Assembly (NCBI GenBank): GCA_017651315.1
Contig: JAGCDE010000034.1
Location: 44,544 to 108,543, forward strand
From: Bacteroidaceae bacterium
GTDB taxonomy: Bacteria > Bacteroidota > Bacteroidia > Bacteroidales > Bacteroidaceae
Length of the DNA: 64,000 nt
Direction: 5' to 3'
Positions 1 through 64,000 of the stretch are shown piece after piece. How positions within the stretch are numbered: position 1 is the first letter of the stretch; each line of letters opens with the position of its first letter. Both the position numbers and the translations under genes were made by a program. Under the pieces are notes generated by a model. That model was not told where the DNA came from, made no database searches, and saw only the letters and a list, made by a program, of their open reading frames with translations.

Positions 1-262
1 AGGAATGGGACATCAGCCCACCGCCGGAGCACAGAATGACCGCAGTGCCGGTAGCCTTGCCGGCATCTGGCAGGAACACCGTCATGGATGGAGTCACCAC
101 TCCGGATATCGTCTGTATCCGGCCGTCCTGTCCGCGGTTCACGCGCTCATTATCCTGAACGCCCTCACTGCCGGGAGCGACCCCGTCGTAAAGCCTTATC
201 TCCTGCTGCGCAAAGCATGTGGTTGCCACTGCCAGCGCGAATAATGCCAATCTGATCCTCAT
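1..262 (-). CDS. Secreted alpha/beta-hydrolase (acetylesterase-like), 3' end cut by window
   Basis: Partial gene starting at ATG 262-260 and running off the window start; about 87 codons are visible. The N-terminus MRIRLALFALAVATTCFAQ is a signal peptide ending at a signal peptidase I type site. The mature part contains a DGVAPGSEG stretch and a later VILCSGGG segment, the strand plus oxyanion-hole region of an alpha/beta hydrolase. The same arrangement (PDGAPTSNG, then VLACPGGG) is seen in the complete esterase at 6282-7181, so the two look like paralogues that deacetylate plant polysaccharides in the periplasm. The catalytic serine lies outside the window. Its start is 7 bp after the stop of the carboxylesterase gene, so the two are probably co-transcribed. 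Confidence 0.75.
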   Translation of the reverse strand, partial: MRIRLALFALAVATTCFAQQEIRLYDGVAPGSEGVQDNERVNRGQDGRIQTISGVVTPSMTVFLPDAGKATGTAVILCSGGGLMSHS

Positions 263-269
263 ATAGCTT

Positions 270-1817
270 TCATTTAAGTGAACCGGTTGCCAGGAAAGCA
301 TCCAGTTTCTGGAAACAGTGCCGGTTGATTATCTCCTCCAACTCACGGTCAAAGTTATGACCCACCTCTATTTCAGGTCCGAACATATAACACTCACCGT
401 TCCCGCGGCTGTACGGATGCCACTCCGGCAGACCCTCCACGTTCGGATTGCCGGTGTGCGCGAAGTTGGCCCATGACTGCGCCATGCGGTCAGCCAGGCG
501 CAGGTCTGATTCTGACGGATTGGGGAGGTCACGGCCGGCGTGATGCAGGGTGTTGAAGCAGAAGTTGAGCTCAGCTCCATGAGCCGAGATATGTGTTGAC
601 GGGGATTTCCATGTAAACATGTAATTATATACCGGAGCATTCATCGAAGCCGATGCCGCATCGGCCGTGATTACCGTCTTGGCACGGAAAAGCCAGTCGA
701 TAGAGGGCAGATCCTGCGGAACATAGTCCGGCCATGCCTTGGCAAGCGCGGCGGCGTATGCATCGGTCTCATCGCCGAATGTAGAGCGAACGGCATCCTT
801 TGCCTGCTCGAGAGTCATCTCACGATTGTAACTGCCACGCTGCAGCTCGTTGAAAGTGGTACCTATTATAAGAGGTATATCCTTTGACATCTCAGCAAAA
901 TCCGGCTGGAAAGGCTGCTGAAGCAACACCTCACCATCGGGCACGGGGCCGAATCCCCACATGATGGGAGTGCCGGGTGTACGGGTGCCTACGCTTGCAG
1001 ACAATGCACGCTGTCCGGCCTGGTAAAGACGGTCGTAGGGCACATCCTTTATGCGGTCCGGCTCATTGTGAGGTATGCCTAACTGGTCCAGAACCGCCAG
1101 GCCAAGCTCCTCGCTCATCTGCTTGTTGTTCACGTTCAGAATGGTGCCGCTCATGATTATTGCCTTATGGAACAACCCTTTGGCTCCTGGCATACACATG
1201 AGGGTTCCAACCTTGCCGCCACCGCCGGACTCGCCGAATATGGTCACGTTATCGGGGTCGCCGCCAAACTTACTGATATTGTCACGAACCCACTCAAGAG
1301 CCTTCACGGCATCCATCATGCCCACGTTGCCGGAATATTTGTACTTGGGGTCACCGGTTGCCGAAAGGTCCAGGAACCCTACAATGTTGAGACGATGGTT
1401 AATGCTCACCACAACCACATCCTTCTTGGCCAGGCACATGCCCGGGTTCCATGCCGATGTACCGGAGTCAAAACCGCCTCCGTGACACCAGAACATAACG
1501 GGTTTCCTGCCTTTAAGGTCTGTGGTCCAGACATTGAGCACACAGCAGTCCTCCGCACTGCCCGGCTGTATCCGGCCGCTCTGCAGGGACTGCGGCCCCC
1601 ACTCCGTGCAGTCCATCACGGTATCCCACTTCTCCACCGGAGCCGGCGGCATACACCGCTCCGCCTTAGCGTACGGGATACCCTTGAACGCCATAGTGCC
1701 TTCCTCATCAAAACCGCGTATTTTACCGTTGGTTGTACTCACCACGTAAGTGTCAGCGGCCTGGCAGGCGGTCAGCATTCCTGCTGCCGCAATAATAAAC
1801 AACAGAATCTTTCTCAT
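270..1817 (-). CDS. Secreted type B carboxylesterase
   Basis: A 515-residue carboxylesterase/lipase family protein, the usual length for type B carboxylesterases. An N-terminal signal peptide ends near LTACQAAD; the cysteine suggests a lipoprotein. The oxyanion-hole motif CHGGGF lies near residue 110, and the nucleophile elbow is GESGGGG (GxSxG) near residue 195. A conserved glutamate is expected in the TFNELQRG region and the histidine is near HGAELNF. It hydrolyses carboxylic esters; in this setting the substrate is likely an acyl group on plant cell-wall material, which is inference. It is followed 7 bp downstream by a second esterase gene (262 to 1). The start fits a clean hydrophobic signal sequence. 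Confidence 0.85.
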   Translation of the reverse strand: MRKILLFIIAAAGMLTACQAADTYVVSTTNGKIRGFDEEGTMAFKGIPYAKAERCMPPAPVEKWDTVMDCTEWGPQSLQSGRIQPGSAEDCCVLNVWTTDLKGRKPVMFWCHGGGFDSGTSAWNPGMCLAKKDVVVVSINHRLNIVGFLDLSATGDPKYKYSGNVGMMDAVKALEWVRDNISKFGGDPDNVTIFGESGGGGKVGTLMCMPGAKGLFHKAIIMSGTILNVNNKQMSEELGLAVLDQLGIPHNEPDRIKDVPYDRLYQAGQRALSASVGTRTPGTPIMWGFGPVPDGEVLLQQPFQPDFAEMSKDIPLIIGTTFNELQRGSYNREMTLEQAKDAVRSTFGDETDAYAAALAKAWPDYVPQDLPSIDWLFRAKTVITADAASASMNAPVYNYMFTWKSPSTHISAHGAELNFCFNTLHHAGRDLPNPSESDLRLADRMAQSWANFAHTGNPNVEGLPEWHPYSRGNGECYMFGPEIEVGHNFDRELEEIINRHCFQKLDAFLATGSLK

Positions 1818-1897
1818 ATTATCGTCAAATAAAAGTTTGAAAAGGGACGGGTGAAAATCTGAAAAAGAGAACCGTCCACTTATTCATATTTCTCACC

Positions 1898-3592
1898 TTA
1901 CTGCAGTTTGCGGTAATGAATCCTTTTTGGCTCCTGATACCCCAGCTGCTTAATCTTGTAGTCCTCGTATTCGGAATACGAACCCTCATAGAAGACCACC
2001 TTTGAGTCGCCCTCGAATGAGAGGATGTGGGTGCAGATGCGGTCGAGGAACCAGCGGTCGTGGCTTACCACTACGGCGCAGCCTGCAAAATCGTCCAGGC
2101 CCTCCTCAAGGGCACGCAGGGTATTGACGTCGATATCGTTGGTAGGCTCATCCAGAAGCAGGACGTTACCCTCCTCCTTGAGTGCCATGGCTAACTGCAG
2201 GCGGTTTCGCTCGCCACCTGACAGCACGCCACACTTCTTCTCCTGATCGGCACCGGTAAAGTTGAACCGGCCCAGATAGGCGCGCGCGTTGATGTCACGC
2301 CCGCCCATGCGTATCAGCTCATTGCCGCCGCTTACCACCTGATAGACACTCTTTTCGGGGTCAATATCCTTGTGCTGCTGGTCAACGTATGCGATCTTTA
2401 CGGTCTCACCTATCTCAAAAGTGCCCTTATCGACCTTTTCCAAACCCATGATAAGGCGGAACAGAGTGGTCTTACCTGCACCGTTGGGGCCTATCACACC
2501 GACTATGCCGTTTGGCGGCAGCGAGAAGTTGAGGTCATCAAAGAGCAGTTTGTCGCCGAAAGCCTTGGCAACTCCATGGGCCTCGATGACCTTGTTGCCA
2601 AGACGCGGACCGTTGGGGATGAAAATCTCCAGTTTCTCCTCCTTGGCCTTTACGTCCTCGTTCATCAGCTTGTCGTAAGAGTTGAGACGGGCCTTACCCT
2701 TGGCCTGACGGGCTTTGGGCGCCATGCGCACCCACTCCAACTCACGCTCTAAGGTCTTGCGGCGCTTGGAAGCCTGTTTCTCCTCCAAGGCCAGACGCTG
2801 TGACTTCTGCTCCAGCCAGCTGGAGTAGTTGCCCTTCCATGGAATACCCTCGCCGCGGTCCAGTTCCAGAATCCAGCCGGCCACATTATCAAGGAAGTAT
2901 CGGTCATGGGTAACGGCAATGACCGTACCTGCGTACTGGTTCAGGTGCTGCTCTAACCACTGTATGCTCTCGGCATCCAGATGGTTGGTAGGCTCGTCTA
3001 ATAGCAGTATATCGGGTTGCTGCAACAAAAGACGGCACAGAGCCACGCGGCGGCGCTCACCACCGGACAGGACGCCGGTCTTCTGGTCCTCGGGCGGACA
3101 GCGCAGGGCATCCATCGCCTGCTCAAGACGGTTGTCTATGTTCCACGCATCGGTTGCATCAATCATATCCTGGAGCTCGGCCTGGCGGGCCATCAGGGCA
3201 TCCATCTTGTCAGGGTCCTCATAATATTCGGGCAGCTCGAACTTATGGTTCACCTCATCGTACTCCCTAAGGGTGTCATAAATCTGCTGCACGCCCTCCA
3301 TTACCACCTCCTTTACGGTCTTGTCGGGGTCAAGCTGCGGCTCCTGAGGCAGATAGCCCACGCTGTAACCGGGGCTGAACACCACCTGTCCCTGAAAACT
3401 CTTTTCTATGCCGGCGATTATCTTGAGCAGGGTTGATTTACCACTGCCGTTAAGGCCGATGATACCTATCTTGGCTCCGTAAAAGAAGCTCAGATATATA
3501 TCCTTCAGTACCTGTCTGTTGTTCTGGAAGGCCTTGCTCACGCCCACCATGGAGAAGATTATCTTCTTGTCGTCTGCTGTTGTCTGTGCCAT
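1898..3592 (-). CDS. ettA: ABC-F translational throttle ATPase EttA
   Basis: A 564-residue soluble protein with two ABC ATPase domains and no membrane segments, the ABC-F layout. Domain 1 has Walker A GLNGSGKST near residue 47, signature LSGGERRR and Walker B LLLDEPTNHLD. Domain 2 has Walker A GPNGAGKTT, signature LSGGERNR and Walker B LLLDEPTNDID. The arm insertion and inter-domain linker (ERELEWVRMAPKARQAKGKARL) match EttA rather than Uup, which is separately present at 19185. EttA binds the ribosomal E site and gates the first elongation steps according to ATP/ADP level. It is a single gene with its own promoter at 3617-3648. Confidence 0.92.
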   Translation of the reverse strand: MAQTTADDKKIIFSMVGVSKAFQNNRQVLKDIYLSFFYGAKIGIIGLNGSGKSTLLKIIAGIEKSFQGQVVFSPGYSVGYLPQEPQLDPDKTVKEVVMEGVQQIYDTLREYDEVNHKFELPEYYEDPDKMDALMARQAELQDMIDATDAWNIDNRLEQAMDALRCPPEDQKTGVLSGGERRRVALCRLLLQQPDILLLDEPTNHLDAESIQWLEQHLNQYAGTVIAVTHDRYFLDNVAGWILELDRGEGIPWKGNYSSWLEQKSQRLALEEKQASKRRKTLERELEWVRMAPKARQAKGKARLNSYDKLMNEDVKAKEEKLEIFIPNGPRLGNKVIEAHGVAKAFGDKLLFDDLNFSLPPNGIVGVIGPNGAGKTTLFRLIMGLEKVDKGTFEIGETVKIAYVDQQHKDIDPEKSVYQVVSGGNELIRMGGRDINARAYLGRFNFTGADQEKKCGVLSGGERNRLQLAMALKEEGNVLLLDEPTNDIDVNTLRALEEGLDDFAGCAVVVSHDRWFLDRICTHILSFEGDSKVVFYEGSYSEYEDYKIKQLGYQEPKRIHYRKLQ

Positions 3593-3616
3593 AAACCTGA
3601 ATTATTTTACCGGCAA

Positions 3617-3648
3617 CGAAGATAAAAAAAATGAATCACACCTGCAAA
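3617..3648 (-). promoter_or_regulatory. Bacteroidetes promoter of ettA
   Basis: On the minus strand TTTG (3648-3645) is followed after 20 bp by TATCTTCG (3624-3617), close to the Bacteroidetes consensus TTTG-N19-21-TAnnTTTG. It lies 25 bp above the ettA start. Confidence 0.6.
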
Positions 3649-3663
3649 CCACCATGCCTTGTA

Positions 3664-3828
3664 AGAATCTGTTTTGATTTGTTCCGTGAAGATGATTATG
3701 GGCTATTTTACCCTCTGGTTTTATCGTTTCCGAGGGAATAATGGAGGTCCATTTTGACTGAGGAACGATGAAAGCAGAGGATAAAAGAGACTATAAGAAA
3801 TTTATGGAAACAAATCAAAACAGATTCT
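3664..3828. repeat. Long imperfect hairpin element with 20-bp terminal inverted repeats
   Basis: The left end AGAATCTGTTTTGATTTGTT (3664-3683) is the exact reverse complement of the right end (3809-3828). The interior also folds back on itself. For example, 3708-3731 (around TTTTACCCTCTGGTTTTATCG) is nearly complementary to 3765-3787 (around CGATGAAAGCAGAGGATAAAA). The whole 165 bp can therefore form one long hairpin with a short loop near 3740-3750. There is no reading frame. One diverged arm recurs at 61351-61379. It resembles a MITE- or REP-like non-autonomous element, and no transposase is visible. Confidence 0.75.
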
Positions 3829-3871
3829 AAGTTTACCTTGCATCTATGAGTGGAAATGAATGAGGAATTGT

Positions 3872-3927
3872 TACCTTTGCAATGCTGTTAAACCCCGGCA
3901 GTCCAGCCCGACTGCTCCCCGAGGTTT
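3872..3927 (+). promoter_or_regulatory. Promoter -7 box and structured leader upstream of the outer-membrane protein gene
   Basis: TACCTTTG (3872-3879) fits the Bacteroidetes -7 box; no clear -33 box is seen. The leader 3890-3927 can fold: AAACC/GGTTT, CGG/CCG and CAGTC/GACTG pair with small bulges. The hairpin lies 40 nt before the start at 3968. Its role is unknown. The rest of 3593-3967 holds only the hairpin repeat and the ettA promoter. Confidence 0.45.
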
Positions 3928-3967
3928 GGCATGAACATAATACGGAACAAATACAACAGGAAACCAC

Positions 3968-4696
3968 ATGAAGAAGTTTTTCATTCTGGCCACTATCGCC
4001 ACATTGATTTCAGGCTCGGCCAGCTCTCAGGATTTTGACCTCAACATAGGCAATTCCCTGCGTCATATCCCCTATTTCTATATAGGTGTAAACAACCTGT
4101 GTCACGACAGGATTCCCAACCCGGCCGAGAGCCTGCCCCAACGGGGAGGAAAAGGACTTGAGTTCGGCTTCACGTTCGTGGAATACGGATATCAGATAAA
4201 CGATTTCCTGGACCTGAGCACCTCACCCTATATTTCCCGTTCCCGATACTGGCTTGCCAATGCCAACTATCTGGCACAGTCAAGGGATATAATGAGTAAC
4301 CGCCGCCTTATCATCACCAATTCCGACTGGGATGGTCAGGAGGTCAAGCAGGGTTACCTGCGCTACTGGAGCATCCGCATTCCCGTCAACTTCGAGATTC
4401 ATTCCGCAAATTCACGGGGCCCCTGGCTGGTATTAGGACCGGAACTGGAATACAGGTTCGGCGAGGCATCGATAGTCAAGACGGAAGGGAGCAAGAAGAG
4501 GAAGAAAGTTACCAACGACCTCAATACGAACCCGCTCTCGCTCAATGCGGTTCTCAAGTTCGGTATAGATGATTTCGGAATCATTGCAAGGTATTCGTTC
4601 AACAGTCTCTTCAATGAAGACAACCCTGTCGATGTGGCACCTTTCATGATAGGTCTTGCATTTGACTTTTCGGCCGAATTCCATTACAGCCGATGA
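3968..4696 (+). CDS. Predicted outer-membrane beta-barrel protein
   Basis: A 242-residue secreted protein; MKKFFILATIATLISGSASSQ is a signal peptide. The mature part is made of alternating aromatic and polar strands (LEFGFTFVEYGYQ, LGPELEYRFGEA, FGIIARYSFNS) and ends in GLAFDFSAEFHYSR. This pattern suits a small outer-membrane beta-barrel such as the PorT or OmpW-like groups, but I do not recognise the exact family. The stop overlaps a possible ATG of the next gene at 4693 (ATGA), so the two are probably translated together. Function is not assignable from sequence alone. Confidence 0.65.
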   Translation: MKKFFILATIATLISGSASSQDFDLNIGNSLRHIPYFYIGVNNLCHDRIPNPAESLPQRGGKGLEFGFTFVEYGYQINDFLDLSTSPYISRSRYWLANANYLAQSRDIMSNRRLIITNSDWDGQEVKQGYLRYWSIRIPVNFEIHSANSRGPWLVLGPELEYRFGEASIVKTEGSKKRKKVTNDLNTNPLSLNAVLKFGIDDFGIIARYSFNSLFNEDNPVDVAPFMIGLAFDFSAEFHYSR

Positions 4697-4725
4697 ACCT
4701 GATAAAACCTCTACTCAAAGACATA

Positions 4726-5847
4726 ATGATTACCATCAGGGAAGTCCTGACCGAAAAGGACAAGAAACGGCTCTTCAAGTTCCCGATTGAACTGTATCGT
4801 AACTGCGAGTATTATGTCCCGGTGCTCATAGGCGATGAGATGGACACCTTCAATCCCTCTAAGAACGGTGCATACAGCTATGCCGAGAGCCGGCTCTGGC
4901 TGGCTTACCGTGACGGAAGGATTGTGGGACGCATTGGAGCGATACTCAACCACGCCGCCAATGAGAAGGATAATGTCAGGCAGCTGAGGTTCACCCGCTT
5001 TGACTTCATCGATGACTATGAAGTCTCGAAGGCTCTTTTCGACACTGTAGTCAGATGGGCGGAAGAGTTGGGAATGACCGAGGTTGTCGGTCCGTTAGGA
5101 TTCTCCAACTTAGACAAGCAGGGTATGCTTGTAGATGGTTTTGACCAGCTCGACATGTACATCACGCTGTACAACTACCCTTACTACATAACCCACATGA
5201 AACGTCTGGGGCTGACCAAGAAATGGGACTGGACCGAGACAAAAGTCATTGTCCCCGACAAGGTCCCCGAAAAGATGGACATGATTGCCTCCATATCCGA
5301 AAAGCGGTACGGCTATTCCGTCAAGAAGTTCAGGAACATGAAGGAGGTCAGGCCGTACATACGCAAGGCGATGGAGATAATCAACACCGCTTTCGCCAGG
5401 CTTCACGGTGTGGTGCCGCTCTCGGACAAGCAGATAGAGAACATGGAGCATCTCATCATGCTGGTAGGACGTCCGGAATACTCGCTGATGGTACAGAACA
5501 ACCTGGGTGAACTTGTGGGATTCGGATTCATCGCCCCGTCCATAAGCCGGGGTATCCGCAGCAGTCACGGGAAGCTGGGCCTTTTCTCCACCCTCAAGGT
5601 GCTTAGTGACCTCAATGACCATCGGCACATAGACTTCTACATGATAGGGGTCAGACCGGAAGACCAGAAAAAGGGTGTTGAGTGCTTGATCCTTCGTGAC
5701 GGAATCAAGGCAATCCAGTCACACGGAGGCATAGACTGCCAGACAGGACCGATGCTTGAGGACAATGCCAACGTGCAGAACATCTGGAAACATTTCGAGC
5801 ATTTCACCCACCGTCGCCGCCGCTGCTGGTCTTATCAGTTACATTGA
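4726..5847 (+). CDS. GNAT-fold N-acetyltransferase-like protein
   Basis: About 373 residues. The start MITIREV was chosen because family members I recall begin with a similar M-I-x-I-x-E-V strand; an upstream ATG at 4693, overlapping the previous stop, is an alternative that adds 11 residues. The motif YRDGRIVGRIGAILNH near residue 70 and the C-terminal segment YMIGVRPEDQKKGVECLIL resemble the acyl-CoA-binding GNAT core (V-x-P-x-x-Q-x-x-G). Proteins of this length in Bacteroidetes carry one such core after an N-terminal extension; substrates are unknown to me. It is followed at 11 bp by aroQ, which is probably in the same transcript. Confidence 0.65.
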   Translation: MITIREVLTEKDKKRLFKFPIELYRNCEYYVPVLIGDEMDTFNPSKNGAYSYAESRLWLAYRDGRIVGRIGAILNHAANEKDNVRQLRFTRFDFIDDYEVSKALFDTVVRWAEELGMTEVVGPLGFSNLDKQGMLVDGFDQLDMYITLYNYPYYITHMKRLGLTKKWDWTETKVIVPDKVPEKMDMIASISEKRYGYSVKKFRNMKEVRPYIRKAMEIINTAFARLHGVVPLSDKQIENMEHLIMLVGRPEYSLMVQNNLGELVGFGFIAPSISRGIRSSHGKLGLFSTLKVLSDLNDHRHIDFYMIGVRPEDQKKGVECLILRDGIKAIQSHGGIDCQTGPMLEDNANVQNIWKHFEHFTHRRRRCWSYQLH

Positions 5848-5858
5848 CCTACCCGCCT

Positions 5859-6290
5859 ATGAAAAGAATACTCATAATAAACGGCCCTAACCTGAACATG
5901 CTGGGGATAAGGGAGCCTGGCATCTACGGGACACGTGATTACCCTTCCCTTCTGGAATTCATACGTAAAAAAGCCGCTACACTCGGCTTGGAGACCGAAT
6001 TCTTCCAGTCCAACCACGAGGGAGCCATTGTTGACCGCATACAGCAGGCATACGGCAAGTCCGACGGCATAATAATCAATCCGGCCGCCTACACCCACAC
6101 CAGCGTAGCCATTCTCGATGCGCTCAAGGCCGTGGGTCTGCCCACAGTCGAGGTACATCTGAGTGACGTTGACAGCCGTGAGGAGTTCAGGCGCATCTCA
6201 TACGTCTCCCTTTACGCCTTGAAGACCATCAAGGGCAAAGGGTTCGACGGATACGCCGAGGCTTTGGAGTTCCTTTCCGAACTACCTTGA
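5859..6290 (+). CDS. aroQ: Type II 3-dehydroquinate dehydratase AroQ
   Basis: A 143-residue protein, typical for the type II enzyme, which converts 3-dehydroquinate to 3-dehydroshikimate in the shikimate pathway. The N-terminus ILIINGPNLNMLGIREPGIYG carries the conserved N-x-L and the lid tyrosine region. The FFQSNHEGAIVDRI motif and the catalytic-histidine segment VEVHLSD are both present, as is INPAAYTHTSVAI. I placed the start at the ATG at 5859; a TTG five codons upstream is less likely. The 3' end overlaps the convergent esterase gene by 9 bp. Confidence 0.93.
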   Translation: MKRILIINGPNLNMLGIREPGIYGTRDYPSLLEFIRKKAATLGLETEFFQSNHEGAIVDRIQQAYGKSDGIIINPAAYTHTSVAILDALKAVGLPTVEVHLSDVDSREEFRRISYVSLYALKTIKGKGFDGYAEALEFLSELP

Positions 6291-7181
6291 ACCTTCAACC
6301 GGTCTGTTGTTCTGACGGTTCAACTGAATCACCATCTGAGCGAGCCACTGCTTAAGGTCACTCATCCACTGCTCCCTATAGACGAATCCCTCGTTGGCAC
6401 ACCACCCGTGACCTCCAGTGGGATAAACGTGAAGTGCCGAGCGTACTCTGTTAGCCTGTAAGGCATTGTAATACTCTATACTGTTACGCACCGGAACCAG
6501 ATTATCATCCGAATTGGCCATGATGAAAGCGGGGGGGGTATCGCGGGTCACCTGTTTCTCATTTGAATAGAGGTCAATCAGTTCCTGTGACGCGTTATTT
6601 CCGAGGAGATAGTTATGGGATCCCATGTGAGTGAAACTCTTATCCATGGTTATTACAGGGTAGAACAGAATCTGAAAGTCAGGACGGTTTTCCGGGCCGG
6701 TAAAATGGGTGGCGGCGGTAGCAGCCAGATGTCCGCCGGCAGAACAGCCCTGAACGCCCAACTTCTTGATTCCGTACTTCTCCGCATCAGCCTTGAGAAT
6801 ACGCATGGCTTCGTGCAAGTCATTCAGAGGAACTTCATAATGGCCGTTGGGCAGGCGATACTTGAGAACGGCGAGAGTGATGCCCTGGCTGTTGTACCAC
6901 TCAGCCATATTGTTCCCCTCGGTCCCGTTCCAGACATCCACATAGCCTCCTCCCGGACAAGCCAGGACAGCCAGGCCATTGGGCTCTGCGGCAGCCCAGA
7001 CAGTCAATGTGGGCTGTGTAACGTTCGATACATGATTGCCAAGATCCCTCTCGGGACCAGTCAGTCCGTTACTGGTGGGAGCGCCGTCAGGCCAAAGGTT
7101 GATGACTGCTGTCGGAGTCTGTGCTGCCACGTTCACGAATACCGCCAATATTGAACAGGCAATGAGAATTCTTTTTTTCAT
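6282..7181 (-). CDS. Secreted alpha/beta-hydrolase, acetylxylan-esterase-like
   Basis: A 299-residue protein with signal peptide MKKRILIACSILAVFVNVAA. The alpha/beta-hydrolase core has the oxyanion strand VLACPGGGYVDVWNGTEG near residue 80, the nucleophile elbow GCSAGGHLAA near residue 146, and the acid and histidine regions ANSDDNLVPVRNSIEYY and YPTGGHGW near the C-terminus. This pattern belongs to the BD-FAE / acetylxylan esterase group that removes acetyl groups from hemicellulose oligomers. It is divergent from the GH43 gene at 7340, with a shared 158-bp upstream region containing a direct repeat, so both may respond to the same signal. Confidence 0.82.
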   Translation of the reverse strand: MKKRILIACSILAVFVNVAAQTPTAVINLWPDGAPTSNGLTGPERDLGNHVSNVTQPTLTVWAAAEPNGLAVLACPGGGYVDVWNGTEGNNMAEWYNSQGITLAVLKYRLPNGHYEVPLNDLHEAMRILKADAEKYGIKKLGVQGCSAGGHLAATAATHFTGPENRPDFQILFYPVITMDKSFTHMGSHNYLLGNNASQELIDLYSNEKQVTRDTPPAFIMANSDDNLVPVRNSIEYYNALQANRVRSALHVYPTGGHGWCANEGFVYREQWMSDLKQWLAQMVIQLNRQNNRPVEGSR

Positions 7182-7200
7182 AATACAATAGCGTTTTATC

Positions 7201-7229
7201 AGTTTCTACAGCTTATTAGTTTCTACAGC
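7201..7229. repeat. 12-bp direct repeat in a divergent promoter region
   Basis: AGTTTCTACAGC occurs at 7201-7212 and 7218-7229, a 17-bp period, between the divergent esterase and GH43 genes. It could be an operator for a dimeric regulator. Confidence 0.5.
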
Positions 7230-7339
7230 GGTAAAATTATAGATTTTCTGTCATGAAACGCTGAACATCCGGTGTTTTTTGTATTTTAGCGGATAAGATA
7301 AACAGATTCTAAAGGACTGAACAAAACCACTACAATCTC

Positions 7340-8908
7340 ATGTTCCGGCAAAACCCATACAAGGCAATTCTGGCGATACTGGCCATGACCGCCATAGCGA
7401 CAACTGCACAGACACCTGACCGGCATCAGTATCTGTGGGGAGACCAGGGCAACGGTACCTACATAAACCCGGTCCTGAACGCCGATTATTCCGATCCCGA
7501 CGTAATCCGCGTAGGTAAGAAATTTTACATGGTGGCATCCGATTTCCATTTCCTTGGAATGCAGATCTTAGAGTCCGATGACCTGGTAAACTGGACCGTC
7601 CTGACCCAGCTCTACAGCCGGTTTGACCTGCCCGGATGGGATGATAACCGCCACTACTCGGGCGGTTCATGGGCACCCTCCATCCGCTATCACGGCGGCC
7701 GTTTCTGGGTCTATTTCTGCACCCCCGATGAGGGCCTGTTCATGACATCGGCCAGGAAGCCCGAGGGCCCCTGGGAACCGCTCTGCCATGTAAAGGATGT
7801 ACCCAAGTGGGAGGACCCCTGTCCCGTATGGGATGACAAGGGTAACGCCTATCTGGGCCGGAGCGCCCACGGAGCCGGACCAATCATACTGCACCGCATG
7901 AGTGCCGACGGACGTGAGCTTCTGGATGATGGCGACACCATCTACACCGGACCGGTGGCCGAGGGCACCAAATTCCTGCGCAAGGACGGCTGGTACTACC
8001 TTATCATACCAGAGGGCGGCGTCGGCCAGGGCTGGCAGACTGTGCTCCGCTCCAAGGACCCGTACGGCCCGTATGAGCGCAAGGTAGTGCTTGAGCAAGG
8101 CCCCACAAACATAAACGGCCCGCATCAGGGCGCTCTGGTGGATACCCCCGAAGGCGAATGGTGGTTCTTCCATTTCCAGGAGACCAACCCCATGGGCCGC
8201 GTGGTACATCTGCAACCAGTGCGCTGGCAGGACGGCTGGCCGCTTATGGGAGTGGACCTGGACGGCAACGGCGTGGGCAATCCCGTGACCTCATGGACCG
8301 TGCCCAAGGTTAAGAAATCCAAAGGACCGCACCTGCCGCAGACATCGGACAACTTTGAGGGCAATACCCTGAGCCCGCAGTGGCAGTTCTGCCATAACCC
8401 GCACAATGAATACTGGAGCCTTACCGAGAATCCGGGGCACCTCACGATCAAGGCACAGCGCTCCGGCAGCCTTATGATGGCGCACAATATCATAACCCAG
8501 AAGATTATGGGCTGGAAGAGCCTGATATCGGTAACGGTCGATGTAAGCCGTTTGGCCGATGCCCGCGCCGGACTGACATCAATGGGCCAGTCATTCTACG
8601 CCATCGGAGTAACGGAACGTGACGGCAAACTCTGCCTGTATCAGGACGGAGGCTACCGCACCACCTATATCGATGACTTTGAGGTGGGCAATACCATCTG
8701 CCTGGCTCTTGAATACGATGCCCAGACCAACAAGTTCCGGTTCCTGGCCGGAGCGGACCGCAGCTCACTCCAACCCGTAGGCACGGAGTTCAGCCAGCGC
8801 AGCGGGTTCTGGAAAGGCACCCGCGTAGGCCTGTTCTGCTACAACACCAATGCCGATGGCGGTATGGCCCTGTTTGATGACTTTGAATACCCCATACAGA
8901 ACAGATGA
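7340..8908 (+). CDS. Secreted GH43 arabinofuranosidase/xylosidase with C-terminal lectin-like domain
   Basis: A 522-residue enzyme with an N-terminal signal sequence (residues 1-24). The five-bladed beta-propeller of family GH43 spans about residues 35-320. The catalytic base is Asp52 in SDPDVI, the pKa-modulating Asp is in the EDPCPVWDDKGNAY segment, and the acid Glu is in PVAEGTKF. The C-terminal 180 residues (SDNFEGNTLSPQWQF onward) form a beta-sandwich of the type found in GH43 subfamily 12 members. These remove arabinose or xylose from arabinoxylan or arabinan. The stop overlaps the start of the next gene by four bases (ATGA), indicating translational coupling. Confidence 0.9.
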   Translation: MFRQNPYKAILAILAMTAIATTAQTPDRHQYLWGDQGNGTYINPVLNADYSDPDVIRVGKKFYMVASDFHFLGMQILESDDLVNWTVLTQLYSRFDLPGWDDNRHYSGGSWAPSIRYHGGRFWVYFCTPDEGLFMTSARKPEGPWEPLCHVKDVPKWEDPCPVWDDKGNAYLGRSAHGAGPIILHRMSADGRELLDDGDTIYTGPVAEGTKFLRKDGWYYLIIPEGGVGQGWQTVLRSKDPYGPYERKVVLEQGPTNINGPHQGALVDTPEGEWWFFHFQETNPMGRVVHLQPVRWQDGWPLMGVDLDGNGVGNPVTSWTVPKVKKSKGPHLPQTSDNFEGNTLSPQWQFCHNPHNEYWSLTENPGHLTIKAQRSGSLMMAHNIITQKIMGWKSLISVTVDVSRLADARAGLTSMGQSFYAIGVTERDGKLCLYQDGGYRTTYIDDFEVGNTICLALEYDAQTNKFRFLAGADRSSLQPVGTEFSQRSGFWKGTRVGLFCYNTNADGGMALFDDFEYPIQNR

Positions 8909-10980
8909 TACGCAGATGGCTGCCTTGGGTATGCTGCATGCTGTTGCTGCTTTCATGCAACGGCAGGATTGACCGCGAGGCACTGGTGCGCCGCAACTCC
9001 GTACACATTACATCCATTAATACACTTGGAGCTCTGACCGTAGGTAACGGAGGTTTTGCGGTAACTGTCGATGCCACAGGCATGCAGAGCTGGCCTGAAA
9101 TCTACTCGAACGGCATACCCTTAGGCACCATGTCGCATTGGGGATGGCACAGTTTCCCCAACACCCATGGCTATACGCTGGATGACTGCCTTGAGCCACA
9201 CAACATGGGTCGTGGCCGCGATGAGCTGTACGCCTGCCAGACCAACGCCGAGGCCGCCCATTACGTACGCTCCAACCCTCACCGCCTGCATCTGGGATGC
9301 ATCGGGTTCCAGGACCTGAACCCTACTGATATAACCGGAATCAACCAGACGCTTGACCTGTGGAACGGAGTGATAAGGTCATCCTTCAAATACCGGAACC
9401 GTGATGTAAATGTCACTACCGCAGTAAGTCCTGATGCCGATATGGTGGGATTCAGCATCAGTACACAGTCCCGTCTGCCCATAGCCGTAAGGTTTCCATA
9501 CCCCACCGGAGCCCATACCGATGATGCTTGTAACTGGCATCAGGACAGCCTGCACTCCACCCGTATCATATCACAGGATTATGAGTGGGAGCGTGGTAAG
9601 GGTCATGCACTGATAAAAAGGACGGTTGACAGCACGGAGTATTACGTAGATCTGTTCTTTGGCGGAACAACAGAACCATGGGTAAGCGGAAACACCGTAG
9701 TGCTGCAGCCTATAGATGATTTTTGCGTCCTGACTGCCGCATTCTCTCCTTCCGGGACTGTCAAGGCAGAGCATCCGGATCAGATAGAGAAGGCTGCAGC
9801 AGCATGGTGGCATGATTATTGGAACTCAGGTGCCGCGGTTGATTTCAGCAAGTGTACCGATGCCCGCGCCGCAGAACTGGAACGCCGTATAGTGCTGTCA
9901 CAGTATCTCACTGCCGTACAGTGTGCTGCCCCAACTCCTCCGCAGGAGACCGGACTCACATACAATTCATGGTTCGGCAAGTTCCATATGGAGATGATAT
10001 GGTGGCATGAGGCCCATTTTGCCCTGTGGGGACATCCCGAGATGCTTGAACGCACTATGCCATGGTACCGTGAGACTGCACCTCAGGCACTGGGCATAGC
10101 CCGCAGGCAGGGATTTGACGGCATCCGCTGGATGAAGATGACTGACCCTACCGGCATGGACACACCATCGGACATAGGCACATACCTTATATGGCAGCAG
10201 CCTCACATAATCTATCTGGCGGAACTGCTCCGCCGTGCCGGGCGTGATGTGTCACAATATGCCGGCCTGATAGACAGCACCGCCCGTTTTATGACTGATT
10301 ATGCGGTAATGGACCGTACCGGCCGATATGTACTGCGCGGCTGCATACCGGCTCAGGAGACCTTAAAGCCCGATGTCACGGTAAATCCGCCGTTTGAACT
10401 TGCCTACTGGAAATACGGTCTCAATACAGCCAGACGCTGGCGTATCAGTTCCGGCCGCAAACCTGATGCACGCACGGACGATGTCCTGGCCGGCCTCTCA
10501 CCTTTAGCAAGCCTTGACGGTGTATATCTGGCAGCAGAGTCTGCCCCTGATACCTGGCAGAGCACAGACCTCACATCGGACCATCCCGCAATGCTTGGCG
10601 CATACGGAATGTTGCCTGCCACAGACCTTGTAAACCCGGACGTTATGAACGCCACCCTGACCAAAGTTTTGGAAGAGTGGCACTGGGAGCGTACCTGGGG
10701 CTGGGATTTCCCGCTCACAGCCATGTGTGCCACCCGCCTGGGACGCCCGGATGCGGCGATTGATGCCCTGCTTATGGATGTGCCCACCAATACATACCTC
10801 ATTAACGGACACAACTGGCAGAACGGCAGCCTGCGCTGCTACCTGCCCGGCAACGGAGGCCTGCTTACCGCAGTAGCCATGATGTGCGCCGGATATGACG
10901 GCTGCCGGCAAAAGAATCCCGGCTTCCCTAAAGACGGCCGCTGGCGTGTGCGCTGGGAGGGGCTGCTCCCGCTCCCTTAA
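8905..10980 (+). CDS. Lipoprotein with six-hairpin glycosidase-like fold, family not assigned
   Basis: A 691-residue lipoprotein; the lipobox is LLLLSCNG. An N-terminal beta-sandwich (TVGNGGFAVTVDATGMQSWPE) is followed by helical repeats with WHEAHFALWGHPEMLERTMPWY and GFDGIRWMKMTDPTGMDTPS, and later EEWHWERTWGWDFPLTA. This looks like an (alpha/alpha)6 barrel of the GH65/GH15-like superfamily. Candidate acids are the Glu in WWHEAHF and the Asp/Glu residues near the C-terminal barrel, but I cannot place them in a numbered GH family. It is translationally coupled to the GH43 gene upstream, so it probably acts on the same glycan outside or at the cell surface. Confidence 0.6.
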   Translation: MIRRWLPWVCCMLLLLSCNGRIDREALVRRNSVHITSINTLGALTVGNGGFAVTVDATGMQSWPEIYSNGIPLGTMSHWGWHSFPNTHGYTLDDCLEPHNMGRGRDELYACQTNAEAAHYVRSNPHRLHLGCIGFQDLNPTDITGINQTLDLWNGVIRSSFKYRNRDVNVTTAVSPDADMVGFSISTQSRLPIAVRFPYPTGAHTDDACNWHQDSLHSTRIISQDYEWERGKGHALIKRTVDSTEYYVDLFFGGTTEPWVSGNTVVLQPIDDFCVLTAAFSPSGTVKAEHPDQIEKAAAAWWHDYWNSGAAVDFSKCTDARAAELERRIVLSQYLTAVQCAAPTPPQETGLTYNSWFGKFHMEMIWWHEAHFALWGHPEMLERTMPWYRETAPQALGIARRQGFDGIRWMKMTDPTGMDTPSDIGTYLIWQQPHIIYLAELLRRAGRDVSQYAGLIDSTARFMTDYAVMDRTGRYVLRGCIPAQETLKPDVTVNPPFELAYWKYGLNTARRWRISSGRKPDARTDDVLAGLSPLASLDGVYLAAESAPDTWQSTDLTSDHPAMLGAYGMLPATDLVNPDVMNATLTKVLEEWHWERTWGWDFPLTAMCATRLGRPDAAIDALLMDVPTNTYLINGHNWQNGSLRCYLPGNGGLLTAVAMMCAGYDGCRQKNPGFPKDGRWRVRWEGLLPLP

Positions 10981-11077
10981 CAATAGGGAAGAACACCGGC
11001 ATCACCATTACAATGGCAATCACAGAGAACAGCATGCCGCTCATCACACCCACCGCAAAGCTGAACCAGAGTTCTAT
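10979..11077 (-). pseudogene. Fossil of an RND efflux pump (AcrB-type) C-terminal helix
   Basis: Minus-strand translation from 11077 gives a stretch that includes FAVGVMSGMLFSV and VMVMPVFFPIV. This closely resembles the last transmembrane segment of AcrB-family transporters (GVGVMGGM...AIFFVPVFF). A stop codon (11080-11078) sits directly upstream and the frame runs into unrelated antisense sequence downstream, so only about 33 codons of a once >3-kb gene remain. Confidence 0.55.
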
Positions 11078-11101
11078 TTATATGCCCTGGCATCATAGCG
11101 G

Positions 11102-12655
11102 TTAACTGACTATCCATTTTTCAAGCCGATGGGAGATGCTGCTGAACGATGCTCCTATGCGGGTTACCGGACGGCTGTCGCTCTGGTAGCGGTCGGCGTA
11201 ACGCTTGTCTTCTATCTGACGGAGGGCCTCTTCAGGCGTGCGGTCCATCTTGAACTCAAACAGGTAGATGTTGGTCCTGGTCTCTACCACGGCATCTATG
11301 CTGCCGCTTGAGGTGTGCACCTCGCTGCGCACAACGGCACCTACCAGACTGAACACTAAGTAGAATATGGTCTGGAAGTATTTCTCCTTGAGGTTCTTGT
11401 CAAACAGCTCATAGTTCATGGAGGCTATCAGCGACTGCAGGCGCGTCATGAAGGCATCTACATGACCGTCACGCAGGTCACGCGCAAAGTTTGAGGTGCT
11501 GAAATCACCGCTGCCGTAGTTGTCAACGTATGCGGGGGCTATGAAACTCAGGAATCCGTTCTTTACCTCTCCGTTGGGATAGCCCAGGGTGTATTCATTA
11601 AAGTCACGGTCATAGCCCTTGATGGTCAGGTAGCCGGACTGGTATATCATGGGGATGGGCATCTCGGTGTTGGCGCGGTAGTCGGCAAAACTGCCGGGAG
11701 ACAGTCTTACTCCTTCTATATTCGTTATGTCATAGCTGGAGCGTTTAAGGAGTTCCATCAGGTAGGTGGGGGTGCCGGTCTGGAACCAATAGTCACGACA
11801 CAGTTTGTCATTAAGCACGTTGAGTATGCTGAAGGGGTTATACACCCCGTGCATGGCCTCGCTGAAATGGTAGCCGTCATACTTGCGGCGCAGGTACTCA
11901 ATCATCTCAGGGTATGTGCGCTGCTCTGCCTCTGCAAGGGCGGATAGATCCTCATGGAAGCCGGTTTCCAGCTCCTGTTCCGTTATGCCGCAGATGGTGT
12001 CATACTTGGGCAGCATGCTTATGTCGCGCAACTGGTTCAGGTCACTGAACACACTTACCTGCGAGAACTTGGTCACGCCGGTCAGCAGCACGAACTTCAG
12101 GTAAGGGTCGGCCGATTTGAGTACGCCGTAAAATCCTTTGAGACGGCGGCGGTACTGGTCGGCAAGCTCTTCATTGCCTATGGCTTCAAGCACGGGCTTG
12201 TCATACTCGTCTATCAGCACGGCTACCTTGCGGCCGGTCTGTTCACATGCACGGCGTATTATGCCGCCCAACTTGAGTGCGGCCGTGACCTCGGTGGGAG
12301 ATGCGCCGTAGATCTGTTCGAACTGTGACAGTTTGTCTAACAGAATCTGCTCTAAGGCCTCAGGATTATCGTATGCCTGACCGCTCATGTCCAAATGTAT
12401 GACGGGATAACATATCCAGTCCTGCTCAAGCTTTTCTATGGCAAGACCACGGAACAGTTCCCTGCGGCCCTGGAAATAGGCTTCAAGTGTGGATACCAGC
12501 AGGCTCTTGCCAAACCGGCGCGGACGGCTCAGAAAGAACACCTTGCCTTCTGTAACAAGGTTGTAAACAAGGGCGGTCTTGTCTATGTAGGCATAACCAC
12601 CTTCAACGATGTCTTCAAAACTCTGAATGCCTATTGGAAACTTCTTTGCTGCCAT
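11102..12655 (-). CDS. AAA-ATPase-like protein with C-terminal PD-(D/E)XK nuclease-fold domain
   Basis: A 517-residue protein of a family expanded in Bacteroidetes. The N-terminal AAA-ATPase-like domain has Walker A SRPRRFGKSLL near residue 43 and Walker B VAVLIDEYDKPV near residue 145. The C-terminal domain ends with SIDAVVETRTNIYLFEFKMDRT, fitting a PD-(D/E)XK motif (D...EFK). Roles in anti-mobile-element defence or DNA processing have been suggested, but no function is established to my knowledge. It is a single gene between carbohydrate-active genes with its own strong promoter, and is likely an independent insertion in this region. Confidence 0.85.
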   Translation of the reverse strand: MAAKKFPIGIQSFEDIVEGGYAYIDKTALVYNLVTEGKVFFLSRPRRFGKSLLVSTLEAYFQGRRELFRGLAIEKLEQDWICYPVIHLDMSGQAYDNPEALEQILLDKLSQFEQIYGASPTEVTAALKLGGIIRRACEQTGRKVAVLIDEYDKPVLEAIGNEELADQYRRRLKGFYGVLKSADPYLKFVLLTGVTKFSQVSVFSDLNQLRDISMLPKYDTICGITEQELETGFHEDLSALAEAEQRTYPEMIEYLRRKYDGYHFSEAMHGVYNPFSILNVLNDKLCRDYWFQTGTPTYLMELLKRSSYDITNIEGVRLSPGSFADYRANTEMPIPMIYQSGYLTIKGYDRDFNEYTLGYPNGEVKNGFLSFIAPAYVDNYGSGDFSTSNFARDLRDGHVDAFMTRLQSLIASMNYELFDKNLKEKYFQTIFYLVFSLVGAVVRSEVHTSSGSIDAVVETRTNIYLFEFKMDRTPEEALRQIEDKRYADRYQSDSRPVTRIGASFSSISHRLEKWIVS

Positions 12656-12691
12656 AACCTGCCTGCTTTATATCTTAACACTTTAACACTG

Positions 12692-12722
12692 CGAAAATAC
12701 AACTAATCCGGATAAAAACAAA
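12692..12722 (-). promoter_or_regulatory. Bacteroidetes promoter of the AAA/PD-(D/E)XK gene
   Basis: Minus strand TTTG (12722-12719), 19-bp spacer, TATTTTCG (12699-12692); a near-consensus pair located 37 bp above the start at 12655. Confidence 0.6.
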
Positions 12723-12741
12723 GTATTGCATTGCGCAGGAA

Positions 12742-14148
12742 TCACTTGCCCGGAGCGATACCCGGAACGTTTACCTGACGTTGCGATGATGTCATGCGGT
12801 CATACGTGACGTTCCTCACGTCAAGGTTACGCACTGCTGTTGCCTGACTCTTGAACTGGCTTATCTCTTCAACATGTATGTTCTCCAGAGTGACATCCTC
12901 TATGGGCTGGCGCTCATCGCCGTTTATCTCATAAATGGCATCGGCCTGACGGACGTTTATATTGCGTACGGTTATGCCTTTGATACGGGTTATGGCGGTC
13001 TCAAAGGTGGGTACTATGTCACGCCATTGGTAGAGCACATCGGTATCTATGGCAAAGACGCGCATCATGCTTGAGGCCGATACGTTATCGACCGTGATAT
13101 CCTCTATGAATCCGCCGCGGCGGTGGTTGGTCTTGATGTAGAAAAGCCTGTAAACCTCGGATGATGAACTGCAGTCATGCATATAGACGCGTCTGACGCC
13201 GCCCGACATCTCGCTGCCTATTCCAAGCACGGTGTGGCCGTTCACTATATTGCAGTTCCGTATCACGATGTCACTGGATGGTGTGCCAAGCCGCCATCCG
13301 TCCTGGTTGCGGCCAGCCTTGATGACCACTCCGTCATCGCCCTGGTCAAAACGGCAATCCTCCACTATGGCGCGCTGTGTCATCTCCAGGTCTATGCCGT
13401 CATTGTTGTGGCCGTGCGCATAGACATCCAGATTGTGCGCCCACACATCGCGGCACATAAACAGATGGATGGTCCAGAACGGGCTTTCACGTATATGGAA
13501 CCCGTCTAACTGAATGTTGGTGCATCGGTTGAAGTGTATCAGCGCAGGGCGCATCTGAACCCCGGGAGCCTCCATGTGGCGGTACTCTACGGGCACTCCG
13601 GTTGACAGCATGGCGTAGAGCTGGCGTGTGGCGTCTATGTGTGACTGCGGGCGGTCAAACCACGTGCGCCACAGATCCATTCTGGGGGCCAGGGTTCCGC
13701 TGCCGCTTATGGCTATGTTTTCACAACCGTAAGCATAGACCAGCGGTGACAGGCCCATGCATTCGGCTCCCTCCCACGAAGTCCTGACTGCGGGCAGGTA
13801 GAGCTCCGGGTCATCATCAAAAACCACTGTCGCACCATCGGACAGATAGAGATTGCAGCCGCTCTCAAAATGTATGGGACCGGTAATCCACTCTCCTTCG
13901 GGTACGACCACACGCCCGCCGCCGGCCTTGTGGCAGGCAGCCATGGCACGGGCAAACGCCTGGGTGTTGGCCTGGACATTGCCTTTTTTGGCACCATATT
14001 TGGTTATTGGGTAATCCCTGGCAGGGAAACTGTGCATCTGCAGCGGCTCAAAACTGAAAGGAGCCTCGGGTGCGGTTACCGTGGTCTGGGCGCTTAGTAT
14101 GGCGAATACGGTCAGACATATTGCTGTCATTATGGTTCTTATACGCAT
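12742..14148 (-). CDS. Secreted GH28 polygalacturonase-like enzyme
   Basis: A 468-residue protein with a signal peptide (residues 1-20) and a right-handed parallel beta-helix. GH28 signatures are in order: NNDGIDLE near residue 248, QGDDGVVIKAG near 270, GHTVLGIGSE near 305 and YIKTNHRRGG near 340. These supply the catalytic aspartates and substrate-binding Lys/Arg. GH28 enzymes hydrolyse alpha-1,4-galacturonan or related pectic linkages such as rhamnogalacturonan. The start is 12 bp after the stop of the CE15 gene, so the two form an operon read leftward. The long insert between strands near residue 180 suggests a narrower substrate than plain polygalacturonan, which is inference. Confidence 0.9.
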   Translation of the reverse strand: MRIRTIMTAICLTVFAILSAQTTVTAPEAPFSFEPLQMHSFPARDYPITKYGAKKGNVQANTQAFARAMAACHKAGGGRVVVPEGEWITGPIHFESGCNLYLSDGATVVFDDDPELYLPAVRTSWEGAECMGLSPLVYAYGCENIAISGSGTLAPRMDLWRTWFDRPQSHIDATRQLYAMLSTGVPVEYRHMEAPGVQMRPALIHFNRCTNIQLDGFHIRESPFWTIHLFMCRDVWAHNLDVYAHGHNNDGIDLEMTQRAIVEDCRFDQGDDGVVIKAGRNQDGWRLGTPSSDIVIRNCNIVNGHTVLGIGSEMSGGVRRVYMHDCSSSSEVYRLFYIKTNHRRGGFIEDITVDNVSASSMMRVFAIDTDVLYQWRDIVPTFETAITRIKGITVRNINVRQADAIYEINGDERQPIEDVTLENIHVEEISQFKSQATAVRNLDVRNVTYDRMTSSQRQVNVPGIAPGK

Positions 14149-14160
14149 GATGGTCAGGTG

Positions 14161-15507
14161 TTATTTGTTTACAACGTATTTTTGGAAGAAGTCCAGGAAA
14201 AATGGCCAGTTGGTTCCGGCTTCATGACCGCCGGGGTGCTGACGGAAACTTATATGGCCTTCCAGCAGCTTGTTAACGCCTGGAAAGAGATCGGTCCCTA
14301 TGCCCTTGAACCCCAGGAACTCATATATCTCCGATGCCTTGGCAGCGCTTATGAACGATCCGTTTATGTCAACCCACTGCTCGGGTTCCGATACCGCTCC
14401 TACCGATATGAATATGGGACGGGGGGCGCAGATACCTATCAGCTCATGCTGGTCAACGGGCAGCGCATCCCAGCTGCTCTCCACGCTTGAGTAGCGTATC
14501 ATGTTGCCGGCCACCCAGTGGTATGAGTCCCAGGCACAGGTATTGTCAAGCGTCTCGCCGCAGTCACGGCGCCAGGCAGGTGCTCCGGCACGGCCCGATG
14601 AGCATACCATGGCTGTTGCTATGCGCTCATCGAAAGCCATTGTGACCAACGCAGCCTTGCCGTAACGCGACACGCCCTCTATGGCCACCTTGCGGGCATC
14701 GAACAGGCGGTCTGTCTCTAAATAATCCACCAGCTTGGAGACTCCCCAGCCCCAGGCACGCAGCACGCCCCAGTCATCGGGCTTGCGGTACTGCCCTTTG
14801 TTACACAGGCCTATTATGCCGCTTGTAAGTCCGTGGCCGGAATCGGGCTGGACGGAGTTGGGCAGGATCTGGGCGGCGGCCCATCCGCGCTCCAACACCT
14901 GCTGCTGCCAGCTTACCTGACCGCCCCAGGTCATGGGCAGGCCCAGCATGTATGAGTAATCTACAATTACCGGCATCGGTCCAGCGGCGCCTTTCGGCCA
15001 CATAACCTGTGCCTGGATATCGACGGTTATGCCTGGGTATGACGAGTTGTCCACCAGACCGCTCAACTCACGGATGGTTACGTCAATGCCGCCCACGCGG
15101 CCGTCGTACTCACGCTTTACGGTCCAGTTGACGGCGGGCACGTTATCGGGGATACGGCCATATACGTTGGTCTCATAAAAGTCACGTATCTCGGGCTTGC
15201 GCACCTTATACCATTGGCGGGCGTTTTTGATTTTCCTGCCACTGAATGTGGTGAACGGATCCGGATAGAACGGGTACGGATTAGCCTTGAGCTCGTCATA
15301 ATTGGGACGCAAAGCAGGGTCTGCGGCCTGACCGTCACGGCGCGGACGGGTCTCAGTCACGCCAATCTGACGTTTCATGTCTTCATAATCGGCCCTCGTG
15401 GCACGGTCAAGACTGTCCTGATTCACCCTCTGTCCACCTCCGAAGAACTGGGCGGAAGCCGTCACGCCAGATACGGCAAACATCACAATAAACAAAAAAC
15501 TTCTCAT
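14161..15507 (-). CDS. Secreted CE15-like 4-O-methyl-glucuronoyl methylesterase
   Basis: A 448-residue protein with signal peptide MRSFLFIVMFAVSGVTASAQ followed by a short Gly-rich stretch. The nucleophile motif GVSRYGKAAL near residue 265 matches the CE15 signature G-x-S-R-x-G-K. The catalytic histidine is in FRQHPGGHEAG near the C-terminus, and the SSGRAGAPAWRR segment lies in the substrate cleft. CE15 enzymes break ester links between glucuronoyl xylan side chains and lignin alcohols. It is first in the operon with the GH28 gene. The gene is divergent from a nitroreductase; a TATCTTTA box on the minus strand near 15529-15536 may be its promoter. Confidence 0.87.
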   Translation of the reverse strand: MRSFLFIVMFAVSGVTASAQFFGGGQRVNQDSLDRATRADYEDMKRQIGVTETRPRRDGQAADPALRPNYDELKANPYPFYPDPFTTFSGRKIKNARQWYKVRKPEIRDFYETNVYGRIPDNVPAVNWTVKREYDGRVGGIDVTIRELSGLVDNSSYPGITVDIQAQVMWPKGAAGPMPVIVDYSYMLGLPMTWGGQVSWQQQVLERGWAAAQILPNSVQPDSGHGLTSGIIGLCNKGQYRKPDDWGVLRAWGWGVSKLVDYLETDRLFDARKVAIEGVSRYGKAALVTMAFDERIATAMVCSSGRAGAPAWRRDCGETLDNTCAWDSYHWVAGNMIRYSSVESSWDALPVDQHELIGICAPRPIFISVGAVSEPEQWVDINGSFISAAKASEIYEFLGFKGIGTDLFPGVNKLLEGHISFRQHPGGHEAGTNWPFFLDFFQKYVVNK

Positions 15508-15536
15508 AGCATTCTTTGTTCAATGATGTAAAGATA

Positions 15537-15568
15537 ATTGATTTTCCGGACAGAAACCTGTACTTTTA
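15537..15568 (+). promoter_or_regulatory. Probable promoter of the nitroreductase gene
   Basis: ATTG (15537-15540), 20-bp spacer, TACTTTTA (15561-15568), one mismatch from the -7 consensus, 34 bp before the start at 15603. Confidence 0.4.
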
Positions 15569-15602
15569 CAATCAGAACTGTTTTTTTAATCTCAATATTG
15601 CT

Positions 15603-16127
15603 ATGACAGACTTTCTAGAATTATGCAAGGCGCGCTACTCGGTGCGCTCATTCTCGGACCGCAAGGTGGAGCCGGATAAACTTGAAAAGATACTGGAGGC
15701 AGGACGTGTGGCGCCTACTGCCGTTAACTTCCAGCCCCAGGTGATTTATGTGCTGCAGAGCCCCGATGCCGTGGCCAAGATGGCCAGCATCACTCCGTAC
15801 ATGTTCCATGCTCCGCAGGCGCTGCTGGTATGTTATGATGAGAACATCTGCTGGAAAAACCGCAAGCATGAGGAGGAGGGACACTCCGCCGGCGAGATGG
15901 ATGCCACCATTGTGCTCACGCAGATGATGCTTCAGGCATGGGAGCTGGGCATAGGCTCCTGCTGGGTATGCAGCTTTGACTTCAAGGCCACCCGCCAGTT
16001 GTTCAACCTGCCGCCCAACATCAAGCCCGTAGCCCTGATGCCCATCGGTTATGCCGCTGCGGACGGCGTGGCATCGGACCGTCACCCCAAGCGCAAACCG
16101 CTGGCCGAGACCGTCCGCTACCTCTAA
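15603..16127 (+). CDS. Nitroreductase-family FMN oxidoreductase
   Basis: A 174-residue protein starting MTDFLELCKARYSVRSFSD, the conserved R-x-S-x-R-x-F opening of nitroreductases that binds FMN phosphate. Further family features are RVAPTAVNFQPQ (FMN contact), the central ATIVLTQMMLQAWELGIGSCWV helix and the C-terminal MPIGYAAADG. The ATG at 15603 was chosen since residues upstream lack family similarity. The enzyme is expected to reduce nitro compounds, quinones or flavins using NAD(P)H. A second, different nitroreductase lies at 58315. The gene ends opposite the SPFH operon with a long hairpin between. Confidence 0.85.
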   Translation: MTDFLELCKARYSVRSFSDRKVEPDKLEKILEAGRVAPTAVNFQPQVIYVLQSPDAVAKMASITPYMFHAPQALLVCYDENICWKNRKHEEEGHSAGEMDATIVLTQMMLQAWELGIGSCWVCSFDFKATRQLFNLPPNIKPVALMPIGYAAADGVASDRHPKRKPLAETVRYL

Positions 16128-16129
16128 TC

Positions 16130-16200
16130 CCGCCAAAGTGTAACACAGTGAACCCCGCTACAGAGCTTGTGGCGGGGTTCGTTGTAGAACACTTTGACGG
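16130..16200. terminator. Nested long hairpin between convergent genes (bidirectional terminator candidate)
   Basis: Outer arms 16130-16141 and 16189-16200 pair at 11 of 12 positions. Inner arms 16150-16162 and 16168-16180 (GAACCCCGC/GCGGGGTTC core) pair over 13 positions. There is no T-run, so it may be a structural element rather than a classical intrinsic terminator. Confidence 0.5.
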
Positions 16201-16202
16201 TG

Positions 16203-16760
16203 TCAACGAAAGTGCTCAATAATCAAGAAGAGAGAAATCAGACAGAACGTAACTATCATGATTAAAACCTGCGCAGTAAGTTTTCTTTTGGGTAGGTCCG
16301 GAAGAGGAACGGTTTTGAAGTTGTGCTCCTGGTTGTATTGGTCATAAGCGTTACGGAGTATATCGTAAGACTCCTGAGCCTTGTTGGCATTTGCTCCCAG
16401 GTTGTAGCATGCAGGCTGCGAATATTCATCAAGCCATACCCTCAATTGTCCTGACTGCAAAGCCATATTCTTGATTTGAGAATACAGTATCTCTACTCTT
16501 TTGGAACTCATAGGCTTCCAAACCTCAAGACAGTCATTGTAAACAACCAACGTGGGTTTCTTCTTCCAAATGATATCCATCACCAGCAGTGCAACGGTTG
16601 GCAGTAAGCAAATGCCGAATATGATCAGGTAAAGCCACGAATGTTCACCTCTGTCTTTGAGCAGTTTTAATATCGCTATACCGGCCAGAAGTGATCCGCT
16701 TATGATACTGGCCCAAGGCTTGCTGTCGTAGTGCTCGTGTATTAATTTATTCTGTCTCAT
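16203..16760 (-). CDS. Membrane protein with PH-like middle domain, third gene of the SPFH operon
   Basis: A 185-residue protein. Two hydrophobic helices near residues 18-62 (SIISGSLLAGIAILKLL, LIIFGICLLPTVALLVMDIIW) are followed by a soluble domain with TLVVYNDCLEVWKPMSSKRVEILYSQI, which reads like a bacterial PH-like membrane-linked domain. A C-terminal helix (VLIMIVTFCLISLFLIIEHF) closes the protein. The ATG at 16760 was preferred to a GTG at 16766 because the upstream gene stops at 16763. I do not recognise a named family. Operon position suggests a role with the SPFH scaffold at the inner membrane. Confidence 0.65.
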   Translation of the reverse strand: MRQNKLIHEHYDSKPWASIISGSLLAGIAILKLLKDRGEHSWLYLIIFGICLLPTVALLVMDIIWKKKPTLVVYNDCLEVWKPMSSKRVEILYSQIKNMALQSGQLRVWLDEYSQPACYNLGANANKAQESYDILRNAYDQYNQEHNFKTVPLPDLPKRKLTAQVLIMIVTFCLISLFLIIEHFR

Positions 16761-16762
16761 AA

Positions 16763-16927
16763 TCACTGTTTAGGTTTGCGGCCGGCGCGACGCAGGGCAT
16801 CGGCAATGATCCATTGCAGCTGGCCGTTCACGCTGCGGAACTCGCTGGCGGCCCATTGTTCCAGGGCCGTCATCGTAGCGGAGTCCACTCTCAGCAGAAA
16901 GCTTTTTAAATCAGCGTCTTTAGCCAT
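16763..16927 (-). CDS. Arc-like ribbon-helix-helix DNA-binding protein (54 aa)
   Basis: A 54-residue protein, MAKDADLKSFLLRVDS onward. The strand KSFLLRVDS followed by helices ATMTALEQWAASEF and SVNGQLQWIIADALRRAG is the ribbon-helix-helix fold of the Arc/MetJ class, which binds DNA as a dimer through the strand. The gene lies 12 bp after the SPFH gene and 2 bp before the membrane protein gene, so the three are co-transcribed. It may control this operon; no operator has been identified. Coding support comes from the intact frame and the fold pattern. Confidence 0.8.
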   Translation of the reverse strand: MAKDADLKSFLLRVDSATMTALEQWAASEFRSVNGQLQWIIADALRRAGRKPKQ

Positions 16928-16939
16928 CTGTAAGTCTTT

Positions 16940-17866
16940 TTAATTATAAAGAGTACCGGCGTTAACTACAGGTGCTGCGGGCTCATCGCCGCACAGAACT
17001 ACCAGCAGGTTGCTTACCATTGCGGCCTTGCGTTCCTCGTCAAGTTCTACAACACCGTCTTTCTTGAGGTTGTCAAGAGCCATCTTCACCATCGATACGG
17101 CACCCTCAACAATCTTCTCGCGGGCGGCGATGATGGCATCAGCCTGCTGGCGGCGCAGCATTACGGCTGCAATCTCGGGAGCGTAAGCCAGGTAGTTGAT
17201 GCGGGCCTCGACTGCCTCGATGCCGGCAATCGCCAGACGCTCGTTCAGGGTCTGCTTCAGGGCCTCGTTGATCTCATCGGCACCGGAGCGCAGGGTTACG
17301 TCATCGGCCGGATTGCTGTTCTCATCGTAGTTGTATCGGCCTGCCACCTGACGCAGGGCTGCATCGGACTGGACCGCCACAAAATTCTCAAAAGCCTTCA
17401 TCGTGTTATTGAGTGTACCTATCCCGTTGGGATTCTGACTCATAGTCTGGGAATCTATCTCAAAGAGCGCCTTATATACATCCTTGATTTTCCATACCAT
17501 CACCAGACCTATCATGATAGGGTTACCGCTTTTGTCATTGACTTTGATGGCCTCGGCATTGAGGTTGCGGGCACGCAGCGAAATCTTCTTTTTCGTATAG
17601 AAAGGGTTAACCCACCAGAAACCGTTCTCGCGGAACGTACCTCTGTATTTTCCGAAGAACACCATTGCACGAGCCTCATTCGGTTCAAGCTGCACGAATC
17701 CGATGGTGAATAAGATAAACAGCACGAACGAAACCGGAATGACGACAAACGGCAGTGTAAGCGTAACTCCGCTCCAGACAATTGCGCCAATAAGTGCGAA
17801 CACCAGAAACAGTCCAATGAAACCGCTCATCTTAAATCCCTTGAATTCAAATTCCTTTGTTTCCAT
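16940..17866 (-). CDS. SPFH/Band 7 (stomatin-like) membrane scaffold protein
   Basis: A 308-residue protein with two adjacent N-terminal hydrophobic segments (residues 14-55), then the SPFH domain beginning [22 protein letters not shown]. Family features include [35 protein letters not shown] and the helical stretch [31 protein letters not shown] proteins oligomerise at membrane microdomains and modulate proteases or ion channels. It heads an operon with an Arc-like regulator and a PH-like membrane protein. Two copies of TTTTGATATC (17890-17899 and 17901-17910) lie in its 5' leader. Confidence 0.88.
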
Positions 17867-17911
17867 AATCCTTTATTGTTTTAATGTTATTTTGATATCA
17901 TTTTGATATCG

Positions 17912-17942
17912 CAAAAGTACATACATGTTTTGAACGCGCCAA
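17912..17942 (-). promoter_or_regulatory. Promoter of the SPFH operon
   Basis: Minus strand TTG (17942-17940), 20-bp spacer, TACTTTTG (17919-17912), matching the Bacteroidetes consensus, 46 bp above the start at 17866. Confidence 0.6.
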
Positions 17943-18085
17943 GCGTTTTGCAAATTTTAACAAGTTGCGAATTGGAGACAGTCTTTAAGTCGCTTTCTTA
18001 AGACTCGCTCTGCTCGAATAAGCGTCGCAAAGCGTCGAGCGGTTAAAGCGTCCCTTCGGGCCGGGCATCCTGTCGCGCGACTTTC

Positions 18086-18925
18086 TTACTTGAGTCCGTT
18101 CTGGCTGCTGTAGGTAAGGCGGAATCCGTCGCCCTCGGCCATCATGTCGTTGCCGCCGTTGTTGCCGTCGCTCTTTACACCCTGGCGCTTGCCCGTGAGC
18201 AGGTCGTCGCACAGGTTCTTGATATCGGTAACACGCTTGGGGCTCTCTAAGTTGTCGCCGCTGTAGTGTCCGGGATATAGAAAGCGTATATCGTTGTCCT
18301 TCATGTATTTCTCAACCTTTGCAGCCGATGCCTTCACGTTCGATAAATACGTGAACACCAGCAGGTTGGTGGAGCCGAAAGCATCGCCGCTGAATCCGTA
18401 ATGGTTTGCCTTGTCAAAGAATGTGACACTACCCGATGTGTGACCGGGAGTGAACATCACCTCCAGCTTGCGACCTCCCAGGTCAATGGTCTCGCCATCG
18501 GTCAGATGTTTGATCTGGCCCTGGTACCGGCGCTGGCTGTTACGCAGCATCTGCTCATCGGCCGGACCTATCCATACCTCGGGGAACGGCCCTACCCCGC
18601 CCACGTGGTCTCCATGTCCGTGGGTAAGTATCATAGTAACGGGCTTGGATGTGATACCGGCCACAATCTTGTCCAGTCCCGGAACACGGGTGCCTGCATC
18701 GATCAGCACAGCCCGGTCATTGCCCTCCACAAGATAGAGGGACTCGTTATAAGTACGGTGTCCGTTACCAATCCAGGTATGCTCATCAAGTTGGCGGAAC
18801 ACCACCTCATCGTCCTCATAAACCACTTTGCCGCGTAAATCACGGCTGTTGACATCACTACCCTGAGCCATCATGAGCCCGGGAATAAGGCAAAGCAGGA
18901 TTGCTGCAAACTTTATATATTTCAT
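18086..18925 (-). CDS. Secreted metallo-beta-lactamase-fold hydrolase
   Basis: A 279-residue protein with signal peptide MKYIKFAAILLCLIPGLMMAQ; the ATG at 18925 was chosen over a GTG two codons upstream. The zinc-binding set is complete: THGHGDH near residue 104 (HxHxDH), FTPGHTSGS, SGDAFGS and YPGHYSG. This fold covers lactonases, glyoxalase II and beta-lactamases. The long HTWIGNGHRTYNESLYLVEG start resembles general MBL hydrolases rather than a known resistance enzyme, so antibiotic resistance should not be assumed. It is divergent from uup across an 83-bp tandem repeat. Confidence 0.85.
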   Translation of the reverse strand: MKYIKFAAILLCLIPGLMMAQGSDVNSRDLRGKVVYEDDEVVFRQLDEHTWIGNGHRTYNESLYLVEGNDRAVLIDAGTRVPGLDKIVAGITSKPVTMILTHGHGDHVGGVGPFPEVWIGPADEQMLRNSQRRYQGQIKHLTDGETIDLGGRKLEVMFTPGHTSGSVTFFDKANHYGFSGDAFGSTNLLVFTYLSNVKASAAKVEKYMKDNDIRFLYPGHYSGDNLESPKRVTDIKNLCDDLLTGKRQGVKSDGNNGGNDMMAEGDGFRLTYSSQNGLK

Positions 18926-18945
18926 ACGCACATAATTACTGAACG

Positions 18946-18953
18946 CAAATATA
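18946..18953 (-). promoter_or_regulatory. -7 box of the metallo-hydrolase gene
   Basis: Minus strand TATATTTG (18953-18946), consensus, about 20 bp before the start at 18925. Its -33 region falls inside the first unit of the tandem repeat. Confidence 0.55.
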
Positions 18954-19120
18954 GTGCAAGCCGAGAGGAGAAAAAAGAAGTTTACTTATTTTTTATCCCG
19001 AGGCGAAGCCTATATTCAAAGCGAAGCTTTAAATTAGTGCAAGCCGAGAGGAGAAAAAAGAAGTTTACTTATTTTTTTATCCCGAGGCGAAGCCTATATT
19101 CAAAGCGCAGCTTTAAATTA
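18954..19120. repeat. Two tandem 83/84-bp direct repeats in a divergent promoter region
   Basis: Unit 1 (18954-19036) and unit 2 (19037-19120) are identical except for one base substitution (GCGAAGC/GCGCAGC) and one extra T in a T-run. Each unit contains two small hairpins, AGGCGAAGCCT and AAAGCGAAGCTTT, and a purine-rich GAGGAGAAAAAAGAAG stretch. There is no reading frame. The repeat separates the metallo-hydrolase gene from uup. Confidence 0.9.
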
Positions 19121-19168
19121 CTTTTTTTCTTAAGTGTCCCACAATCGGAGGCTTTGGCGGGAATGTGC

Positions 19169-19176
19169 TATCTTTG
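19169..19176 (+). promoter_or_regulatory. -7 box of uup
   Basis: TATCTTTG, consensus -7 box ending only 8 bp before the uup ATG at 19185, implying a very short or absent 5' leader. Confidence 0.5.
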
Positions 19177-19184
19177 CGGTTGGT

Positions 19185-20969
19185 ATGGAGAGTTTTCTGC
19201 AAATAGACGGACTGTGCAAGTCATTCGGCGACCGCGTAATCTTTGACGGTCTCTCACTTAATATAAATCAAGGTGAGAAGGTGGGCCTTATAGCACGCAA
19301 CGGCCAGGGCAAGAGCACCCTTTTAGACGTGATTGCCGGTAAGGCCGATTACCGCAGCGGCACCATCACGTTCCGCCGTGACATCCGCACCGCATATCTG
19401 GTGCAGACTCCTGAATTCCCCAAGGGTGCAAACGTGCTGACTGCCTGTTGTCCGGAGTCCGATGAGGAGAAGCTGCTGCGTGCCCGCCAGCTGCTCACAA
19501 AACTGGGTGTGCCCGATTTTGAAAAGCCCATAGACCTGCTCTCCGGAGGTCAGACCAAGCGAGTGGCATTGGCCCAGGTGCTGATGCAGGAGCCCGATTT
19601 CCTGATTCTGGACGAGCCCACCAACCACCTTGACGTGGAGGTTACGGAGTGGCTGGAGGATTATCTCACGGCCAGCCGCCTGACTCTGTTCATGGTCACT
19701 CATGACCGATACCTGCTGGACCGCGTGTGCAACCGTATCATAGAGATTGATGATTTCCGCGCATACTCCTATCAGGGCAATTACAGTTACTATTTAGAAA
19801 AACGCCAGGAGCGTATAGATGCAGAGTCATCGCAGCGCGAGAGTGACCTCAACCTCTACCGCCGCGAACTGGACTGGATGCGCCGCATGCCCTGCGCCCG
19901 CGGTGGCAAGGCCCGCTACCGCAAGGAGTCGTTCCATCAACTTGAGGAGCGCCTTCAGCACCGCCGTGACGAGCAGAACATGGCACTTGATGTCAAGGCA
20001 TCATACATCGGTAAAAAAATATTTGATATAGAGCACCTTAGCAAGGCGTTCGGTGACACGATAATTCTCAAGGATTTCAGTTACATATTCACCCGATACG
20101 AGAAACTGGGCATAATAGGTGAGAACGGCGTGGGCAAATCCACCTTCCTCAAGCTGCTTTTAGGCATCGAGCAACCCGACAGCGGTGTCATCGGCCGCGG
20201 AACGACTTTGAAAATAGGATACTACTCGCAGGAGGGGCTCAAATTCCCCGAGGAAGCCAAGGTGATTGACGTGGTGACTGCCATTGCCGACCACATAGTC
20301 CTGGATGACGGGCGCCGCATGTCGGCCGGCCAGTTCCTGCAGAAATTCCTCTTTACGCCCAAGACGCAGTACAGTTATGTGAGCAAGCTGAGCGGAGGCG
20401 AGCGCCGACGCCTGTATCTGTGCACCATCCTGATGCAGAGCCCCAATTTCCTGATTCTGGACGAGCCCACCAACGACCTGGACATAATGACGCTCCAGGT
20501 GCTGGAGGAGTACATTGCACAGTTCAAGGGCTGCGTGATTGTGGTATCGCATGACCGGTACTTCATGGACAAGATTGCCGAGCATCTGCTGGTGTTTGAG
20601 GGTGACGGTAAGGTTACCGACTTCCCCTCATCGTACAGCGACTACATGGAATACAAAGTGCTCAAGGAGGATGAGGAGAAAGCCGCCGCAGCCGCGAAAG
20701 CAAAGCCCCAGCCGGATAGCGGCCAAAGCCAGCGCCAACGCCAAAGTTCACCAGACGCCAAACTCACCTTCAAGGAGAAACGCGAGATGGAGCAGATTGA
20801 GCAGGAGCTACAGCAACTGGAAGAGGAGAAAGCCCTGCTTGAGCAGGAACTGAACAGCGGCACCCTGCCCTACGACCAGCTCCAGCAGAAATCCGCCCGC
20901 ATAGGCCAGATAATGGAGCGGACCGACACCATCACCATGCGCTGGCTCGAACTCAGCGAAAAGACCTGA
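19185..20969 (+). CDS. uup: ABC-F ATPase, Uup type
   Basis: A 594-residue soluble double-ABC protein. Domain 1 has Walker A ARNGQGKST, signature LSGGQTKRVAL and Walker B LILDEPTNHLD. Domain 2 has GENGVGKST, LSGGERRRLYL and LILDEPTNDLD. A C-terminal charged coiled coil (REMEQIEQELQQLEEEKALL) ending ERTDTITMRWLELSE marks the Uup/ABCF branch with a DNA- or ribosome-contacting tail. The start MESFLQIDGLCKSFG was chosen because it begins directly with the ABC fold; upstream codons do not. Uup suppresses transposon excision and acts on ribosomes in other bacteria. A broken copy of its tail lies at 27675. Confidence 0.9.
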   Translation: MESFLQIDGLCKSFGDRVIFDGLSLNINQGEKVGLIARNGQGKSTLLDVIAGKADYRSGTITFRRDIRTAYLVQTPEFPKGANVLTACCPESDEEKLLRARQLLTKLGVPDFEKPIDLLSGGQTKRVALAQVLMQEPDFLILDEPTNHLDVEVTEWLEDYLTASRLTLFMVTHDRYLLDRVCNRIIEIDDFRAYSYQGNYSYYLEKRQERIDAESSQRESDLNLYRRELDWMRRMPCARGGKARYRKESFHQLEERLQHRRDEQNMALDVKASYIGKKIFDIEHLSKAFGDTIILKDFSYIFTRYEKLGIIGENGVGKSTFLKLLLGIEQPDSGVIGRGTTLKIGYYSQEGLKFPEEAKVIDVVTAIADHIVLDDGRRMSAGQFLQKFLFTPKTQYSYVSKLSGGERRRLYLCTILMQSPNFLILDEPTNDLDIMTLQVLEEYIAQFKGCVIVVSHDRYFMDKIAEHLLVFEGDGKVTDFPSSYSDYMEYKVLKEDEEKAAAAAKAKPQPDSGQSQRQRQSSPDAKLTFKEKREMEQIEQELQQLEEEKALLEQELNSGTLPYDQLQQKSARIGQIMERTDTITMRWLELSEKT

Positions 20970-21113
20970 CCCCACCCCCTCCAAAGCATTCCGAATCAAT
21001 CCGGAATACAGCCCGGAAAACAAGGCCTGCCCGTGACATCCGGAAGGGTTGAAATATTCCGGAGTACCATGACCGGAGCCGAACCTCCCTGAAACATAAA
21101 AAAATACGGAATG

Positions 21114-21145
21114 TTTGACTTTACTGCATTTATTTCATATATTCG
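21114..21145 (+). promoter_or_regulatory. Bacteroidetes promoter of the GH43-GH54-VKOR operon
   Basis: TTTG (21114-21117), 20-bp spacer, TATATTCG (21138-21145). It lies 24 bp before the ATG at 21170. The rest of 20970-21169 shows only weak ATTCCG/CGGAAT inverted repeats. Confidence 0.62.
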
Positions 21146-21169
21146 CGGTATTATATGATATTATATGCT

Positions 21170-22672
21170 ATGAGAAAATATCTCTTATTACTGACCTCCC
21201 TGATAGCGTCATGCGCGTGGGCGCAGCAGAAAGCGACAGGTAACACGGCCGATGGCCGCAGGTACTGCAATCCTCTGCCTATGGTAATAGGTCCGGGCGG
21301 CAACGCATCGGGCGACGTATCCGTGTTCCGTGACGATGACGGCCGGTACTACATGTTCTGCACCGGAGGCGGCGCATGGCACTCGGACAACATGCTGGAC
21401 TGGGACTTCACGCCCGTACAGAGAGTCCCCGTGGCACCCGATGTAGTCAAGTACCACGGCAAATACTACATGTCCGGCAACGACTGCCCGCTCTATGTGG
21501 CCGACAACCCGCTGGGCCCCTACTCCGTCCTGGGCGAATGGGAGAACACCCCCGATGTGGAGGGCGGCTGGAACGAGCCTTTCGACATGCACATCTTCAT
21601 AGACGATGACAAGCCGTACCTTTTCTATTCAGGCCGCGGCATCAGCGGAATATTCGGAGTGCCCCTCGACCCGGAACACCTGAACCGTTTTGCCGATAAG
21701 CCCACCCACCTGTTCAGTTTCAACAGCGACCATGTATGGGAACGTTACGGCGAGATGAACGAATATACCGGAGTGGCTTGGATAGAAGGCCCCTGGCTAT
21801 TCAAATACAAAGGCAGATATTACATGCAGTATTCGGCATCGGGCACCCAATGGAAAACCTACGCCGAGGGCTACTACACCGCCAAGCACCCGCTGGGCCC
21901 CTACACTTACGCCGACAACAGCCCGCTTCTGCGCAAGACCGACGGTCTGGTGACTGGCACAGCCCACGGCAGCGTGGTGGAAGGACCCGACGGCGGTCTG
22001 TGGCAGTTCTACACCATTGTACTCTCCAACCCGCCCGGAGGCCGCCGCATAGGCATGGACCGCATCGATGTGGACAAGAAGGGCCGCTGGTCTGTACAGA
22101 TTACCGACACCCCCCAGCCCGCTCCCGGAGCAAAGAGCGCCAGGGCATCCCTGCCCGTAACCATCAACAAGATGAACGCCATGAACGCTCTCTCCACATT
22201 CTCGTCACAGCAGCCCGGCCGATACGCATCATACGCTGTTGATAACTCCAGCGGTACCGTATGGGAACCCGACCCCGCCGATAAGCAACCCTCAATAACG
22301 ATAGAGCTGTCGCCTGCTACCCGCTTTGACGAGGTCCAGCTTTTTGACGTGGATGCTGTACGCATTATGTTCAACGGAGGCGGCCGCCGCGGATTCGGAG
22401 GCGGAGGCGGCAGTACCGGAACAGTCTATAAATATAAGGTAGATGTATCGCTTGACGGTGACAACTACACCACCGTCCTGGACAAGACCTCCAACACTGA
22501 GCAGCGCAACACCATATTCGAGGAGTTCAAGCCCGTGGAGGCCAGATTCATCCGCCTCACGGTAACCGAATGGCCCGGCACACAGTTAGGCGTGATAGAA
22601 TTCACGGCTTTCGGCCTGCCAGGCCGTACTGAACCTGCCCGTGTGGCAATCCCGCCAGTAATAACCTACTAA
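21170..22672 (+). CDS. Secreted GH43 enzyme with C-terminal F5/8-type (CBM32-like) domain
   Basis: About 500 residues; MRKYLLLLTSLIASCAWAQ is a signal peptide, and the ATG at 21170 fits it better than the in-frame ATG at 21155. The GH43 beta-propeller covers roughly residues 30-320, with GDVSVFRDDDGRYYMF, MHIFIDDDKPYLFYS and the acid glutamate in WIEGPWLFKY. From about residue 345 an F5/8-type C beta-sandwich follows (SYAVDNSSGTVWEP ... FIRLTVTEWPGTQLGVIEF), interrupted by a Gly/Arg-rich loop GGGRRGFGGGGGS. It likely removes arabinose or xylose side chains and leads an operon with the GH54 gene 11 bp downstream. Confidence 0.87.
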   Translation: MRKYLLLLTSLIASCAWAQQKATGNTADGRRYCNPLPMVIGPGGNASGDVSVFRDDDGRYYMFCTGGGAWHSDNMLDWDFTPVQRVPVAPDVVKYHGKYYMSGNDCPLYVADNPLGPYSVLGEWENTPDVEGGWNEPFDMHIFIDDDKPYLFYSGRGISGIFGVPLDPEHLNRFADKPTHLFSFNSDHVWERYGEMNEYTGVAWIEGPWLFKYKGRYYMQYSASGTQWKTYAEGYYTAKHPLGPYTYADNSPLLRKTDGLVTGTAHGSVVEGPDGGLWQFYTIVLSNPPGGRRIGMDRIDVDKKGRWSVQITDTPQPAPGAKSARASLPVTINKMNAMNALSTFSSQQPGRYASYAVDNSSGTVWEPDPADKQPSITIELSPATRFDEVQLFDVDAVRIMFNGGGRRGFGGGGGSTGTVYKYKVDVSLDGDNYTTVLDKTSNTEQRNTIFEEFKPVEARFIRLTVTEWPGTQLGVIEFTAFGLPGRTEPARVAIPPVITY

Positions 22673-22683
22673 CCTATACACTT

Positions 22684-25600
22684 ATGAAAAAAAACAGTAT
22701 TATCCTGCTGTTGGCCGGTGTGGCGGTGGCACCGGTCATGATTGCCACAGTAGCTGTGGCGGCAGGTGACAACCGTATCCCCGAGCGTCCTGAGGGGCCT
22801 TGCGATGTCTATGCAAAAGGCGGCGCACCATGCGTGGCAGCCCACTCCTCTACACGCGCTCTCTACAAGAGCTATGACGGCCCCCTCTATCAGGTCATGC
22901 GCCAGAGCGACGGCAAGACGCTTGACATAGGCGTTGTCCAGCCATCAGCCGGTGATCCCGGAGGTTATGCCGACGCCGAGGCACAGGACCGTTTCTGTAA
23001 GGACACCTACTGCTGGCTTACCGTCATCTATGACCAGTCAGGCAAGGGCAATCACCTGCAGCAGGCCCCGCGCGGAGGATTCAGCGGTCATGCCATGGGC
23101 GGCTTCAACAACGTTCCTATGGCAGACTGGGCACCCGTAACCATCATGGGACACAAGGTATATGGTGTCTTCATCACCGCCGGAATGGGCCTGCGCTGGA
23201 ACGATGCCCACGGCACCGCAGTCGATGACCAGGCCGAAGGCCAGTACTGGGTGATAAACGGACATCACTACAACACCGGCTGCTGCTTTGACTACGGCAA
23301 CGCCGAGACAGACAGCCGCGATGACGGTGACGGCACCATGGAGACTACCTATTTCGGCAACCAGCCTTCCTGGTATCGCGGACAGGCTCCCGGACCATGG
23401 ATCATGACCGACCAGGAGAATAACCTGGTGGGTTGCGTAAATCCGGATCCTAACGACAAGTACTGCGCCGACCTGCCCAGCATCAGCTGGCGTTTCGTTA
23501 CCGCCACAGCCGACGGAGAGCCTCATCACTGGCGTTCCATGGGCGGCAATGCACAGGGCGGTGACCTGCAGATCATGTATGACGGAGTCCGCATCCAGAA
23601 CCCCCGCAGCAGCTATGACCCCATGCGTAAGCAGGGTGCCATCCTGTTGGGTAACGGAGGTGACAACTCCAACGGCTCATCGGGCACATTCTACGAGGGT
23701 GCCATGACAGCTCCGGGCACATTCCCCACCATCGAGACAAACCAGAAGGTCCAGGCGAATGTGGTGGCCGCAGGCTATGACGTGAACACACTGAGCATAA
23801 GCGGTGCCACCAAAGTCAACAAGCCCAACATGCTTCAGACATTCCAGCCCAAGAGCACCGAGAATACAGCAGTGACATTCACCAACACCACCGGAGCCGA
23901 GATCAACGACCTTGAGATCAGTCTCGTCACTCCCCGCGGCTGGAAGGCTGTTGTTGAGGGCGGCAAGCAGAAAGTCCGCAAGGTGGGTTACACAGTCGCT
24001 CCCGGTCAGACTGTAGTGGTGACGTTCACCGTCACATCGGGCAAGAAGCCTTTCAACGGTGACCTTATAGCCAAGGCTCAGTGGAGCGGACGCCAGGGCA
24101 AGACCGTATGGACGGCATCCGAGAAGGTCCGCAACGTGGCTCCCGTCAAGATAAACGAGTTCCGCATTGCCGACGGCAGCGGTAACCAGACCAACTCTTT
24201 CATTGAGCTTTACAACGCCGGTGACAAGGCTGTCAGCATATCAGGCTGGACACTCACCCACCATGCGGTGAACATCCCCTACTTCTCATCCATAAAGATT
24301 CCATCGGGTACTAAACTGGCTCCCAAGGGGTTCTATCTGCTCGGAATCAGCAACTCCGGACTCTCGGTCGATGCAGTAAAGGGTGACAATGTAATTTATG
24401 TGCGTGACGTGCGTGGCATAGAGGCAGGCCATGAGATAACCATAGGTACCGGAAGCAACGCCGAGACCCGCCGCGTGGCGAAGGTCATAAGCCCGCAACA
24501 GGCTGCTCCTCAGCAGGGCCAGCCCGGACGTGGAGGTATGGGGTTCAACGGCAATCCCACCACGCTGTGGCAACCGCTGCCAGAAGGACCGGTCATCACC
24601 ATTCCGGCAGGCTCGAACAATATTCCGGTCACCAGCACAGCAGGTTTCCAGGTAGGTCAGAAAATGGCCATCGGATACGGTTCGACCTATCCCGCAGTTT
24701 CCAACTCGCTTGAGAAATACGAGGTTGTTACCGTAACCAATGTCGGTAAGCCAGGCACACAGGCATGGCTCTCCGCCGATGCAAAGAAGGGTGACACCAA
24801 CATCAAGGTTTCCAGCACCCAGAACATCACCGCCGGTGACAGGATCCGTCTTGACATTGAGAGTGAGGGTCATGGAGTTGAATGGGTAACAGTGAAGAGT
24901 GTGGGCACCCAGTCATCACGCAGCACCTTTGGCGGCCCGCTCGGCCCCAATGACAATCCCGGTACCGGCCTGGAGTTAGAGGCGCCGCTCAAGTTCGACC
25001 ACTCCTCGAACATGCCGTTCGCAGTCAACGGAACAGGCATCACATTCGAGCCTGCCACCAAGTATGACCACTCCAGCAACGAGCCCGTGCTCCCGCTGGT
25101 CTATGCCATAGAACTTGACAAGGCTCTCTCCAAATCACACGCCATCAATGACGTGGTGCTTGACCCGCAGGTCATGAACGCAGGCTATCACGGCAGTGTT
25201 GAGGCCGACCTCCTCTTCGGCGGTCCCACACTGGACGCTTCCCGTGGCAACATGACCCTCCGCACCGACAAGGGCCTCATAGCCGATGCCCTGAACTACG
25301 GCGGTCTTGTGGATCCCTGGCTCAGCGAAGGCTATCATGAGGATGCCGGTGCAGGTGCCGACGGTTCGTATGCACGTGTCCCGCAGGGAGCACGCGGAGG
25401 AGGCTTCGGAGCACCCGCTGCCACTCAGCCGGCAGGTCCCGACCTGAGCACGTTCCGCTATCCCGACGGATTTGATACCGATGACAACAAGCTGGATTTC
25501 CGCACCGGACAGGCCATGACCATCGCCGCACCCGTAAAGGCTGGCGCAGACAACATCAAGGTGACTTCCGTACAGGGTCTCTCCATCGGCCAGGTCATGT

Positions 25601-26001
25601 ATCTCGGTTCCGGCAACTCGGTTGAGAAAGTGAAGATAGCCACTGTGGGAACCGCCGGTGCCACCACCATCTCGGCCGATGCACCCAAGGGTGAGGTCCG
25701 GATAGCCGTAGCCGGTGCACAAGGTTTCCAGACAGGACAGACTGTACAGATAGGATCCGGGACATACGTGATAAGTGCCGTACAGGCTGCACCCCGCCGT
25801 GGATTCGGTGGCCGTGGCGGCCAGCAGCCCCAGCAGCCCGACTATATCACCCTCGCCTCAGGACTCAACGAGAATGTTCCGGCCGGAACATGGCTGACCG
25901 GCAGCGGAATCACTCTCGGAGCGCCCGTTACGAAAAGCCACGGTGCCGGCGATGCATTCACGGCTACGATGTCTTCTCCCGGAAAACCGAACCTCCAATA
26001 A
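22684..26001 (+). CDS. Large multidomain GH54 alpha-L-arabinofuranosidase
   Basis: An 1105-residue secreted protein. Residues about 38-372 are a GH54 catalytic domain (GPCDVYAKGGAPCVAAHSS ... GGDNSNGSSGTFYEG). Glu245 (TDQENNL) and Asp327 (GGDNSNG) align with the nucleophile and acid/base known from fungal AbfB. Cys40/50, Cys105/110 and Cys200/201 match the three fungal disulfides in spacing. Then follow a NEW3-like domain (about 396-460), a lamin-tail-like domain (INEFRIADGSGNQTN, about 489-565) and several copies of a short module such as NIKVTSVQGLSIGQVMYLG with Gly/Arg/Pro/Gln-rich loops. The fungal-type CBM42 is absent. It releases arabinose from arabinan or arabinoxylan. It sits mid-operon, 24 bp before a VKOR-thioredoxin gene. 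Confidence 0.88.
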   Translation: MKKNSIILLLAGVAVAPVMIATVAVAAGDNRIPERPEGPCDVYAKGGAPCVAAHSSTRALYKSYDGPLYQVMRQSDGKTLDIGVVQPSAGDPGGYADAEAQDRFCKDTYCWLTVIYDQSGKGNHLQQAPRGGFSGHAMGGFNNVPMADWAPVTIMGHKVYGVFITAGMGLRWNDAHGTAVDDQAEGQYWVINGHHYNTGCCFDYGNAETDSRDDGDGTMETTYFGNQPSWYRGQAPGPWIMTDQENNLVGCVNPDPNDKYCADLPSISWRFVTATADGEPHHWRSMGGNAQGGDLQIMYDGVRIQNPRSSYDPMRKQGAILLGNGGDNSNGSSGTFYEGAMTAPGTFPTIETNQKVQANVVAAGYDVNTLSISGATKVNKPNMLQTFQPKSTENTAVTFTNTTGAEINDLEISLVTPRGWKAVVEGGKQKVRKVGYTVAPGQTVVVTFTVTSGKKPFNGDLIAKAQWSGRQGKTVWTASEKVRNVAPVKINEFRIADGSGNQTNSFIELYNAGDKAVSISGWTLTHHAVNIPYFSSIKIPSGTKLAPKGFYLLGISNSGLSVDAVKGDNVIYVRDVRGIEAGHEITIGTGSNAETRRVAKVISPQQAAPQQGQPGRGGMGFNGNPTTLWQPLPEGPVITIPAGSNNIPVTSTAGFQVGQKMAIGYGSTYPAVSNSLEKYEVVTVTNVGKPGTQAWLSADAKKGDTNIKVSSTQNITAGDRIRLDIESEGHGVEWVTVKSVGTQSSRSTFGGPLGPNDNPGTGLELEAPLKFDHSSNMPFAVNGTGITFEPATKYDHSSNEPVLPLVYAIELDKALSKSHAINDVVLDPQVMNAGYHGSVEADLLFGGPTLDASRGNMTLRTDKGLIADALNYGGLVDPWLSEGYHEDAGAGADGSYARVPQGARGGGFGAPAATQPAGPDLSTFRYPDGFDTDDNKLDFRTGQAMTIAAPVKAGADNIKVTSVQGLSIGQVMYLGSGNSVEKVKIATVGTAGATTISADAPKGEVRIAVAGAQGFQTGQTVQIGSGTYVISAVQAAPRRGFGGRGGQQPQQPDYITLASGLNENVPAGTWLTGSGITLGAPVTKSHGAGDAFTATMSSPGKPNLQ

Positions 26002-26025
26002 CAGACCGGTTTGGAAAGGCAAGAC

Positions 26026-27150
26026 ATGATACTCAAAAGGACAATGGTGACACTTGCCGCCATTGTCCTTGTCTTGAGTATTGTCCTGTGCGTCCACTCC
26101 ATCTCCGGCTTCGGACTGACAGGATGCAGCCAAGGCTCGTCCTGTAACCAGGTCTTGGGAAGCCGCTGGTCATTCCTGCTCGGAAGCATACCTGTCAGCG
26201 CATTGGCAACAGGTGCATATCTGATGCTTCTTTCATGCCTGCTGCTTTTGGACAGGCCAGGGACCGAACCGGAAACCAAACGTCTGCTCTATCACCTGAC
26301 ACTCTTCCTGAGCGGTGCCATTGCCGGCAGCGCCGTATGGTTCATCTTCCTCCAGCACCACATCATCCATGCATTCTGCCCCTATTGCATGACCGCCCAC
26401 ATACTCGGCATAATCCTCGCCATACTCTGCATCGTTTTCTGTGCAGGGAGGAAAGCCGGAAGGCGGATCCTGTACATAATGCTTGGATTGGTGGCAGCAG
26501 CGTCAATAGCGGTCTTGCAGCTGCTCACAACCCCGAGGAGCCTCTCCGAGAGAGGTTTTATCGAAGAACAGCTCATACTGCCCGACCCTGCGGAGATGCC
26601 GGTCATAGGCAATCCGAATGCGGAGCATCTGATAACCCTGCTGTTTGACTGGCAATGTTCGCACTGCCGCAAGCTCCACCTGATGCTTCCGGAAGTGACA
26701 GCCCTCATGAATGACAGCGTGGCGTTCGTCTGCTGCCCTGTGGCCTTGAGTCAGGAGTGCAATCCCTACATCCCGCCAGGACCAGATTCTTTCCAAGGTT
26801 CATGTGACCTGTTACGTATAGGTATGGCGCTTTGGAACACCGACCGCAAGGCGTTCAGGCAGTACGAAGAGTGGTATTTCAGTGCAGACCCGAAGAAAGG
26901 GTGGTATCCTCCATCGGCAGAAGAGGCATTGCGTAAAGCCGCCGCCCTCGCAGGAGAATCCAGGATGGAATCATCCATGAAGAGCGGCAGCATAGACAAA
27001 TACATATCCCAGATAACTGAGCTCTTCGGCAGGACCTCGATAAGAGGCCTCGGAGCCATTCCCCGGCTCATCTACAACGGGCAGGTCATGATTCCTGATG
27101 CCGACACCCCCGCCGATATGGCCGGCCTTGTCAGTTCACTCATACAATAG
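26026..27150 (+). CDS. VKOR-thioredoxin fusion, periplasmic disulfide-bond catalyst
   Basis: A 374-residue protein. The N-terminal half has four or more membrane helices and the VKOR cysteines: Cys34/Cys40 in TGCSQGSSCNQ and the redox pair Cys118/Cys121 in FCPYCM. The C-terminal half is a thioredoxin/DsbA-like domain with WQCSHC (Cys211/Cys214) and a cis-proline segment GLGAIPRLIYNG. Such fusions pass electrons from substrate thiols to quinone, making disulfides in the periplasm, and replace DsbA/DsbB. The ATG at 26026 was chosen over a TTG at 26011. It follows the cysteine-rich GH54 gene by 24 bp, suggesting it oxidises that enzyme. Confidence 0.9.
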   Translation: MILKRTMVTLAAIVLVLSIVLCVHSISGFGLTGCSQGSSCNQVLGSRWSFLLGSIPVSALATGAYLMLLSCLLLLDRPGTEPETKRLLYHLTLFLSGAIAGSAVWFIFLQHHIIHAFCPYCMTAHILGIILAILCIVFCAGRKAGRRILYIMLGLVAAASIAVLQLLTTPRSLSERGFIEEQLILPDPAEMPVIGNPNAEHLITLLFDWQCSHCRKLHLMLPEVTALMNDSVAFVCCPVALSQECNPYIPPGPDSFQGSCDLLRIGMALWNTDRKAFRQYEEWYFSADPKKGWYPPSAEEALRKAAALAGESRMESSMKSGSIDKYISQITELFGRTSIRGLGAIPRLIYNGQVMIPDADTPADMAGLVSSLIQ

Positions 27151-27194
27151 GTTGCCGCATCCGGGGATCCGGATTCCGGCTACGTACTTTCCGC

Positions 27195-27593
27195 TTATAA
27201 GGATTCCAACAGGAATGCAATCTCATCGCCCTTGCTCAGGCGTCCGTTCACGACACTCACAATAGTGACAGTGGCCTGCACGCATAGCTTAAGGTCTTCC
27301 TTGCGGTAGATATCCTGCTCGAAAATGAATCTGGCCCCCTCGCGGTGCAGGTTAAGGCAGGAAAGGAACACCTCCTGTCCGTGCAGAGGGTTCCTGTACT
27401 TAATGTTAATCTCCGAGACCATGGCGTCAATACCCTGTTCATGCCACCGGCTGAACGACTGCCCACGGCTCTGAAGCCATTTGTGGCGGGTATATTCCAG
27501 GTAGTGCTGATAGTTGGCGTTGTTCACCACGCCCTGCACGTCGCATTCGTAGTCACGGGTTTCAAGTTCGGTTGTAAAAAGATAATCTTTCAT
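27195..27593 (-). CDS. Hotdog-fold acyl-CoA thioesterase (YbgC/4-hydroxybenzoyl-CoA thioesterase type)
   Basis: A 132-residue hotdog protein. The opening ELETRDYECDVQGVVNNANYQHYLEYTRHKWL carries the family motif D-x-x-G-x-V-x-N-x-x-Y with the catalytic Asp. The helix is followed by INIKYRNPLHGQEVFLSCLNL, the typical second strand pair. These cytosolic enzymes hydrolyse acyl-CoA or acyl-ACP thioesters; the exact acyl group is not evident. Single gene, with a probable promoter at 27601. Confidence 0.85.
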   Translation of the reverse strand: MKDYLFTTELETRDYECDVQGVVNNANYQHYLEYTRHKWLQSRGQSFSRWHEQGIDAMVSEINIKYRNPLHGQEVFLSCLNLHREGARFIFEQDIYRKEDLKLCVQATVTIVSVVNGRLSKGDEIAFLLESL

Positions 27594-27600
27594 AGCGGTG

Positions 27601-27608
27601 CGAAGATA
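27601..27608 (-). promoter_or_regulatory. -7 box of the thioesterase gene
   Basis: Minus strand TATCTTCG (27608-27601), 7 bp above the start codon; no clear -33 box. The leader would be very short. Confidence 0.4.
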
Positions 27609-27674
27609 ATGTTTTTTTCCAATCCTGATGAGTTCTTTTTTCAGCCGATGACAGGAGGTGCCGGCTCCGGACGG

Positions 27675-27818
27675 TTGAGAAGAAAGAAAGCCGCCATTGA
27701 GAAAGAACTCAACAGCGGCTTTATTCCGTATTACCGGCTTCAGGCCAGATCAGCCCGCATGGATGGAATCGTTGAGCGGACCGGCATCATAACCATGCGC
27801 AGGTTCGGCCAGCCATAA
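27675..27818 (+). pseudogene. Fossil of a Uup C-terminal tail
   Basis: The frame from 27675 to the stop at 27818 contains IEKELNSGFIPYYRLQARSA, then RMDGIVERTGIITMRRF. It aligns with the intact Uup tail in this window (LEQELNSGTLPYDQLQQKSA, then RIGQIMERTDTITMRWL). The ATPase domains are absent. The region upstream is the divergent thioesterase promoter, so this is a 48-codon relic of a duplicated or moved uup gene. Confidence 0.75.
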
Positions 27819-27825
27819 GCCACGA

Positions 27826-28671
27826 TTATCTCTTGTAAAGCCAGAAGGTAAGACCGGCAGTGGAGCAGAAAGCCTCCTTCCCGTCATCGGAGACGACAAG
27901 CTTAATATCTCTGACAGCACGATAGTTTTCCATTACATCGCCCTGCTCTATATACCACGGCTGCTTGATTGCGAATGTCTGGGGATTCATGTTCGCGACA
28001 CCGTCGTCAACATACTCTCCGTACACCTCCGGATCATAAGAACCAGGGGCACCGTATGCCGACCAGCCATAGGAATCCCCATTGCGGAAAATGCCCTGCC
28101 AGAATGCGGGACTGTCGAATTTGAACACTCCATTCTCATGGGTATAGGTTCCGCGCACACGGAAACCCCATGCGAGGACATAAAGGTCTGCCACGCCGTT
28201 GTCCACAATCAGGGAGATCCAGTAGTCGTTGAAAACGCTGTTCTCATCGGCCGGTTTCACACCGTCATGCGGTGCATCCCACCTGCCGTTACCCAACTTG
28301 CCGGACTGGACATTGACGCCATCCTTGAATAAAAGCTGGAAATTGCGGACATTCGCATCGCCTCCGATAAACACAAGGGCAGTATTGCCACCCATGAGCC
28401 TGGCCTCCTTTTCATAGGCCTGCCCTCCTTCAGGAGCAAACTTCATCTTATTGTCACTGTTCAAGGTGCAGGTACCTTTCTCCTCGTCATAGCCTTTGAT
28501 GGAATACGACCCGTTCTCCTCAATCTTCAGAGTAAAGCCGGAATCATTCCACGTACCGACATAGTCCTTGATACTCATGGATTCATCATTCTTATCATCA
28601 TCCTTGTTGCAGGATGTGAATCCGAACGAGACAGCTGCCAGGGCAGCCAGAATAGTTAGTGTCCGTTTCAT
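27826..28671 (-). CDS. Lipoprotein, uncharacterised, lipocalin-like N-terminus
   Basis: A 281-residue lipoprotein with lipobox GFTSCNKDDD and an acidic linker after the cysteine (DDDKNDES), a surface-export-type signal in Bacteroidetes. The segment DYVGTWNDSGFTLKIEENGSYSIKG reads like the first strands of a lipocalin-type or META-like beta barrel. The rest is beta-rich with many Trp and Tyr residues. I recognise no enzymatic motif. It is monocistronic as far as the sequence shows. It lies upstream of, and divergent from, the thiamine uptake operon, with about 300 bp between the start codons. Confidence 0.65.
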   Translation of the reverse strand: MKRTLTILAALAAVSFGFTSCNKDDDKNDESMSIKDYVGTWNDSGFTLKIEENGSYSIKGYDEEKGTCTLNSDNKMKFAPEGGQAYEKEARLMGGNTALVFIGGDANVRNFQLLFKDGVNVQSGKLGNGRWDAPHDGVKPADENSVFNDYWISLIVDNGVADLYVLAWGFRVRGTYTHENGVFKFDSPAFWQGIFRNGDSYGWSAYGAPGSYDPEVYGEYVDDGVANMNPQTFAIKQPWYIEQGDVMENYRAVRDIKLVVSDDGKEAFCSTAGLTFWLYKR

Positions 28672-28826
28672 TTTTTCGTTGTTTTTGTTAAGTAATCATG
28701 AATGATAAGCAAAGATAGTGCTTTTTTACGATTCGGCAATAATCGGCAATAAATGTTGTCGCGATGATGACCATGAACACTTGAATAAAAAAGGTTAAAA
28801 GATGACGGATTACGGACAGAACACAT

Positions 28827-28834
28827 TACCTTTG
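28827..28834 (+). promoter_or_regulatory. -7 box of the thiamine uptake operon
   Basis: TACCTTTG, consensus. Transcription would begin near 28840, right at the 5' edge of the TPP aptamer. Confidence 0.5.
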
Positions 28835-28838
28835 CCGC

Positions 28839-28924
28839 CGAATGAAAGGGGGTGCCCCTGTGAGGGCTGAGATCATACCCTATGAACCTGATCCGGACAG
28901 TGCCGGCGGAGGGATTGGATTTCG
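28839..28924 (+). promoter_or_regulatory. TPP riboswitch aptamer (THI element)
   Basis: Conserved TPP-aptamer blocks are in order: GGGGTGCCCC (28850-28859 region), GGCTGAGA (28865-28872), ACCC (28877-28880), GAACCTGATC (28884-28893), the P4/P5 hairpin CCGGACAGTGCCGG (28893-28906) and GGAGGGA (28908-28914). CGAA at 28839-28842 can pair with TTCG at 28921-28924 to close P1. It binds thiamine pyrophosphate and controls the downstream TonB receptor and pnuT genes. Confidence 0.93.
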
Positions 28925-28942
28925 AATCTTGAACATAAGGTG

Positions 28943-28988
28943 TACCCTTTTCATTTGGATTAACCATCAAATCTATATGAAAAAGGTA
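28943..28988 (+). promoter_or_regulatory. Start-codon sequestering expression platform of the TPP riboswitch
   Basis: TACCCTTTTCAT (28943-28954) is complementary at 11 of 12 positions to ATGAAAAAGGTA (28977-28988), which includes the start codon. The same anti-start strand (CCCTTTTCATT, 28945-28955) can instead pair over 11 positions with AATGAAAGGGG (28841-28851) at the 5' end of the aptamer. The two helices are mutually exclusive, giving a translational switch. Confidence 0.6.
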
Positions 28989-31418
28989 TTTTTTTTGACC
29001 CTGAGCCTTATAGCGGCTACATCTGTCCAAGGCAGCGACGTAACAGAGTTTGAACCCGATTCCATAAGAGCGGAGAGACTGCAGGAGGTGGTGATAGACG
29101 GTGTGCGTGCACACGGAAACGAGCCTTTTGCCGTGACAGACATAGACCGGAGCCGGCTGGACAGCTACTCCAAGAGCGGACGCGAACTGCCGTTCCTCTT
29201 CGCCAGGACCCCCGGCGTGATTGCATGGAGTGACAACGGCACCGGCATCGGGACCACATATCTCAGGATTCGCGGAGCGGCTGACTCCCGCATCAACGTG
29301 ACTCTTGACGGCGTTCCGCTCAACTCACCCGAGGACCAGTGCGTGTTCTGGGCCAACATGAACAGCTATGCGTCACTGCTTGGGAGTGCCCAGGTACAGC
29401 GCGGTATAGGAACATCGACCGTAGGTGACGGCGCATTCGGCGGCTCGGTGGCCCTTACATCAAAGCTCCCCAATCCACGCAAGGGCTTTGAACTGACCGC
29501 ATCATACGGTTCCTTCAACACCCTGCGGCTTGGAGGCTCTTTCTCATCAGGAACCGTCATGAATAGCCTTATCATCGACGGCGCATACCATATTACGCAG
29601 ACCGACGGCTATATTCACGGCACTACAGGAAAGGCCGGCAGCTACTACGGCGGACTGCTCTGGACTCCAGGGGACAACGTCATGATACGCTACCGCAACA
29701 TAGGCAATTTCGAGAACACAGGCCAGGCATGGAACGGAGTGACTGCAGGCACGGATGACTTGAGTATCATGGACGGCACGTATGGCGAAAGGACAGGCAT
29801 AAAGACCTACAGGGATATGTGGAATGCCGGATTAGGCAAATTCAACTCATTGTACGAGGCACTGACTGTCACACCGTTGGAACAGAAGACAGCGGGCAAC
29901 CCCTACTCTTACTCAACCAACCGTTATCAAATGAACGACGGATCATACTGGGACCGCACCACGGACAATTTCCGGCAGGACCACAACATACTCTCCTTTG
30001 CCTGGAACGTGAGCGATCACCTCTCCACATCGCTCACAGCCCACTACACATACGGCTACGGTTACTACGAGGAATTCCGTTATCAGAACAAGCTCAAGAA
30101 ATTCGGGCTTTCGAACTACAAAGCCCCGGACGGCACTACCGTAAAGAAGAGTGATTTCGTCCGCAAGAAAGGTCTGGAGCAGCACACATACGGCATAATA
30201 TGGAACACAGGCTACACGACAGTCCGTTCAGACCTGCGCAGCGGCATATCCTTCCAGCAGTTCAAGGGCAACCATTTCGGGCACATAACATACGTGGGGA
30301 ACCAGTCCCTGAGCGACTACCTGCTTGCCGACGGCAGATACACCTATTATGATTCCGACGCCTACAAGACAGACATAAGCGCATACATCAAGGCAGGATA
30401 CGATATAACCGGAAATCTCCACGCGTTTGCCGATGCCCAGTACCGTCACGTGGGTTACAGGACCGACGGATACAATGACAAGTTCATGGACAATGGCGAC
30501 GGCACCTACGGCAAGCACTGGCTTGACATAGACAAGGGATATGACTTCATCAACGCCAGGGCAGGCCTCACATGGATTGAAGGCGGCCACCGCCTGCACG
30601 CTCTCGCGGCAACTGCCGGGCGGGAGCCGGAGCGCAACAACTTTACTGACAACGGGACCTACCCTGCCCCTGAGCCCGAGTACATGGCGGATTTCGAGGC
30701 CGGATACAGCTATGAAGGTCTCATCTGGAATGCCGGAGTGAACCTCTACTACATGGATTACAGGAACCAGTTCGTACAGACCGGCCTCAAGAGTGACATA
30801 GGCGAGAACCTTACCACCAACATAAAGGGCTCTTACCGCGCCGGTGTGGAGCTGACGGCATCGGTGAACCCCTTCCCCTGGCTGGAAATTGAAGGCAATG
30901 CCGCACTGAGCCGCAACAGGATCAAGGACTTTGATGAGGTTGTGGAGGACTGGGATGACTGGGAAGGCAACCCCGATGCCGCCACATATCACTGTGATGG
31001 TGACGGCGACGGATTCCGTTCATTCCACTATGACAACTCCACCCTTGCATTCTCACCCTCGGCAATCCTGAACGGATTCATCAGTTTCAACTTCGGAAAA
31101 GTCAGGGCCACATGGCATACCGGCCATGTAAGCCGCCAGTATTTAGACAATACCGGGAACAGTGACCGCTCGCTGCCCGCCTATTCTCTCTCGGACCTCT
31201 CGTTCTCATACACTCTGCCCATGAGAAAAGTACTCAACAGTATCGTGATAGGCGCTGAACTGAACAACGTCCTGAATGCCCGTTGCGCCACCTCAGGCTG
31301 GGTTTATTCCGCCCTCTATGAAAGTGGTGGCCACGGCAATGACAACCGCTACTATCAGATTGGCTTCATTCCGGCCGCCGCCTTCTCTGCATTGGCTCAT
31401 GTAACTTTAAAATTCTGA
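28977..31418 (+). CDS. TonB-dependent outer-membrane receptor for thiamine or precursor
   Basis: An 813-residue receptor; MKKVFFLTLSLIAATSVQG is a signal peptide. The plug domain starts near residue 45 (LQEVVIDGVRAHGN) and includes PFLFARTPGVIAWSDNGTGIG and LRIRGAADSRINVTLDGVPLN. A 22-strand barrel follows, ending AAAFSALAHVTLKF with the terminal aromatic. It lacks an N-terminal carboxypeptidase-like domain. The substrate is inferred from the TPP riboswitch in its leader and the PnuT gene 6 bp downstream, a combination known from Bacteroides thiamine uptake loci. The ATG at 28977 is fixed by the signal peptide and by the riboswitch pairing. Confidence 0.9.
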   Translation: MKKVFFLTLSLIAATSVQGSDVTEFEPDSIRAERLQEVVIDGVRAHGNEPFAVTDIDRSRLDSYSKSGRELPFLFARTPGVIAWSDNGTGIGTTYLRIRGAADSRINVTLDGVPLNSPEDQCVFWANMNSYASLLGSAQVQRGIGTSTVGDGAFGGSVALTSKLPNPRKGFELTASYGSFNTLRLGGSFSSGTVMNSLIIDGAYHITQTDGYIHGTTGKAGSYYGGLLWTPGDNVMIRYRNIGNFENTGQAWNGVTAGTDDLSIMDGTYGERTGIKTYRDMWNAGLGKFNSLYEALTVTPLEQKTAGNPYSYSTNRYQMNDGSYWDRTTDNFRQDHNILSFAWNVSDHLSTSLTAHYTYGYGYYEEFRYQNKLKKFGLSNYKAPDGTTVKKSDFVRKKGLEQHTYGIIWNTGYTTVRSDLRSGISFQQFKGNHFGHITYVGNQSLSDYLLADGRYTYYDSDAYKTDISAYIKAGYDITGNLHAFADAQYRHVGYRTDGYNDKFMDNGDGTYGKHWLDIDKGYDFINARAGLTWIEGGHRLHALAATAGREPERNNFTDNGTYPAPEPEYMADFEAGYSYEGLIWNAGVNLYYMDYRNQFVQTGLKSDIGENLTTNIKGSYRAGVELTASVNPFPWLEIEGNAALSRNRIKDFDEVVEDWDDWEGNPDAATYHCDGDGDGFRSFHYDNSTLAFSPSAILNGFISFNFGKVRATWHTGHVSRQYLDNTGNSDRSLPAYSLSDLSFSYTLPMRKVLNSIVIGAELNNVLNARCATSGWVYSALYESGGHGNDNRYYQIGFIPAAAFSALAHVTLKF

Positions 31419-31424
31419 ACTCCC

Positions 31425-32081
31425 ATGTTATCAGATATATGGTCATATATTGCCGGTCAGTTCACCGGTATGGATTTCTGGGGTGCGATCCAGACTGCCG
31501 GACTAATCCTCAGTTTCATATACCTGTGGCTTGAGTTCCATCAGAGACCTCTCTTCTGGATTGTGAGTGCCATGTGCTCCATGATCTATGCCAGTGTCTA
31601 TTTCCACAGCAAGATATATGCCGACATGGGATTCAGCTGCTTTAACATCTGCATGTGCGTCTATGGCTTCATAAAGTGGCTCGGTTCCGGCCGGAAAGGC
31701 CCTGCGAGACAACACCCGGACACCTCCAAGAGTGAGAGCCGGATCGTATATCGCCATTTCCGTGCAGCCGAGTTCCGGACAGTCCTGGGAGCGGCAGCTC
31801 TCATCTGGGGCGCAATCTTCTGTATCCTACGGTTCCTGACAGATTCACCCGTTCCTGCCCTCGATGCATTGACCACTATGCTGAACATCGTAGGTACATG
31901 GGTCCTTGCACAGAAGATTATTGAGGTTTGGGGGATATGGTTCATGGTCAACGCCATCTCTATCTACATCTACTGCCGCCGGGGACTGCATCTGACCACG
32001 ATACTTCTCTACGGATTCTATCTCGGCGCATCGGTCTATGGCTACATCAAATGGCGGCGGCGCGGCAGGCTCATGTATTAG
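31425..32081 (+). CDS. pnuT: PnuC-family thiamine transporter PnuT
   Basis: A 218-residue integral membrane protein with about seven hydrophobic helices and conserved PnuC family features such as IYLWLEFHQRPLFWIVSAMCS near residue 33 and the C-terminal LYGFYLGASVYGYIKW. PnuC-type carriers move nicotinamide riboside or vitamins across the inner membrane by facilitated diffusion; members under TPP riboswitch control carry thiamine. It lies 6 bp downstream of the TonB receptor. A thiamine pyrophosphokinase gene, which often completes this operon and traps the vitamin, is not present in this window. Confidence 0.88.
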   Translation: MLSDIWSYIAGQFTGMDFWGAIQTAGLILSFIYLWLEFHQRPLFWIVSAMCSMIYASVYFHSKIYADMGFSCFNICMCVYGFIKWLGSGRKGPARQHPDTSKSESRIVYRHFRAAEFRTVLGAAALIWGAIFCILRFLTDSPVPALDALTTMLNIVGTWVLAQKIIEVWGIWFMVNAISIYIYCRRGLHLTTILLYGFYLGASVYGYIKWRRRGRLMY

Positions 32082-32153
32082 GATCTGGTTCATGGATTGA
32101 AAATTGTTGAAAACTAATCACTTTTTTTTATCCGTCAGTCATGATATAACAAG

Positions 32154-32161
32154 TATCTTTG
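32154..32161 (+). promoter_or_regulatory. -7 box of the PRTase-like/NCS1 permease unit
   Basis: TATCTTTG, consensus, 23 bp before the ATG at 32185. It implies a transcription unit separate from the riboswitch operon. Confidence 0.5.
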
Positions 32162-32184
32162 GATTCCAGAAAAAGTGTAGCATC

Positions 32185-33279
32185 ATGCAGCCTTATCTGG
32201 AAAAAACCTTCCTGCTGCCGGCAGGACATCACAACGAGACTGAAATCTACCGTTTAGACGGAGGTCAATTCATCAATAATTATTTCATTATCAGCAATGA
32301 AGGGACTCGTCATCTGCTTGCCTCCCCTGAGGTGACAGGCTACGGTTCCTATCTGTCCATGTGCGGTGCCACAAGCGACATGCTGGGTTGGCTAAGGCAG
32401 CAGGAGATGATGGGTGACAAGGCCGACATCATGACAATCCTGCGCGGCGGCCTCAACTATCCGCTCGAAGAGTGCTGTTACCGCAACGGTATCCGTGTCA
32501 GAAACATGGATTTCATTTCGTGCGAGCGGGTTATCCGCAACAACCAGATCACCGGCCTTGAAATCCGATACACCAAGCTCAACGCCCCCAATGACATAAC
32601 GATTCTGATAGGCGACATCATTGCGTCGGGTGAGACTCTTGCCCGCTGCATACGTTACATCATCTCCGAGTTCAAGCGTATGGGCGGCAGCATCCGCCGC
32701 ATGATATTCTTCACAATCGGCGGCACCCGCGCCATAGAGCTGTTTGAGGAGCTTACGCCGGAGTTCCGTTTCCATTGGCCGGAGTTCGAGGGCGTCACCT
32801 GCATCTTCTACGAGGGCATCTTCTCGGCCTACACGGACAAGGGAGTGACCGGCATCAGCTGGCCCCAGATAGATTTCTATTGGAAAGACGGCGTCATCTC
32901 ACCGGAGTTCCGCCGCTATGTGCTCTCCGATGACGACGCCCTGTTCGAGAAATGCATCATCTATGACGGAGGTGCACGGCGTTACGAGATTCCGGACCAT
33001 TATAACGAGGTGACTGAGTACTGGGAAGAAATAAAGAAAGTGGCCGACAACTTCAGTTTCAAGGATTTCCTGGACGAGAAAATAGGATACCGCACGCCCA
33101 TCGGCTACGAGGAGTGGCTCCGGCTCAACCACTACGGGGAACTGGACAGCAATGCCATGAATGAGCTCTATGTTTTCGAGCGGGAATTTGCCAGCCGATC
33201 GGAGGACAAGTCCATACGTAAGATTGCAGACCGGCGCCTCGGCGAATTCAGGGAAGCCCTGAAGGATTACATTCATTGA
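32185..33279 (+). CDS. Phosphoribosyltransferase-fold protein of unknown substrate
   Basis: A 364-residue soluble protein. The segment DITILIGDIIASGETLARCI near residue 137 is a PRPP-binding loop of type I phosphoribosyltransferases (hydrophobic strand, acidic residue, SGET). The preceding MTILRGGLNYPLEECCYR resembles the strand and loop that bind pyrophosphate. The C-terminal 170 residues are unfamiliar. The ATG at 32185 was used since upstream codons lie before the probable transcription start. It is followed at 27 bp by a CodB-like permease, suggesting nucleobase uptake followed by ribosylation, which is inference. Confidence 0.6.
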   Translation: MQPYLEKTFLLPAGHHNETEIYRLDGGQFINNYFIISNEGTRHLLASPEVTGYGSYLSMCGATSDMLGWLRQQEMMGDKADIMTILRGGLNYPLEECCYRNGIRVRNMDFISCERVIRNNQITGLEIRYTKLNAPNDITILIGDIIASGETLARCIRYIISEFKRMGGSIRRMIFFTIGGTRAIELFEELTPEFRFHWPEFEGVTCIFYEGIFSAYTDKGVTGISWPQIDFYWKDGVISPEFRRYVLSDDDALFEKCIIYDGGARRYEIPDHYNEVTEYWEEIKKVADNFSFKDFLDEKIGYRTPIGYEEWLRLNHYGELDSNAMNELYVFEREFASRSEDKSIRKIADRRLGEFREALKDYIH

Positions 33280-33306
33280 ACATAACAAACTAACTAAAAG
33301 AAAGAT

Positions 33307-34563
33307 ATGGCTTACAAGAAACCCGATGTGGATTTCACATCAAGCAGAGTGACAAGGGAGGGCAGGAAGAGCAACCTCAGTATGTTTATGGTGATGCTGG
33401 GATTCACATTCTTCTCGGCAAGCATGTGGGCCGGCCAGAACCTGGCGGCAGGCCTTGACTTCGGAGGATTCATAGGCGCCCTTATTCTGGGAGGCATCAT
33501 CCTCGGCGCATACACAGGCGCACTCGGTTATATAGGTGCGGAGACAGGACTCACGCTTGACATGCTGGCGCACCGCAGTTTCGGACGCAAGGGCAGCTGG
33601 CTTCCCAGCGCCATGATCAGTTTCACACAGATGGGCTGGTTCGGAGTAGGTCTGGCCATGTTCGCAATACCGGTGGCCAAGGAGTTCCTGGGACTTGAGG
33701 TCACACCCGACCACATGCCGTATCAGGGCTATATCCTGGTTGCCGTAGCCGGTCTGCTCATGACAGCCAGCGCATTCTTCGGAATCAAGAGCCTTACCCT
33801 GATCAGCTACATAGCCGTTCCGCTGGTTGGTGTCTTAGGTACCGTTGCCATGATTATGGCGGTGAAGCGCGGTGATGCCTCCCTCGTGGAGCAGTTCGCA
33901 AGAGTCAACGACGGTTCGCTCACCATCATCGCCGGTGCCGGCCTGGTAATCGGCAGCTTCGTGTCGGGCGGAACAGCCACGCCGAACTTCGCCCGTTTCT
34001 CCAAGAGCGGCAAGGTGGGCTGCATAGCCACTGTCATAGCCTTCTTCCTCGGCAACTCGCTCATGTTCTTCTTCGGTGCCGTTTCAAGTATCTACGTGGG
34101 CGGCAACGACATATTCGAGGTGATGCTCAACCTTAACCTCTTCTACCTTGCGGTACTGGTTCTCGGCATGAACATCTGGACCACGAATGACAACGCCCTC
34201 TATTCATCCGGTCTGGGACTCTCCAATATCTTCGGCTGGTCCAAGAAGACAATGGTGCTCATAGCAGGCATTATAGGTACCGTTTCGGCCGTATGGCTCT
34301 ACTGGAATTTCTGCGACTGGCTCAACGTGCTCAACTGCACCCTGCCCCCGATCGGTGCCATACTGATTGTAAGCTACTTCATGAACCGCAATGACTACCA
34401 TTCCGATGACGTGAAGATCAACACGGTCAACTGGGCTTCCGTCATAGGAGTTGTCCTGGGGGCAGTCGTGGCCAATCTCCTGCATTGGGGCATACCATCC
34501 ATCAACGGCATGGTGGTGGCTGTCATCTGCTATCTCATTGGCAACGCCATGAGCCGCAAGTGA
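33307..34563 (+). CDS. NCS1-family nucleobase permease, CodB-like
   Basis: A 418-residue permease with about 12 membrane helices. NCS1 features are MWAGQNLAAGLDFGGFIGAL near residue 40, GETGLTLDMLAHRSFG-like segment (IGAETGLTLDMLAHRSFG) and the substrate-site region MGWFGVGLAMFAIP. CodB relatives import cytosine with protons or sodium; the CytX subgroup imports hydroxymethylpyrimidine, a thiamine precursor. The nearby TPP-controlled genes make the second option worth noting, but no riboswitch precedes this unit. The PRTase-like partner favours a nucleobase. A strong terminator follows at 34586. Confidence 0.82.
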   Translation: MAYKKPDVDFTSSRVTREGRKSNLSMFMVMLGFTFFSASMWAGQNLAAGLDFGGFIGALILGGIILGAYTGALGYIGAETGLTLDMLAHRSFGRKGSWLPSAMISFTQMGWFGVGLAMFAIPVAKEFLGLEVTPDHMPYQGYILVAVAGLLMTASAFFGIKSLTLISYIAVPLVGVLGTVAMIMAVKRGDASLVEQFARVNDGSLTIIAGAGLVIGSFVSGGTATPNFARFSKSGKVGCIATVIAFFLGNSLMFFFGAVSSIYVGGNDIFEVMLNLNLFYLAVLVLGMNIWTTNDNALYSSGLGLSNIFGWSKKTMVLIAGIIGTVSAVWLYWNFCDWLNVLNCTLPPIGAILIVSYFMNRNDYHSDDVKINTVNWASVIGVVLGAVVANLLHWGIPSINGMVVAVICYLIGNAMSRK

Positions 34564-34585
34564 ATGCCATCCGCATAAAAAAGAG

Positions 34586-34620
34586 ATGTCCGGCTTTCAA
34601 CGGAAGCCGGACATTTTTTC
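34586..34620 (+). terminator. Intrinsic terminator after the NCS1 permease
   Basis: Perfect 11-bp stem ATGTCCGGCTT / AAGCCGGACAT (34586-34596 and 34604-34614) with a 7-nt loop and a T-run at 34614-34619. Confidence 0.92.
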
Positions 34621-34621
34621 C

Positions 34622-34629
34622 TATTTTTG
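34622..34629 (+). promoter_or_regulatory. -7 box of the DUF3078 gene
   Basis: TATTTTTG, consensus, directly after the terminator and 27 bp before the ATG at 34656. Confidence 0.5.
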
Positions 34630-34655
34630 CACCGCAAAACAAAAAAAATTCAAGT

Positions 34656-35528
34656 ATGAAGAAATCATTGATGTTCCTTGCAGCCTTGCTGCCGCTTGGC
34701 CTTTCGGCACAGGAAGAGTCCGGCTGGTCCCATGACGGTCTGACCGGTGTTAATTTTTCCCAGACATCATTCACCAACTGGAGTGAAGGTGGTGAGAACA
34801 ACGTAGCCCACAACATCTATCTGAATCTCTCTTTCAACTACAAGAAGGACAAGATTGCCTGGACCAATGACCTTAATGCGAACTACGGACAGAACTATAC
34901 CAATCACTATGGCTGGCGCAAGAATCTGGACAATCTGAACTATGCGTCCAAGTTCGGGCACAAGATAAACGACAAGTGGTATTATGCCGCCTTACTTGAC
35001 TTCAAGTCACAGTTTGCCGACGGATTCAAGTATTCCGATGATTCCAGAGAACTGATTTCAAAGCTGTTAACCCCTGCATATCTGAATGTTTCGGTAGGTC
35101 TTGACTACAAGCCTGACAGCCATCTGGCATTCTATTTCTCACCGGTGGCAGGCAAGCTCACCATGGTGGCCGACACCGCATTCTCCGTACGCTACGGCAT
35201 TGAACCCGAAAAGTATGTCAAGCCGCAGCTCGGTGCCATATTCAAGGCCAATGCCAGCTACACCTTCTTTGAGGATAGGATGACACTCAAATCCGCACTG
35301 GACATGTTCACTGCTTACGATGACACATTCGGCTGCATAGACGTGAACTGGGATGTCCTGATAGGTTACAACCTGACCAAGCTCCTCACCCTCACCGCCC
35401 AATCCACTCTCAAGTACGACGATGACATTAAGACCTATGAAACTGACGCCAACGGGAACAAGACTGTCCACGGGGCCAAGGTCCAGTTCAAGGAGATGGT
35501 GGGCATAGGACTGAGCTACAAGTTCTGA
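34656..35528 (+). CDS. DUF3078-type outer-membrane beta-barrel protein
   Basis: A 290-residue secreted protein; MKKSLMFLAALLPLGLSA is the signal peptide. The opening GVNFSQTSFTNWSEGGENN is the hallmark of DUF3078 proteins of Bacteroidetes. Strands with alternating aromatic residues follow (IYLNLSFNYKKDKIAWTNDLN, LNVSVGLDYKPDSHLAFYFSP) and the chain ends VGIGLSYKF with a terminal Phe, as in outer-membrane barrels. The function of the family is unknown to me. It has its own promoter and appears monocistronic with, or loosely linked to, the permease gene 24 bp downstream. Confidence 0.82.
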   Translation: MKKSLMFLAALLPLGLSAQEESGWSHDGLTGVNFSQTSFTNWSEGGENNVAHNIYLNLSFNYKKDKIAWTNDLNANYGQNYTNHYGWRKNLDNLNYASKFGHKINDKWYYAALLDFKSQFADGFKYSDDSRELISKLLTPAYLNVSVGLDYKPDSHLAFYFSPVAGKLTMVADTAFSVRYGIEPEKYVKPQLGAIFKANASYTFFEDRMTLKSALDMFTAYDDTFGCIDVNWDVLIGYNLTKLLTLTAQSTLKYDDDIKTYETDANGNKTVHGAKVQFKEMVGIGLSYKF

Positions 35529-35552
35529 CAGCCATCCTAAGCAGATACTGCC

Positions 35553-36452
35553 ATGTGGTTGGGATTCGCCCTCTTTTCGGCTCTGTTCCTTGGCCTGTAT
35601 GACGTTGCCAAGAAGCAATCCCTCAAGGAGAACGCGGTCATCCCGGTTCTCTGGCTCCACACACTGTTCTGCTCGCTGATAATGCTGCCGTTCACACTCC
35701 TGTCGGCCAGGACAGGCGTTCTGGACGGCAGCATTTTCCATGTTCCCGTGGCAGGCTGGGAACTGCACCGCATGATTATACTCAAAGCCGCCATAGTGCT
35801 TGGCTCCTGGATCTTCGGATATTTCGGGATGAAGCATCTGCCTATTACGCTGTTCGGCCCCATCAACGCGACACGCCCCATCATAGTGCTCTTAGGCGGC
35901 CTGCTCCTGTTCGGCGAGCGGCTGAACCTCTACCAGTGGATCGGCGTGCTCATAGCCGTCTTCTCGTTCTATCTGCTCAGTGTCAGCGGAAAGAAGGAGG
36001 GCATCACCTTCTCCCGTAACAAATGGGTCTTCTGCGTCATCATGGCCACCATCCTCGGAGCTGTCAGCGCCCTCTTCGACAAGTACCTGCTGGTACGCTA
36101 CAACAACATGTTCGTGCAGGCCTGGAGCAATTTCTACCAGCTTGCCCTGATGACCGTCATTCTCTTCACGCTCTGGTGGCCCACCCGCAAGAGCACCACC
36201 CCGTTCAGCTGGAAATGGAGCATCATACTCATTTCCGTCTTCCTCACCCTCGCTGACTACGCCTACTTCTGCTCCCTTGCCTCTACTGCCTCGATGGTAT
36301 CAATCGTCTCCATGATCCGCCGAAGCAGCGTTATAGTAAGTTTCCTCTGCGGCGCCCTCCTCTTCCACGAGAAGAATCTGAAGAGCAAAGTCATCGACCT
36401 CCTCCTGGTCCTTCTGGGCCTCTTCTTCCTGCTTATCGGCTCCCTGCAGTAA
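35553..36452 (+). CDS. EamA/DMT-superfamily permease
   Basis: A 299-residue inner-membrane protein with about ten hydrophobic helices in two repeats of five, the EamA layout. Repeat 1 runs from MWLGFALFSALFLGLYDVAKKQ to about residue 145; the conserved glutamate near FGERLNLYQWIGVLIAVFSFYLL ends it. Repeat 2 starts at VFCVIMATILGAVSALFDKYLL and finishes in FHEKNLKSKVIDLLLVLLGLFFLL. DMT permeases export metabolites such as amino acids or sugars; the substrate is not evident. An 8-bp hairpin without T-run follows at 36453-36483. Confidence 0.82.
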   Translation: MWLGFALFSALFLGLYDVAKKQSLKENAVIPVLWLHTLFCSLIMLPFTLLSARTGVLDGSIFHVPVAGWELHRMIILKAAIVLGSWIFGYFGMKHLPITLFGPINATRPIIVLLGGLLLFGERLNLYQWIGVLIAVFSFYLLSVSGKKEGITFSRNKWVFCVIMATILGAVSALFDKYLLVRYNNMFVQAWSNFYQLALMTVILFTLWWPTRKSTTPFSWKWSIILISVFLTLADYAYFCSLASTASMVSIVSMIRRSSVIVSFLCGALLFHEKNLKSKVIDLLLVLLGLFFLLIGSLQ

Positions 36453-36553
36453 AACAGTGCAGATTCCGCTCCTCCGCACTGTTCCTACAAATATAATCCG
36501 CAAAACACCAATGCAGAATAATAACTTTATTTTAGAATCTGCGGAGTTTTTAC

Positions 36554-36561
36554 TAACTTCG
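36554..36561 (+). promoter_or_regulatory. -7 box of the alpha-oxoamine synthase operon
   Basis: TAACTTCG, one change from consensus, with TTTA about 20 bp upstream (36530-36533). It gives a leader of about 70 nt before 36638. Confidence 0.42.
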
Positions 36562-36637
36562 CAAAGTTTAAGCGTACCTGTATCAGACGGGTGCGTCAAA
36601 CAAGTGGATAACAAACATCAAAATAAAGATTTTCAGT

Positions 36638-37912
36638 ATGATTAAAGACATTTTCGAGAGAATCAAAGAGACTCCGGGCCCGCTCGGACAGTATCAGGGT
36701 GTAGGTGACGGTTACTTCATGTTCCCACGTCTGGTAGGCGAGATCGGTCCTGAGATGGAGTTCAACGGCAAGCCCGTGCTGAACTGGAGCCTTAACAACT
36801 ATTTAGGACTGGCCAACAATCCTGAAGTAAGGAAGGCCGATGCCGAGGCTGCCGCACGCTTTGGTCTTGGTGCCCCGATGGGTGCCCGCATGATGTCAGG
36901 AAATACAGACTACCATATCAAGTTCGAGAACGATTTCTGCGAATTCATAGGAAAGAAGGCGGGTATGTGCCTGAACTTCGGCTACCAGGGCATGATTTCC
37001 ATCATCGATGTCCTGACCAGCCGCAAGGACGTGATTGTCTATGACTCCGAGTCACATGCCTGCATTCTGGACGGTATGCGTCTGAGCCTCTCCAAGCGTT
37101 TCGCCTTCCGCCACAACGACATGGCAAGCCTCGAGAAACAGCTTAACCATGCCTGCAGGCTGGCCGACGAGCAGGGCGGCGGCGTGCTGGTGATCACCGA
37201 GGGTGTGTTCGGCATGGCCGGCGACCTTGGGCATCTTGCCGACATAGTGGAGTTCAAGAAGAAATATCCGTTCCGCATACTGATTGACGACGCCCACGGT
37301 TTCGGTACGATGGGAGCCAACGGCCGCGGTACTGCCGAGCACTACGGCGTTACCGATGAGATAGACGTGATATTCGATGCTTTCGCCAAGAGCATGGCAT
37401 CGATAGGCGGCGTAGTCAACTCCGACCCCGAAATCATAGACCACCTGAGATTCAACATGCGCTCCCAGATCTACGCCAAGTCATTGCCGCTGCCTCTCGT
37501 AATCGGCAACCAGAAGCGTCTTGACCTGATCAAGTCCCACCCCGAATTCAGGGAGCATCTGTGGGAGGTCGTGAACGCCCTGCAGGGCGGCCTCAAGGCC
37601 GAAGGCTTCAACATCGGCGTGACCGAGTCACCCGTTACCCCGGTGTTCTTCGAAGGTGGCGTGAACGAGGGTACCAACGTGGTTGTCGATTTGCGCGAGA
37701 ACTACGGGATCTTCTGCTCGATCGTGACCTATCCCGTTATCCCGAAGGGCCAGCTCATGTTGCGTATCATACCTACCGCGTCACATACACTTGACCACGT
37801 CAAGCGCACCATCGAGGTATTCAAGGATGTCCAGAGGAAGCTCAAGGCCGGTTACTACGAAGGTCCGATACAGGACATGAACGTTTTCAAACGCGCACAG
37901 ATCAAGAAGTGA
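36638..37912 (+). CDS. Alpha-oxoamine synthase (serine palmitoyltransferase / cysteate acyltransferase type)
   Basis: A 424-residue PLP fold-type I enzyme of the alpha-oxoamine synthase family. NNYLGLANNP near residue 52, the His/Asp PLP motifs DSESHACILDG and ILIDDAHGFGTMG, and the PLP-lysine segment FDAFAKSMASIGG are intact. The enzyme condenses an amino acid with an acyl thioester, releasing CO2. Candidates are serine palmitoyltransferase, cysteate fatty acyltransferase, KBL or BioF. It carries N- and C-terminal extensions relative to the 394-residue Bacteroides SPT I recall. It shares one base with the next gene and heads a trio with a ketoreductase-like SDR, which points to long-chain base synthesis rather than biotin. 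Confidence 0.75.
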   Translation: MIKDIFERIKETPGPLGQYQGVGDGYFMFPRLVGEIGPEMEFNGKPVLNWSLNNYLGLANNPEVRKADAEAAARFGLGAPMGARMMSGNTDYHIKFENDFCEFIGKKAGMCLNFGYQGMISIIDVLTSRKDVIVYDSESHACILDGMRLSLSKRFAFRHNDMASLEKQLNHACRLADEQGGGVLVITEGVFGMAGDLGHLADIVEFKKKYPFRILIDDAHGFGTMGANGRGTAEHYGVTDEIDVIFDAFAKSMASIGGVVNSDPEIIDHLRFNMRSQIYAKSLPLPLVIGNQKRLDLIKSHPEFREHLWEVVNALQGGLKAEGFNIGVTESPVTPVFFEGGVNEGTNVVVDLRENYGIFCSIVTYPVIPKGQLMLRIIPTASHTLDHVKRTIEVFKDVQRKLKAGYYEGPIQDMNVFKRAQIKK

Positions 37913-39135
37913 TGAAATATCAGCTTGTCTGCAAGAAGTGCGGCAAGGTCATAGGGGATTTTGCCGCATGGTTCAGCCAGGACCAGTTGTGTGAATGCGG
38001 AAGCAACCATGCCGAAGTGACCTACACTACTGATTACCGCCTGCTGGACGAACTGTGCAAGCCCGGCCAGAAAGTCGATAACCTCTATCACTACCTGCCG
38101 TTCCTGCCTCTTGAGGAGACCGACGTACAGGTAAGCATGGGCGAAGGCGCCGTTCCGATTGAGGAATGGGACTTCCTGGAGAAATACGCTATGGACAGAT
38201 ACGGCATTGACTGCAAGGTCGTGGTGGCCCGCAATGACCTTAACGGCGGGACAGGCACATTCAAGGACATAGCAGCATCATTGGCGGCCACGCTCTTCAG
38301 GAAATACGGGGTGAAGGAGTATTGCCTGGCATCGACCGGCAACGCAGCCACCGCCTACGCCACCTATCTGGCCAAAGCAGGTGTCAGGTTTGACATTTTC
38401 GCCCCGCACGACATGTACCCCGAGACCCAGGCAGCTATCCGCGCCGCAGGTCAGAACCTTGTGGTGTCGGAGGGAGGTTACGGACAGGCCAAGGCCGAGG
38501 CTGCCGATTTCCACAAGAACCGGAAGGTCATGATTTCGGCCGGCAACATCGACCCTATCCGTGTGGAGGCCAAGAAGACACTCGTGTTCGAGTGCATACG
38601 CCAGATAGGCCGCATCCCCGATGTCTATATGCAGGCTGTGGCAGGTGGCACAAGCCCCATCGCCTTCGAGAAAGGGATGCGTGAGATTGCCGATGCCTAC
38701 CCGGATTACAGGATGCCCCGTATGCTGCTTGTACAACAGGACACCTGCGACCCGATGGTGCAGGCATGGGAGTGGGCAGTCGGGAACGGATTCCCGCAGG
38801 GCTGGAACAAGCACTTCCCCACCGTGGTCCCCCACACAAGAATCTCCATACTGACAGCCGGAACCCCGGGAATGTATCCGCTTGTTGGACCTATAGTCAG
38901 GAATAGCGGAGGGTGTTTCCTGCGCGTGAAAGAGGAGGGCCTGGAACATTACGGCCGTATGGTCAAGGATGCCCGCGGTATCTACATGGGTCCCGCATCC
39001 GTAGTATGCATAGCAGGATTCTTCAAGGCACTCGAGGAAAAGAGACTCAAGGACGGCGATCTGGTCCTGCTCAACACCGGTGAGGGCTGCGAGCGCGCTC
39101 TCTGGTTTAAAGAAGCTATTGACAACTGCAAATGA
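37912..39135 (+). CDS. Threonine-synthase-like PLP enzyme (cysteate synthase candidate)
   Basis: A 407-residue PLP fold-type II enzyme. The N-terminal zinc-ribbon-like segment CKKCGKVIGDF ... CECG is typical of one threonine synthase branch. The PLP lysine is in GGTGTFKDIAAS, and the phosphate-binding loop is STGNAATAYATYLAKAG. Cysteate synthase, which makes cysteate from phosphoserine and sulfite, evolved from threonine synthase. The enzyme is placed between an alpha-oxoamine synthase (1-base overlap) and an SDR (4-base overlap), so I favour a role making the amino acid used by the synthase. Plain threonine synthase remains possible. Confidence 0.65.
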   Translation: MKYQLVCKKCGKVIGDFAAWFSQDQLCECGSNHAEVTYTTDYRLLDELCKPGQKVDNLYHYLPFLPLEETDVQVSMGEGAVPIEEWDFLEKYAMDRYGIDCKVVVARNDLNGGTGTFKDIAASLAATLFRKYGVKEYCLASTGNAATAYATYLAKAGVRFDIFAPHDMYPETQAAIRAAGQNLVVSEGGYGQAKAEAADFHKNRKVMISAGNIDPIRVEAKKTLVFECIRQIGRIPDVYMQAVAGGTSPIAFEKGMREIADAYPDYRMPRMLLVQQDTCDPMVQAWEWAVGNGFPQGWNKHFPTVVPHTRISILTAGTPGMYPLVGPIVRNSGGCFLRVKEEGLEHYGRMVKDARGIYMGPASVVCIAGFFKALEEKRLKDGDLVLLNTGEGCERALWFKEAIDNCK

Positions 39136-39932
39136 ATAAGTTCAAGGATAAGGTAGTCTGGATAACAGGTTCGTCATCGGGTATCGGCGAGGCCACAGCT
39201 TACGGGTTTGCCCGTGAGGGAGCCTGTCTGATACTCACCGCACTCGAGGCCGACCTTTTAGAGAAGGTTGCCGCACGATGCAGGGAGCTGGGTGCCCCCG
39301 ATGCCAGGCCCCTACCCTTTGACCTCTCCCGTAAGGATGAGGTAGCCGGTCTGGCCGCGCAGGCATGGGAGCTGTTCGGACACATTGACATATTCTACAA
39401 CAACGCCGGCATCAGCCAGCGCGGAACCACCTGCGAGACCGAGATGCAGGTCATCAACAAGGTCATGGACATAAACTGGTTTGCACCGGTAATCATGACC
39501 AAGGTGATACTGCCGAGGATGATTGAGCGTGGAGGCGGCCAGCTGGTAGTGACCACAAGCATAAACGGAAGGTTCGGATTTCCGCTCCGATGCGCCTACA
39601 GCTCATCCAAGCATGCCTTGTACGGATTCTTCGAGACCGTCCAGGCCGAATACTACAAGGATAATATCCGTGTCACTATAGTCTGTCCCGGCCGCGTACA
39701 GACCCGCATATCATTCTATGCCTTGGAGAAAGACGGGAAGCAGCACGCCAGGATGGATGCCGGACAGGCAGGAGGCTGTACCCCGGAACAGGCAGGACGC
39801 AAGATAGTCCGTGCCGTGTATAAGAGAAAGCGTGAGGTTCTGGTAGGCCGCAAGGAGCTGCTGATGATCTACATCAAGCGCTTCTTCCCCGGACTCTGTG
39901 CCAGGATAGCACGCACTATTGACCCGATGTAA
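39132..39932 (+). CDS. Short-chain dehydrogenase/reductase (3-ketosphinganine-reductase-like)
   Basis: A 266-residue classical SDR. The cofactor motif TGSSSGIGEATA (TGxxxGxG) is at residue 12, NNAG near residue 90, the catalytic Ser in TTSINGRFGFP and the YSSSK (YxxxK) pair near residue 155, followed by the PG motif VCPGRVQT. The C-terminal tail with LLMIYIKRFFPGLCARI is amphipathic and hydrophobic, as in membrane-associated reductases of the DHRS7/KDSR type. It overlaps the threonine-synthase-like gene by ATGA. In the trio, the expected job is to reduce the 3-keto product of the alpha-oxoamine synthase. Confidence 0.78.
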   Translation: MNKFKDKVVWITGSSSGIGEATAYGFAREGACLILTALEADLLEKVAARCRELGAPDARPLPFDLSRKDEVAGLAAQAWELFGHIDIFYNNAGISQRGTTCETEMQVINKVMDINWFAPVIMTKVILPRMIERGGGQLVVTTSINGRFGFPLRCAYSSSKHALYGFFETVQAEYYKDNIRVTIVCPGRVQTRISFYALEKDGKQHARMDAGQAGGCTPEQAGRKIVRAVYKRKREVLVGRKELLMIYIKRFFPGLCARIARTIDPM

Positions 39933-39952
39933 AACAACTAAAAATAAAGAGC

Positions 39953-41737
39953 ATGAAAAAAGAGATTCAATTCAGTCTTGTCTATCGTGACATGTGGCAG
40001 TCATCGGGCAAGTATGTGCCCCGCAAGGACCAGCTGGCCAGGATTGCCCCTGTGATAATCGATATGGGTTGCTTCGACCGCGTGGAGACCAACGGCGGTG
40101 CCATGGAGCAGGTAAACCTGCTGTACGGCGAAAATCCAAATCTGGCTGTCCGTACATTCACGAAACCTTTCAATGAGGTGGGCATCAAGACCCACATGCT
40201 GGACCGTGGTCTGAACGCACTGCGCATGAACCCTGTTCCTGCCGATGTACGTCAGCTCATGTACAAGGTCAAGCACGCCCAGGGTGTTGACATAACCCGT
40301 ATATTCTGCGGTCTGAACGACCCGCGCAACATCATCCCCTCAATCAAGTGGGCCAAGGCTGCCGGCATGACCGCACAGGCAACCATGTGCATCACCTACT
40401 CCAAGGTGCACAACGCCGGGTACTACATCAACCTGGCCGAGCAGCTCATCGAGGGCGGTGCACAGGAGATATGCCTCAAGGATATGGCAGGTATAGGCCG
40501 TCCCGCAATGTTAGGCACCATCGTCCGCGCCATCAAGGAGAAACATCCCGACATCATCATACAGTACCACGGCCACAACGGCCCCGGTTTTGCAGTAGCC
40601 TCCATGCTTGAGGTTGCCAAGGCCGGCGGTGATGTCCTGGACGTAGCCATGGAGCCGCTCTCATGGGGTAAGGTTCACCCGGATGTAATCACCATCCAGG
40701 CCATGCTCAAGGATGCCGGATTCCTGGTCAAGGACATCAACATGAAGGCTTACATGGAGGCACGTTCACTGACTCAGAGCTTCATGGACGATTTCCTTGG
40801 TTACTGGATAGACCCCAAGAACTCACTCATGAGTTCACTGCTGGTAGGCTGCGGCCTGCCCGGCGGCATGATGGGATCACTCATGGCCGACCTCAAGGGC
40901 ATGCACGCCGCCATCAACGCCAACCTCAAGAAGAAGGGCGAGAAGGAGCTCTCCGAGGACGAGCTGCTTGTGGAACTCTTTGACGAGGTACAGCGTATAT
41001 GGCCTATGCTTGGTACTCCCTGTTTAGTTACACCGTTTAGCCAGTACGTAAAGAACGCCGCCCTGATGAACCTCTACTCCAAGTCCATGGACGAGAAGCC
41101 TTTCACCCGTATGGATCCCGCCATGTGGGGTATGGTACTCGGCAAGTCAGGCAAACTGCCCGGCGAGCTGGCTCCCGAAATCGTGGAGATTGCCAAGGAG
41201 AAAGGATTCGAGTTCTATACCGATGATCCTCAGGTGCTCTACCCCAACGAGCTCCCGCGCTTCGAGAAGGAGATGCAGGAGAACGGCTGGGACCGCGGTC
41301 AGGATGACGAGGAGCTCTTTGAGTTCGCCATGCACGAGAAACAGTACCGCGAGTACAAGAGCGGCCAGGCCAAGGACCAGTTCAACAAGGACCTTTTAGA
41401 GCGTATGGAGAAGAAGCAGAACGGCGGCGCGGCAGGCGCACCCGTCAAGCACTTCACAGCTGCCGACAAGCGTGCCATCCTGCATCCCGATGCAGAGCCG
41501 ATAGAGGCTGCCGCCAGCGGCCGCGTGTTCTGGGACTTAGACTACATGGACCAGTCCTGCAACCCACCCTACGGCAAGCATTACAAGAAGGGAGACTGGA
41601 TGTGCGGCATACAGGCCATCGGCAACACCTTCTTTGAGAACACCACCGCCCCCCACGATTGCCACATAGTAGCGGTCGAGAAGGAGCATGGTTCACTCGT
41701 GACAAAGGGTGAAGTCATAGGCTGGATTGGGAAGTAA
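39953..41737 (+). CDS. Carboxyltransferase subunit (pyruvate carboxylase B / oxaloacetate decarboxylase alpha type) lacking the biotin lysine
   Basis: A 594-residue protein. Residues 1-300 are a TIM-barrel carboxyltransferase (FSLVYRDMWQSSGKY, LNALRMNPVPADVR, ICLKDMAGIGRPAMLG, YHGHNGPGFAVAS with the metal-site HxH), followed by the conserved carboxylase domain with SLLVGCGLPGGMMGSL. The C-terminus resembles a biotinyl domain, but where EAMKM is expected the sequence reads QAIGN; the biotin lysine is replaced by Gly557. It would have to use a separate carrier or another substrate. It follows the SDR gene by 20 bp and ends at a strong terminator. Confidence 0.85.
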   Translation: MKKEIQFSLVYRDMWQSSGKYVPRKDQLARIAPVIIDMGCFDRVETNGGAMEQVNLLYGENPNLAVRTFTKPFNEVGIKTHMLDRGLNALRMNPVPADVRQLMYKVKHAQGVDITRIFCGLNDPRNIIPSIKWAKAAGMTAQATMCITYSKVHNAGYYINLAEQLIEGGAQEICLKDMAGIGRPAMLGTIVRAIKEKHPDIIIQYHGHNGPGFAVASMLEVAKAGGDVLDVAMEPLSWGKVHPDVITIQAMLKDAGFLVKDINMKAYMEARSLTQSFMDDFLGYWIDPKNSLMSSLLVGCGLPGGMMGSLMADLKGMHAAINANLKKKGEKELSEDELLVELFDEVQRIWPMLGTPCLVTPFSQYVKNAALMNLYSKSMDEKPFTRMDPAMWGMVLGKSGKLPGELAPEIVEIAKEKGFEFYTDDPQVLYPNELPRFEKEMQENGWDRGQDDEELFEFAMHEKQYREYKSGQAKDQFNKDLLERMEKKQNGGAAGAPVKHFTAADKRAILHPDAEPIEAAASGRVFWDLDYMDQSCNPPYGKHYKKGDWMCGIQAIGNTFFENTTAPHDCHIVAVEKEHGSLVTKGEVIGWIGK

Positions 41738-41757
41738 CAGCATCAACTTACTACAGC

Positions 41758-41806
41758 AAACCCCGAAAATCATAGTGTTGATTTTCGGGGTTTGTATCAT
41801 TTTTCG
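41758..41806 (+). terminator. Strong intrinsic terminator between convergent genes
   Basis: A perfect 15-bp stem (41758-41772 with 41779-41793, core CCCCGAAAATCA) and a 6-nt loop. It is followed by TGTATCATTTTT on the plus strand and preceded by GTTTGCTGTAG on the minus strand, so it may work both ways. Confidence 0.9.
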
Positions 41807-41827
41807 GACAATAGTCCAAATCAATTA

Positions 41828-42820
41828 TCAGGGTTGTTTTGTCATCTTTACATTAATCTCGTAGTATTTGCCGGGCTCAAAACCTACGTTTTCTGCAGTG
41901 CAGGTGTAAGTGTCCGTTCCGTCAACGGCTGTGAGAGTGTAATTAAACAAAAACACATTCTCTGGTGTCAGTGCATCCATAATTTCATCATCATCCCAAT
42001 CCGGTTCTGCGTATAATGCAGCATAAATAACATTGTCGGCAGGCGAAGTGCGTTCAATCGTGATGGGTCCGTATGTTCCAGAAGCACTGTTCTGTAATAT
42101 TCTGGAACTATTCTTAATGTCCTTGGCATCAATTGTAAGAGCAGTGGCATTGAAAGGTGTAGTCCCGTCTTCCTTCACGAGACTGAATCTCACAATGGCC
42201 TGCCGGTTCTCGAACTCGACTGGACCACCCGTAACCGGATAATAGTTATCTTCTACGGGATCATATTCATAACTAATGTTCACTGCCTTAATCTCAGTAT
42301 ATCGAATTGGACTATTAATATATTCAGGAAAGACTTTTTCCCCGGACACTTCTGTTATCTTGGCACGACCACCGGCAAAATCGTATTTCTCACTGATACT
42401 GCCTTCACCTGTCAGTTTACCGTTCTGTCCGGTATAGTCCACATCAGGGTTAGGATAGATTAGGTTTAATTCAACACCGTCATTCAGAGTCCCGGAACCT
42501 TCGACTGTTGTAACTACCCCTTCAAGGACTGTCGTGACTCCGTCGTTCATCGCCTCTAAATATCCGTCTAATATTGTTCCTCCAACCTGGACATAGACCT
42601 TCTCGCCGGTCTTCCACTCCGCCACGAGCGGAGAGCCGTCTCCACCGGTGAGGGCACGGGTTATGGCATCGCTGCCCTTCGAGGCCGTGATGCTCAACTT
42701 ATAGATTGTCACCTGACTCTGCTGCTCTTTCAGGTCGTCATTGTCCGAGCAGGCGGTCAAAGCTGCTCCTGCTGCCAGCAGGGCGGCCAGAATCATGCTG
42801 TTTGAAAGATTCTTCTTCAT
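41828..42820 (-). CDS. Fimbrillin-like surface lipoprotein
   Basis: A 330-residue lipoprotein with lipobox ALTACSDN and the acidic sorting tract DNDDLKE after the cysteine. The pattern SITASKGSDAITRALTGGDGSPLVAEWKTGEKVYV is characteristic of fimbrillin/Mfa-like proteins, whose ITRA-type segment is cut by gingipain-like proteases in pilins. It ends with the strand GKYYEINVKMTKQP. It is either a minor pilin or a pilus-anchor relative; full-length pilins are usually longer. A 45-residue small protein gene sits 24 bp upstream in the same direction. Confidence 0.8.
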   Translation of the reverse strand: MKKNLSNSMILAALLAAGAALTACSDNDDLKEQQSQVTIYKLSITASKGSDAITRALTGGDGSPLVAEWKTGEKVYVQVGGTILDGYLEAMNDGVTTVLEGVVTTVEGSGTLNDGVELNLIYPNPDVDYTGQNGKLTGEGSISEKYDFAGGRAKITEVSGEKVFPEYINSPIRYTEIKAVNISYEYDPVEDNYYPVTGGPVEFENRQAIVRFSLVKEDGTTPFNATALTIDAKDIKNSSRILQNSASGTYGPITIERTSPADNVIYAALYAEPDWDDDEIMDALTPENVFLFNYTLTAVDGTDTYTCTAENVGFEPGKYYEINVKMTKQP

Positions 42821-42844
42821 AGTCTTTTCTCCTCTAAGTTTAAG

Positions 42845-42982
42845 TCAGAAACCCCAATTGCCGGATATCGGAGCTCCATACGGAGCGCGTTTTCCGCTTG
42901 TCTGAAGCAGATTGGCTTCATGTCTCAACCTGATAACCTTCACCGAAGGTCTCTCATACTCTTTCCTTGATTTTTCTTCCAT
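42845..42982 (-). CDS. Small protein (45 aa) preceding the fimbrillin-like gene
   Basis: An intact 46-codon frame, MEEKSRKEYERPSVKVIRLR onward, ending NWGF and stop. Short proteins with a basic start, a Y-E-x-P-x-V-x-V-I segment and a Gly/Ser-rich tail are common ahead of Bacteroidales surface lipoproteins. No fold or function is known to me. It lies 24 bp from the fimbrillin-like start. The rest of 42983-43407 has a short hairpin-terminated unit and promoters described separately. Confidence 0.6.
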   Translation of the reverse strand: MEEKSRKEYERPSVKVIRLRHEANLLQTSGKRAPYGAPISGNWGF

Positions 42983-43046
42983 AACTACACTATTTTTAAT
43001 TGTCAGTAAAAAGATTATGTATCTTGTCCATGCTTAGGGGGAGAAC

Positions 43047-43084
43047 AAAAAAAGCCACGCGGGATTCTCTCAGAATCCGCGTGG
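43047..43084 (-). terminator. Minus-strand intrinsic terminator
   Basis: The stem CCACGCGGATTCT / AGAATCCCGCGTGG (43084-43072 and 43068-43055, one bulged base) with a 3-nt loop is followed on the minus strand by a seven-T run (43053-43047). It closes a unit starting near 43197. Confidence 0.8.
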
Positions 43085-43131
43085 TAACATTATATAACAG
43101 ATTGATTTTAAACCTATTAGTTACCCCCCCC

Positions 43132-43330
43132 CATTTCAGGGACAGGAAATCACTTGTACTTATGTGATTCTGTCTGTAACCCATTGTCTCTCAAATTGAC
43201 AAACAAAATTAGTGGTTATATAAGAGAAATCCAAGAAACCCGGCAAAAAACAAGACACCCGATTGTACTTTTTTCAGACCTTTTGGAATTACTCTATGTG
43301 ACTGCTGCCGGAGGTGCCGTCCCTGAAATG
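43132..43330. repeat. 12-bp inverted repeat flanking a promoter
   Basis: CATTTCAGGGAC (43132-43143) recurs as its exact reverse complement GTCCCTGAAATG at 43319-43330. The 175 bp between contain the minus-strand promoter at 43204-43234. Confidence 0.6.
43204..43234 (-). promoter_or_regulatory. Minus-strand promoter of a short transcription unit
   Basis: Minus strand TTG (43234-43232), 20-bp spacer, TAATTTTG (43211-43204). With the terminator at 43047-43084 it predicts a transcript of about 150 nt. A short frame starts at 43184 and runs through a nine-G tract (43131-43123). Confidence 0.5.
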
Positions 43331-43352
43331 AATTAACTTTTAGTTAATAACC

Positions 43353-43384
43353 TTTGGTTAATTCGGGCAAGTATTGTATTTTTG
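43353..43384 (+). promoter_or_regulatory. Consensus Bacteroidetes promoter of the AAA ATPase gene
   Basis: TTTG (43353-43356), 20-bp spacer, TATTTTTG (43377-43384), a full consensus match, 23 bp before the ATG at 43408. Confidence 0.72.
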
Positions 43385-43407
43385 CGCCGAATGCAATCCT
43401 TATCGTT

Positions 43408-44535
43408 ATGATTGACAATCCTTTTATTCTGGAGCCGTACAAATCCAAGGAACTGTTTTGCGACCGCGAGACAGAGACACAGGATATTCTCCGTTATCTT
43501 GAAAACGGACGGAACATTACACTTATATCTCCAAGACGTTTGGGCAAAACCGGTCTGATTTATCGGGTGTATGATGAGATTTGTGACCGCAAGCTGCCAT
43601 TTGAAACATTCTACATGGATATAAGTTCCACCCAAAGCGTGGATGATTTCATCAAAATACTGTCGGAATCAGTTGTTGCGGTTCTGAACCATCAGACACG
43701 CATATCGGACTTCTTCAGGAAAATAGGTGGAATCAGACCTGTACTGTCATACGATTCCATAACAGGCCAACCTGAGATCACATTGTACTATCGTGATGTA
43801 CAGGAGAGGAATCTGACTCTTAAAACCATCCTGTCATATCTGGAGTCAAACAAAAAAACGGTTATTCTGGCAATAGATGAGTTTCAGCAGATTAGGGAAT
43901 ACGATGGAGTTGACATGGAGGCTTTGCTCCGCACATACATTCAGCCGTTACACAATGTGCGTTTCATATTCTGCGGAAGCAAGAAACACACAATGACTGA
44001 CATGTTCTCCAATGCCCGCAAACCATTCTATGAAAGCACCACATTCCTGCCACTCGGGAAACTGGATATAAATGTCTATGCGGATTTCATTACGGAGCTG
44101 TTTGCCCGGTCGGGAAAGTCCATTGACAGGGAGATTGTGTTGGAGGTAATTGACTGGACACGTGACCACACTTATTACACGCAGACACTTTGCAACGAAA
44201 TATATTCCCGATGCGGTGCCGTAGTGACCGCTCAGGACCTGACTGACTCCATACTGAAGATCCTGTCCTCCAATCAGGACCGGTTCCTGGAACTGCAAAG
44301 ACTGCTCACTCCCGCCCAATGGAGACTGCTAAAAGCGATTGCCAAAGAAGGATATGTTCTTCACCCCACATCGGCGGCATTCATAAGCAGACATAGACTG
44401 ACATCAGGTCCATCAGTTCTTAAGAATCTGAACTCTTTGATAGACAAGGAACTGATACTGGCTGAGACCGGATCGTCAGGAACCCGGTACTCCGTGTATA
44501 ACATATTTCTGTCCCGATATCTGGAAAACCAATAA
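43408..44535 (+). CDS. AAA/STAND-type ATP-binding protein
   Basis: A 375-residue ATPase of the archaeal-ATPase/DUF234-like type. The opening NPFILEPYKSKELFCDRETE is a typical leader helix; Walker A is SPRRLGKTGLIY near residue 41 and Walker B is VILAIDEFQQIRE near residue 152. The sensor-like FIFCGSKKHTMTDMF follows. The C-terminal part (RLLTPAQWRLLKAIAKEGY ... GPSVLKNLNSLIDKELI) reads as a winged helix. I placed the start at the ATG at 43408, downstream of the promoter. Such proteins are numerous in Bacteroidales and poorly understood. It is monocistronic and ends at a bidirectional terminator. Confidence 0.82.
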   Translation: MIDNPFILEPYKSKELFCDRETETQDILRYLENGRNITLISPRRLGKTGLIYRVYDEICDRKLPFETFYMDISSTQSVDDFIKILSESVVAVLNHQTRISDFFRKIGGIRPVLSYDSITGQPEITLYYRDVQERNLTLKTILSYLESNKKTVILAIDEFQQIREYDGVDMEALLRTYIQPLHNVRFIFCGSKKHTMTDMFSNARKPFYESTTFLPLGKLDINVYADFITELFARSGKSIDREIVLEVIDWTRDHTYYTQTLCNEIYSRCGAVVTAQDLTDSILKILSSNQDRFLELQRLLTPAQWRLLKAIAKEGYVLHPTSAAFISRHRLTSGPSVLKNLNSLIDKELILAETGSSGTRYSVYNIFLSRYLENQ

Positions 44536-44580
44536 TAAAACAGATGATTGGGAATTGCCCGCACCGTGAAACCTGAATTG

Positions 44581-44620
44581 AAAAGAGGCTGACTAAGAAT
44601 CTGTTTAGTCAGCCTCTTTT
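44581..44620. terminator. Bidirectional intrinsic terminator
   Basis: A perfect 16-bp stem AAAAGAGGCTGACTAA / TTAGTCAGCCTCTTTT (44581-44596, 44605-44620) with an 8-nt loop GAATCTGT. A/T runs on both sides serve the convergent ATPase and HerA-like genes. Confidence 0.92.
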
Positions 44621-44632
44621 CTGATTCCCTGT

Positions 44633-46249
44633 TTATTTCAGCAGGTTCCCCAGGATAGAGCGGGTAAGCGTGCGGGTGGCGGTGGAGGTGGCGGTGCCGA
44701 TGGCTTTGCCGGCTATGGTCTTGCCATCGGTTTTGGTCTTGGTTTTCTTCCCTGTCACCTTGTTGGCTACCGATGTGCCGACGCTCCGGCTTACGGACGA
44801 TATGGCGGCACCCACAGCTGCGGCGAATATCTTCGAGCCCAGCCCACCCGATTTCTTCGTGGCTTTCTTCTCCTTGGGCTGCCGCTCAGCCTTAGCCTCC
44901 CTGGCAACCTTGCGCTGGTTACGCTCCTCTTCCTCCAATGCAGCCTGAAGCTCGGCCTGCTGACGCTCCGATTCGGCCAGAAGCACCTCGAAGGCGCTCT
45001 CACGGTCTATCACCCGGTCATACTTGCCGAAGAGCCTGGAAGCGTTGATGCACTGCTTGCGCTGTGACTCGCTTATGGCACCGATCTGGCTGAGCGGGAA
45101 GAGTATCTTGGCACGCTGCACCATTCCGGGAATGCCTTTCTCGTCGAGAAAAGAGACAAGGGCCTCACCGGTACCGAGTTCCATTATGGCATCCTCGGTC
45201 CTGAAAGCCGGATTGGCGCGGAATGTCTGGGCGGCGGTGCGGACCGCTTTCTGGTCCTTGGGAGTATAGGCGCGCAATGCATGCTGCACCCTGTTACCCA
45301 ACTGGCCAAGTATGTTTTCGGGAATATCGGTGGGACTCTGTGTCACGAAATAGACTCCGATACCCTTACTGCGGATAAGGCGGACCACCTGCTCTATCTT
45401 TTCGACAAGGGCTTTCGATGTATCCTCAAACAAGGTGTGGGCCTCGTCAAAGAAGAACACCAAACGCGGAAGCTCCAGGTCACCGACCTCAGGCAGCTGT
45501 GCATAAAGGTCTGAGAGCAGCCAGAGCAGGAATGTGGAATAGAGTTTGGGGTTGAGCATCAGACGGTCCGCGGCAAGCACGTTCATCACGCCGCGGCCTC
45601 CCTCGGTCTGCATGAGGTCAAATATGTCGAACGAAGGCTCGGCAAAGAATATCTCACCGCCCTGGTTCTCAAGAGTGAGCAAGGCACGCTGGATTGCGCC
45701 TACGCTGACTGAGCCGACAGTTCCGTATGTAGTGGTTATCTCAGAGGCATGTTGGGCCACATAGTTCAGCATGGCACGCAGGTCCTTCATGTCGATAAGC
45801 AGCAGGCCGCGCTCATCGGCCACACGGAACACTATGTTCAGCACACCCTCCTGCACCTCGGTAAGGCCGAGCAGGCGGGAGAGAAGTTGCGGTCCCATAT
45901 TCGAGATGGTGGTACGCATGGGGTGGCCCTGTTCGCCGTACACGTCAAAGAAACGTACCGGACAATTCCCGAACTGCGGGTTCTCTATTCCGAACTCCTT
46001 GCAGCGCTTCTCTATGAAACCGCTCATTGAACCCACCTGACTTATGCCGCTCAGGTCGCCCTTCATGTCGGCCATGAAGCAAGGGACGCCGGCCTGGCTG
46101 AATGTCTCGGCCAGGACCTGAAGTGTAACAGTCTTTCCGGTACCTGTGGCTCCGGCTATGAGTCCGTGACGGTTAGCCATCTTTCCGCAAATTGAAATCG
46201 GGCCCTCGGGGCCATGGGCTACATACAGCCCGTTCTCACTCGTAAACAT
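44633..46249 (-). CDS. HerA-like / DUF853 (YjgR-type) ATPase
   Basis: A 538-residue ATPase. Walker A GATGTGKTVTLQ is near residue 34 and Walker B RLVFFFDEAHTLFED near residue 262, with FVTQSPTDIPENILGQLGNRVQHALRA after it, the conserved HerA C-terminal/DUF853 core. The C-terminal 110 residues are Lys/Ala-rich (AKAERQPKEKKATKKSGG) and likely disordered or DNA-binding. Escherichia coli YjgR is the closest named relative; its function is unclear, and a DNA-translocation role is inferred from HerA. Single gene facing the ATPase gene across a shared terminator. Confidence 0.88.
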   Translation of the reverse strand: MFTSENGLYVAHGPEGPISICGKMANRHGLIAGATGTGKTVTLQVLAETFSQAGVPCFMADMKGDLSGISQVGSMSGFIEKRCKEFGIENPQFGNCPVRFFDVYGEQGHPMRTTISNMGPQLLSRLLGLTEVQEGVLNIVFRVADERGLLLIDMKDLRAMLNYVAQHASEITTTYGTVGSVSVGAIQRALLTLENQGGEIFFAEPSFDIFDLMQTEGGRGVMNVLAADRLMLNPKLYSTFLLWLLSDLYAQLPEVGDLELPRLVFFFDEAHTLFEDTSKALVEKIEQVVRLIRSKGIGVYFVTQSPTDIPENILGQLGNRVQHALRAYTPKDQKAVRTAAQTFRANPAFRTEDAIMELGTGEALVSFLDEKGIPGMVQRAKILFPLSQIGAISESQRKQCINASRLFGKYDRVIDRESAFEVLLAESERQQAELQAALEEEERNQRKVAREAKAERQPKEKKATKKSGGLGSKIFAAAVGAAISSVSRSVGTSVANKVTGKKTKTKTDGKTIAGKAIGTATSTATRTLTRSILGNLLK

Positions 46250-46286
46250 ATCTATTTAGCATTAATTGGTTCTCTATTCTCACCTG

Positions 46287-47315
46287 TCATTTCCCGGACT
46301 GGACGCTATCTATGTATTCCTTTACAGCAAGGGCGGCGGAGCGGGCATCATTGATTGAATCCGATACGCTCATGGGGCGCTTGCAGGTGCCGGCAGCGAA
46401 CAGGCCGGGCTTGCCTGTCTCGTTATCGTACAGGTGCGGGTTGACAGTCCTGATAAAGCCGTAGTCACCGCCTATCTCACATGCCTTGCCCAATGCCTTG
46501 GTCCCGCACGATGCCTCCATGCCCACCATGAGTACCAGCAGGTCGGTTGTCATCTTCAGCGGCAGCCCCATCAGGGTGTCCTCACTCTTGAGCTGGACAC
46601 GGCTGTCAAATGTTCCCGCGGCTTCGGATATACGGCCGCGCACAAAGTTGACTCCGTACTTCTCCTGGGCTGTGCGGTACATCTCCTCGAATCCCTGCCC
46701 CCACATACGCAGGTCCATGTAGAACACCGACGCCTCGCACTTAGGCAACTGCCTGCGCACCTCGATGGCCTGCTTGACGGCTGTCACACAGCATATCTTG
46801 GAACAGTAGTGGTTACCGCTCTTCTCGTCACGCGAGCCTACGCACTGCAGGAAGGTGACACGTCTGGGTTCATCTCCGTTAGCGTTCAGTATCTTGCCGT
46901 GCTTTATCATACGCTCCATATCGAGCGACGTTATCACGCCTTTGTATATGCCATAGCCGAGCTCCTCCTTACGGTGGGCATCGAACACCTGGTAGCCGGT
47001 GGCAATGAGCACGGCATCGGCCACGTATGTCTGCTCCTTAGAGTCAAAGAGCTTCCATTCGGTCCCCTGCCACCTGACATCAACGATATCAACCCCGAAG
47101 GCACTTGTGATACCGTCCGTCAGCAGCTTTCCGCTCAGGTCGTCAATAATCTCCTGCGCCGCCTGGAAGTTGGGGAACAGGAAAGCCTTGTCCTGAAGGT
47201 TCTTGAGCGGAGTCTCGGACTTCTCGAAAAGAGTCACCTGAACACCGTTACGGGCCAGCACTGATGCGGCCTCAATGCCGGCCGGGCCGGCTCCTATGAT
47301 TGCAACTTTCTTCAT
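46287..47315 (-). CDS. Heterodisulfide-reductase-like subunit A (FAD protein)
   Basis: A 342-residue flavoprotein. The FAD-binding GAGPAGIEAASVLARNG opens the chain, a second nucleotide segment is DAVLIATGYQVFDA, and the HdrA cluster motif CVGSRDEKSGNHYCSKICC near residue 167 should hold a [4Fe-4S] centre. It is shorter than methanogen HdrA (about 650 residues) and lacks the ferredoxin inserts. It is the last gene of a five-gene operon read leftward, 1 bp after the HdrB-like gene. It probably performs flavin-based electron transfer within an Hdr-like complex; donor and acceptor are unknown. Confidence 0.85.
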   Translation of the reverse strand: MKKVAIIGAGPAGIEAASVLARNGVQVTLFEKSETPLKNLQDKAFLFPNFQAAQEIIDDLSGKLLTDGITSAFGVDIVDVRWQGTEWKLFDSKEQTYVADAVLIATGYQVFDAHRKEELGYGIYKGVITSLDMERMIKHGKILNANGDEPRRVTFLQCVGSRDEKSGNHYCSKICCVTAVKQAIEVRRQLPKCEASVFYMDLRMWGQGFEEMYRTAQEKYGVNFVRGRISEAAGTFDSRVQLKSEDTLMGLPLKMTTDLLVLMVGMEASCGTKALGKACEIGGDYGFIRTVNPHLYDNETGKPGLFAAGTCKRPMSVSDSINDARSAALAVKEYIDSVQSGK

Positions 47316-47316
47316 A

Positions 47317-48372
47317 TCACACTAAAAGGTTTTCGGGTTTCTCGGGAGCACGCAGTATCTTACCCGATGCGGAATTGTATTTCTGTTTGGGGTCATACGG
47401 TATGCCTATCTTGTCAAGCAGGCGCTCACTCTGCACCTGATGGATCTGGAGTCCAAGCTCCCATGGGTCATAACCCAGCAGAAGTCCGGCCATCTCCTCG
47501 TACGTAAGCACCGGGATGCCATATCCTTCACGGTCGTATGTCTTGTGCTCCATTTCGGCGATGGTATATTGCCAGCGGTCCAGGAACATGCTGCAACCCG
47601 GGCAGTTGGATACTATGAAGTCCGGTTCATACGGTTCCATAGACTCCAGCTTCTTTTTTGTATTTGACACAGAGTAACCTCTGTTTTCCCGTATCAGATA
47701 CTGACGGAATCCGAATCCGCAGCAGTGGCGACGCTCGGGATAATCAACGACATGACCGCCCCATGCCTCGATCATACCGGCCAGCACGTACGGGAACTCA
47801 GCCTTTCCCACGCCCTTGTCAGGGAAGAGCTTGGCATAGTGGCACCCTATATGCTCCACCACATTGAGAGGTTGGCCCGTAAAACGGTTCACCAGACGGT
47901 ATTTCATCTTCCCGGCCAGCTCATGACGGAACTTGAAGATAAGGTCGGACGGATGAGCCACGTTCCTGGGAATGTCGAACTCACGCCTGCATGCCTTGTA
48001 CAGGTTCTCACGGGTCTGCTCCAGAAGTTCAGGATGCTCCTGCCACATGTGAATCATCTCGGTGAACACACCGAATGACGTTATGCATGACGGCACGAGA
48101 TTCTCATACCCGCGCTCGGTCATGAGCGAGAATATACGTGCCACTACAGTCATCGTGGTTTCAAGTGGAACCACATCGGTATGATACCCTATGCCGGTGC
48201 AGGTGTGCAGACGGAAATCATCAAATATATCCTTGCCGAGTTCATCCTTCATCATACGGAGGAAAGCTGTCTCCGAACCGGGAAAGAAGGTCTGGCGTAT
48301 GCAGCTGCGCTCATAATAGTAGCGGTCATCTGCTATAGTCTTCTGATATTCGTTCCAATAACGGTTTGCCAT
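47317..48372 (-). CDS. Heterodisulfide-reductase-like subunit B (CCG domains)
   Basis: A 351-residue protein with cysteine-rich CCG motifs. The N-terminal part includes LHTCTGIGYHTDVV and PSCITSFG; the second motif is complete, with HIGCHYAK, RRHCCGFGFR and SNCPGCSMF. In HdrB these cysteines hold noncubane [4Fe-4S] clusters that reduce disulfides. The C-terminus has no known extra domain. It lies 6 bp after the membrane HdrD-like gene and 1 bp before the HdrA-like gene. The physiological disulfide, if any, is unknown, since methanogen cofactors are not expected here. Confidence 0.85.
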   Translation of the reverse strand: MANRYWNEYQKTIADDRYYYERSCIRQTFFPGSETAFLRMMKDELGKDIFDDFRLHTCTGIGYHTDVVPLETTMTVVARIFSLMTERGYENLVPSCITSFGVFTEMIHMWQEHPELLEQTRENLYKACRREFDIPRNVAHPSDLIFKFRHELAGKMKYRLVNRFTGQPLNVVEHIGCHYAKLFPDKGVGKAEFPYVLAGMIEAWGGHVVDYPERRHCCGFGFRQYLIRENRGYSVSNTKKKLESMEPYEPDFIVSNCPGCSMFLDRWQYTIAEMEHKTYDREGYGIPVLTYEEMAGLLLGYDPWELGLQIHQVQSERLLDKIGIPYDPKQKYNSASGKILRAPEKPENLLV

Positions 48373-48378
48373 AATAGT

Positions 48379-50334
48379 CTAATTTATAAGATTCTCTGCC
48401 ACCACTTCGGCAATATCCCTTACAGGATAGTCATTCGTGGCATGCAGGAACGCCTTCTTGCACATGGGACAGGCAGTCACTATCGCATCGACAGGCTTGC
48501 TTGTCAGGTTCTCAAGCGATGCGTTCCTTATCGCGGTCTGCTCCTCGATACTCAGTTTCGTATTGCCCAGGTTGAATCCGCAGCAGACACTCTTCTCGCG
48601 CTGGAAACGGGTCTTCTGCAGGTTTGTTACCGCATTCAGGACCTCACGCGGCTCCTCATAGATACCACAGCCGCGGCCAAGTTCGCAGGGATCATGGTAT
48701 GACACCCTGCGGTCATCATGACGGACCTTTATGCGGCCCTGTTTTATCAGCATGTCTATATACTCGGTATGGTGCATGACCGGAATATCCAGGCTGTACT
48801 CCTTCATGAATGACTGGTAGCATATCGGACATGAGGTGACAAGCATGGTAGCTCCTGACTTGACTATCATGTCTGTGTTCTTCTGACGCAGTTCCGCCGC
48901 CTGTCTGAGGAAGCCCTGCTGCTGGAGCGGACGGCCGCAACAGATGGTGCTCTGCTTGTCCATATACCAGAACCTCTGGCCGGCGGCATTGAAAATCCTC
49001 TCCATGGATTCCGTTATGCCGGGAGTAAGATGTGACATGCATCCACCGAAATAGACCACCCTGCCTATGGCGTTGAAAGGAATCTGTTTCTTGTCCAGAT
49101 ACCGGTAGTTGCCTGTCGTGTCAAGCTCACCCTTATCACGCGTCATGCGGCGCAGCGAACCCAGGTCTATGCCTACCGGGCAGTCAACAGTACACCGGTC
49201 ACACATCAGGCAGTTGTCGGCTATCAGCTTAATGCGGCTCCCATGCTCCTGATTGCGGAGGCTGCGGATGAGATACACCGACTGTATCTCATGGTTCTCA
49301 AGCACCCTGTCCATGGGGCAGCCCGATATGCACACGCCGCAACGCGAGCAGGCATTGAGCTCAAAATAGGTATAACCGCTCCGCTGCATCCCCTCCTTCA
49401 CGCCAATCTTACGGAAATAGATAAGCAGCAGTTCCGTAAAGATATGCATGTAACGGGTGAAAGGCATGGTTACGAAAAACACGCCCAGCATCAGGGAATA
49501 GAACATCCATAGCGATGTCTCCAGACCGCGCACTATCATGGGGTCGAACATGTTGCCAACAGCCTGTGTCAGGAAACCGCCGTTTCCATATAGACATGCC
49601 GTGACCGACTCCGCCAGCAGACGCAACGGGAATATCATCCAGAGCGAGAACTTGGAGAACCTGTCAACCAAGGTATGCCTGGTGGTCCGGCGCATACCCA
49701 GTATCTTGGACCAGAAGATCTTGACAATGGCCATGGTGAGTCCGAGGAAGACATACAGCAGCAGTGCATCCATCAGGTTGGAATAGAGCTTGTGCTGACG
49801 GAACGATGCAGGTGCCTTGTGTACGAAATAACGATAGAAAATGCCCACATAGAAAGGCCGTTTGTACTCTATTCTGGCTATTCCGCCCTCTGTCTCCACC
49901 TTGTAACGGCGCTGGTTGAGGTATTCCGGATTCTTCTCCTCACCTGTGGTGCGGACATACCATCCGTTCTGCTTTTCAAGTTCATAAACCGTCGCGATAT
50001 TCTGCTCCCGCTGCAGGCTGTGGAATGCGTCACGACTCTCTATCGCACCCACTACGATCAGCAGGAACCAGCCCAGAGCGTATGCCTGATGCATGATGCC
50101 CAGCAGAATGTTCTTCTTGAGGATACGTACGTGGAACAAGCCCTCGCGGATCATCTCCCATACGGCGGGGATGATCTTCCATGAGAACCAGTTGTGCCGT
50201 ATCACATCGCGCTGTTCGTCACTGAAACGCCTTATCCACTTTATATACTTGAAAATACATATAGTGAACAGCAATACACATCCTATCAGGAACGGGATGA
50301 CGAAATCATTATATGGATAAACATGTATCTTCAT
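48379..50334 (-). CDS. Membrane-anchored HdrD-like iron-sulfur oxidoreductase
   Basis: A 651-residue fusion. Residues 1-310 have about six hydrophobic helices (FVIPFLIGCVLLFTICIF, MHQAYALGWFLLIVVGAIE, LMDALLLYVFLGLTMAIVKIF and others) like the NarI/DsrM cytochrome b fold. Then come two [4Fe-4S] motifs, CSRCGVCISGCP and CLMCDRCTVDCP, and two CCG domains (FGGCMSHL ... ICCGRP ... SCPICY; DPCELGRG ... VCCGFN ... ACPMCK). This is the layout of DsrK/HdrD joined to a membrane subunit and suggests quinone-linked electron flow. Its start overlaps the HdrC-like gene by four bases. Confidence 0.83.
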   Translation of the reverse strand: MKIHVYPYNDFVIPFLIGCVLLFTICIFKYIKWIRRFSDEQRDVIRHNWFSWKIIPAVWEMIREGLFHVRILKKNILLGIMHQAYALGWFLLIVVGAIESRDAFHSLQREQNIATVYELEKQNGWYVRTTGEEKNPEYLNQRRYKVETEGGIARIEYKRPFYVGIFYRYFVHKAPASFRQHKLYSNLMDALLLYVFLGLTMAIVKIFWSKILGMRRTTRHTLVDRFSKFSLWMIFPLRLLAESVTACLYGNGGFLTQAVGNMFDPMIVRGLETSLWMFYSLMLGVFFVTMPFTRYMHIFTELLLIYFRKIGVKEGMQRSGYTYFELNACSRCGVCISGCPMDRVLENHEIQSVYLIRSLRNQEHGSRIKLIADNCLMCDRCTVDCPVGIDLGSLRRMTRDKGELDTTGNYRYLDKKQIPFNAIGRVVYFGGCMSHLTPGITESMERIFNAAGQRFWYMDKQSTICCGRPLQQQGFLRQAAELRQKNTDMIVKSGATMLVTSCPICYQSFMKEYSLDIPVMHHTEYIDMLIKQGRIKVRHDDRRVSYHDPCELGRGCGIYEEPREVLNAVTNLQKTRFQREKSVCCGFNLGNTKLSIEEQTAIRNASLENLTSKPVDAIVTACPMCKKAFLHATNDYPVRDIAEVVAENLIN

Positions 50335-50678
50335 CTCTTTCCTGTTTTCTGAGGTTCGTCAAGGATCTCACGCATGTTGATTATGAGTGAGCGCAGGTTC
50401 ACCCCACGCGGGCAGACAAGCGTGCATTTTCCGCAGAGCATACACTTGCGCAGCTCTTCGGCAAGCCCGTCATACTCTCCCCTGCGGAAAGAGGTGTGCA
50501 CCCTGCGTATGCTGAAATCGGTGAACTGGCGGGCGGTACAGGTGGCACTGCAGTTCCCGCACTGGAAACAGCGCTTGAATGAGGGGGTAAGTTCCAGCAG
50601 TCTGTGAAACCTTTCCAATGAGGTCTTGTCAAGATCCTCCGAACGGGTCTGTTTGAGGGCGAATCCGAATTCAATCAT
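50331..50678 (-). CDS. HdrC-like double [4Fe-4S] ferredoxin subunit (short)
   Basis: A 115-residue protein with two CxxCxxC...CP motifs, CFQCGNCSATC near residue 37 and CMLCGKCTLVCP near residue 80. It carries two [4Fe-4S] clusters like HdrC of heterodisulfide reductases. It is encoded between the longer HdrC-like gene (8-bp overlap) and the membrane HdrD-like gene (4-bp overlap), so translation is coupled. A pair of HdrC-type proteins in one operon suggests an extended electron wire between subunits. Confidence 0.83.
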   Translation of the reverse strand: MIEFGFALKQTRSEDLDKTSLERFHRLLELTPSFKRCFQCGNCSATCTARQFTDFSIRRVHTSFRRGEYDGLAEELRKCMLCGKCTLVCPRGVNLRSLIINMREILDEPQKTGKR

Positions 50679-51288
50679 GCTGTCCCTCGTTTAATATGGC
50701 ATCGTGGAAGTCCATTCCGCCTGTGACCTTGAATATATTACGCAGCTCCTCCATTGTCTCCGGACATATCTCGCGCAGGGCACCGGCACCCTTGCCATGA
50801 TAGTTGGCCCCGAACCTGGGGGACACCTCCCTGATGTTCTTCAGGTACCACTCCCATGCAGGCCCCTGCTCCGGATGAACCTCGGGACGGACTTTGTCCG
50901 GGTGAACGCAGTAACCTATCTCAAGTATATTGTTGCCTATACCCTCCATCAGAGCCACCTGCTGACGGCCCATACGGCTATCCTTGTAGTAACCCATCTC
51001 CTGGGACACCCTCCGCAATATGTTGATGACCGCCCCCGGCACATTGCCGCGGGGACAGCGCGGCTTGCATGACATGCACTGTCCGCAGTACCAGATCGTA
51101 TCCTCGCGAAGCAGTCTCTCCACCTGTTCCTCATCGCCTCGCTGAACAGTATCGCAGATACGGCGCGGGTCGTAGTCGTAGAACTCGGCAGCAGGGCAGA
51201 TTGCGGTGCAGATACCACAGTTCATGCAGGCCTTGAGCGAGTCCTCATAGCGGACATCGGACCTTATTATATCAATGAGATTTCCCAT
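50671..51288 (-). CDS. HdrC-like double [4Fe-4S] ferredoxin subunit (long), first gene of operon
   Basis: A 205-residue protein starting MGNLIDIIRSDVRYEDSLKACMNCGICTAICP. Two cluster motifs are visible, CMNCGICTAICP near residue 21 and CGQCMSCKPRCP near residue 68, the HdrC pattern. The C-terminal half (YCVHPDKVRPEVHPEQGPAWEWYLKN) lacks further cysteines and may dock to the CCG subunits. It is the first gene after the promoter at 51316-51348 and overlaps the next HdrC-like gene by 8 bp. Confidence 0.83.
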   Translation of the reverse strand: MGNLIDIIRSDVRYEDSLKACMNCGICTAICPAAEFYDYDPRRICDTVQRGDEEQVERLLREDTIWYCGQCMSCKPRCPRGNVPGAVINILRRVSQEMGYYKDSRMGRQQVALMEGIGNNILEIGYCVHPDKVRPEVHPEQGPAWEWYLKNIREVSPRFGANYHGKGAGALREICPETMEELRNIFKVTGGMDFHDAILNEGQHD

Positions 51289-51315
51289 AGTTCAAGAATC
51301 TGTTAAAATTTTTCC

Positions 51316-51348
51316 CAAAGATAAGGAGTTAATACGAATCTCCGGAAA
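51316..51348 (-). promoter_or_regulatory. Promoter of the Hdr-like operon
   Basis: Minus strand TTTC (51348-51345), 21-bp spacer, TATCTTTG (51323-51316). The leader to 51288 contains AACAGATTCT (51304-51295), a decamer found at several intergenic sites here. Confidence 0.58.
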
Positions 51349-51395
51349 CGGCCTCCCATGATTTTTGGAATTGTTATGAACCGCAATTCAGAATA

Positions 51396-52472
51396 TCAGT
51401 CAAATTTCTTGCGGTTCATCTTCATGGCACGGAACAGCAGCCTGGATAGCGGTTTCTCCCTGTTGCGATATACCAGATTTATATACCATCCCAGCTTCTT
51501 GGCTACCGAAATGCGATATGTCTCCACGAATTCAATCAGAGTGCCATCGGGATCCTCGATGTATGTGAAGCGGCCTGCGGCATCGCCCATGTTGAACTGT
51601 TTGCCGTCAGGACAGCTGTCAACCGTGAAGGGATGACCTTTCTCTGCACACCACTTGGCCAGTTCATCCATACCGGTCACATCATAGCATATCTGGATAA
51701 AGCCCGGGTCACCCCAGAAACGCCCCTCATAGATCTTGCGGGGCTCGCGGTCCAGGCACTGCACCAGTTCTATGTAACCGGTGGGGAATATCGGAGCGAA
51801 CGGACCCTTGTTGGGCTTGGAGCACTTGACCATCACACGACGGAAGCGGCCCTCCCCGCCTGCCAGAGGCGCCAGGTCATTAAAAGTGCCGGTCACGTCA
51901 AACACCTTGACATTGTAGCCCAATATATCTGAATAGACCTTGAGAGCCCTGTCTATGTCCGTGACGCCAATCATGCAGCCGAGCATACCGCCGAACTCCT
52001 TGCCCTCGTCCAGGAGCAGGTAGTCATCCTGAACCGCCTGGAACCAGTTGCCGGCAGGATCGGTAATATAGAATGTCTTAGAGTTATCGGGAGCCGTCAC
52101 GATGGGACTGACCTTATCCCATCGGCCGCTTACGTATGCGTGAGCCTTCTCCACGTCGCGGCACTTGACCTTGGCACAGAATATCCCCAAGTCTCCGGCC
52201 TGAACCTCAAAACCCACCGGTTCAGGCTTGCGCTCGGAGTACTGCCAGATCTCGAATCCGCCGCCGCCCTGAAGGTTCATTGCTATCGCAGCGTGACGTT
52301 TATGTGGTTTTCCGCCGGTATAGGGAAGCATCCGCTCCGCCACTGTATCATCCTCCAGGATACGGATATCCACTCCGAATATGTCAATGTACCATTTCCA
52401 AGAGTCATAAACCGATGTGGTACCTACTCCTATCTGCTGTATTCCCGTTATAAAAAAACCGCCTTTATACAT
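51396..52472 (-). CDS. Two-domain VOC (glyoxalase/dioxygenase superfamily) protein
   Basis: A 358-residue protein with two vicinal-oxygen-chelate modules: residues about 8-145 (TGIQQIGVGTTSVYDSWKWYIDIFGVD) and about 160-315 (GCMIGVTDIDRALKVYSDILGYNV ... TYIEDPDGTLIEFVETY). A glutamate ligand in LIEFVET is present. VOC enzymes isomerise, cleave or oxidise small substrates with a divalent metal. The C-terminal extension (KLGWYINLVYRNREKP ... MKMNRKKFD) is basic. I cannot name the substrate. It is monocistronic with its own promoter at 52501. Confidence 0.78.
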   Translation of the reverse strand: MYKGGFFITGIQQIGVGTTSVYDSWKWYIDIFGVDIRILEDDTVAERMLPYTGGKPHKRHAAIAMNLQGGGGFEIWQYSERKPEPVGFEVQAGDLGIFCAKVKCRDVEKAHAYVSGRWDKVSPIVTAPDNSKTFYITDPAGNWFQAVQDDYLLLDEGKEFGGMLGCMIGVTDIDRALKVYSDILGYNVKVFDVTGTFNDLAPLAGGEGRFRRVMVKCSKPNKGPFAPIFPTGYIELVQCLDREPRKIYEGRFWGDPGFIQICYDVTGMDELAKWCAEKGHPFTVDSCPDGKQFNMGDAAGRFTYIEDPDGTLIEFVETYRISVAKKLGWYINLVYRNREKPLSRLLFRAMKMNRKKFD

Positions 52473-52500
52473 TTCAGTGATATTGTAGTTTGTAAATGTG

Positions 52501-52531
52501 CAATATTAGGAATTTTAGTTGGTTCCTGCAA
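52501..52531 (-). promoter_or_regulatory. Promoter of the VOC gene
   Basis: Minus strand TTG (52531-52529), 20-bp spacer, TAATATTG (52508-52501), one mismatch to consensus, 29 bp before the start at 52472. Confidence 0.55.
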
Positions 52532-52603
52532 TCAGTATTGCACCAAATCCTGCCGAAAATGAAAAAAACGGCAGTACAGGCGGCTAAATCCGGCAAAAAG
52601 AAT

Positions 52604-52611
52604 TAACTTTG
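52604..52611 (+). promoter_or_regulatory. -7 box of tatAC
   Basis: TAACTTTG, consensus, 28 bp before the tatA ATG; no clear -33 box. Confidence 0.45.
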
Positions 52612-52638
52612 ACAGTTACCAACCACAAGAACTGAAAT

Positions 52639-52860
52639 ATGAAACTCCATCTGCTTTTACTGGGATTAGGAACCAGCGAAATATTATTGATCGCCCTCAT
52701 CATCCTTCTGCTGTTCGGCGCCAGACGGATTCCCGAACTGATGAAGGGCATGGGAAAGGGTGTCAAAAGCTTCAAGGAGGGTATGAAGGAGGTAGAAAAG
52801 GAGATCAACACTCCCGATGAACCCGCAAAGGAGACATCCAGGAAGTCCGAATCCAACTGA
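52639..52860 (+). CDS. tatA: Twin-arginine translocase subunit TatA
   Basis: A 73-residue protein with one N-terminal helix (SEILLIALIILLLFG), then the hinge FGARRIPELMKGMGKGVKSFKEGM, an amphipathic helix and an acidic/polar tail, the TatA/E layout. It forms the channel that exports folded proteins across the inner membrane. It lies 15 bp upstream of tatC; no tatB is present, which is normal in Bacteroidetes. Confidence 0.93.
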   Translation: MKLHLLLLGLGTSEILLIALIILLLFGARRIPELMKGMGKGVKSFKEGMKEVEKEINTPDEPAKETSRKSESN

Positions 52861-52875
52861 TCCCTCCACCCCTTC

Positions 52876-53679
52876 ATGGCTGTACCAGAAGAGAACTCCA
52901 TGACTTTCTGGGACCATCTGGAAGCTCTCAGGTATGTCATTCTGCGTATCCTCGCCGTTGCCGTCGTGGGGTTCATCGTTACATTCTGCCTCAAGGAACC
53001 ACTGTTCAGGCTGATTCTCGCCCCAAGCAGCCCCGACTTCATACTTTACCGGTGGATAGCATCCGTGGCAGGGCGGCTGGGTATTGACGCCGCATCATTG
53101 CAGGACTTCAATATAGAACTGTTCAGCACCACTCTTACAGCCCAGTTCATGATACACATGAAAATGGCTTTCTACATGAGCATGGTGATAATAATGCCCT
53201 ATACGCTCTTCATGCTGTTCGGGTTCGTCTCCCCCGCTCTCCACAGGAACGAGAGAAGCAGTTCAATCCGGGTAGTGGTCTGGTCATACATCCTCTTCAT
53301 GACAGGAATCGTCCTGGACTACCTTATCATCTTCCCGCTTGCATTCCGTTTTCTCGGCACATATCAGGTAAGCGCCGACATACCGAACGTCATCACGCTG
53401 GAATCCTATACAAACCTGCTTGTGACGCTTACCCTGCTCATGGGCATACTCTTCGAACTTCCCGTACTCGCATGGTTCCTCGGCAAGTTGGGAATTATCG
53501 ACTCGGATTTCATGAAGCGTTACCGCAGGCACGCCATTGTGGCAATCCTTGTCATAGCAGCCGTAATAACGCCCACCACGGACATCTTCACCCTGACCAT
53601 AGTGACATTGCCCATCTATCTGCTGTATGAGATAAGCATCTTCATAGTCTCAGGCAGGACGGGCAGGACCGGGAATTGA
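52876..53679 (+). CDS. tatC: Twin-arginine translocase subunit TatC
   Basis: A 267-residue six-helix membrane protein. The cytosolic N-terminus NSMTFWDHLEALRYVILRIL carries the signal-recognition motif (W-x-H-L-x-E-L-R type). The second loop is FSTTLTAQFMIHMKMAFYMSM, and the conserved FGFVSPALHRNER and later YRRHAIVAILVIAAVITPTTD are present. It recognises twin-arginine signals and works with TatA. Operon with tatA. The 3' end forms a hairpin with the start of the intergenic region before the convergent GH43 gene. Confidence 0.93.
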   Translation: MAVPEENSMTFWDHLEALRYVILRILAVAVVGFIVTFCLKEPLFRLILAPSSPDFILYRWIASVAGRLGIDAASLQDFNIELFSTTLTAQFMIHMKMAFYMSMVIIMPYTLFMLFGFVSPALHRNERSSSIRVVVWSYILFMTGIVLDYLIIFPLAFRFLGTYQVSADIPNVITLESYTNLLVTLTLLMGILFELPVLAWFLGKLGIIDSDFMKRYRRHAIVAILVIAAVITPTTDIFTLTIVTLPIYLLYEISIFIVSGRTGRTGN

Positions 53680-53687
53680 CCGGTCCT
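53665..53687. terminator. Short hairpin between convergent tatC and GH43 genes
   Basis: An 8-bp perfect stem AGGACCGG / CCGGTCCT (53665-53672 and 53680-53687) with a 7-nt loop overlaps both gene ends. There is no strong T-run. Confidence 0.4.
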
Positions 53688-56394
53688 ATTTGAAACGCCA
53701 CCAGTCAAAGGTGAACAGGTCCTTGCCAACCCCGGTGAATACGAAATAGAGGTCGTGCTTACCGCGGATCCGTTGCTTCAGCTTCTCTGTGAAAATCTTG
53801 AATTCCATCTTGCCGCCTGTTGCCGTTATCGGAATGGCAGCCACGGCAGGACTATCCTTGCTGTCTAAATGTATCTCTATGCAGCCAATGCCGTCGGAAC
53901 CGACCGACGCGGAGAACTTCCTGGTACCTTTGGCACCGAAATCAACACCCCGCACAAGGATATACTCTCCGTCGTCTATGTCGTGCACATACATGTTGGA
54001 GACATTCTTGTTCCCTGACTGTACGGCATCCTGTCCGGAAGGAGCGGTCGCAGCAAACCTTGAGGTCTTGAGTCCGTAACCCCACGCCATAGTCTCCGCC
54101 TCGACACGTCCGTAGATGTTCCTGCCGTACGGATCGAAGGGCTTGACCTGCTCAACCACATTGTCAAGGAAATAGGGAACCTCCTGGATAGTGCCGTCAG
54201 GATTGTAGTGCATCTCGGCCAATGACACGGAACGCTGCTCGGCATGGGCGAATGTCTTGAGGTGCATGATGTCATAGTTAAGGCCGAACACATAACTCTT
54301 GCCCTTGTAGTCGATGATACCGGGATGGTTTCCACGGGTACGTACCGTATGGTCCATGATATGGCCTTTGTACTCCCAAGGTCCCTCAGGACCGTCACTC
54401 ATTGCATAGCCGATGCCCTCAGGGCAGCAGGTCGATGCAAAAGCCATGTAGTAATGGCCTCCATGTTTCCAGAACCAGGGGCCCTCCTGATAATCCTCTA
54501 TCTTGGGATGCTTGACAATAGGACCCGCGAGTGATATCATGTCCTTGCCCAGCTTGACTGAATAGAGGTTGGGGTTGCCCCAGTACATATATGCCTGACC
54601 GTCATCATCGATCCAGACAGTGGGGTCAATGTCATCCCAGTGCTCCCTCTGCCAGACCAGCGGTTCGCCTATCGGGTCATGGAACGGACCGTATGGAGAA
54701 TCGGACATCAGCACGCCTATTCCGTGACCGTGTATCGGACAGTACATGTAATAGGCACCGTTGGCCTCTATCACCTGCTCTGCCCAGGCTCCGTTCTTTC
54801 CGTCATAGTACTTGAAGTCATCAAGCGATGCCACCGGACCGTGGTCCTGCCAGTTTACCATATCGTCCGATGTGTAGAGCAGCCAGTCGAACATCTGGAA
54901 ACCGCGCGCGCCATCCTCGTCATGAGTCGTGTAGAGGAACACCTTGCCGTCTATCACCACAGGAGCGGGATCGGCTGTGAAACGGGTCTGGACAACCGGC
55001 ATGTTGGCGTGTGAGTTGAACTGCCACCAGTCAAGCGTGAACGGTTTTTCGGTCTCACAGCTGAACTTGAGGTAAACGTCATGTACGCCGGTCACATGAG
55101 TATCGATAAGGTAGGTGAATGCAGCCGTACGGAATCCGGCATTGTCGGTATTGACCGGAACCTTGCAGAACGGCTCTCCCTCCATGTTGTCGGTGTAGAA
55201 CTCTATGGTTCCCTTGCCCTTCTGTTCACCAACCACCACGACGACAGCCTTCTGCCCGCAGTCCCTGAAATCCACGGAACGGACGCGGATCCAGTCCCCG
55301 TCATCGATATCGGTCACGAAATGGTCACGGCCGGCACGGCGATCCACCTTGAGTCCCCGTGACTCGGCCTGGGTCTCAGCCTCCACGCGCTTGTAGGGAT
55401 CCAGGTTCTTGACGGGAGTCACTACACCCTCCTTCGTGAATGGCATGAAGGGGAAAGTGCCGTCCTCGTTCCACTTGAACTCCTCCACGCAGGCCGAACG
55501 GTTGTAGCCGCCTCCGCCCGGCAGTCCGCCGTTGTGGTAGAACATGAAGTCACGACCTTTGAAGGTGATATTTCCGCCGTGTATCGTGAAACTGTTCTGC
55601 GCCTCGTCCATGATACGGCCACGGTATGTCCAGGGGCCGTTGATCGTGGGGGCGGTCGAGTATGCCATGTGCTCCGGCACACCGCCTGCAGGATATGAGA
55701 TGTAATATGTGCCGTTACGCTTCATCACCCAAGGTCCCTCCTCATACTGGGTCATCATCTCGTTCTGTCCCTTGGCCCAGTTCATCTTGGACTGGAGCTC
55801 GCCGAAACACTTGGGATCATGATACCCGGGTACCTCCTGCCAGCCGTTCTTGAATGACACCATATCGTCATTCAGCTCTCCGTACCAGAGACCTTTGTTA
55901 CCCCAGAACAGATAGGCACGACCGTCGTCATCCACGAACACGGTCGGGTCGATGAATCCGAATCCCTCGGCCAGCGGGCCGCCGATGGCATCGGTCCACG
56001 GTCCCTGCGGATCATCGGCCACGGCTACTGCCAGGGCATCCCCGCCGGTTGCCTTGTTGCAGCAGACGTACCAGTACCACTTGCCGTTGCGCTCCACGCC
56101 CTGGCAAGCCCAGGCACGCTGTCCCTGACGGGCCCATTTGAAGGTGGCGGTACTGACCTGAGTGCCCAGATAGGTCCAGTTGACCATATCCTCGGTGCTG
56201 AACAGCATCCAGTCCTTCATGTTGAAGTCACGGTTGCGGCCGTCCTCATCATGATCAGTGAACAGATAGACCTTGTCGCCGTGCACGAACGGAGCAGGAT
56301 CAGGAGTAAACACAGTACTGATGATGGGGTTCTGTGCATTCAGGCACAGAGACGCGCTTACTAAAGCTGCGCATAGAAACGATTTTTTAATCAT
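53686..56394 (-). CDS. Duplicated GH43-CBM6 enzyme (GH43-CBM6-GH43-CBM6)
   Basis: A 902-residue secreted protein with signal peptide MIKKSFLCAALVSASLCLNA. First GH43 propeller, residues about 22-330: base Asp in TPDPAPFV, DPTVFVDDDGRAYLFW and acid Glu in QYEEGPWVM. A CBM6-like domain follows (RVEAETQAES ... FTLDWWQFN). Second propeller, about 470-740: TADPAPVV, DPTVWIDDDGQAYMYW and DYQEGPWFW, then a second CBM6-like domain (VEAETMAWGYG ... FTFDWWRFK). Both active sites look intact. It should cut xylo- or arabino-oligosaccharide links. Two catalytic units in one chain may differ in specificity or act on branched chains. No partner genes adjoin. Confidence 0.9.
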   Translation of the reverse strand: MIKKSFLCAALVSASLCLNAQNPIISTVFTPDPAPFVHGDKVYLFTDHDEDGRNRDFNMKDWMLFSTEDMVNWTYLGTQVSTATFKWARQGQRAWACQGVERNGKWYWYVCCNKATGGDALAVAVADDPQGPWTDAIGGPLAEGFGFIDPTVFVDDDGRAYLFWGNKGLWYGELNDDMVSFKNGWQEVPGYHDPKCFGELQSKMNWAKGQNEMMTQYEEGPWVMKRNGTYYISYPAGGVPEHMAYSTAPTINGPWTYRGRIMDEAQNSFTIHGGNITFKGRDFMFYHNGGLPGGGGYNRSACVEEFKWNEDGTFPFMPFTKEGVVTPVKNLDPYKRVEAETQAESRGLKVDRRAGRDHFVTDIDDGDWIRVRSVDFRDCGQKAVVVVVGEQKGKGTIEFYTDNMEGEPFCKVPVNTDNAGFRTAAFTYLIDTHVTGVHDVYLKFSCETEKPFTLDWWQFNSHANMPVVQTRFTADPAPVVIDGKVFLYTTHDEDGARGFQMFDWLLYTSDDMVNWQDHGPVASLDDFKYYDGKNGAWAEQVIEANGAYYMYCPIHGHGIGVLMSDSPYGPFHDPIGEPLVWQREHWDDIDPTVWIDDDGQAYMYWGNPNLYSVKLGKDMISLAGPIVKHPKIEDYQEGPWFWKHGGHYYMAFASTCCPEGIGYAMSDGPEGPWEYKGHIMDHTVRTRGNHPGIIDYKGKSYVFGLNYDIMHLKTFAHAEQRSVSLAEMHYNPDGTIQEVPYFLDNVVEQVKPFDPYGRNIYGRVEAETMAWGYGLKTSRFAATAPSGQDAVQSGNKNVSNMYVHDIDDGEYILVRGVDFGAKGTRKFSASVGSDGIGCIEIHLDSKDSPAVAAIPITATGGKMEFKIFTEKLKQRIRGKHDLYFVFTGVGKDLFTFDWWRFK

Positions 56395-56414
56395 ATCGGT
56401 TAGTTTATTTGTTG

Positions 56415-57005
56415 TTAATCCTCTTCAATGAAGTCCATGAGTTCGCGGTAGAGTCTCTGCACAGGCAGGCCCACCACATTGAAATAACTGCCCTCAATGG
56501 ATTCCACCCCCACATAACCTATCCACTCCTGGATACCGTATGCCCCGGCTTTGTCCATCGGTTCAAATGATTTCACATAATAATCTATCTCCTCCTCACT
56601 CAACTTGCAGAATCTCACCCTGGTGGTGACCGCAAAGCTGTGCTCCCTCCGTGAAGTGAGGAACGTCACACCGGTGATGACCTCATGTCCGCGGCCGGAC
56701 AGCAGCCTCAGCATCCGTCTGGCATCGGACTCATCCTGCGGCTTGCCGAGCACCCGGCCATCCACATAGACTATGGTGTCAGCGGTTATGACCAGTTCAT
56801 CGGGGGCTATCAGCTGTCTATAGGGTGCCGCCTTCCCACGCGAAATATATATAGGTATATCCTCCCCTTCAAGATTCTCCGGCCAGGATTCATCAATGCC
56901 CTCCAGGACCTTGACGCTGAAATCCAGCCCAAGACCGGCTATCAGTTCCCTGCGGCGGGGGGAATTCGATGCCAGGATTATCCTGTATGGTATATCTCTC
57001 ATCAT
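56415..57005 (-). CDS. maf: Maf-family nucleoside triphosphate pyrophosphatase
   Basis: A 196-residue Maf/HAM1-like protein. The signature ILASNSPRRRELIAGLGLDF opens it, with VITADTIVYVDGRVLGKP near residue 70 and the C-terminal GYVGVESIEGSYFNVVGLPV. Maf proteins hydrolyse non-canonical or modified NTPs to NMP and pyrophosphate, preventing their use in nucleic acids. Start is MMRDIPYR or the second Met. It follows kdsC by 12 bp in an operon also containing a DUF2520 gene, a grouping I recall from Bacteroides. Confidence 0.9.
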   Translation of the reverse strand: MMRDIPYRIILASNSPRRRELIAGLGLDFSVKVLEGIDESWPENLEGEDIPIYISRGKAAPYRQLIAPDELVITADTIVYVDGRVLGKPQDESDARRMLRLLSGRGHEVITGVTFLTSRREHSFAVTTRVRFCKLSEEEIDYYVKSFEPMDKAGAYGIQEWIGYVGVESIEGSYFNVVGLPVQRLYRELMDFIEED

Positions 57006-57017
57006 AATCCGTCAGAA

Positions 57018-57536
57018 TTACCAGCCGAAAGCGTGTTCATCCTTCATCCATTTGCCCTGCACCTTGAGCACCTGTTCCACCACATCGCGCACACAGCCCT
57101 CGCCTCCCCTGTACGGTGATACATAACGGCATATAGACTGTATCTCGGGACAGGCATCGGCAGGACAGCAGGGCAGCCCGCACAGCTTCATCACCTGCCA
57201 GTCGGGTATGTCATCGCCCATATAGAGGATCTCCTCCGGCTGAAGGTCATACTTACGGACAAAATGGTTGAAGTCATTCATCTTGACGCTCGATGCTATA
57301 TATACATCCTTTATTCCAAGACCCTCATAACGCCAACGGACCGACTCCACACGGGCGCCTGTTATAATGCACAGGTTGAGTCCCGTCTTGACGGCAAGCT
57401 GCATGGCATAGCCGTCCTTGACATTTACGGTGCGCACCGGGTCACCTTCGGGTGAAAGGTTCATCACAGGCTTGCTGAGCACTCCGTCAACATCGAAAAT
57501 CAGAGCCCTGAGCCTGGTAAGGTCATAGTTTATCAT
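57018..57536 (-). CDS. kdsC: KDO-8-phosphate phosphatase KdsC (HAD family)
   Basis: A 172-residue HAD hydrolase without a cap domain. Motif [11 protein letters not shown] (nucleophile Asp) is at residue 14, motif [10 protein letters not shown] near residue 58, and motif [15 protein letters not shown] near residue 107. KdsC removes phosphate from KDO-8-phosphate for LPS core synthesis and is tetrameric. The gene overlaps the DUF2520 gene upstream by 14 bp and precedes maf. Confidence 0.88.
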
Positions 57537-58302
57537 CCAGTTCCTTGTTTATGTCAATTGAAATCATTCTGTAGAGTCCGGCAAGTTCAGGACGGTCACC
57601 AAGCTGTGACAGATGTTCCGTCAGGACCTTCCGGTCCCCACGGACCGCCGGGCCTGTCTGAGCGTCACGCGGAGGGATCGTCTCCACCTTCCGTGCAGTC
57701 TCCCGGACCAACGGGAGCATGACCCTGAAAGGAACGCCCTCATCCGCAAGCAGCTTATCCGCTATTGCGTACATGTGGTTGCTGAAATTACATGCGAAAA
57801 CCGCCGCCACATGCAGTTTGCGCCTACCTTCAGAACTGAGTACGACAACATCCGGCGAAACGGTGAGAGCCAGTTCCCGCACAGTCCCTGTCACCTGGTC
57901 CGATGACCCCTCGATGAACAGCGGCACACTCTCCCAGTCAACCACGCTTGTGCGCGAGAATGTCTGCATGGGATAGAGCACACCGTACCTGGAGGCTCCC
58001 GCCGTGCGCCAGACATCCATCGGAACACTTCCCGCAGTATGAAGCAGGACAGCTTTCCCTGCACATGAAGCAATTTCCGCCGCCCTCTCCATGAGAGCGT
58101 CATCCCTGAGCATCACCAGGAAGACATCGGCCTCAGGGATATTCCGGAAACAGGTGGTATATGGAACTTCAAGTCTCCCTGCGAGCTCCTTGGCCGATTC
58201 CGCGGTGCGGCTGTACACCGACACTACATCATGACCCGCCTCTTTCAGACGCGGACCGATACATGTGGCCACATTCCCGGCTCCCACCAACGCTATCCTC
58301 AT
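57523..58302 (-). CDS. Rossmann-fold DUF2520 oxidoreductase-like protein
   Basis: A 259-residue protein. The N-terminal dinucleotide fold has [27 protein letters not shown] near residue 7; the C-terminal helical DUF2520 domain runs from about residue 135 ([29 protein letters not shown]). It resembles F420- or NADP-dependent reductases and 6-phosphogluconate-type dehydrogenases, but the substrate is unknown. It overlaps kdsC by 14 bp, a conserved pairing in Bacteroidales as I recall. Confidence 0.83.
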
Positions 58303-58314
58303 ACTCGTCCCGGT

Positions 58315-58842
58315 TCAGAACCTGCCCTTGTGGACCTTGCTCCAATCTATCTTCCCGTCCTCGTAAGGCTTGCGCTCCATATTCTTGTGGCCGAAACCCA
58401 CTATGCACAGAGGCTCGTACTCCTCCGGAACCCCGAACATTTCGGCTATGGTCTGTCTTGTCGGTTTGCCCTCGGCGTTCGCGCGTCCTCGCATGTGGCA
58501 CCAGCAACTGCCCAATCCGAGATCCTCCGCCTGAAGCTGCATGTCTATTGCGGCAATGGAGCAGTCCTCCACCCAGCAGTCGTTCTCAGCGGATTTGCCG
58601 AGCACCACTACCGCGAACACGGCTTCGGCCAGGAAACCGGAACCCATCTCACGGCTCAACGACAGCTTCCTGAGCGCATCCGGGTCCTCCACGGTTATGA
58701 ACTCCCATCCGCGGTTGTTCTTGGCGGTTGGCGAGATTAGCGCCGCCCTGAGAATGGTCTTCTTCTGTTCTTCAGTAAGCTTCTCTTCCGTAAACTTGCG
58801 CATGCTGCGGCGGTTGGCCAATAAAAAACTGAAACTATTCAT
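58315..58842 (-). CDS. Nitroreductase-family FMN oxidoreductase
   Basis: A 175-residue nitroreductase. The opening FLLANRRSMRKFTEEKL has the R-x-S-x-R-x-F pattern, followed by AALISPTAKNNRGWEFITVED, IDMQLQAEDLGLGSCWCHMRGR and the C-terminal LCIVGFGHKNMERKP. It uses FMN and NAD(P)H to reduce nitro or quinone compounds. It belongs to a subgroup different from the enzyme at 15603. It precedes DUF2520 by 12 bp and may be first gene of that operon. Confidence 0.85.
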   Translation of the reverse strand: MNSFSFLLANRRSMRKFTEEKLTEEQKKTILRAALISPTAKNNRGWEFITVEDPDALRKLSLSREMGSGFLAEAVFAVVVLGKSAENDCWVEDCSIAAIDMQLQAEDLGLGSCWCHMRGRANAEGKPTRQTIAEMFGVPEEYEPLCIVGFGHKNMERKPYEDGKIDWSKVHKGRF

Positions 58843-58868
58843 ATCAGATATACTTTTCTGCTATTGCG

Positions 58869-58876
58869 CGAAATTA
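58869..58876 (-). promoter_or_regulatory. -7 box of the nitroreductase-DUF2520-kdsC-maf unit
   Basis: Minus strand TAATTTCG (58876-58869), close to consensus, 27 bp before the start at 58842. Confidence 0.42.
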
Positions 58877-58933
58877 GCAATAATCTTGGATGGAATTGTA
58901 CGTTAACACCGTTTTTTCCGTTTATTCTTTCAA

Positions 58934-61333
58934 ATGATGGGAAATAGCCGGTTGTTCGGGAAAGCGGGAAGAGCCGCCGTTCTGCTGTCTGCGGTGTTCA
59001 TGACAATACCGCTCGGAGCCCGTCGCGTATATGTCCACGGACATATTTCCGACGAGAACGGGAATCCTGTGGAGATGGTTACGGTCAATGAGGACAGGAC
59101 CCTGCAGTCAACGATGAGTAACCTCAGGGGAGACTATTCGCTCACCGTCACAACCCTTGATGACACTGTCCGCCTTACCTTCCGGCTAATCGGTCACGAA
59201 ACCCGTAAAAGGTTACTCGCATCGCCACCGGATACAGTCAGGCTGGACTTGATGCTGCCTACTTCCCGATACACGCTCGAGGGTGTGGAGATAACCGGAA
59301 CGCGCAGGCAGACAGGTGGCATCCAGCAGATAAGCGCTGAAGGACTGCGCTTCAACGCTGACCCTGGTGGAGGATCGGTGGAATCGATCATAGCGACACA
59401 GGCAGGTGTAAGCAGCCATAACGAACTGAGCAGCCAGTACAATGTGCGAGGCGGGAATTTTGACGAGAACAGTGTCTATGTGAACGGAGCTGAGATAATG
59501 CGCCCTTTGCTCGTCCGTGCAGGACAGCAGGAGGGACTGAGTTTCATCAACCCCGATATGGTGGAGTCCATAGGTTTCTCCACAGGCGGATTCGACGTGT
59601 CATACGGGGACAAGATGTCTTCGGTGCTGGACATAACCTACCGCAAGCCGAAAGGTTTGGAGTCGGTGATAACAGCAAGCCTGCTTGGCGGAAGCGTTTT
59701 CGTGGGCACAGGCAACGACAGGTTCAGTTTCTCGGGCAGCGTCCGCTACAAGACGACATCGTACCTGTTAGGCACACTTGACACCAAGGGCGAGTATGAC
59801 CCCTCCTTTACGGACTGCCAGACCTATATAAGCTGGACCCCGGATTCCAGATGGTCGATAGGAGTCATCGGCAACATATCGCTGAACAGATACAATTTCA
59901 CTCCTGAAACACGCAGCACCACTTTCGGGACTTCCGAGAATCCGCGCCGTTTCACCGTCTATTTCGACGGCTGGGAGAGCGACCGTTTCAACACCATGAC
60001 CGCCGCCCTCGACATTAAGCGCAAGGTGTCCGCAAACAGCGTCCTGCAACTGAACATATCGGCATTCGGCAGCCGTGAGAGCGAGACATTCGATATTATC
60101 AGCCAATACTGGCTGGACCAGAATTCGGTAGGGACATTCCTGCAGCACGCCCGCAACAGGCTTGAATCGGATGTGCTGACGGTATCACTGAAGGGAGTGC
60201 ACAGGACCGATGCGGCCGGTTCCGTAGGCTGGGGACTGGAGTACCGGCGTGAATCTGTGGCTGACCGTATGAGGGAATGGGAGATGCGCGACTCGGCCGG
60301 ATACACCCTACCCTACACAAAGACAGGACCTTTAGAGATGTACTATTCCATAAAATCGGCCGATGACATGGCGAGCAACCGGACATCGGCCTATCTCCAG
60401 GATACCTGGCGGTTCAGTTCCGGTGCCGGACTCTTAACCCTGAACGCCGGAATAAGGGGTGCATACTGGGACTGGAACAGGGAGCTGATCGTGAGCCCGC
60501 GGCTGATTGCAGGGTTCACCCCTTCATTCAATGAAGATCTCACATTCAGGTTCTCTACAGGAATATATTACCAGTCACCTTTCTACAAGGAGATGAAAGA
60601 CACAGTCACAACGGGAGGCACAGGTGTGGTGCATCTGAACAAGGATATACGTTCACAGCGGTCGCTGCAGGTCGTTGCGGGGGGCGACTATGACTTCACG
60701 GTATTCGGCCGTCCGTTCCGTTTCACGGCCGAGGCCTACTACAAGAAGCTGGACCGTCTGATCCCGTACAATCTCGACAACGTGAGGATTGTCTATTACG
60801 GTGAGAACTGCGCCCGCGGCTACGCTGCCGGACTTGACCTGAAACTGTTCGGCGAATTTGTTCCGGGCACCCAGTCATGGCTCACGTTTTCGGTTATGAA
60901 CACCAAGGAGAAGATAGGGGATCAATGGGTTCCGAGACCTTCGGACCAACGATACAACTTCTCGCTCTATTTCACCGACTCTTTCCCACGGCGTGACCGC
61001 TGGAGAATGTCGCTCAGGGGCTCGCTGGCCGACGGACTGCCCTTCGGCCCCACAAGGAAGGGACTCGAATCGAGAGTGTTCCGGGCATCAGCCTACAAGC
61101 GTGTGGACATAGGCCTGAGCTACAAGGCCATTGACGTGAACACTCTTCCGCACTATTACGGCAGAGAGGCACTATTCAAGAGCATGTGGATCGGTGTGGA
61201 TTGCTTTAACCTGTTAGGTATAAACAACGTAAACTCCTACTATTGGGTAACCGATGTCACCGGAGACCAGTTTGCAGTGCCCAACTATCTTACCGGCCGC
61301 CAGCTCAACCTGCGGCTCATCCTGACCCATTAG
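58934..61333 (+). CDS. TonB-dependent receptor with N-terminal carboxypeptidase-like domain
   Basis: A 799-residue outer-membrane receptor. After a signal segment (AAVLLSAVFMTIPLGA) comes a CarbopepD-reg-like domain (VYVHGHISDENGNPVEMVTV ... GDYSLTVTT, residues about 30-115), then the plug (RQTGGIQQISAEGLRF ... NVRGGNFDENSVYVNGAEIM), then the barrel ending GRQLNLRLILTH. The extra domain is typical of Bacteroidetes TonB receptors. There is no SusD partner or regulator nearby, so the substrate (siderophore, cobalamin or peptide-like) is open. It is single, followed by a repeat arm and the mce operon. Confidence 0.87.
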   Translation: MMGNSRLFGKAGRAAVLLSAVFMTIPLGARRVYVHGHISDENGNPVEMVTVNEDRTLQSTMSNLRGDYSLTVTTLDDTVRLTFRLIGHETRKRLLASPPDTVRLDLMLPTSRYTLEGVEITGTRRQTGGIQQISAEGLRFNADPGGGSVESIIATQAGVSSHNELSSQYNVRGGNFDENSVYVNGAEIMRPLLVRAGQQEGLSFINPDMVESIGFSTGGFDVSYGDKMSSVLDITYRKPKGLESVITASLLGGSVFVGTGNDRFSFSGSVRYKTTSYLLGTLDTKGEYDPSFTDCQTYISWTPDSRWSIGVIGNISLNRYNFTPETRSTTFGTSENPRRFTVYFDGWESDRFNTMTAALDIKRKVSANSVLQLNISAFGSRESETFDIISQYWLDQNSVGTFLQHARNRLESDVLTVSLKGVHRTDAAGSVGWGLEYRRESVADRMREWEMRDSAGYTLPYTKTGPLEMYYSIKSADDMASNRTSAYLQDTWRFSSGAGLLTLNAGIRGAYWDWNRELIVSPRLIAGFTPSFNEDLTFRFSTGIYYQSPFYKEMKDTVTTGGTGVVHLNKDIRSQRSLQVVAGGDYDFTVFGRPFRFTAEAYYKKLDRLIPYNLDNVRIVYYGENCARGYAAGLDLKLFGEFVPGTQSWLTFSVMNTKEKIGDQWVPRPSDQRYNFSLYFTDSFPRRDRWRMSLRGSLADGLPFGPTRKGLESRVFRASAYKRVDIGLSYKAIDVNTLPHYYGREALFKSMWIGVDCFNLLGINNVNSYYWVTDVTGDQFAVPNYLTGRQLNLRLILTH

Positions 61334-61350
61334 TGGTCAGGCCATAACAA

Positions 61351-61379
61351 TCGTCACGAAACAAATCAAAACAGATTCT
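61351..61379 (+). repeat. Single arm of the 3664-3828 hairpin repeat
   Basis: TCGTCACGA followed by AACAAATCAAAACAGATTCT (61360-61379) matches the right terminal arm at 3809-3828 exactly over 20 bp. It also resembles the left arm's outer 30 bp (TTCACGGAACAAATC). The partner arm is absent, so this is a degenerate copy. Confidence 0.75.
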
Positions 61380-61415
61380 TAGCCTGTTTTCCTTTTTATT
61401 ATAAGGTATAATTAG

Positions 61416-61423
61416 TAACTTTG
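61416..61423 (+). promoter_or_regulatory. -7 box of the mce-mmd operon
   Basis: TAACTTTG, consensus, giving a leader of about 60 nt to the mce ATG at 61490. Confidence 0.5.
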
Positions 61424-61489
61424 CGTGCCTTTGCAAGAAGGGTGTGTTTTTGTATCGGACAAATAACCAACAATAATTTCAAAACTGTT

Positions 61490-61903
61490 ATGAAACCAAG
61501 TCACATTGAGCATCTCGGCATCGCCGTTACCTCTCTGGAGGAGACAATGCCTTTCTTCGAGTTCCTAACCGGCAGCAAGTGCTACAACATCGAGGTTGTA
61601 GAGGACCAGAAGGTCAAGACCGCCTTCTTCAAGGTTGGCCAGACCAAGATCGAGCTTCTGGAGCCTACATGCCCCGAGTCAACAATCGCCAAGTTCATTG
61701 AGAAGAACGGCGGCCGTGGCGGCATTCACCATGTGGCATTCAACGTAGATAACGTTGCCGATGCTCTCAAGGAGGCCGAGGCAGCCGGCCTGCGTCTTAT
61801 TGACCTGCAGCCGCGCAAGGGCGCCGAGAACCTGATGATAGCCTTCCTGCACCCCAAATCGACATGCGGTGTGCTTACGGAGATTTGCGAACAACCCAAA
61901 TAA
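61490..61903 (+). CDS. mce: Methylmalonyl-CoA epimerase
   Basis: A 137-residue single-module VOC enzyme. Metal ligands are in IEHLGIAV (His), GGIHHVAFNVD (His) and VLTEICEQ (Glu) at the C-terminus, the standard Mce set. It interconverts (2R)- and (2S)-methylmalonyl-CoA, linking mutase and decarboxylase in the succinate-to-propionate route. The ATG at 61490 opens MKPSHIEHLGIAV, matching other Mce proteins. It lies 13 bp upstream of mmdA. Confidence 0.95.
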   Translation: MKPSHIEHLGIAVTSLEETMPFFEFLTGSKCYNIEVVEDQKVKTAFFKVGQTKIELLEPTCPESTIAKFIEKNGGRGGIHHVAFNVDNVADALKEAEAAGLRLIDLQPRKGAENLMIAFLHPKSTCGVLTEICEQPK

Positions 61904-61916
61904 GTGATATAGAAAA

Positions 61917-63473
61917 ATGGAAAACAGCAAGTTACAGAAGCTGGTTGACAAACGCGCCGAGGCTATGGCCGGAGGTGGCGAGAAAGCAATTGAGAAGCAT
62001 CACGCCAAAGGCAGCTACACTGCCCGCGAGCGCATAAACATGCTTCTTGACGAGGGATCATTCGAGGAGGTCGATATGTTCCTGACACACCGTTGCACAG
62101 ACTTCGGTATGGAGAAGAAGGTGTTCCTCGGTGACGGCGTGGCCGTAGGTTCAGGAACGATTGACGGCCGACTGGTATTCGTATTCGCACAGGATGCAAC
62201 CGTTATCGGCGGCTCCCTGTCAGAGACGATGTCACAGAAGATATGCAAGGTGATGGATATGGCCATGAAGATGGGTGCCCCCATCATCGGCCTGAACGAT
62301 TCAGGCGGTGCACGTATCCAGGAGGGAGCCTGCGCACTTGCCGGTTATGCCGAGATATTCGAGCGCAACATCCTGGCATCGGGCGTAGTACCCCAGATTT
62401 CAGTCATTTTCGGTCCCTGCGCCGGCGGTGCCGTCTATAGCCCTGCCCTGACCGACTTCATCATGATGACCGAGCAGAACTCATACATGTTCATCACCGG
62501 TCCCAAGGTTGTCAAGAGCGTTACCGGCGAGGATGTGACAGTGGAGCAGCTTGGAGGTGCCCGTGTCCATGCCACCAAGTCCGGCGTGACACATTTCGTG
62601 GCAGCAACCGAGGAGGAGGCCGTACAGGAGGTTCGCCGTCTGATAAGCTTCATCCCACAGAACAACATGGAGGAGGCTCCGGTCAAGGAGTGCACCGATG
62701 ACCCGGCACGTCTTGAGGATGCCCTGAACTCCATGGTACCCGACGATCCCAACAAACCTTACGATATGAAAAACATCATCTACTCAATTGTTGATGACGG
62801 TGACTTCATGGAGGTGCATAAGGATTATGCCAAGAACGTGATCTGCGGATTCGCCCGCTTCAACGGCCGCTCGACCGGAATCATAGCAAATCAGCCGGCT
62901 TGGCTTGCAGGCGTGCTTGACTGCGACGCTTCCCGCAAAGCCGCCCGTTTCGTGCGCTTCTGCGATGCTTTCAACATCCAGATACTCACACTGGTCGATG
63001 TCCCCGGATTCCTGTGCGGAACAGGTCAGGAGTATGCCGGCATCATTGACCACGGCGCAAAGCTGATGTTTGCCTACGGCGAGGCTACCGTTCCCAAGGT
63101 AACCGTTACGGTCCGCAAGTCTTACGGCGGTTCACACATCGTGATGAGCTGCAAGCAGCTGCGCGGTGACCTTTGCTATGCTTGGCCCAATGCCGAGATA
63201 GCTGTCATGGGTGCCAGCGGTGCGGTTGGCGTTCTTGAGGCCAAGGCACTCAAGGCCATCGAGGATCCCGAAGAGAAGAAGAAATTCATTGCCGAGAAGG
63301 AGGCAGCCTACAAGGACAAGTTCGCTTCGCCCTACCAGGCAGCCAACCGCGGCTATATTGACGATGTGATTGAGCCCAGGTACACACGCGCACGCATTAT
63401 CCGCGGATTCGAGATGCTGCAGAGCAAACGTCTTACCAACCCGCTCAAGAAGCACAGCAACATTCCACTCTAA
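61917..63473 (+). CDS. mmdA: Methylmalonyl-CoA decarboxylase carboxyltransferase subunit
   Basis: A 518-residue carboxyltransferase of the acyl-CoA carboxylase beta type with two crotonase-like halves. Markers are GSYTARERINMLLDEGSFEE, IGLNDSGGARIQEG (oxyanion Gly-Gly), ISVIFGPCAGGAVYSPALTD and VDVPGFLCGTGQEYAG in the C-terminal half. It moves CO2 from methylmalonyl-CoA to biotin on MmdC, giving propionyl-CoA. Gene order mce-mmdA-oadG-biotin carrier indicates the membrane sodium-pumping decarboxylase rather than soluble propionyl-CoA carboxylase. Confidence 0.93.
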   Translation: MENSKLQKLVDKRAEAMAGGGEKAIEKHHAKGSYTARERINMLLDEGSFEEVDMFLTHRCTDFGMEKKVFLGDGVAVGSGTIDGRLVFVFAQDATVIGGSLSETMSQKICKVMDMAMKMGAPIIGLNDSGGARIQEGACALAGYAEIFERNILASGVVPQISVIFGPCAGGAVYSPALTDFIMMTEQNSYMFITGPKVVKSVTGEDVTVEQLGGARVHATKSGVTHFVAATEEEAVQEVRRLISFIPQNNMEEAPVKECTDDPARLEDALNSMVPDDPNKPYDMKNIIYSIVDDGDFMEVHKDYAKNVICGFARFNGRSTGIIANQPAWLAGVLDCDASRKAARFVRFCDAFNIQILTLVDVPGFLCGTGQEYAGIIDHGAKLMFAYGEATVPKVTVTVRKSYGGSHIVMSCKQLRGDLCYAWPNAEIAVMGASGAVGVLEAKALKAIEDPEEKKKFIAEKEAAYKDKFASPYQAANRGYIDDVIEPRYTRARIIRGFEMLQSKRLTNPLKKHSNIPL

Positions 63474-63485
63474 ACGCCAGAGTCT

Positions 63486-63848
63486 ATGATGACACCATTA
63501 GTAATAAACTGGTCACATGTCTGGATGGTAACCGGACTGGGATTCTGCATGGTTATCCTGCTCCTGGTTGTGCTCATATTCATTCTGAAACTGCTCGGAG
63601 CAGTAATCAGCAATGCAGTGAAGGCACCCAAGGCTGCCGGGCCCAAGTCAATCCCCGCTCCCGCCGCCCAGGCTGCTCCGGCAGCTCCACAGTCATCGGC
63701 CGATGATGACCTGGCCGCCATTGCAATGGCCCTGCATCTGTACTTCAACGGAGTGCATGACGTGGAACCCACTGAGATACATATCAAGGCTGTAGAGCGT
63801 TCCGGCTGGAGCTCCAAGCTATACGGGATGAACAACTTACATCGTTAA
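63486..63848 (+). CDS. mmdD: OadG-family small membrane subunit (MmdD-type)
   Basis: A 120-residue protein with one N-terminal membrane helix (MVTGLGFCMVILLLVVLIFIL), an Ala/Pro-rich linker (KAAGPKSIPAPAAQAAPAAP) and a C-terminal segment (LAAIAMALHLYFNGVHD ... WSSKLYGMNNL), the layout of gamma/delta subunits that assemble the decarboxylase. It lies 12 bp after mmdA and 9 bp before the biotin carrier. Confidence 0.87.
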   Translation: MMTPLVINWSHVWMVTGLGFCMVILLLVVLIFILKLLGAVISNAVKAPKAAGPKSIPAPAAQAAPAAPQSSADDDLAAIAMALHLYFNGVHDVEPTEIHIKAVERSGWSSKLYGMNNLHR

Positions 63849-63857
63849 TTTAGTTAT

Positions 63858-64000
63858 ATGAAAGAATTCAGATTCACAATAGACGGCAAGCATTACAATG
63901 CTGCCGTGAATGAACTCGAGGACAACTTTGCCGAGGTAACACTGAACGGCAAGACCTACAAGGTAGAGTTAGAGAAGGAGGAGGCCCCTGCTGCCGCTAC
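63858..64000 (+). CDS. mmdC: Biotin carrier subunit of methylmalonyl-CoA decarboxylase, 3' end cut by window
   Basis: Partial; 47 complete codons are visible, MKEFRFTIDGKHYNAAVNEL onward, ending in a Pro/Ala linker (EEAPAAA). This matches the N-terminal strand pair and hinge of MmdC/OadA-type carriers that lead to a biotinyl domain with EAMKM further downstream, beyond the window. It would carry the carboxyl group from MmdA to the membrane MmdB pump. Confidence 0.82.
   Translation, partial: MKEFRFTIDGKHYNAAVNELEDNFAEVTLNGKTYKVELEKEEAPAAA

Follow-up and report, generated by a model that had tools for sequence, protein, structure and literature searches.

The GH54 locus and its products

In the window, the 64,000-nucleotide stretch of Bacteroidaceae DNA analysed here, a GH54 gene (22684..26001, forward strand) is followed on the same strand by a gene for a VKOR-thioredoxin fusion (26026..27150), with 24 nt between the GH54 stop and the VKOR ATG. 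Both open reading frames and their Pfam matches agree with the adjacency, 24 bp apart, described in an earlier sequence-only reading. A GH43-type glycosidase gene with an F5/8C domain (21155..22672, forward strand; PF04616 97.4 bits, PF00754 63.2 bits) ends 11 nt before GH54 and is a probable operon partner of it; when neighbours were clustered, a similar gene turned up at just 5 of the 32 VKOR-linked loci, each from Bacteroidota or from the window itself.

The GH54 protein (1105 aa) has an N-terminus that looks like a signal peptide by eye. Its catalytic domain (residues 39-365; 22798..23778, forward strand) matches PF09206 (ArabFuran-catal) at 394 bits (5.3e-118; curated cut-off 25) over profile positions 1-314 of 315, and is followed on the same strand by a NEW3 (NPCBM-associated) domain (23854..24078; PF10633 28.5 bits) and a Lamin tail domain (24136..24357; PF00932 47.9 bits). 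All eight cysteines of the protein lie in the catalytic domain and form four putative pairs, 40/50, 105/110, the vicinal 200/201 and 251/261. The first three correspond in alignment to cysteines of fungal AbfB (6sxt, 1wd3; E ~1e-102) at the same spacings of 10, 5 and 1, as had been proposed from the sequence; the fourth, overlooked at that stage, is missing from the fungal sequence in the alignment. We take the three aligned AbfB pairs to be its known disulfides. The putative nucleophile Glu245 (DQENNL) and acid/base Asp327 (GNGGDNSNG) align with AbfB stretches (6sxt, 1wd3, 6sxr, the last showing Q at the aligned Glu position), and these positions presumably correspond to the catalytic residues of AbfB. 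Glu and Asp are the residue types tabulated for GH54 catalysis in PMC6887791. Thus, the catalytic domain, three cysteine pairs and the aligned Glu/Asp are common to the window protein and A. kawachii AbfB (PDB 1wd3), whereas the fourth pair and the NEW3 and lamin-tail domains are additional in the window protein, which has no CBM42 match; in fungal AbfB, an arabinose-binding CBM42 follows the catalytic domain at the place of these other domains (PMC6887791).

Among 114 aligned GH54 rows, the vicinal pair 200/201 was retained in every one, and cysteine pairs mostly vanished as whole units, with one-sided breakage in 4 rows. The window GH54, a plant-fibre enzyme of a gut bacterium, probably depends on disulfide bonds.

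The VKOR-thioredoxin fusion (374 aa; cysteine pairs 34/40, 118/121, 211/214 and 245/260) consists of a VKOR membrane domain (residues 7-134; 26044..26427, forward strand; PF07884 57.8 bits, 1.7e-15, cut-off 27.5) and a thioredoxin domain with a CSHC motif (residues 192-364; 26599..27117, forward strand; PF13462, Thioredoxin_4, 31 bits, 3.5e-7, cut-off 23.2); hydropathy analysis gave six peaks within residues 8-166, two of them overlapping. With a VKOR domain over the cut-off, four catalytic cysteines and a C-terminal thioredoxin CxxC, the protein belongs with the VKORs that carry a fused thioredoxin. The CxxxxxC, CPYC and CSHC pairs noted earlier as intact (C34-x5-C40, C118PYC121, C211SHC214) were unchanged in all 33 VKORs of the alignment, linked or related, and the same holds for the extra thioredoxin-domain pair C245/C260; Pro346 in the same domain is also invariant and is a cis-Pro candidate. 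The fusion is a membrane protein that probably makes the disulfide bonds of GH54.

Comparison with known proteins by phmmer revealed matches of the VKOR part (residues 10-158) to the Synechococcus VKOR-thioredoxin fusion (PDB 3kp9, 4nv5, 4nv6; 1e-5 to 1.5e-4), which likewise combines a VKOR domain bearing CxxC with a fused thioredoxin domain. However, the thioredoxin part of the window protein lies outside this match, carries the extra invariant 245/260 pair and is weakly similar to DsbC-type isomerases (protein disulfide isomerase II 4npb, E 0.0059; DsbC 1eej, E 0.049). We know of no dedicated client of the Synechococcus fusion. Bacteroidales Peptidase_C39-VKOR-thioredoxin proteins also share the VKOR and thioredoxin domains, but differ in a C39-like N-terminal domain, seen in the single protein scanned (L048), and this class scored below 40 bits or not at all with the GH54-linked VKOR model. 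A clostridial VKOR-DsbA fusion is described as having complemented a dsbA dsbB mutant of E. coli (PMC12453122).

Linkage of GH54 and VKOR across bacterial phyla

A scan of bacterial genomes gave at least 512 GH54 matches, the nearest 80 of which, from at least eight phyla, made up the linkage sample. After 16 loci with less than 1200 nt following GH54 were left out, 64 had room for a next gene, and in 29 of these a VKOR was the next gene on the same strand, with ORF-frame gaps of -85 to +150 nt. Among these nearest loci with room, the adjacent VKOR was present in Bacteroidota (19/27), Planctomycetota (6/6), Verrucomicrobiota (3/3) and Ignavibacteriota (1/1), and absent from Acidobacteriota (0/19) and Pseudomonadota (0/4); at least 5 of the 29 linked loci come from the window's own genus. 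Chance adjacency of the two genes was rejected on these counts. One linked locus (L139) contains a VKOR of different architecture, fused to a BD-FAE-like esterase and overlapping GH54. No other neighbour family was found in more than 10 of the 80 loci, the commonest (10/80) occurring on both strands, and the genes around the pair turn over while the pair persists.

The sequence-only reading would have been undermined if most bacterial GH54 homologues had no VKOR neighbour, and this is partly the case, since 35 of the 64 nearest loci with room, including all 19 from Acidobacteriota, lack an adjacent VKOR. The Acidobacteriota rows of the GH54 alignment nevertheless retain all eight cysteines, and thus these cysteines need no adjacent VKOR.

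Co-occurrence in the genus, the order and the window's own genome

Within the genus, GH54 type A was present in 23 of 37 genomes, and VKOR in 21 of these 23 and in none of the 14 without type A (Fisher p 2e-8, with kinship and genome completeness uncorrected). In both type-A genomes lacking VKOR (G592, G606), the contig ends inside GH54. The GH54 typing of G601, G594, G592, G606, G534 and G610 was checked by comparison with full-length sequences of types A, B and C. By coordinates, the two genes adjoin in 18 of the 21 VKOR-bearing genus genomes; beyond these, the VKOR of G534 adjoins a C-terminal fragment of GH54-A at a contig end. One genome (G595, 81% complete) contains a type-C GH54 with six of the eight cysteines, and no VKOR was found in it.

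In the order sample of 393 genomes, the subfamily VKOR (>500 bits, with a model whose seeds included the sequences of the three positive genomes) was found in 3 genomes, the same 3 with a full-length GH54, and in none of the other 390; the other VKOR loci of this search scored below 40 bits or not at all, and one partial GH54 match was seen (G244). The phylum sample of 395 genomes contained one full GH54, the window's own, after exclusion of five matches covering about 80-105 profile positions at 28-39 bits. The proposal that the two genes were selected together is therefore well supported, as they form a two-gene unit in four phyla and VKOR tracks GH54 type A in the genus and the order sample.

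The window's own genome (83% complete) contains one VKOR and gave no match to DsbB (PF02600). Searches for VKOR and DsbB in whole genomes, which covered 50 of the 80 nearest loci, detected neither in seven GH54 genomes (KSB1 G622, unassigned G638, Micromonospora G662 and Acidobacteriota G645, G654, G657 and G661); in a Bacteroidales genome (G639, locus L120), VKOR is on a different contig among unrelated genes. The genome of Aeoliella straminimaris, a cultivated GH54-VKOR host (L102), contains two VKORs besides the linked one. A home-made predictor marked 102 of the 306 genes called in 440 kb of the window's own genome as exported; of those with 1-8 cysteines, 45 have an odd and 33 an even number. 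Among the predicted lipoproteins taken by themselves, even numbers are slightly ahead (14 vs 9).

Origin of the pair

The idea that GH54 is a mainly fungal, foreign enzyme was not supported by the scan. Bacterial matches number at least 512, and the nearest 80, from at least eight phyla, are separated by a long branch from the sole fungal sequence used, in a rapidly built tree many of whose forks lack support; recent import from fungi was rejected since GH54 is common among bacteria and their sequences lie at a great distance from that one. A co-tree test, run on 35 GH54-VKOR pairs minus four (duplicates L008 and L178, type-B L173 and L139 with its odd architecture), revealed a correlation between the GH54 and VKOR trees (Mantel r 0.48, a value reached by none of 5000 permutations, which ignored relatedness). 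This agrees with the suggestion that the genes moved together, but VKOR is far more diverged than GH54 (in 22 loci whose GH54 is 76-95% identical to that of the window, VKOR identity is only 32-57%), and VKOR sequences sort largely by phylum. Recent joint transfer was thus rejected as the whole story; divergence and phylum sorting fit old joint inheritance better, and the pairing looks old, although transfer may have played a part.

Discussion

Gene order, motif conservation, cross-phylum linkage and co-occurrence, all observed here, point to GH54 and the fusion as a client-dedicated oxidative-folding unit with a quinone-linked thiol oxidase, a reading to which we give a probability of about three in four. 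GH54 would be exported unfolded, and as the main client it would have its cysteine pairs 40/50, 105/110, 251/261 and vicinal 200/201 oxidised, rather than reduced, by the periplasmic CSHC thioredoxin domain. The VKOR domain would then use its loop pair 34/40 to re-oxidise the thioredoxin domain, and from CPYC (118/121) the electrons would go to a quinone in the membrane, presumably menaquinone. The lack of a detected DsbB, and of any hint that the host's exported proteins generally form disulfides, could explain why the catalyst adjoins its client. Evenly poised, in our judgement, is the stronger claim of a single-client system. On this view, bacteria without a general disulfide pathway (mostly anaerobes, judging by their habitat and lineage) would maintain a VKOR-thioredoxin, coupled to menaquinone and reserved for the oxidation of a single exported glycosidase, whose vicinal pair, never lost, would be among the targets; catalyst and client would be acquired or lost as a pair.

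The main competitor, possible though clearly less probable than the dedicated unit, is that VKOR-thioredoxin acts at the level of the locus on several exported enzymes of plant-fibre breakdown (GH54, carboxylesterases and others) and adjoins GH54 because this is the commonest of them. In three genomes (L096/L106, L097/L098, L103/L167), VKOR adjoins carboxylesterases (that of L098 so called by its likeness to the neighbour of L106) and GH54 lies 9-19 kb away on the same contig; together with the esterase fusion of L139, the esterase-adjoining VKORs (L106, L098, L167) suggest that GH54 is possibly not the sole client. The ceiling of 10 in 80 loci for every non-VKOR family means, however, that esterases are not generally conserved neighbours.

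A sole disulfide system serving many exported clients, with the GH54 adjacency incidental, would agree with the single VKOR and undetected DsbB of the window's own genome, but it is unlikely given that VKOR is missing in each of the 14 genus genomes that lack GH54-A, that predicted exported proteins of the 440-kb sample show no overall excess of even cysteine counts and that the adjacency is maintained across phyla. Less likely still is hitchhiking, in which two genes joined once have since been transferred or inherited together although no function connects them. GH54 proteins of different phyla share 76-85% identity with that of the window, which is compatible with transfer, but neighbouring genes change around the pair, all eight paired cysteines of VKOR are invariant despite its divergence, and in L139 the VKOR that overlaps GH54 is of another architecture.

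A dedicated GH54-VKOR unit would have a known parallel in DsbL/DsbI, in which DsbI is DsbB-like, DsbL is DsbA-like and the genes adjoin the arylsulfate sulfotransferase gene. This thiol oxidase system of uropathogenic E. coli and Salmonella is described as dedicated to the periplasmic arylsulfate sulfotransferase (PMC12453122), one oxidase system for one exported enzyme as proposed here, and the oxidase gene likewise adjoins the proposed client gene in the 29 linked loci and 18 genus genomes counted above. In contrast to DsbL/DsbI, a single fusion would fill both roles and the client would be a glycosidase; the window oxidase belongs to PF07884 and not to PF02600, the family of DsbB/DsbI. By analogy, GH54-VKOR may work like DsbL/DsbI, not as a member or homologue of it. 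No paper naming GH54 and VKOR together was found in the open-licence literature searched, a scope outside which most subscription papers fall.

Obligate anaerobes are described as tending to keep cysteines out of exported proteins (PMC12453122). If true, the proposed unit would explain how anaerobic fibre degraders can use a disulfide-dependent enzyme, and it would propose a client for a VKOR subfamily. The VKOR-client pair would become testable in E. coli dsb mutants, and co-expression with its VKOR is suggested for recombinant bacterial GH54.

Conservation of the GH54–VKOR gene pair

The window (C30:44544–108543) belongs to a 2.69-Mb genome, 83% complete, whose genus is probably Candidatus Colenecus (Bacteroidaceae); locus L090 of our genome scans, Candidatus Colenecus caballi, shares the contig number and coordinates of its VKOR with the same-genus genome G506. 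Three consecutive genes share one strand: a GH43 gene with F5/8C (ending at 22672), GH54 (22684–26001) and the VKOR-thioredoxin fusion (26026–27150). The GH54 protein is ordered as catalytic, NEW3 and lamin-tail (Pfam) domains, and its final ~550 residues gave no Pfam match at E 0.1; short GQ-xx-IGSG-like segments appear by eye to be repeated there (24358–26001).

The genome scan confirmed at least 512 GH54 relatives, and the 80 nearest were kept for neighbourhood counts. The sequence-only reading took the pairing to suggest that the two genes moved or were selected together, and the counts bear this out in part: the next same-strand gene was VKOR in 29 of the 80 loci, but 35 had no adjacent VKOR despite room for it (at least 1200 nt after GH54), and 16 ended too soon to show the next gene. 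Among loci with room, VKOR was adjacent in Bacteroidota (19/27), Planctomycetota (6/6), Verrucomicrobiota (3/3) and Ignavibacteriota (1/1), and in none from Acidobacteriota (0/19), Pseudomonadota (0/4), Actinomycetota (0/1), Gemmatimonadota (0/1) or unassigned sources (0/2), the phylum labels being those of sequence records whose bins are possibly mixed. At least 5 of the 29 linked loci come from the window's own genus (L087, L088, L090, L091, L100). The next commonest neighbour family (clustered within 5 kb) reached 10/80 loci with both strands counted, and other neighbours turn over. GH54–VKOR is a real, conserved gene pair. A second GH54 lies downstream of VKOR in L091, L095, L100 and L111. 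In L178 and L100 (genome G610) and L082 (G611), type-A GH54, the sequence type found in the window, is broken close to its N-terminus so that it occupies two reading frames; VKOR is present downstream. Either a genomic frameshift or an assembly error would account for the break.

Eight Bacteroidota loci with room were non-adjacent. L096/L106 and L097/L098 represent two genomes in which VKOR lies on the same contig and adjoins a carboxylesterase, and in L103 it lies ~19 kb off, among carboxylesterases. VKOR adjoins a type-B GH54 in the genome of L105 and another type-A copy in that of L107; for L120 it is on a different contig with unrelated genes around. The same VKOR subfamily was seen next to carboxylesterases (PF00135), with GH54 kilobases off, at L167:7113–13089 and L106:17892–20595. 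At L139:12700–14280, counted among the 29 linked loci, VKOR-thioredoxin is fused to a BD-FAE/carboxylesterase-like hydrolase and the start of the fusion overlaps the GH54 stop, so VKOR is tied to fibre enzymes in a second arrangement as well.

Co-occurrence in genus, family and order

Analysis of 37 genomes of the genus revealed GH54 in 26 and VKOR in 21. Type A was present in 23/37, including all 21 VKOR genomes (G534 being typed from a C-terminal GH54 fragment only), and the contigs of the two type-A genomes without VKOR, G592 and G606, stop inside the GH54 gene. VKOR was found in 0/14 genomes without type A (Fisher p 2e-8, uncorrected for relatedness and incompleteness). The two genes were adjacent by coordinates in 18/21 VKOR-bearing genomes; in G534 the GH54 fragment abuts VKOR at the contig end, in G594 the GH54 contig breaks off <190 nt past the stop codon, with VKOR beginning at another contig's edge, and in G596 VKOR adjoins type B.

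GH54 occurred in 9/201 genomes of the family sample, all of the window's genus and all with VKOR; VKOR was present in 17 more genomes, and the VKORs of those re-scored belong to another class. VKOR was found in 20/393 genomes of the order sample, with the linked subfamily (>500 bits) only in the three that carry full-length GH54 and whose sequences were among the seeds of the linked-VKOR model; the other VKORs scored <40 bits or gave no match to this model. Many of the other-class VKORs of Bacteroidales (L048, order loci L186–L208) have open frames of 500–570 aa, and L048, the one scanned, contains a weak C39-peptidase domain.

Cysteines and history of the pair

All eight GH54 cysteines (40, 50, 105, 110, 200, 201, 251, 261) lie within the catalytic domain; six align with the fungal enzyme, and 251/261 do not. 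In an alignment of 114 rows, with the window's sequence counted twice, 87 rows retained all eight and 114/114 kept 200/201, and losses mostly removed whole pairs: 12 rows lack both 105/110 and 251/261, seven lack 251/261 alone and four lack 40/50 alone. In another four rows a pair is broken on one side. The 12 rows are the genus's type B (L002, L018 and ten more), and all 12 retain 40/50 and the vicinal pair. Losses of 40/50 and of 251/261 were seen again in a second alignment (n=47, largely the same loci). This concerted loss supports 40–50, 105–110 and 251–261 as putative bonded pairs.

Four cysteine pairs of the window's VKOR-thioredoxin protein were invariant in 33/33 aligned relatives, which are 32–57% identical to it: the loop pair 34/40, CPYC 118/121, CSHC 211/214 and an additional pair, 245/260. 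Among solved structures the nearest is that of the Synechococcus VKOR-thioredoxin (E 1e-5; match over the VKOR part), and the thioredoxin part weakly matches DsbC-type isomerases.

In the GH54 tree a broad type-A clade stands apart from a second clade, of types B and C, and the fungal sequence is distant from both. The GH54 and VKOR trees are correlated (31 pairs; Mantel r 0.48; 0/5000 permutations as high). The type-A clade has a split, with weak support, and VKOR-linked members lie on either side of it, Opitutae being on the Acidobacteriota side; it is therefore plausible that the pairing arose early and was later lost in Acidobacteriota and Pseudomonadota.

Disulfide machinery in the hosts

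A search of the window's genome, 83% complete, found no DsbB. DsbB was present in 7/57 genomes searched (6 over the cut-off), of which four are from Pseudomonadota, two from Gemmatimonadota and one, with a weak match, from Bacteroidales. VKOR was present in 39/50 GH54 genomes searched. The proposal of a private oxidase serving hosts without DsbB meets a counterpoint in seven GH54 genomes in which neither VKOR nor DsbB was detected on searching; either such hosts have another route or their genome sequences lack some genes. In a 440-kb sample of the window's genome, a home-made predictor marked 102/306 called genes as likely to be exported. Odd cysteine counts (45) outnumbered even ones (33) among predicted exported proteins with 1–8 cysteines, and a further 15 had nine or more; the signal peptidase I type had 19 even and 36 odd counts, and the lipoprotein type 14 and 9. 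A surplus of even counts is the published sign of general oxidative folding, according to PMC12453122.

A query of the open-licence literature for 'GH54' and 'VKOR' together found no paper. A dedicated oxidative-folding unit is the best explanation of GH54–VKOR, with a probability of roughly three in four. DsbL/DsbI provides a precedent for a dedicated oxidase, as described in PMC12453122. The GH54 unit would be a variation on this kind of system, with VKOR in the place of DsbB.
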